IMG/VR virus record: IMGVR_UViG_3300037314_000028 | Location: 1-20,912 of that record | Source of the DNA: a virus | Length of the DNA stretch: 20,912 bases | Strand: one strand, 5' to 3' | In this document: positions 1 through 20,912 of the stretch, one piece after another | Layout: each line of letters starts with the position of its first letter | How positions within the stretch are numbered: position 1 is the first letter of the stretch | The notes under the pieces: generated by a model | Seen by the model: the letters and a program-made list of their open reading frames with translations, nothing else | Database searches by the model: none | Told to the model about the DNA's origin: nothing | Made by a program: the position numbers and the translations under genes

Positions 1-62
1 GGTATAGCGGAAGCGCGACATTTTTTTAGTCACAGGTTAAGTTTAACGCAATTTTTGTTTCC
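1..62 (+). promoter_or_regulatory. AT-rich leader upstream of the terminase genes
   Basis: The first 62 bases hold no gene. Composition is far from the surroundings: 22 of the first 60 bases are G or C, with T-runs at 21-27 and 52-55. A short dyad, GTTAA-GT-TTAAC, lies at 36-47. There is no purine-rich ribosome site before the ATG at 63. In cos-type phages the packaging site and late-gene upstream region lie just before the small terminase gene, so this may be the edge of such a region. I cannot identify a cos site or a convincing promoter. Confidence 0.3.
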
Positions 63-629
63 ATGGGACAGCGCGTTAACAGATCCGACTTGGCCAGCGT
101 CTTCGGCGTGTCGCTGCCGACGATCAATGCCTGGGTGAAAAGAGGCTGCCCGGTCGTCCAGCGTGGCCGGAAGGGCAAGCCCTGGGAGTTCGATACCGCC
201 GACGTCGCCAACTGGCGCGAGCAGCAGGCCGCCGAGGCGGCCGTCGGCGATACCAGTAAGCTCGACATCGACGAGGCCAAGCGCCGCAAGGAAGCGGCCG
301 ACGCCGCGCTGAAGGAGCTGGAGCTCGCGCGGCTGCGCAACGAAGTCGTGTCCGTTTCGCTGATCGCCGACGTCATCGGCGACCAGTTTAGCACCTGCCG
401 CGCGCGGTTGCTCGCGCTGCCAGCAAAGGCCGCACCCCTCGTCATCGGTCACGAAGATCTGAGCCAGGTGCGAGACATCCTTGAACAGCAAGTCCGAGAC
501 GCCCTCGCCGAGCTCAGCGGATACGACGGCGACGCTGCCGGAGACGACGCAGCGGAAGATCCTGAAGCAGACGCTGACGAGCCGTCGCCGAGCGACGCTG
601 AAGCCGCCGCCGCGGCTGACGCTCAGTGA
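63..629 (+). CDS. terS: Terminase small subunit (Nu1-like)
   Basis: This is the DNA-recognition subunit of the packaging motor; in lambda, Nu1 binds the cos region and loads the large subunit. The 188-residue product opens with a winged helix-turn-helix at about residues 4-50, where VNRSDLASVFGVSLPTINAW is followed by KRGCPVV and GKPWEFDTADVANW, closely matching the start of lambda Nu1. A long charged helix follows (about 60-105, EAKRRKEAADAALKELELARLRNE), the usual dimerisation and linker region, then a segment about 110-155 probably contacting TerL. The last 35 residues are a low-complexity acidic tail lying in DNA that also encodes the TerL N-terminus in another frame. The ATG at 63 is chosen because homology begins at once, although no Shine-Dalgarno precedes it. 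The family is clear; the cos target is inferred. Confidence 0.9.
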   Translation: MGQRVNRSDLASVFGVSLPTINAWVKRGCPVVQRGRKGKPWEFDTADVANWREQQAAEAAVGDTSKLDIDEAKRRKEAADAALKELELARLRNEVVSVSLIADVIGDQFSTCRARLLALPAKAAPLVIGHEDLSQVRDILEQQVRDALAELSGYDGDAAGDDAAEDPEADADEPSPSDAEAAAAADAQ

Positions 630-2463
630 TTGGGCTGACCGCTACCGCTACCTAAGCCCGGAAGCCAGCGCCGAGCCCGGCCGGTGGGATACGCGCCGCG
701 CGGAATACCAGCGCGCGATCATGGACGCGGTGACGGACGCATCGGTCGAGCAGGTCATCGTCTGCAGCTCGGCGCAGGTCGGCAAGACCGAGGTCCTGCT
801 GAACCTCATCGGCTTCCACATGCACCAGGATCCGGCGCCGATGCTGCTCCTGCAGCCGACGCTGGAGATGGGGCAGGCGTTCTCAAAAGACCGGCTCCGG
901 CCGATGCTCCGCGACACCGCAGTCCTTCGCGGCCTGGTCAAGGACCCGCGGTCGCGAGACAGCGGCAACACGCTGCTGCAAAAGACGTTCCCCGGCGGCC
1001 ATTTGACGATCGCCGGCGCGAACAGCCCGGCATCGCTGGCATCGCGCCCGATCCGCGTGGTGCTACTCGACGAAGTGGACCGCTACCCGGCGTCGGCCGG
1101 CAGCGAAGGCGACCCAGTGTCGCTGGCGCATAAGCGCGCGGCCAACTTCTACAACCGCAAGCTCGTCGCGGTCTCGACGCCGACGGTGGCGGGCACCAGC
1201 CGCATCGAGGCGCTCTATCAGCGCAGCGACCAGCGGCAATACTATGTGCCTTGCCCTGACTGCGGTCACGCGCAAACGCTCCGCTGGCCGCAGGTCCGCT
1301 GGGAGAACGACGACCCGAACACGGCCGAGTACGTCTGCGAGAGCTGCGGCTCGCGCTGGGACGACGCGACACGCTGGGCCGCGATCCGCAACGGATACTG
1401 GCAGGCCGGCGACACCTTCAACGGCATCGCCGGCTTTCATCTGAACGAGCTGATGTCGCCCTGGCGGCGCCTGTCGGACACGGCTGGCGAGTTCCTCGCT
1501 GCAAAGGATCGGCCGGAGCAGCTGCAGACGTGGGTCAACACGGCCCTCGGCGAGACTTGGCAGGAACAGGGTGACGCACCGGACTGGCAGCGCCTCTACG
1601 AGCGGCGCGAGTTCTACGAGGGCGTGCCGTCGGGTGGGCTCCTACTGACGGCCGGCGTCGATATTCAGCCGGACCGGCTGGAGGTGTCGGTCTGGGCGTG
1701 GGGGCGCGATCACGAAAGCTGGCTGATCGAGCATCGTATCCTTGGCGGGGACCCGACCGATCAGAGCGTTTGGACCGGCCTCGATGACCTGCTCGTCGAG
1801 CGCTGGCCGCACCAGGACGGTGGATCTCTCGGCCTGAACGCCCTCGCCGTCGACGAGGGCTATCAGATGACGATGGTCGACGCCTGGGTGCGGCGTTCCG
1901 CCGATCAGCGCGTTATCGCCGTCAAGGGGATGCCGAGCTGGGATTTCATCATCGGCACGCCCAAGAAAAAGGACGTTACGGTGACCGGCCGCAAGCGTCG
2001 ACGCAGCTCGCAGACCTGGCCGGTTGGCACCTACGCGGTCAAGGCGGAGACCTACCGGTTGCTGCGCCTGGTGGCGCCGACCGAGGAGAGCGGCGAGCCG
2101 TACCCGCCGGGCTTCGTGCATCTGCCGCGGTCGATCGACGACGAGTTCTGCAAGCAGCTCTGCGCCGAGGAGCAGGTTCGCCGCCGGGTGCGCGGTTACC
2201 AGAAGATTGAATGGCAAAAGGTTCGAGATCGTAACGAGGCGCTTGACTGCCGCGTCTACGCCCGCGCCGCCGCGGCGTTTCTCGGTATCGACCGATACGG
2301 CGAGCACCACTGGCAGCGGCTCAAACACGAGCTCGAACAGGCACAGCGCGCGCCAAAGCGCAGCGACACACCGACGCCGCCGCAAGGCGGCGTTACTAAT
2401 TCCAGCCGAAAGCGCAGTCGAAGCAGCTTTGTCGGCGGTCGCGCCGGCGGCTGGGTGAGGTAA
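481..2463 (+). CDS. terL: Terminase large subunit (GpA family)
   Basis: This is the ATP-driven packaging motor and DNA-cutting nuclease. The 660-residue product is close to lambda gpA (641). Visible motifs are: SDWADRYRYLSPEASAEPGRW near residues 49-69; Walker A SSAQVGKTE with GKT at 101-103; Walker B VVLLDEVD with D197-E198; a zinc-ribbon pair CPDC/CESC at C258, C261, C286 and C289; and C-terminal nuclease acidic residues D394 (AGVDIQPDRLEV), D458 (AVDEGYQ) and D589 (RNEALDCRVYA). All appear intact. The start is uncertain. The TTG at 481 overlaps the terS reading frame by 149 nt and has only a weak AGGTG about 10 nt upstream. Comparison with lambda gpA would favour a start roughly 20 residues further in, where only CTG codons (such as 565) are available. 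It ends 3 bp before the gpW-like gene. Confidence 0.95.
   Translation: MNSKSETPSPSSADTTATLPETTQRKILKQTLTSRRRATLKPPPRLTLSDWADRYRYLSPEASAEPGRWDTRRAEYQRAIMDAVTDASVEQVIVCSSAQVGKTEVLLNLIGFHMHQDPAPMLLLQPTLEMGQAFSKDRLRPMLRDTAVLRGLVKDPRSRDSGNTLLQKTFPGGHLTIAGANSPASLASRPIRVVLLDEVDRYPASAGSEGDPVSLAHKRAANFYNRKLVAVSTPTVAGTSRIEALYQRSDQRQYYVPCPDCGHAQTLRWPQVRWENDDPNTAEYVCESCGSRWDDATRWAAIRNGYWQAGDTFNGIAGFHLNELMSPWRRLSDTAGEFLAAKDRPEQLQTWVNTALGETWQEQGDAPDWQRLYERREFYEGVPSGGLLLTAGVDIQPDRLEVSVWAWGRDHESWLIEHRILGGDPTDQSVWTGLDDLLVERWPHQDGGSLGLNALAVDEGYQMTMVDAWVRRSADQRVIAVKGMPSWDFIIGTPKKKDVTVTGRKRRRSSQTWPVGTYAVKAETYRLLRLVAPTEESGEPYPPGFVHLPRSIDDEFCKQLCAEEQVRRRVRGYQKIEWQKVRDRNEALDCRVYARAAAAFLGIDRYGEHHWQRLKHELEQAQRAPKRSDTPTPPQGGVTNSSRKRSRSSFVGGRAGGWVR
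2374..2393 (+). other. Perfect 8-bp hairpin with GCAA tetraloop near the terL 3' end
   Basis: ACGCCGCC at 2374-2381 pairs exactly with GGCGGCGT at 2386-2393 across a GCAA loop, a stable GNRA tetraloop. It lies about 70 nt before the terL stop, in codons for a non-conserved Pro/Gly-rich tail. There is no T-run, so it is not a standard terminator. A role in mRNA stability or in translation of the next gene is possible; chance in GC-rich DNA cannot be excluded. Confidence 0.35.
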
Positions 2464-2466
2464 CAG

Positions 2467-2682
2467 ATGGCGATCACACAAAGCGACGTCGACGCGGCGA
2501 AACAGAAGCTGGCCGAGCTCATCAAGCAGGGTCGCCCGGTCTCGATCAGCTATGAAGGATACGAAATCCGCTACGGGGACCCCGGAAAGCTGCGCGAAGA
2601 TATCCGGTGGATGCAGCGCGAGGTCGATGATCTGGCCGGCGGTCAGCGCCGCTATGCAAAGTACACCGGGGGCTTCTACTGA
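2467..2682 (+). CDS. Head-tail joining protein (gpW-like)
   Basis: A 71-residue protein matching lambda gpW in size (68), position and layout: it starts MAITQSDVDAAKQKLAELIKQG, has a short beta hairpin (PVSISYEGYEIRYG, about 24-37), then a second helix (DPGKLREDIRWMQREVDDLAG), and ends in a GGFY-like tail. In lambda, gpW closes the portal channel after DNA filling and provides the platform for gpFII and the tail. A GAGG-containing ribosome site lies just upstream of the ATG. The stop shares one base with the portal start (TGATG), so the two are probably translationally coupled. Position directly between terL and portal strengthens the call. Confidence 0.87.
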   Translation: MAITQSDVDAAKQKLAELIKQGRPVSISYEGYEIRYGDPGKLREDIRWMQREVDDLAGGQRRYAKYTGGFY

Positions 2683-4211
2683 TGGCGGCCTGGCTCGAAC
2701 GGGCGATCGCGGCCGTCAGTCCGGCGACGGCGTTGCAGCGTGAACAGTCGCGCCAGCAAATGTCGGCGATGCGCGAGGCGCGCAACCTCTACGAGGGCGC
2801 CACGCTCGGCCGCCGAGGCGCGTCGTTCAAGCGCAGTCAGAAAGACATCAACTCCGAGTTGCGCGGTGATTTGCACCGACTTCGGGAAGGCTCGCGCGAC
2901 CTGATCCGAAACAACGCCTACGCCGCCCGCGGCGTCCAGGCGATCACGCACAACATGATCGGCACCGGGATCATCCCGCAGTCGCGGGCCCGGACGCAGA
3001 CCGCGCAGGGCACGAGCGAGCGCCTGGCGCGCGAGCACCTGGACACAACGGCCATCGACGCGGCCGGCCGGCACGATCTTTACGGGCTGGAGGCGCTGGT
3101 CGCGCGGACGGTCGTTGAAAGCGGCGAGTGCATCATCCGCCGCCGGCGTCGCCGCATGAGTGACGGTCTGCCGCTGCCGTTCCAGCTGCAGGTTCTGGAG
3201 CCCGACTTCCTGGACAGCAACCGCGACGGGCCGGAGGAAGGCCAGAATTACAGTATCCAGGGCGTCCAGTTCGACGCGCTCGGCCGCGTCATGGGCTACT
3301 GGCTTTACGACCAGCACCCGGGCTCGACGAACGTGCGCTCGGCGCCCCACTTCCGCAGCAATTTCGTCCCGGCCGAGGATGTCGCGCACGTCTTTCGCAC
3401 CGACCGTGCCGGTCAGGTCCGCGGCGTGCCCTGGCTGGCGCCGGTGCTGCTACGCTTGCGCGATCTCGCCGACTACGAAGACGCGCAGCTGATCCGGCAA
3501 AAGATCGCCGCCTGCTTTGCCGCGTTCGTGACCGACGTCGAGGGCGCCACGCCGACCGCCGGCGACAAGGACGGCAACAACCCAAATCTGCAGGAAAGTC
3601 TCGAGCCCGGCATCATGGAATACCTGCCGCCGGGCAAGGACATCCGCTTCGCGTCACCGCCGCCGGCGGACGGGTACAAAGAACACCTGACCGCGCAGCT
3701 GCAGGCGATCGCCGCCGGCCTCGGCGTGAGCTACGAGGCGCTGACCGGCGATCTGAGCGAGGTCAACTTCTCCAGCGCCCGCATGGGTTGGCTGGAGTTC
3801 CAGCGCAACATCGAGGCCTGGCGCTGGCATTTTTTCGCGCCGCAGTTCTTGCGCCGGGTCGAGCGCTGGTTCTTTGAGGCGGCGAACATGCAGGGGACCC
3901 TGAGCGACCGCCGGGTCAGCTTCAGCTGGACGCCGCCGCGGCGCGAGATGATCGACCCGACGAAGGAGGTGCCGGCGAACCGCGATGCCGTACGGTCCGG
4001 CCAGCTTACCCTGTCCGAGCTGATCCGCCAGAACGGCCACGACCCGGACGAGCACTTTACCGAGTACGCCAGCGACATGGCGCGCATCGAGCAGCTCGGT
4101 CTGACGCTCGACAGCGATCCGCGGCGCGTCGACCGCAACGGCAACGCGCACACCCAGCTCCCGGCTGAAAGCCTGAACGGAGACGACAATGCCTCTGCCG
4201 AATCCGACTGA
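2682..4211 (+). CDS. Portal protein (lambda gpB family)
   Basis: This forms the ring at one capsid vertex through which DNA enters and leaves. At 509 residues it matches lambda gpB (533). Family signatures include REARNLYEGA near 29-38, DLHRLREGSRDLIRNNAYAARGVQAITHNMIGTGI near 63-98, a wing/stem region with LQVLEPDFLDSN near 170, VAHVFRTDRAGQVRGVPWLAPVL near 235-257, and the C-terminal crown region with GLGVSYEALTGDLSEVNFSSARMGWLEFQR near 347-376. The ATG overlaps the gpW-like stop by one base. The 3' end overlaps the protease-capsid gene by 23 nt. No disruption is seen. Some lambda-group portals are proteolytically trimmed at the N-terminus; nothing here shows whether this one is. Confidence 0.95.
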   Translation: MAAWLERAIAAVSPATALQREQSRQQMSAMREARNLYEGATLGRRGASFKRSQKDINSELRGDLHRLREGSRDLIRNNAYAARGVQAITHNMIGTGIIPQSRARTQTAQGTSERLAREHLDTTAIDAAGRHDLYGLEALVARTVVESGECIIRRRRRRMSDGLPLPFQLQVLEPDFLDSNRDGPEEGQNYSIQGVQFDALGRVMGYWLYDQHPGSTNVRSAPHFRSNFVPAEDVAHVFRTDRAGQVRGVPWLAPVLLRLRDLADYEDAQLIRQKIAACFAAFVTDVEGATPTAGDKDGNNPNLQESLEPGIMEYLPPGKDIRFASPPPADGYKEHLTAQLQAIAAGLGVSYEALTGDLSEVNFSSARMGWLEFQRNIEAWRWHFFAPQFLRRVERWFFEAANMQGTLSDRRVSFSWTPPRREMIDPTKEVPANRDAVRSGQLTLSELIRQNGHDPDEHFTEYASDMARIEQLGLTLDSDPRRVDRNGNAHTQLPAESLNGDDNASAESD

Positions 4212-6486
4212 AGGCGAGGGTCACGACGCCTTTATCCAGCGCTGCATGGCCGACGAGACTGTGCGGCAGGAATACGACGACGACAGCCAGCGCCGCGCGG
4301 TTTGCGAGGCGCAATGGGCGCGGATGTCCGGCGGTCAGCGCAACGTCGCCGCGCCGGCTAGTAACGCCGTCCGGCCGAACGGCGAGCTGGTGATGTACGG
4401 CATCATCGGCGACGAGATGGACGCGCTCGATAGCCAGACGCTGATGGCGCAGATCGACGCGATGGAGCTGGCCGAAGGTGAGCCGCTCGTCGTCCGGCTC
4501 AATTCCCCGGGTGGCTACATCGCCGACGGCCTGGCCGTCTACAACCTGCTTCGCGCGCGGTCCAACCCGGTCGAAGTCCACATCGACGGCGTCGCGGCGA
4601 GTATGGCGTCGGTGATCGCGATGGCAGGCGACCGGATCGTGATGCCCGACAACGCGGTGATGATGATCCACAACCCCTGGAACGCCGCGATGGGCGACGC
4701 GGCGACCATGCGCAAGGCCGCCGAGCAGCTCGACGTCTTCAAGGATGCGCTGATCGGCATTTACGCCGGCCGTACTGGCGTCGAGCGCGATCGCGTCAGC
4801 GAGATGATGGACGAGGAAACCTGGATGCGCGCTGACGAGGCCGTGTCGATGGGCTTCGCCGACGAGATAGTCGAGTCCGTCGCGGCGGCCGCGCTGCATC
4901 GGTTTGACCTGAACAAGCATTTCACCAGTCCACCGTCGGATCTCGGCGGTGAACAGGGCGGTTCCGCCGCCCGTCAAGTGGCGGAAGCGTCCGCCGAGCA
5001 AACCTCGAAGGAGGACACGATGACCAAGCAGACCCAGGGCTCGGCGGAGGCCACTCGCGCCGAGCGTCAGGCCGAGACGCAGACCGCGACGGCGGGCGGC
5101 GCCAGCGGCAAGACCAACACGGCTGAGCCCCAAAAGGATGCCGAGACCATCCGCAAGGAAGCGGTCGCGGCCGAACGCGAGCGGGCGAGCAAGATCCGCA
5201 ACCAGGTCGCCAAGGCGAGCCTGCCGACCGACTTCGCCGACAAGCTGATCGACGAGGGTGTGTCGACGGCGGACGCCAACGCGCGGATCGTCGACAAGCT
5301 CGCCGAGCAGGACGAGCAGACGCCGACCAACAACCACGTTCGCGTGATCCCGGGCGAGGATGAACGCACCAAGTGGATGAAGGGCGCTCAGAACGCGATC
5401 ATCGCCCGCGCCGGCAAGAGCAAAATGGTCGGCGACGCCACCGGCGAGAAGATCGAGCCGGGCGAGTTCCGCGGCATGACCATGCTGGATCTCGCGCGGG
5501 ACTGCCTCGATCGGGCGGGCGTCAAGCATCGCGGTCTCTCCAAGATGGAGCTGATGGGCCGCGCGCTGACCCTCCCGCCGGTAAATGCGGCGCCGTACCA
5601 GACCACCGGTGACTTTTCGACGCTGCTCGAGAACACCATGCACAAGGTGCTACAGGCGGCGTACGACAACACGCCGGATACCTGGTCGCGCTTCTGTGCC
5701 ACCGGCAGCGTGTCTGACTTCCGGCCGCACAACCGTTACCGGATGGGTATGTTCTCCCGGCTCGACAGCCTCACCGAGTCCGGCGAGTTCAAGAACAAGC
5801 CGATCAACGATGCTGAGAAGGAGGTGATGCAGGCCGGCACCTACGGCAACATCATCTCGCTGAGCCGCCAGGCGCTGATCTCCGACGACCTGTCGTCGTT
5901 CGATCGGCTGGCGACCATGCTCGGCCGTGCGGCACGGCTGTCCGTCGAGGTCGATGTCTATGCGCTGTTCGCCGAAAACGGCGGCAGCGGCCCGACGATG
6001 AACGACGGCAAAGCGTTCTTCCACTCCGATCACAACAACCTGGCCGGGACCACCGGCGCCCCGTCTGTCGACACGTTCGACAGCGTCCGAACCACGATGG
6101 CCAGCCAGCGCGATCCGTGGGACGGCGACTACCTCGACATCCGTCCGTCGATCTGGGTCGGCCCGCTCGGCCTTGGCGGTGAAGCTCGCGTGGTCAACGA
6201 CGCGCGGTACGACCCCAGCGACGCCGACACGCTTCAGAAGCCGAACCAGGTTCGCGGGCTGTTCCAGGACATCGTCGACACGCCGCGGCTGACGGGCACC
6301 CCTTGGTACGCCTTTGCCGACCCGGCCCAGGTGCCGGCCTTCGAGGTCGCGTTCCTGGAAGGCGAGACGCAGCCGTTCCTGGAGAGCGACGAAGGCTGGC
6401 GCGTCGATGGCGTCGAATGGAAGGTCCGCCACGACTATGGCGTCGCCGCTATCGACTACCGCGGCGCGGTGAAGAACACCGGCTAA
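4189..6486 (+). CDS. ClpP-like prohead protease fused to major capsid protein
   Basis: One 765-residue frame carries protease and shell protein. Residues 1-45 (PLPNPTEGEGHDAFIQRCM..., ...RRAVCEAQW) are a short module often found before phage protease domains. Residues about 60-235 are a ClpP/SppA-type serine protease with likely triad S138 (GVAASMAS), H161 (MMIHNPW) and D208 (MMDEETW); NSPGGYIADGLAVYN is the oxyanion region. Residues about 278-385 are charged and helical, like a scaffold segment. Residues about 400-765 resemble Mu gpT-type major capsid proteins (NRYRMGMFSRLDSL, FFHSDHNNLAG, RHDYGVAAIDYRGAVKNTG). The full frame begins after GGAGACGACA. A second, stronger ribosome site precedes an in-frame ATG at 5020. 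Such fusions are known in phages. Whether self-cleavage or internal initiation supplies the shell subunits is not shown. Confidence 0.92.
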   Translation: MPLPNPTEGEGHDAFIQRCMADETVRQEYDDDSQRRAVCEAQWARMSGGQRNVAAPASNAVRPNGELVMYGIIGDEMDALDSQTLMAQIDAMELAEGEPLVVRLNSPGGYIADGLAVYNLLRARSNPVEVHIDGVAASMASVIAMAGDRIVMPDNAVMMIHNPWNAAMGDAATMRKAAEQLDVFKDALIGIYAGRTGVERDRVSEMMDEETWMRADEAVSMGFADEIVESVAAAALHRFDLNKHFTSPPSDLGGEQGGSAARQVAEASAEQTSKEDTMTKQTQGSAEATRAERQAETQTATAGGASGKTNTAEPQKDAETIRKEAVAAERERASKIRNQVAKASLPTDFADKLIDEGVSTADANARIVDKLAEQDEQTPTNNHVRVIPGEDERTKWMKGAQNAIIARAGKSKMVGDATGEKIEPGEFRGMTMLDLARDCLDRAGVKHRGLSKMELMGRALTLPPVNAAPYQTTGDFSTLLENTMHKVLQAAYDNTPDTWSRFCATGSVSDFRPHNRYRMGMFSRLDSLTESGEFKNKPINDAEKEVMQAGTYGNIISLSRQALISDDLSSFDRLATMLGRAARLSVEVDVYALFAENGGSGPTMNDGKAFFHSDHNNLAGTTGAPSVDTFDSVRTTMASQRDPWDGDYLDIRPSIWVGPLGLGGEARVVNDARYDPSDADTLQKPNQVRGLFQDIVDTPRLTGTPWYAFADPAQVPAFEVAFLEGETQPFLESDEGWRVDGVEWKVRHDYGVAAIDYRGAVKNTG
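4956..4972 (+). other. 6-bp GC hairpin upstream of the internal capsid start
   Basis: GGGCGG at 4956-4961 pairs with CCGCCC at 4967-4972 across a 5-nt loop. It lies about 36 nt before the internal Shine-Dalgarno at 5008. It could slow ribosomes or shape access to the internal start, but stems of this size are expected by chance in such GC-rich DNA. Confidence 0.2.
5008..5022 (+). promoter_or_regulatory. Internal ribosome binding site and ATG inside the capsid fusion gene
   Basis: AAGGAGGA at 5008-5015 is a near-perfect Shine-Dalgarno followed after 4 nt by an in-frame ATG at 5020 (residue 278 of the fusion). It sits exactly between the protease domain and the scaffold/capsid part. Initiation here would give a 488-residue scaffold-capsid protein free of the protease. 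Lambda uses the same trick in gene C, where Nu3 starts inside the protease frame. Internal use is inferred. Confidence 0.65.
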
Positions 6487-6516
6487 CCCAACAGGCACAC
6501 GGCTGACAGCGTGAAT

Positions 6517-6543
6517 GGGCGGTCTTGACCGGGCCGCCCGTTT
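6517..6543 (+). terminator. Terminator-like hairpin after the major capsid gene
   Basis: GGGCGGTC at 6517-6524 pairs with GGCCGCCC at 6532-6539 (eight pairs, one G-T) across a 7-nt loop, followed by GTTT. It lies 31 nt after the capsid stop and before the ribosome site of the decoration gene. The T-tract is short, so it is more likely a partial terminator or a 3' stabiliser than a full stop. Confidence 0.45.
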
Positions 6544-6576
6544 GCATGTCCGGCCAATGGCGAGAGGACAGAAGCC

Positions 6577-6936
6577 ATGACGACCAAATTCAAGCAGCCG
6601 GGCGACAACCTGGACTGGACGAACGGGACCGGTAGCGATGTCAGCTCCGGCCAAATCATTGAGCTCGGCGATAGCATCGCCGTCGCGCTCAACGACATTC
6701 CCGACACCGAGACCGGCGCGGTGGGGGTCGAGGGTGTTTATAGCGTCGCCAAAAAGTCGGGCACGGCTTGGAACGCGGGGGACAAGCTCGACTGGGATAA
6801 GTCAGCCAGCGAGTTTCATAAGGGTATTACACCCGCAACCGGCGACATCACGGGTTGCGCAATCGCCGCTGCTGACGCCGCAAGTGGCGACACGACCGCG
6901 ACCGTGAAGCTGACCAACCCGGGCACGGTCAACTAA
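6577..6936 (+). CDS. Capsid decoration/cement protein (DUF2190-like)
   Basis: A 119-residue protein with the sequence pattern of the DUF2190 capsid-cement family: KFKQPGDNLDWTNGTGSDVSSGQIIELGDSIAVALNDI, then a VGVEGVYSVAKKSGTAWNAGDKLDWD segment and a repeated beta-strand C-terminus. Such proteins sit on the outside of the shell at three-fold positions and stabilise it against DNA pressure, the job of lambda gpD, though in lambda gpD precedes the capsid gene. An AGAGGA ribosome site lies 8 nt before the ATG. The gene stands alone between two hairpins, which may allow its message level to differ from its neighbours, fitting a protein needed in hundreds of copies. Confidence 0.82.
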   Translation: MTTKFKQPGDNLDWTNGTGSDVSSGQIIELGDSIAVALNDIPDTETGAVGVEGVYSVAKKSGTAWNAGDKLDWDKSASEFHKGITPATGDITGCAIAAADAASGDTTATVKLTNPGTVN

Positions 6937-6954
6937 GGCTGGTCTGATTGATGG

Positions 6955-6981
6955 GCGGGGCGGCCTCGGTGGCCGTCCCGC
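6955..6981 (+). other. 11-bp hairpin after the decoration gene
   Basis: GCGGGGCGGCC at 6955-6965 pairs with GGCCGTCCCGC at 6971-6981 (11 pairs with one G-T) across the loop TCGGT. No T-run follows, so it is not a classical intrinsic terminator. It begins 18 nt after the decoration gene stop and may protect the 3' end of that message or attenuate read-through. Confidence 0.45.
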
Positions 6982-7037
6982 ACCCTCACGTCAACGTCGG
7001 CCGCCGGCGCTGACGCGAGGGCACGACGGGGAATCAT

Positions 7038-7352
7038 ATGCTCGCAGCCTTCCAGCAGGCCGTGGACGCCGCGTTCGACGCCTACGGCGAGACGGTGACC
7101 TACACGCCGTCCGGCGGCGCCGCGGCGGAGATCCCCGCGATCCCGCGCCAGGCGGACCAGCGGACAGACTGGTCCGGCCCGACGACCGTGCACACGGCCG
7201 CGACCGTCTTCGACGTCCGCGCGTCCGACATTGCGCACCCGGCCGCCGGCGACACCATCGACCACGACGGCCAGACCTACACCGTCCAGGGCGAGCCGCG
7301 CCGTGACGATCCGCGCCGGCTGGTCTGGACGCTCGACACGCGGCCGGCCTAA
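7038..7352 (+). CDS. Head-tail attachment protein (gpFII-like)
   Basis: A 104-residue protein placed where lambda has FII, between capsid/decoration genes and the gpZ/gpU neck genes. It begins with a helix (MLAAFQQAVDAAFDAYGETVTYTP) followed by a beta-rich body: an IPAIPRQADQRTDW strand region, VFDVRASDIAHPAAGDTIDHDGQTYTVQGEPRRDDPRRLVWTLDTR. This helix-plus-beta-barrel pattern, with the 'xGDxIxxxGxxYxVxGxPxxD' strand pair, is typical of phage head-tail stopper and attachment proteins. A GGGGAA element precedes the ATG. Its stop overlaps the next start by one base (TAATG). The role follows from position and fold pattern rather than close sequence match. Confidence 0.72.
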   Translation: MLAAFQQAVDAAFDAYGETVTYTPSGGAAAEIPAIPRQADQRTDWSGPTTVHTAATVFDVRASDIAHPAAGDTIDHDGQTYTVQGEPRRDDPRRLVWTLDTRPA

Positions 7353-8056
7353 TGGAGTTCAGACTCGCCCTCCAGGGCAGCCTCCGCGATCTGATGGCTC
7401 GGCAGCAGAAGGTCGCCGAGCTGGGCGTGACGCGCGGCGTCCATCGCGCGACCGAGGAGCTGAAGCAAGACCTGCGCGACCAAGTCGTCGGCGCCGGCAT
7501 GGGGCAACGGCTCGCCAAGACCTGGCAGGATAAAAAGTACCCGTTCGGCCGCAAGACGAGCCTGAACGCTGCCGGCTGGATCTGGTCGAACGCGCCGCAG
7601 ATCATCCGCGCGCACAGCCAAGGCGTGACCATCCGCGCGGCGAACGGAACGTATCTGGCCGTGCCAACCGACAACGCGCCCGAGCGCGGCCCGAGCGGCA
7701 AGGCGATCAGTCCGTCGAACTTCCCGACGTCCAAGTTCGGCGAGCTGCGGTTTGTCCCGCGCAGCAACGGGCCGCCGTTGCTTGTGATCGAGTCCCGTTT
7801 CACCAAGTCCGGCCGGGTCGGCAAGGCGCCCAAGAACCCGCGCAAGAAGTCCGGCGACTTCCGCAAGCGGGTGGCGACGATCCCGATGTTCACGCTGCTG
7901 CCGCAGGTGCGGCTGAAGAAGCGGCTGGACCCGCAGCGCGCGGCAAACCGCGCGAACGCGCGCATACCGTCGAAGGTCAGCGCGGAAATTCGTCGCGCGG
8001 ATCGAGAGGTTCCGGAGCAACAAGGAGGCCGCCGCCGTGCCCGACAGCGTGCGTGA
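7352..8056 (+). CDS. Neck/minor tail protein (gpZ position, DUF6441-like)
   Basis: A 234-residue basic protein that resembles the DUF6441 family of phage proteins: an N-terminal helix with LRDLMARQQKVAELGVTRGVHRATEELKQDLRDQVV (about 10-45), then MGQRLAKTWQDKKYP, and SLNAAGWIWSNAPQIIRAHSQGVTIRAANGTYLAVPTDNAP (about 70-112). It sits where lambda has Z, a minor tail protein needed at the head-proximal end of the tail. Start and stop are both overlapped (one base upstream, 20 bases downstream), so it is part of a tightly coupled set. The C-terminus, rich in Arg and Lys, is presumably surface-exposed or packed against the tail. The family call is fairly firm; the neck role is inferred from location. 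Confidence 0.7.
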   Translation: MEFRLALQGSLRDLMARQQKVAELGVTRGVHRATEELKQDLRDQVVGAGMGQRLAKTWQDKKYPFGRKTSLNAAGWIWSNAPQIIRAHSQGVTIRAANGTYLAVPTDNAPERGPSGKAISPSNFPTSKFGELRFVPRSNGPPLLVIESRFTKSGRVGKAPKNPRKKSGDFRKRVATIPMFTLLPQVRLKKRLDPQRAANRANARIPSKVSAEIRRADREVPEQQGGRRRARQRA

Positions 8057-8471
8057 GGCCGCCCTGCAGGCGCTTCTGGCGGCGTTGCAGGGCATATTCG
8101 GCGTCGAGGTCCACCGCGAGACGACGCTGCCCCAGGAGGTGCCGGCGGGCGGCCTGCTGATCCTCCGCGATGGCTCGCCCGGCGATCCGACGGACGTCGA
8201 GATGTCGCCGCCGGCCTACAGCTACGAGCACGAGGCGCAGATCGAGGCGTTCGTTCCGCCAGACGCGGCGGGGCGGCACACCGACCTCGACCAGCTTCTG
8301 CAGCAGGTTCACGCGGCGATCGACGCCGACCGCACGCTCGGCGGTGCCGTCGAGTACGCCGAGACCCAGGCGCCGCAGACCGACGACTTCGGCGTCGAGG
8401 GCGCGCCTCCGTTCAAGGCTGCGATCGCGCCCGTCACGCTCGCCTACACCACAGCCGATCCGCTGACTTAG
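8037..8471 (+). CDS. Tail terminator (gpU-like)
   Basis: A 144-residue protein beginning at a GTG with an excellent ribosome site (AAGGAGG at 8022-8028, 8-nt spacing), which decides the start. It opens with a helix (VREAALQALLAALQGIFG), followed by ILRDGSPGDPTDVEMSPPAYSYEHEAQIEAFV, then TDLDQLLQQVHAAIDADRTLGGAVEYAE, and a final beta strand pair ending PVTLAYTT. This alternating alpha/beta arrangement and the position between gpZ-like and tail tube genes fit tail terminators, which cap the growing tail tube and later bind the head. Proteins of this type are sometimes wrongly labelled acyl-CoA transferase; there is no sign of such an enzyme here. Confidence 0.72.
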   Translation: MPDSVREAALQALLAALQGIFGVEVHRETTLPQEVPAGGLLILRDGSPGDPTDVEMSPPAYSYEHEAQIEAFVPPDAAGRHTDLDQLLQQVHAAIDADRTLGGAVEYAETQAPQTDDFGVEGAPPFKAAIAPVTLAYTTADPLT

Positions 8472-8483
8472 GAGACCCTGACC

Positions 8484-9449
8484 ATGGCCCCTCGCGCCCG
8501 CGGGATCACGTCCGAGCTCTACGGAGCCTTTGAGAGCACCTTCGCCCAGCCCGTCAGCAGCGGCAGCTATTGGCAACTGCCGTTCTACTCCGACAGCCTC
8601 GGCGAGGCGCAGGGGCTGAGCGAAGACCCCGAACTCGGCTTCGGCCGCGAGCCGCAGCAGCCGGTTCGCGACGCGCGCAATGTGGACGGCGACATCGTCG
8701 CCCCCGGTCGCCTGGCGCCGCTCGGCGTCTGGCTCAAGGCGCTGCTGGGCGCGCCGACGACGACCGGCTCGGGGCCCGACTACACTCACACCTTCACCAG
8801 CGGCGCCGAGACGCTGCCGAGCCTGACGCTGGAGAAGAAGCTAAAGGACGGCGCGTTCCTGCAGTACCCCGGCATCATGGCGAACCAGCTCACCGTGTCG
8901 CTGGAGCGCGGCGGCAACCCGCGCTTCACCTTCGGCCTGCTCGGCACGAAGGAAAACAAGCTCACCAGCTCCAGCGCCGGCACGCCGACGAAGCTGACCT
9001 CGCCGAAGTTCCAGAACTTCCAGGGCACCCTCCAGGCCGACCGGGGCAGCGGGTTCCAGCCGTTCGCGCTGGTGACCAGCTTCGACCTGACCTGGAACAA
9101 CGGGCTCGAGCAGATCCCGGAAGTCGGTGATGGCGGGATCATCCAGAACATCGACCCCGGCGCGCCCTCGCTGTCCGGCAGCTTCAACGTCCGCTTCACC
9201 GACTTCACGAACTACGACGCCGCGGCGAACAACGACGCGCTCGCGATCGAGCTCAAGTGGCAGATCGCGGCCAACCGATATCTGACGCTGACGATGCACC
9301 GCGTGCGGCTGCCGAAGCCCAAGCACCAAATCTCCGGGCCGGGCGGTATCGAGGTCAGCTACGACTGGCGCGGCGAGTACGACAGCGGCCAGGACGCTTC
9401 GCTGACGGCCGAGCTGTCGAACGATCAGTCCGACTACACGAACCCGTAA
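8484..9449 (+). CDS. Major tail tube protein
   Basis: A 321-residue protein in the lambda V position. The start MAPRARGITSELYGAFESTFAQPVSSGSYWQLPFYSDSLG, then APGRLAPLGVWLKALLGAPTTTG and YTHTFTSGAETLPSLTLEKKL, is the familiar pattern of long tail tube proteins of the Phage_tube_2 type. The middle is beta-rich (FQNFQGTLQADRGSGFQPFALVTSFDLTWNNGLE) and the end, ALAIELKWQIAANRYLTLTMHRVRLPKPKHQISGPGGIEVSYDWRGEYD, is also typical. Subunits stack as hexameric rings around the tape measure to form the tail shaft. An AGGAGA ribosome site precedes the ATG. It is followed nine bases later by the chaperone gene that presumably serves this protein. Confidence 0.88.
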   Translation: MAPRARGITSELYGAFESTFAQPVSSGSYWQLPFYSDSLGEAQGLSEDPELGFGREPQQPVRDARNVDGDIVAPGRLAPLGVWLKALLGAPTTTGSGPDYTHTFTSGAETLPSLTLEKKLKDGAFLQYPGIMANQLTVSLERGGNPRFTFGLLGTKENKLTSSSAGTPTKLTSPKFQNFQGTLQADRGSGFQPFALVTSFDLTWNNGLEQIPEVGDGGIIQNIDPGAPSLSGSFNVRFTDFTNYDAAANNDALAIELKWQIAANRYLTLTMHRVRLPKPKHQISGPGGIEVSYDWRGEYDSGQDASLTAELSNDQSDYTNP

Positions 9450-9458
9450 GGACCGGCC

Positions 9459-10046
9459 ATGACGGACAAGACGGACGACAAGGCCGAGGTCGCGATCGAT
9501 CTCTCCGAGGAGGTTGGCACCGAGCCGTTCTGGCTGGAACTGCGGCCGGGCGTGCAGCTGCAGGTCATGCCGGCCGAGGGCTGGGTCTGGTCGGCGGCCG
9601 CCGCATACGCCAAGCGCCGCGTGGGCGAGATCATGCAGGCGCATGATGACGTTGAGGAGACGGGCGCGGAAATCTTCTCCAAGATCGACCTGCACGATGT
9701 CGACGCCCTCGAGGGCTACAGCCGGCGGCTCTACGCCGAAGGCCTGGCGCGGCAGGTGGTGGTCGACTGGACCGGCGTCGGCGAGGACGGCGAGAAGGCG
9801 GCGGTGACCAAAGATCGGGTCACGCGCCTGATGGGGATCGGCCAGCACGCCGAGACGTTCCTCACGCGCTACACCGCCCGCATGGACCGGGTCTCGGCCG
9901 AGGGAAACGGCTCCGGGGCCTCGCCGTCTGGCACTTCGGCGACGGCCCCGACTACTGCGCAAAGTGCTGGGAACAAGACCTCCCGTGCGCGCACGGGCGG
10001 CAAGGGCTCGACGGGCAAAGGTGCCCGTACGTCGAAAACCGGCTGA
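9459..10046 (+). CDS. Tail assembly chaperone, unshifted form (gpG-like)
   Basis: The zero-frame product has 195 residues. The folded part is residues 1 to about 150: an acidic start (DKTDDKAEVAIDLSEEVG), then EPFWLELRPGVQLQVMPAEGWVWSAAAAYAKRRVGEIM, and the helical DVDALEGYSRRLYAEGLARQVVVDWTGVG. In lambda, gpG coats the tape measure and recruits tube subunits. From residue 151 the zero frame encodes only Ser/Thr/Gly/Lys low complexity, as expected of a stretch whose real constraint is in another frame. AAGGA precedes the ATG. A slippery site at 9902-9908 sends some ribosomes into the -1 frame (next entry). Confidence 0.85.
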   Translation: MTDKTDDKAEVAIDLSEEVGTEPFWLELRPGVQLQVMPAEGWVWSAAAAYAKRRVGEIMQAHDDVEETGAEIFSKIDLHDVDALEGYSRRLYAEGLARQVVVDWTGVGEDGEKAAVTKDRVTRLMGIGQHAETFLTRYTARMDRVSAEGNGSGASPSGTSATAPTTAQSAGNKTSRARTGGKGSTGKGARTSKTG

Positions 10047-10291
10047 CCAGCGTCCAGGGATACCAGGTCTGGGACCTGCTGACGGCCTGCGCCGGCCAGC
10101 TGCGGACCGCGGGCATGGACGGCGCGGTGGTCGGTCTCGACCAGCCGGCAGTCCTGCAGGCGGCCGACGCTTTCGGCTACGACCGACGCTGGGTCATGCG
10201 GCTGCTGCCGTGGGCCGAGCGCGGCGTCGTGGAGGCGATCGCCGAGCAGCGCTGGCGGAAGAAAGATCATGACGAGGGCGGGGAGAAGTGA
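9459..10291 (+). CDS. Tail assembly chaperone, -1 frameshifted form (gpG-T-like, joined at 9908)
   Basis: Reading 9459-9908, then stepping back one base and continuing 9908-10291, gives a 277-residue protein. The added 127 residues begin RLRGLAVWHFGDGPDYC and include C-x2-C-x6-C-x11-C at C167, C170, C177 and C189, then CPYVENRLTSVQGYQVWDLLTACAGQLR and a helical end (AADAFGYDRRWVMRLLPWAERGVVEAIAEQ). The -1 frame has no ATG of its own before this conserved block, so fusion by frameshift is the natural expression route. In lambda the T part of gpG-T binds the tail tube protein while G holds the tape measure; the same division is inferred here. The shifted frame ends 8 bp before the end of the minus-strand lipoprotein gene. 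Confidence 0.85.
9902..9950 (+). promoter_or_regulatory. Programmed -1 frameshift signal (GGGAAAC plus stem)
   Basis: GGGAAAC at 9902-9908 is an XXXYYYZ heptamer in the correct phase: zero-frame codons are GGA (9903) and AAC (9906). After a 5-nt spacer, CGGGGCC (9914-9920) pairs with GGCCCCG (9944-9950), and TCGCCG (9921-9926) pairs with CGGCGA (9937-9942). Together they make 13 base pairs with one bulged C (9943) and a 10-nt loop. Lambda uses GGGAAAG at the equivalent place. Confidence 0.88.
9982..9997. other. 16-bp perfect palindrome
   Basis: CCCGTGCGCGCACGGG is identical to its reverse complement. It lies in the shifted chaperone domain, 31 nt after the frameshift stem, where it encodes residues around C177 in the -1 frame. 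It could fold as a second hairpin in the message or be a protein-binding dyad. No function can be assigned. Confidence 0.3.
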
Positions 10292-10299
10292 GCCGGACG

Positions 10300-10539
10300 T
10301 CATTGCCGCTGCCGTGTATAGCCACGCGCTTGAAGACACGATTTGATCAGCTCTGCTTCGCGAAAGCCGGCCGCGAGTCCGCTACTGACATCAACCGTCG
10401 CCTTTTGCGCTTCGTATTCGCACTCTTTCTTGTCGCGCTCAAATTGTGCGTGTGTGGCGCCTGGTTTAGTCCACACGACATTCTGCGCGCAGGCGGAAAG
10501 AAAGATCAGAACACTGGCGAGCATAGCCATCCGAAACAT
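10300..10539 (-). CDS. Small predicted outer-membrane-type lipoprotein (moron candidate)
   Basis: The only convincing minus-strand gene encodes 79 residues. A short hydrophobic signal (MFRMAMLASVLIFLSAC) ends in a lipobox LSAC with C17 as the lipidated residue; the mature part starts CAQNVVWTKPGATHAQFERDKKECEYEAQKA. The 'VW-x-KPG-x(5)-F-x-x-D-x-x-x-C' pattern is one I recognise from small lipoproteins of Gram-negative bacteria with no known function; C39 and C68 could form a disulfide. GGAGTG lies 7 nt before its ATG. The gene runs against the operon between chaperone and tape measure, and the region is less GC-rich (131 of 240 at 10321-10560). Phage lipoproteins of this kind can act in superinfection exclusion or alter the lysogen surface, but no activity can be read here. 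I see no terminator after it. Confidence 0.72.
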   Translation of the reverse strand: MFRMAMLASVLIFLSACAQNVVWTKPGATHAQFERDKKECEYEAQKATVDVSSGLAAGFREAELIKSCLQARGYTRQRQ

Positions 10540-10552
10540 GCTTGATCACTCC

Positions 10553-10566
10553 GGTTTAGTTTAACG
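10553..10566 (+). promoter_or_regulatory. GGTTTAGTTTAACG element abutting the tape measure start
   Basis: This 14-mer matches 35-48 (GGTTAAGTTTAACG) at 13 of 14 positions; TCAC precedes both copies, one and three bases away. Here it directly abuts the tape measure ATG and lies in the leader of the divergent lipoprotein gene. Neither downstream plus-strand gene has a recognisable Shine-Dalgarno. It could be an operator, promoter part or recombination remnant; the role is unknown. Confidence 0.35.
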
Positions 10567-12621
10567 ATGCCTCGAAGTTCGTTTATCATCGATCTACGCT
10601 TTGACGGCGGACGTCAAGCCGAAGAGACGTTTGAGCGCATCGGTCGGACCGGCGACCGCTCGATGAAGCAGGTCTCGCAGGCCAGTCAGCCCGCCCGTCG
10701 CGGCCTGCTCGCCGTCGACGATGCCAGCCGCGCGGTGCAAGGCAGTGTGGACGAAATGGCGGAGCGGTTGGGGCCGGCCGGTGCAGCCCTCCGCGCGCTC
10801 GGTCCGGCCGGCACGGCCGCTGCGGCTGCGATCGCCACCACGACGGCAGGCCTGGCCGCGTTAACCCAGCGGGCACCGGAGGCGAACCGGCGTATTGCGG
10901 AGCTAGGCGAGCAGGCGGACCAGCTCGGCGTAAGTGTCCAGGCGCTCCAGGAGCTGCGCTTCGCGGCCAGCCAGGTCGGCGTCGAAGAAAGTCGCCTCGA
11001 AGACGGGCTGCAGGAGCTGAACAGCCGGCTAGGCGAGCTGCGAAACGAAGCCGGCCCGCTGGCGAACACCTTGGAGGAGATGGACGCACGCGGGCTGCAA
11101 ACGGCGCTGCGTGGCGCCGAAGATACCGAAGAGGCGTTCCAAATACTGATCGACGCCCTGCGCGACGGCGACAACACCTTCGACAACGCCGCGCTGGCAG
11201 CCGCGGGCTTTGGCGAAGAGGCCGGCCGGGCGATCCAGCGCCTGGCAAATCGGGACCTACCGGCTCTGCGCCAGGAGTTCCGCGACACGGGCGCGGCGTT
11301 TGACGAGGATATGGTCGACGGCGCCCAAGAGGCGCGGCGGGAGATCGAAAGTCTGAACACGCAGATCCAGAACAACGCCGACGCGATCAGTCAGAATCTC
11401 CTACCGGTCACGCGCGCCTGGAAGGAAGAGGTCGCCGAGCTGACCGGCAACCTGCGGGATCTGACCGAAAGCCCCAGCTCCAAGACGTTCACGCAGTTTC
11501 TTGGCGACGCACTGAACATTCCGGAGCTGAACCCGTTCCAATTTCCCGCGATGAACCAGGGCGGCGGTTCTGGCGACGGCGACGGCGACGGCGACGGCGG
11601 AACCGAGGTTGGCGGCATCCAGCCCGGCCTACCGCCCGGGCTGTTTCAGAGCCCCGATACCATCGCCGGGATCACTACCCCTGGCGTCCCCACGCCCGGC
11701 ACGCGGCCGGAAACCCCCGCGGACTTCCGCGGCGGCGCTGGCGGCGGATCGTCCGAACCTCTCTCGTTTGCCGGGATCAACTTCGGCGATCGCTTCACGA
11801 TGGACGATGCGATTGCCGAGACGATCCGGCTCAACCAGGACCTGGGCGAGCAGAGCCGGGCGGCAGAGCAGGATATCCAACAACTCGCCGACACGATCCG
11901 CAGCGAGGCGGCCGGCGCGACCGGGGAGTACGCCAAGCAGCTGACCGACCTCAACCGCGCCTATGAGGTCGGCGCGATCAACCAGGACACCTACCGCCAG
12001 CGCGCCGACCAGCTGGCCGAGCAGTTCACCGAGCAGGCCAACGCGGCGGAAGGCCTCGGTCGCGCGGCGGACCAACTGGGTTTCACGTTCTCTTCGGCCT
12101 TCGAGGACGCGATCATCAACGGCGAGCGGCTGTCCACGGTGCTGCAGGGACTCGCCCAGGACATCGCCCGGATCGCGCTGCGCAAGGCGGTCACCGAGCC
12201 GGCAGGCAACTTCATCGCCGACGCCATCAGCGGCGGCTTTTCTCTGTTCAGCGGCGGCACCAGCACCGGCGGCGCGGCCGTGCCGTCGTCTCAGGGCGGC
12301 CTGGGGCAGCCGCTGCCGACGTTCGCTCAAGGCGGGATCGCCAACCGGCCGTCGATCTTCGGCGAGGCGGGCCCCGAGGCGGCGGTGCCGTTGCCGAACG
12401 GTCGGGAGATCCCGGTCAGGTTTCAGGGCGGCGGCACGACCTACGCGCCGGTGGTCAACGTCACCGTCCAGGGCGCGGGCGGCAGCGACGAAGAGCGCCG
12501 GCGCACGGGCGAGATCGTGGGCCGCGAAGTCGAACGGGCGATCAACCGGAAGGTCGATGCGCGCATCCGCCAGGCGACCCGGCCGGGCGGCCAGCTGAAC
12601 CGCAGCGCGGACCCGATCTAG
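10567..12621 (+). CDS. Tail tape measure protein (gpH-like)
   Basis: A 684-residue, largely helical protein that sets tail length and is ejected with the DNA. The N-terminus (SSFIIDLRFDGGRQAEETFERIGRTGDRSMKQVSQASQ) and the Ala-rich hydrophobic segment at about 75-100 are typical. AELGEQADQLGVSVQALQELRFAASQVGV near 110-145 is a common tape measure motif. Residues about 330-385 are a Gly/Asp/Pro linker with a (GD)n tract. The end has QGGIANRPSIFGEAGPEAAVPLPNGREIPV, a hallmark of this family. At about 0.15 nm per residue it predicts a tail near 100 nm. The ATG at 10567 has no ribosome site but the homologous start begins there. It is shorter than lambda gpH (853). Confidence 0.92.
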   Translation: MPRSSFIIDLRFDGGRQAEETFERIGRTGDRSMKQVSQASQPARRGLLAVDDASRAVQGSVDEMAERLGPAGAALRALGPAGTAAAAAIATTTAGLAALTQRAPEANRRIAELGEQADQLGVSVQALQELRFAASQVGVEESRLEDGLQELNSRLGELRNEAGPLANTLEEMDARGLQTALRGAEDTEEAFQILIDALRDGDNTFDNAALAAAGFGEEAGRAIQRLANRDLPALRQEFRDTGAAFDEDMVDGAQEARREIESLNTQIQNNADAISQNLLPVTRAWKEEVAELTGNLRDLTESPSSKTFTQFLGDALNIPELNPFQFPAMNQGGGSGDGDGDGDGGTEVGGIQPGLPPGLFQSPDTIAGITTPGVPTPGTRPETPADFRGGAGGGSSEPLSFAGINFGDRFTMDDAIAETIRLNQDLGEQSRAAEQDIQQLADTIRSEAAGATGEYAKQLTDLNRAYEVGAINQDTYRQRADQLAEQFTEQANAAEGLGRAADQLGFTFSSAFEDAIINGERLSTVLQGLAQDIARIALRKAVTEPAGNFIADAISGGFSLFSGGTSTGGAAVPSSQGGLGQPLPTFAQGGIANRPSIFGEAGPEAAVPLPNGREIPVRFQGGGTTYAPVVNVTVQGAGGSDEERRRTGEIVGREVERAINRKVDARIRQATRPGGQLNRSADPI
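11572..11595 (+). repeat. Four tandem GGCGAC hexamers in the tape measure gene
   Basis: GGCGAC is repeated exactly four times at 11572-11595, coding Gly-Asp pairs in a flexible linker. Copy changes would add or remove two residues without breaking the frame. Exact repetition at DNA level suggests recent slippage. Confidence 0.75.
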
Positions 12622-12624
12622 GCG

Positions 12625-12978
12625 ATGGCTTTCCCGACCTTCTCGCCGCCGCGCGCGCCGTCGCCCAACCTGGAAGACGACACGCAGATCGACGTCCTCT
12701 CCGCGGGCTTCGGCGACGGCTACAAGCAGCGCGCGCCGGACGGCCTAAACTGGCACCGGCGCCGGCTGAAGCTGCGCTGGAACAACCTGAGCAAGTCCGA
12801 GTTCGACCAGATCGTCAGCTTCTTCCTGCAGCAGCAGGCGGCCGGGCCGTTCTACTGGACGCCACCATTCGAGACGAACACCAAGAAATGGGTCGTCACC
12901 GGCTGGAAGCGTGAGTACGGGCGCATCTTCATCGGCCTGACCGCGCAGTTCGAGCAGTCCTTCGAGATCGACGAATGA
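12625..12978 (+). CDS. Minor tail protein (gpM-like)
   Basis: A 117-residue protein that fits the lambda gpM family in length and pattern. FGDGYKQRAPDGLNWHRRRLKLRWNNLSKSEFDQIVSFFLQQQAAGPFYWTPPFE covers about residues 31-85, and the end is WVVTGWKREYGRIFIGLTAQFEQSFE. In lambda, gpM works with gpH, gpL, gpK, gpI and gpJ to form the tail initiator and tip. It starts three bases after the tape measure stop. Its stop overlaps the gpL-like start in an ATGA junction, indicating coupled translation. No anomalies are seen. Confidence 0.87.
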   Translation: MAFPTFSPPRAPSPNLEDDTQIDVLSAGFGDGYKQRAPDGLNWHRRRLKLRWNNLSKSEFDQIVSFFLQQQAAGPFYWTPPFETNTKKWVVTGWKREYGRIFIGLTAQFEQSFEIDE

Positions 12979-13754
12979 GCAACATCACCGAGCACGCGCA
13001 GCAGCTGACTACCGAGGCCCTGGTCGAGCTGTTCCAGCTGGACTGCCAGGCGATCGGCGCCGGCGTTTACCACTTCACCTCCGACACCGCCGGCGGGCCC
13101 ACCACGCAGAGCAAGCTTAAGTTCGACGGCGTCACCTACGAGCCGCTGCCGATCGAGGCGGACGGGTTCGAGTGGAGCGGCGAGGGCGCGATGCCGACAC
13201 CGACGCTGCGGCTGTCCAACGTCAACCTGGTTCTGGAAGGCATCGTGCAGGCAAACCACGGCCTGATCGGCTGCACGCTCACGCGCATCCGCACCTTTCG
13301 GCACTTCCTGGACGACGGCGACAACCCCGACCCCAACGCGATCTTCAGCAAGGACATCTATCGCGTGGAGCGCCTGTCGCGGCGCAACAAGGTGTTCATG
13401 GAGTTCGAGTTGGCGGCGGTGGTCGACCAGGAAGGGACGCTGCTGCCGCGCAGGCTCGCCGTGCGCGACTACTGCTCGCACACCTACCGGCGTTACGACG
13501 GCAACAGCGGCAGCTTCGATTATTCCGGCGTCACCTGCCCCTATACCGGCCAGGAGGGGCAGAGCGACGGACGGTATTTCGACGTCCAGGGCAACGAAGT
13601 CGCGGACCCGGCCAAGGACCAGTGCTCGAAGCTGCTCGGCACCGGCTGCCAGCGGCGCTTCAAGCACCCGTCCGGTGACGCGGCCCAGGCGCGCGAGTGG
13701 GGCCGGATGCCGTTCCGCGGCTTCCCGGGACTGGCGCAGCGGCGGAACCGATGA
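12975..13754 (+). CDS. Minor tail protein with Fe-S type Cys4 domain (gpL-like)
   Basis: A 259-residue protein (lambda gpL is 232). The N-terminal part (ALVELFQLDCQAIGAGVYHFTSDTAGGPTTQSKLKFDGVTYEPLPIEADGFEWSGEGAMPTPTLRLSNVN) is the typical gpL beta domain. The C-terminal part holds four cysteines: C167 (RDYCSHTYRR), C188 (GVTCPYTG), C217 (KDQCSKLL) and C225 (GTGCQRRF). In lambda gpL the equivalent cysteines bind an iron-sulphur cluster. All four are present, so the cluster is likely retained. ATGA junctions join it to the genes on both sides. Confidence 0.92.
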   Translation: MSNITEHAQQLTTEALVELFQLDCQAIGAGVYHFTSDTAGGPTTQSKLKFDGVTYEPLPIEADGFEWSGEGAMPTPTLRLSNVNLVLEGIVQANHGLIGCTLTRIRTFRHFLDDGDNPDPNAIFSKDIYRVERLSRRNKVFMEFELAAVVDQEGTLLPRRLAVRDYCSHTYRRYDGNSGSFDYSGVTCPYTGQEGQSDGRYFDVQGNEVADPAKDQCSKLLGTGCQRRFKHPSGDAAQAREWGRMPFRGFPGLAQRRNR

Positions 13755-14506
13755 CCCAGAGCGTCGCCGAAGCGATCAAGGCGGACGCGATCGCGCGCTA
13801 TCCGCACGAGGCGTGCGGCCTGGTGGTCGACGGCACTTACGTTCCGCAGGCCAACAAGGCCGCCACGCCCGAGACCAACTTCGAGATCGACCCGCAGGTC
13901 TGGGTCACCTATCGCGGCCGGATCGAAGCGGTCGTGCACAGCCATACCGACGCCGAGGCGTGGATGCTCGAGCACAACGGCCGCTACCGCCGGCCGCCCG
14001 GGTTCTCGCCGTTCTGCCCGACGGCCGAGGACATGCGCGGCCAGCGCGACACGGCCGTTACCTGGGGCATCACGGTGACCGACGGCACGCGCGCCAGCGA
14101 GCCGTTCTGGTGGGACGAAAGCCTGCTCGACCACGCGCTCGTGGGGCGATCGTTCATCCACGGCGTCTACGACTGCTACAGCCTGATCCGCGCCTGGTAC
14201 TGGCAGCGGCGCGGGGTCGTGCTGCCGGACTTCCCGCGGTCGGACGGCTGGTGGTCGGCGGGCCAGGATCTCTACCGCGACAACTTCGCCGTCGCCGGCT
14301 TCCGCGAGCTGCGCCCCGGCGAGACGCGCGACGTCGGCGACGTCTTTCTCGCCAACATCATGACGGACCGGCCCAATCACGGCGGCGTCTACACCGGCAA
14401 CGGGCTCGGCCTGCACCACTTGATGGGCCGCCTCAGCCGCCACGAGCCGGTGACCCGCTACGAGCAGGCCGGCTTCATCACGCACTGGCTGCGCTATGAT
14501 CCGTGA
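13751..14506 (+). CDS. Tail tip protease/peptidase (gpK-like, JAMM plus NlpC/P60)
   Basis: A 251-residue protein with two hydrolase domains, as in lambda gpK. The N-terminal JAB/MPN domain has E19-containing HEACGLVV, H63-S-H65, and a T91-x-x-D94 (CPTAEDM) in place of the usual Ser-x-x-Asp; 28 residues separate the two parts. The NlpC/P60 domain has catalytic C142 (GVYDCYSLIRAWYW) and H210 (PNHGGVYTGN). Such proteins are needed in tail assembly and the peptidase may open peptidoglycan at infection. The ATG at 13751, overlapping the gpL-like stop as ATGA, is preferred over an upstream in-frame start inside gpL-like coding sequence, because MTQSVAEAIKADAIARYP is the family-like beginning. Confidence 0.9.
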   Translation: MTQSVAEAIKADAIARYPHEACGLVVDGTYVPQANKAATPETNFEIDPQVWVTYRGRIEAVVHSHTDAEAWMLEHNGRYRRPPGFSPFCPTAEDMRGQRDTAVTWGITVTDGTRASEPFWWDESLLDHALVGRSFIHGVYDCYSLIRAWYWQRRGVVLPDFPRSDGWWSAGQDLYRDNFAVAGFRELRPGETRDVGDVFLANIMTDRPNHGGVYTGNGLGLHHLMGRLSRHEPVTRYEQAGFITHWLRYDP

Positions 14507-15620
14507 CGTCTACCTCTATGGCCGGCTCGCCGAGCGGTTCGGCGAGGGCCCGCACCGCTTCGACGCGGCGTCCGTGACCGAGATCGGCAACGCCTTCCGC
14601 GTCCAGTACCCGGGCTGGCGCGAGGCCGTGGAAAGCGGTCGCTACCGGGTCGTCGCCGGGGACAGCGCGCGCGAGGTCGCCTACCAGCTCGCCAACGACC
14701 AGGTAGGGCTGCGGCTGGGCGATACGATGCCGGAGGTGCACATCGTGCCGGTCGCCGCCGGCGCGGGCGACGACGGCACGGCCAAGATCGTCCTGGGCGT
14801 CGCGCTCGCCGGCGTCGGCATCGCGGCCAGCTTCGGCGCGTTCGGTGCCGGGGGCCCGCTTCTCGGCACCGCAGTCGCCGACGTCGCCGGCGCGACCATC
14901 ACCAGCGGCAACCTGATCTTCGCCGGCGCGGGCATGGTCCTGTCCGGCGCCAGCCAGATGCTGGCCGCCGACCCGGCGAGCCTTGATGCCGGCGACCGGG
15001 AGAGCGCCGATCAGAACCCGAGCTTCTTCTTCAGCCGGCCGGTCAACGTGACGGAGCAAGGGCATCCGGTGCCGCTCGTCTACGGCCGGTTCGAGGTCGG
15101 GTCGCTGGTCGTGAGTTCCGGGATCACGACCGACCAGATCGGCTTGACCGACCCCACCGTCGACCGGCCGCCGTCGCCGACGAACGTGAGCGCGTCCGTA
15201 TCGATCAGCACCGACCCGGACGGCACAGAGGTCGCGACCTACACCATCGACTTCGATCTGCCGCCCGGCGAGCAGTGGTACACCTTCCAGCTGTTCAAGA
15301 ATACCGACCCCAACACGCAGGTGCGCAACCTGCAGGTGAGCAAGTTCATCGCCGCAGAGGCGGGACGGACGTTCAACGCCGACGAAAACCCGCCGATCAC
15401 CTACGAGCTGCGCGGCAAGGACATCGCCAACGCGGTGTTCGTCTTCACCCGCAACGTGCACGACAACCCGTCCGAGCACGGCGACCCGTACAACGACAGC
15501 GCCCCGACCGGTGCGGAAATCACCGGCGGGCCGTCGTCGCAGCAGCCCGGCCCTGGTGGCGGCAATTGGTGGGACCGTAGCGGCGTTGGCGGCGGTCCGT
15601 ATAGCGACCGGTCTGCTTAG
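14496..15620 (+). CDS. Tail assembly protein (gpI-like) with long C-terminal extension
   Basis: The 374-residue product starts with a ubiquitin-like fold region (IRDVYLYGRLAERFGEGPHRFDAASVTEIGNAFRVQYPGWREAV...) and GDTMPEVHIVPVAAGAG, which mark gpI. A Gly/Ala-rich hydrophobic segment follows (about 96-155), then NPSFFFSRPVNVTEQGHPVPLVYGRFEVGSLVVSSGI (about 172-210), the common gpI end. Residues about 225-374 are extra compared with lambda gpI (223): a beta-rich, fibronectin-like stretch (PSPTNVSASVSISTDPDGTEVATYTIDFDLPPGEQWYTFQLFKN) and a Gly/Ser tail. The ATG overlaps the gpK-like stop by 11 nt. In lambda, gpI helps gpJ form the tail tip and does not stay in the virion. Confidence 0.87.
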   Translation: MIRDVYLYGRLAERFGEGPHRFDAASVTEIGNAFRVQYPGWREAVESGRYRVVAGDSAREVAYQLANDQVGLRLGDTMPEVHIVPVAAGAGDDGTAKIVLGVALAGVGIAASFGAFGAGGPLLGTAVADVAGATITSGNLIFAGAGMVLSGASQMLAADPASLDAGDRESADQNPSFFFSRPVNVTEQGHPVPLVYGRFEVGSLVVSSGITTDQIGLTDPTVDRPPSPTNVSASVSISTDPDGTEVATYTIDFDLPPGEQWYTFQLFKNTDPNTQVRNLQVSKFIAAEAGRTFNADENPPITYELRGKDIANAVFVFTRNVHDNPSEHGDPYNDSAPTGAEITGGPSSQQPGPGGGNWWDRSGVGGGPYSDRSA

Positions 15621-15648
15621 CGACGCAACCAGGCGAACAGGCTTTTTC

Positions 15649-18600
15649 ATGACATCGCCATTCGACAACCCGATTCGCGGCGCCGGTGGCGGCGGCAAGG
15701 GCGGCGGCGGAAGCGCCCCGCCGGTCCCGTCCGAGCAGCCGAACACGATCCGCACGCGCTCGGTGGCCAAGGTGGCCGACGTCCTCTCGGAAGGCGTGAT
15801 CGGCGGCCTGGTTAACGGCGAGCAGAGCGTGAAGATCAACGGCACGCCGATCGCCGCGGCGGACGGGACGCGCAACATCAGCGGCGTCGCTTTTATAGCC
15901 CGCCCAGGCCTTACCGAGCAGAATCCGCCGTCCGGCTTGGAGGACGTCCAGCGGCCGCGCGAGATCAACGTCGAGGTCAAAAAGGGCGAGCCGGTCGTCC
16001 AGGAGATCACCGACGCCGACGTCGACGCGGCGCGCGTCACCGTCCGGATGCCGGCGCTGCAGCAGATGGACCCGAACACTGGCGATGTGAAAGCCTACTC
16101 GATCCACTTCCACATCGAGGTGTCGGACGACGGCGGCAACACCTGGTCGCTCGCCAAGAACGAGCGGATCGTCAACGAGAAGTCCAACTCGCCCTTCGAG
16201 CTGTCCTACCGGATCGAGATGCCGTCGAACACCCCGCCGTGGCAGGTGCGGGTGCAGCGGATCTCCAACGACCAGGACAGCTCGCGCAAACAAAACCGGA
16301 CATTCTTCGCGCGGCTGACGGAGATCGTCGACCACAAGCTGGAGTATCCGGACACCGCCTACATCGTGGCGGCGATCGACGCGGAGGCGGTCGGCAACCG
16401 GATCCCGCGCCGGTCCTACGAGATCGACGGCATCCGCATCGAGGTGCCGTCCAACTACGATCCGGTGAACCGAAACTACAGCGGCACCTGGGATGGCACC
16501 TTCAAACGCGCGGTGTCGGATAACCCAGCCTGGGTGCTGTGGGACCTGATCAACAACTCGCGCTACGGCCTGGGTGAGTTCGTCGACCGCAGCCAGGTCG
16601 ACAAGTTCACGCTGTACGAGATCGCGCAGTATTGCGACGCGGTCGACAGCAGCGGGGCCTTCGTCGGCGTCGACGACGGGTTTGGCGGCAAGGAGCCGCG
16701 CTGGACCTTCAACGGCGTCATCCGGACCCAAAAGGAGGCGTTCAAGGTCCTGCAGATGGTCGCGAGCGTCTTCCGCGGCATGGTCTATTGGACCTCCGGC
16801 GCCGCGACCGCGACGGCCGACCGGCCGAAAGAGCCGGTGATCCTGGTCGCGCCGGCGAACGTGATCGGCGGCGAGTTCACGTACGAGCAGACCGGCTACA
16901 AGGCGCAGCACTCGGTCGTCATCGTCGAGTGGAACAATCCGGCCGAAGGTTACAGCCCGGACACGCAGGTTGTCGAAGACGAGGACCGGGTGCGTCGGTT
17001 TGGTTGGAAGCCTAAGCGGGTCTCGGCGTTCGGCTGCACCAGCCGCGGGCAGGCCTACCGGATCGGTCGCTGGATCCTGCAGACCGAGGCGACCGAGATC
17101 GAGACGGTCACCTACCGGGCGAGCTTCGACCACATGGTCGCCGACGGCCAGGCCGTCATGCCCGGCGACGTGATCAAGATCGCCGACCCGATGGTGATGG
17201 GCGTGCGCCAGGGCGGGCGAGTCGTGAGCGTGCCGGCGCTCAACCAAGTGCAGATCGACAGCGAGATCACGTTTGAGGCCGGCGAGTCCGCGGCGTTCTC
17301 TGTCGTCATGCCCGACGGAACGCTTGCCGAGAGGGCGGTCTACGACCCTGGCGGCAAGGCACCGTTTCAGCAGACCTTTAGGACCAACACGCTGCAGCTC
17401 GGCTCCGGACTGCCGCAAGTGCCGGTCACCGGCGCCATGTGGACGCTCTCGGCGTCCAACGTCTCCAGCCGATTGTTCCGCGTGGTCAACGTCCGCGAGG
17501 TCGAGAAGAACGTCGTCGAGGTGACGGCACTCGAATACAACCCGGACAAGTTCGACCGGGTGGAAGACACGTTCGTCTTCGAGAAGCCGCCATTCACGAC
17601 CCTGCCGAGCGGGCGCCTGGCGCGGCCCAGCGACATCGCCATCCGCACCGACTGGACGCACACCGGCTCCGGCACGCGCACCGCGCTCAACGTCGGCTGG
17701 AACCCGCCGAACGACGGCCGCGCCGCGCGCGTCGAGGTTCAACACCAGCCGCCCGGAGGGACCTGGCGCACGGTGGCGACGACCGAGCAGAACGAGACGA
17801 CGATCGAGAACGTCTCCAACGGGACGCACGGCATCCGGCTGCGCACGGTCGATCACGACGGGCAAGTCTCAGACTTCCAGCCGGACAACGGGATGCAGGT
17901 GTCGGTCGATACGCCCGGCACGCAGACGAAGGAAGCCCCGCCGCCGCCGACCGGCCTGGAGCTGAAGAACCAGGCCAACGCGACGGTGTTCCAGAACCGC
18001 GACGCCAAATTCGACTGGCGCCGGCCGACCTTCTCGCAGCCGCAGGCGGACCAGTTCAACGGGCCCCAGGGGGCGCAGACCGGGCAGGGCGACCCTTACC
18101 AGCTCGACTTCGTCGTGCAGGTCGAGGTCGGCGGCGAGATCAAGCGCGAGGAAGTCACGCTGTCGCCGGGCTGGGAGTACACCTACGACAAGAACCTGGA
18201 CGACGGCGGGCCGTTCCGCGAGTTCACGGTCAAGGTGTTCTCGCGCCGGCAGAACGGAACCTATTCCGTCAACCCGGAAAGCCTGACGGTCACCAACCCG
18301 CCGCCGGCCGCGCCGACCGGCCTGGGCGTCAACGGCGGCCCCGGCTACGTGGTGGTCAACTACGACGCGCCGTCGGAGGGCGACTACGCCGAGACCCTGG
18401 TCTGGCTGTCGAAGACACCCGGCTTCGACCCGGCGCAGACCGAGCCGGCCGCGCGCGGGGCGCAGGACTTCTTCTTCGTCGATGCGGCCGAGAACACGCA
18501 ATACTACGTGCGGGTCGCTCACGCCGACACCTACTACGACGACGACCCGTCGACGCTGAACATCAGCGACGAACTGGCCGTGGAGACCGCGGGGATCGAG

Positions 18601-19650
18601 GAGTTCGTTCCGACCTTCGCCCTCGACGGCCTGCGCATGTCGACCGACGCCCAGGCGAACGAAGTCTCCTGGGAGGCCGGCACCGTCCACGTCACGCGCA
18701 ACGGCCAGACGACCAGCTACAGCGTTAGCGCGGACTCGGCCAGCTATCCGGGCTCCGGCACGCTCTACATCTACTACAAGGAGGGCGACGGCGCGCTCTC
18801 GACCGGGACGAACCCGCAGAACTTCGCCGCGACCGACACCATCGTCCTGGCGGCCTATGGCGGCGGCACCAAACTGACCGTCGGCCGCGGCGACGCCTTC
18901 ACGCACGGAGCCAACGTGCTCGCCGGCACGATCACCGGCCAGCAGCTCGTCACCGGGCAGGCGGTGATCACCGACACCGCGCAGATGGCGAACGCGGTCG
19001 TCACCAACGCGAACATAGCGAACGCCGCTGTTGGCCGCGCGCAAATCCAAAACGCGGCTATCGGAAGCGCCCAGATCGACGAATTGTCGGCCGATCTTAT
19101 TACCTCCGGCGAGCTGCGCACCGAAGACGTTTTTATCGCCGGCTCCGGTCGTATCGAATTGGCTGGATTTAATGACCCGGCACAGCAAACATTGTATGTC
19201 GAAAACCTATCCGCTTCTGGTCAGGTCGTGGAATTTGTTAATGCTAACGGCAAGTCGATGTCTTTTGGGCAACAGTTGTTTATAGCTGACTCTACTGGCG
19301 ATCAAAGCATAGAAACTCTTTTTGGTAGCATCAAGTCGGGCAGCCATTTTGATGCAGACGATGGATACAAAGTGAACAATAATATTGTCATAAACGACAG
19401 TTACGAAGTTTTTGCAACAAGCTTTCGCTTTCAGTTTGATCCGAACACGCAAATTTACCAAAGCACATCTCGCGATGACATGTATTTTCGTTGCGGAAAT
19501 GAGGGACGTCTACGGCTGGAGCAAAGCCAGGCGGGCGGCTCACACACCGGTGTCTATATCAAGCGCGGCAATTCGTCCGGCTGGAAAGAGCTGCGCGTAG
19601 GTCCGCCGGATGCAAGCGGGTTCCGGAACCTCACGATCTACGACCCGTAG
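15649..19650 (+). CDS. Central tail tip/host specificity protein (gpJ-like)
   Basis: A 1333-residue protein, somewhat longer than lambda gpJ (1132). The start is Gly-rich (RGAGGGGKGGGGSAPP); RTRSVAKVADVLSEGVIGGLVNGEQSVKINGTPI begins the conserved J region. YPDTAYIVAAIDAEAVGNRIPRRSYEIDGIRIEVPSNYDP and DNPAWVLWDLINNSRYGLGEFV are J hallmarks. Fibronectin-like domains lie at about 657-745, 760-885 and 885-985. A repetitive stretch (AQMANAVVTNANIANAAVGRAQIQNAAIGSAQID) near 1105-1145 precedes the receptor-binding tip. Codons about 1184-1284 (19201-19500) have 127 of 300 G/C bases, while 18301-18360 has 48 of 60. That points to an exchanged tip. The ATG at 15649 is chosen over upstream in-frame codons that overlap gpI-like. 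Confidence 0.93.
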   Translation: MTSPFDNPIRGAGGGGKGGGGSAPPVPSEQPNTIRTRSVAKVADVLSEGVIGGLVNGEQSVKINGTPIAAADGTRNISGVAFIARPGLTEQNPPSGLEDVQRPREINVEVKKGEPVVQEITDADVDAARVTVRMPALQQMDPNTGDVKAYSIHFHIEVSDDGGNTWSLAKNERIVNEKSNSPFELSYRIEMPSNTPPWQVRVQRISNDQDSSRKQNRTFFARLTEIVDHKLEYPDTAYIVAAIDAEAVGNRIPRRSYEIDGIRIEVPSNYDPVNRNYSGTWDGTFKRAVSDNPAWVLWDLINNSRYGLGEFVDRSQVDKFTLYEIAQYCDAVDSSGAFVGVDDGFGGKEPRWTFNGVIRTQKEAFKVLQMVASVFRGMVYWTSGAATATADRPKEPVILVAPANVIGGEFTYEQTGYKAQHSVVIVEWNNPAEGYSPDTQVVEDEDRVRRFGWKPKRVSAFGCTSRGQAYRIGRWILQTEATEIETVTYRASFDHMVADGQAVMPGDVIKIADPMVMGVRQGGRVVSVPALNQVQIDSEITFEAGESAAFSVVMPDGTLAERAVYDPGGKAPFQQTFRTNTLQLGSGLPQVPVTGAMWTLSASNVSSRLFRVVNVREVEKNVVEVTALEYNPDKFDRVEDTFVFEKPPFTTLPSGRLARPSDIAIRTDWTHTGSGTRTALNVGWNPPNDGRAARVEVQHQPPGGTWRTVATTEQNETTIENVSNGTHGIRLRTVDHDGQVSDFQPDNGMQVSVDTPGTQTKEAPPPPTGLELKNQANATVFQNRDAKFDWRRPTFSQPQADQFNGPQGAQTGQGDPYQLDFVVQVEVGGEIKREEVTLSPGWEYTYDKNLDDGGPFREFTVKVFSRRQNGTYSVNPESLTVTNPPPAAPTGLGVNGGPGYVVVNYDAPSEGDYAETLVWLSKTPGFDPAQTEPAARGAQDFFFVDAAENTQYYVRVAHADTYYDDDPSTLNISDELAVETAGIEEFVPTFALDGLRMSTDAQANEVSWEAGTVHVTRNGQTTSYSVSADSASYPGSGTLYIYYKEGDGALSTGTNPQNFAATDTIVLAAYGGGTKLTVGRGDAFTHGANVLAGTITGQQLVTGQAVITDTAQMANAVVTNANIANAAVGRAQIQNAAIGSAQIDELSADLITSGELRTEDVFIAGSGRIELAGFNDPAQQTLYVENLSASGQVVEFVNANGKSMSFGQQLFIADSTGDQSIETLFGSIKSGSHFDADDGYKVNNNIVINDSYEVFATSFRFQFDPNTQIYQSTSRDDMYFRCGNEGRLRLEQSQAGGSHTGVYIKRGNSSGWKELRVGPPDASGFRNLTIYDP

Positions 19651-19708
19651 CCCCGGCGGAAACAGCTCCACTAAACCATGCTTCTGACGAACTAAAGGGA
19701 CGCTGTAG

Positions 19709-20912
19709 ATGGCCCAGTACCAGGCCGGCACCGTCGACGTCACCAACGGCTCGGCGACGGTGAAGGGCAACAACACCGCCTTCACGAGCTTCGTTCAGAT
19801 CGGCGACTTATTCGCCGTCGCCGGGCAGGGCCTCCACTACGAGATCGCCGCCGTCGTCGACGACGGCGAGATCACGCTGTCGGCCGCCTACCAGGGGCAG
19901 AGCGGCAACCAGGTCGCCTACGCGGTCACGCGCGACTTCTCGCCCTTCCGCGGCTACCCGCTGATTAATCCCGGCGACTACGAGGCGGTGTCGCTGGTGC
20001 GCCGGGCCGTGGCCGGCATCGATGGCGACATCGAGCAGATCAGCAAGCTCGGGCATTTCCTGATCGAGTCCAAGACCACGTCGACGCCGCCGGCCAGCCC
20101 GGACCAGGACGATCGCTACATCGTGCCGTCGGGCGCCACCGGCGACTGGGCCGGCCACGCGGACGAGATCGCCGCCCCTGACGGCGCCGGCGGATGGACG
20201 TTCTCGGGGCCGAAAAAGGGCTGGCGCGTGCTAGTTGTGGACGACGACTACCGCGATTACGTCTACAACGGGGGCGCTTGGGTCGATGGCCTTGTCGTGC
20301 AAGGCCTAAATCAAGCCGCCGACGCCGCCGACGACGCGCAAGGCTGGGCGATACACCCCGAGGACAGCCAGTTCACCGACAGCGACGGCACGTCGGGCTA
20401 TTCGGCCTTGCATCACGCCAACAAGGCGGCCGAGAGCGCGTCGAACGCCGGCACGTCGGAAAGCAACGCCGCGGCCAGCGCCACCGACGCCGGCGAGCAC
20501 GAGACCACGGCCGCGCGCTATGCCACCGAGGCCGAGGATAGGACCGTCGTCGACGCGAACACCGGCCAGGACACCGGCGACTACTCGGCCCTGCACCACG
20601 CGGCGAAGGCAGCGGACAGTGCCTCCGCCGCGGCGACCTCTGAGAGCAACGCGGCCAGCTCGGCGTCCGCCGCAAGCACGTCGGCCTCGGACGCGGCCAC
20701 GGCCGAGACGGACGCGCAGGATTGGGCGACCGCCGCCGAAGACACCCAGGTCACGGACGCCGACGGCAACTCCGGCTATTCCGCCCGGCACCACGCGGCC
20801 AAGGCTGACGCCAGCGCGAGCGCGGCGGCGACCTCTGAGAGCAACGCGGCCACCAGCGCGTCGAACGCCGCGACCAGCGAGACGAACGCGGCCAACAGCG
20901 CGAGCAGTGCCG
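19709..20912 (+). CDS. Side tail fibre protein, partial (runs off the right edge)
   Basis: The frame is open for 401 codons to the window end. AAGGGA lies 8 nt before the ATG. Residues 1 to about 75 are a beta-rich tail-attachment region (AQYQAGTVDVTNGSATVKGNNTAFTSFVQIGDLFAV). Residues about 110-200 resemble DUF2793: TPPASPDQDDRYIVPSGATGDWAGHADEIA, GGWTFSGPKKGWRVLVVDDDYRDYVYNGGAWV. After about 210 comes Ala/Ser/Asn/Thr-rich repeat sequence (SNAATSASNAATSETNAANSAS) of the kind forming trimeric helical shafts in lambda Stf. Three longer units share Y-S-A-x-H-H-A-x-K-A. The receptor-binding end and any chaperone gene lie outside the window. Confidence 0.88.
   Translation, partial: MAQYQAGTVDVTNGSATVKGNNTAFTSFVQIGDLFAVAGQGLHYEIAAVVDDGEITLSAAYQGQSGNQVAYAVTRDFSPFRGYPLINPGDYEAVSLVRRAVAGIDGDIEQISKLGHFLIESKTTSTPPASPDQDDRYIVPSGATGDWAGHADEIAAPDGAGGWTFSGPKKGWRVLVVDDDYRDYVYNGGAWVDGLVVQGLNQAADAADDAQGWAIHPEDSQFTDSDGTSGYSALHHANKAAESASNAGTSESNAAASATDAGEHETTAARYATEAEDRTVVDANTGQDTGDYSALHHAAKAADSASAAATSESNAASSASAASTSASDAATAETDAQDWATAAEDTQVTDADGNSGYSARHHAAKADASASAAATSESNAATSASNAATSETNAANSASSA
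20399..20912 (+). repeat. Long-period repeats in the fibre shaft
   Basis: The block Y-S-A-[LR]-H-H-A-[AN]-K-A begins at 20399, 20582 and 20777, that is every 61 and 65 codons. Each is followed by SNA/SAS helix repeats. A 28-base stretch is identical at 20630-20657 and 20825-20852. The units look like tandem duplications of a shaft segment; the array continues past the window edge. Confidence 0.75.

What the first reader, a model, noticed from the sequence alone, without database searches (positions are those of the whole stretch)
9902..9950. Complete -1 frameshift signal in a non-lambda tail chaperone
GGGAAAC sits in exact X-XXY-YYZ phase, a 5-nt spacer follows, and then a 13-bp stem with one bulged C. 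The -1 frame continues open for 127 codons with a conserved-looking domain while the zero frame decays to low complexity. All elements of a programmed frameshift are visible. The stem is stronger and closer than I would expect by chance.
Basis: partly seen in the sequence, partly recalled or inferred. Interest (0 to 1): 0.72.

Follow-up and report, generated by a model that had tools for sequence, protein, structure and literature searches.

The report
Conserved frameshift in phage tail chaperone
The ribosome almost certainly slips back one base here to make a short and a long version of a phage tail-building helper protein; the signal is real and strongly conserved in relatives, but it is an ordinary example of a well-known phage trick.

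Summary
GGGAAAC at 9902-9908 is in phase with the 195-codon ORF 9459-10046. A 5-nt spacer and a 13-bp stem with one bulged C follow, ending at 9950. The -1 frame stays open for 127 codons and has no ATG/GTG/TTG from the stop at 9653 to 10115, so the second domain has no usual start of its own. The ORF matches tail assembly chaperones (PHROG 313) and lies between tail-tube and tape-measure genes.

In 141 distinct relatives the homologous seven bases are AAAAAAC (83) or GGGAAAC (51). In 50 non-redundant sequences the hairpin is always more stable than the mean of synonymous recodings (mean z -2.4). In 60 the zero frame stops two codons past the heptamer. Rhodobacter phages RcBaka and RcKemmy are already annotated with the joined chaperone.

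This is a G/GT programmed -1 frameshift: a new member of a known kind. Small new points: the family uses X_XXA_AAC, never AAG; the true -1 domain has an invariant WH.G.G motif and four near-invariant cysteines; Pfam DUF7697 covers only its C-terminal part; its predicted fold resembles other phages' tape-measure chaperones. Protein production and efficiency are untested.

The parts
9459..10046 (+). Zero-frame ORF (G product), 195 aa tail assembly chaperone; residues 151-195 after the heptamer are low complexity
   Evidence: ORF; PHROG 313 'Tail assembly chaperone' E 1.5e-9, 34 of 39 relatives also hit it
9902..9908 (+). Slippery heptamer G_GGA_AAC
   Evidence: Phase read directly; AAAAAAC or GGGAAAC at the homologous place in 134 of 141 distinct relatives
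9909..9913 (+). 5-nt spacer GGCTC
9914..9926 (+). 5' arm of the stimulatory hairpin (13 nt)
   Evidence: MFE -27.8 kcal/mol, z -3.98; synonymous control; pair counts
9937..9950 (+). 3' arm of the hairpin, C9943 bulged
9908..10291 (+). -1 frame (T domain), 127 codons plus stop; R1, WHFG.G at 8-13, cysteines at 17, 20, 27, 39; residues 70-115 = DUF7697
   Evidence: AlphaFold2 mean pLDDT 95.7
8484..9449 (+). Tail tube protein gene, upstream neighbour
   Evidence: Pfam Phage_tube_2 1.7e-48
10567..12621 (+). Tape measure protein gene, downstream neighbour
   Evidence: several PHROG tape-measure families, best 1.5e-19

Best explanation
[quoted passage not shown] Most ribosomes read through to 10046 and make the 195-aa G product. 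A minority, held up by the hairpin at 9914-9950 while GGA and AAC sit in the P and A sites, slip back one base (to GGG and AAA) and continue at CGG, making a 277-aa GT product (...EGN-RLRG...). By analogy with lambda, G coats the tape measure protein and T recruits tail tube subunits. Shown here: the sequence elements, their phase, their conservation and the absence of another usual start for T. Inferred: that shifting happens, its efficiency, and the roles of G and T.
For: Heptamer in exact phase and rare (4 of 6103 in-phase sites). At the homologous base of 141 distinct relatives: AAAAAAC 83, GGGAAAC 51, AAAAAAA 2, GGGGGAA 1; GGGGGAA is itself a recurrent tail-chaperone shift motif in PRFect's phage data (PMC10885494). 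X swaps between GGG and AAA as a block, as tandem slippage needs. In 60 of 141 the zero frame ends at the third codon counted from XXY (XXY, AAC, one more, stop counted), so T can be reached only by shifting. Downstream of the site identity to the window is 63% in the -1 frame against 41% in frame 0. Hairpin: all 50 non-redundant sequences have z below 0 against synonymous recodings, mean -2.4, 32 with p<=0.05; some covariation, e.g. pair 7-41 in six pair types. G matches PHROG 313; tube upstream, tape measure downstream. T folds confidently (pLDDT 95.7) and its best named viral structural matches are 'tape measure chaperone' proteins (Foldseek prob 0.95-1.00). RcBaka and RcKemmy are annotated as joined CDS at the same site.
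Against: No protein or reporter data. X_XXA_AAC is much less shifty than A_AAA_AAG in E. coli (PMC5009743), so efficiency may be low. Column-wise covariation is modest because the bulge moves between relatives; the RNAalifold consensus is weak, -2.57 kcal/mol. Foldseek E-values for T are above 0.01. The 50 sequences are related, so the Wilcoxon p overstates independence.
Confidence: 0.95

Rival explanations
1. T is a separate gene translated from its own internal start, and the overlap is incidental.
For: An ATG exists at 10115 (codon 70 of T), and Pfam DUF7697 / PHROG 11212 begin there. Nostoc phage Nsp-JY21 and Synechococcus phage Sc-Yong805-1 are annotated with T as a separate CDS starting at an internal ATG.
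Against: That start would drop the most conserved part of the domain (R1, WHFG, the cysteines). No start of the three usual kinds lies between the stop at 9653 and 10115. The first T-frame start sits at scattered codons in relatives (2 to 99; 47 of 50 beyond codon 20), so no start is conserved. An independent gene would not explain the phased heptamer.
Confidence: 0.02
2. Transcriptional slippage on the A run, rather than ribosomal slippage, gives the frame change.
For: Most relatives carry AAAAAAC, and the Nostoc phage has a run of eight A; such runs can make RNA polymerase slip.
Against: This window and 50 other distinct relatives have GGGAAAC, with no run longer than three. The hairpin is kept in both kinds, which fits ribosomal shifting.
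Confidence: 0.02
3. The zero-frame/-1 break is a sequencing error or a decayed gene, and G and T are really one frame.
For: A one-base error would also give two overlapping frames.
Against: The same -1 phase recurs in 141 distinct relatives from isolate genomes, prophages and metagenomes, and an independently named contig reads identically over 3094 bases covering the site.
Confidence: 0.005

Closest known systems
Phage lambda G/GT tail assembly chaperone frameshift (reviewed in PMC5009743)
   Same: Gene position before the tape measure; short G and -1 extended GT from one start; XXXYYYZ site near the end of G
   Different: Heptamer ends in AAC here, in AAG in lambda (lambda heptamer from memory); no sequence family shared in these searches; strong hairpin 5 nt downstream
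Rhodobacter capsulatus phages RcBaka, RcKemmy and the RcC group (MW677509, MW677517; PMC8601537)
   Same: Homologous G and T, same GGGAAAC at the same codon, same hairpin place, joined CDS annotated as tail assembly chaperone
   Different: T only about 34% identical to the window's; shorter zero-frame tail
Caulobacter phages phiCbK (AAAAAAC) and Colossus (GGGAAAC), PMC3556154; Acinetobacter phage Loki (AAAAAAC), PMC5313236; Burkholderia phage KL1 (GGGAAAC), PMC3483164
   Same: Same heptamers predicted for tail/tape-measure chaperone frameshifts; Loki's chaperone is also a weak fold match of T
   Different: Not matched by the sequence search of T; hairpins not compared here
Pfam PF24752 DUF7697 / PHROG 11212
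   Same: Residues 70-115 of T match, 45.8 bits against a cut-off of 27
   Different: The models (52 and 55 positions) hold only the C-terminal part; probably built on gene calls that miss the frameshift (inference)

Membership tests
G/GT tail assembly chaperone with programmed -1 frameshift | Gene lies between tail tube and tape measure genes | tested here: met
   Phage_tube_2 at 8484-9449, tape measure at 10567-12621
G/GT tail assembly chaperone with programmed -1 frameshift | G product belongs to a tail assembly chaperone family | tested here: met
   PHROG 313 E 1.5e-9; 34 of 39 relatives
G/GT tail assembly chaperone with programmed -1 frameshift | XXXYYYZ heptamer in phase near the 3' end of G | tested here: met
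G/GT tail assembly chaperone with programmed -1 frameshift | T in the -1 frame, overlapping G, without its own start | tested here: met
   relatives
G/GT tail assembly chaperone with programmed -1 frameshift | Downstream stimulatory RNA structure (common, not universal) | tested here: met
G/GT tail assembly chaperone with programmed -1 frameshift | T domain shares the fold of known -1 extensions | tested here: inconclusive
   Foldseek prob 0.95-1.00 to tape measure chaperones of phages F20, Solomon, Scapp, W011D, but E 0.015-0.2 and TM about 0.5; nothing in PDB
G/GT tail assembly chaperone with programmed -1 frameshift | Both G and GT are made, GT in the minority | not testable with these tools
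   needs mass spectrometry or a reporter
Pfam DUF7697 (PF24752) | Score above the curated cut-off | tested here: met
   45.8 bits, cut-off 27

The most novel reading that the evidence does not exclude
A deeply conserved frameshift cassette in phages and prophages of (mostly alpha- and beta-) proteobacteria that uses only A-site AAC (rarely AAA) plus a hairpin, never the AAG favoured in E. coli. Either Arg1 of T forbids Z = G, or AAC is kept to hold shifting low while the hairpin sets the rate. Its -1 domain is a cysteine-rich fold (W-H-F-G-x-G, C-x2-C, C, C, possibly metal-binding) that public families hold only in truncated form because gene callers miss the shift.
Probability: 0.45. Interest if true: 0.35.

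Novelty: new member of a known kind. Interest (0 to 1): 0.22.

Why it matters
It adds a firmly supported, widespread case to the tail-chaperone frameshifts and gives a set of well over a hundred natural variants of one shift cassette, useful for testing how X_XXA_AAC sites and hairpins set frameshift rate in bacteria other than E. coli. It also shows that a Pfam family of unknown function (DUF7697) is very probably the C-terminal piece of a frameshift-made tail chaperone domain, which would correct annotation in many phages and prophages.

Tried and rejected
Single-protein scan of genome contigs found no relative; the profile scan did. RNAalifold on the 50-sequence alignment gave a weak 4-pair consensus because the bulge moves and one member (L168, heptamer ACAAAAC) has neither a good heptamer nor a stem; per-sequence folding against synonymous recodings was used instead. 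Sequence search of PDB with T and G profiles gave nothing credible, nor did Foldseek against PDB. Deviating heptamers were looked at: L089, L091 and L152 are Defluviicoccus MAG loci with masked bases at the site or a broken zero frame (likely sequence problems), L005 and L154 have AAAAAAA, which still gives Arg (AGG/AGA). Considered and rejected: internal start for T, transcriptional slippage, sequencing error (see rivals). No paper names DUF7697.

Full report
What is there. The 195-codon ORF 9459-10046 matches PHROG 313, 'Tail assembly chaperone', at E 1.5e-9. It lies between a tail tube gene (8484-9449, Pfam Phage_tube_2) and a tape measure gene (10567-12621), in a head-and-tail gene block. 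GGGAAAC at 9902-9908 spans codons 148-150 in the phase G_GGA_AAC. It is followed by GGCTC, a 13-bp stem with C9943 bulged and a 10-nt loop (9914-9950; -27.8 kcal/mol, z -3.98). From C9908 the -1 frame runs 127 codons to 10291.

More than chance. In 15 ORFs of the window only 4 of 6103 in-phase positions carry XXXYYYZ with Y = A or T. The stem beats 0 of 200 dinucleotide shuffles and, more to the point, 0 of 300 synonymous recodings that keep the -1 protein match it (z -3.9). The T frame has no ATG, GTG or TTG from its upstream stop (9653) to 10115, by which point the most conserved third of T has passed.

Relatives. Searches with T and then with a five-sequence profile brought 160 loci from viral contigs and species genomes, plus phage records. 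Anchoring each on its WHFG motif gave 141 distinct junctions. The homologous seven bases are AAAAAAC in 83, GGGAAAC in 51, AAAAAAA in 2, GGGGGAA in 1; the other four include three loci of one Defluviicoccus MAG with masked or broken sequence, and L168 (ACAAAAC). In 60 of 141, the zero frame ends two codons past the heptamer, so a shift is the only way into T. Over the first 20 codons downstream, identity to the window averages 63% in the -1 frame, 41% in frame 0 and 49% in the +1 frame. The first T-frame start codon falls anywhere from codon 2 to 99 in 50 non-redundant members, 47 of them beyond codon 20: there is no conserved start.

Hairpin. In 50 sequences below 86% identity to each other, the first 48 nt after the heptamer always fold better than the mean of recodings that keep the T protein and use local codon frequencies (mean z -2.4, median -2.4, 32 of 50 with p <= 0.05). 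The register of the stem is shared but the bulge moves or vanishes, so column-wise counts are blurred: 71-75% of cells pair against 31-56% for slid versions, and 8-9 pairs show changes on both sides. The best covarying pair is column 7 with 41 (GC, CG, AU, UA, GU, UG). RNAalifold alone is weak. The sequences share ancestry, so the significance across sequences is overstated; the direction is not in doubt.

What the -1 domain is. Across 50 members R1, W8, H9, G11, G13, C17, C20 and C39 are invariant and C27 nearly so. Pfam DUF7697 covers only residues 70-115, starting at the internal Met, which suggests the public family was built on gene calls that miss the shift (inference). The domain is predicted with high confidence (pLDDT 95.7). 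Among viral models the best named matches are 'tape measure chaperone' of phages F20, Solomon, W011D and Scapp (Foldseek probability 0.95-1.00, E 0.015-0.2) and the tail assembly chaperone of Acinetobacter phage Loki (probability 0.63), whose AAAAAAC shift was predicted in PMC5313236. No solved structure matches. I take this as moderate evidence that T is the same kind of extension as in other tail chaperones.

How it works. Most ribosomes finish G; a fraction, paused by the hairpin with GGA in the P site and AAC in the A site, slip to GGG and AAA and go on in the T frame. In lambda, G binds the tape measure and T recruits the tube protein, at about 30:1 (PMC5009743). The elements and their conservation are shown here; slippage, its rate and the roles of G and T are inferred.

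What is known and what is new. Tail-chaperone frameshifts are textbook; the same two heptamers were predicted in phiCbK and Colossus (PMC3556154), KL1 (PMC3483164) and haloarchaeal viruses HCTV-1 and -2 (PMC5009743). RcBaka and RcKemmy records already carry the joined CDS for this very family, and PMC8601537 treats the frameshift as usual in these phages. What seems unreported in what I could search is the exclusive use of A-site AAC (or AAA) across the family although AAG is far shiftier in E. coli. Arg1 is invariant and its codon starts with the last base of the heptamer, so Z = G is forbidden by the protein alone (AAAAAAA members use AGG or AGA); whether low shiftiness is also selected is open.

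Verdict. Observation confirmed, interpretation supported, a new member of a known kind, low to modest interest.

Noticed in passing
10300-10539 (minus strand): A 79-aa predicted lipoprotein (MFRMAMLASVLIFLSACAQ...) lies antisense between T and the tape measure gene in a stretch of 55% GC against 69-71% on both sides; no Pfam or PHROG match. In most relatives the tape measure follows T after about 3 nt. Looks like a 'moron' gene, perhaps for superinfection exclusion (inference).
   Followed up: partly
L002 281-676 (minus strand): In the nearest diverged relative (84% DNA identity in T) the same slot holds an unrelated antisense gene, a 131-aa membrane protein with a CPHC...CPQC ribbon: the gap between T and the tape measure looks like an insertion slot for antisense morons.
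   Followed up: partly
4189-6486: A ClpP-type head maturation protease and the major capsid protein are fused in one 765-aa ORF (CLP_protease 3.4e-33, Phage_capsid_4 1.7e-48); PHROG 4523 names the same fusion, so it is known.
   Followed up: no
L005 2657-3354, L006 2657-3354: Nostoc phage Nsp-JY21 and Synechococcus phage Sc-Yong805-1 read identically here and are annotated with T as a separate short gene from an internal ATG, which cuts off the WHFG and cysteine part: probably misannotated. Their T relatives are mostly in alphaproteobacteria, so the stated cyanobacterial hosts may deserve a check.
   Followed up: no
L013 2495-2501: One relative has GGGGGAA in place of GGGAAAC, with the hairpin kept; the same motif recurs in over a thousand annotated actinobacteriophage chaperones (PMC10885494), suggesting G:U-assisted slippage.
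   Followed up: no
L168 2495-2548: In Methylobacterium goesingense both the heptamer (ACAAAAC) and the hairpin (z -0.07) are degraded together, as expected of a decaying prophage or a member that no longer shifts.
   Followed up: no
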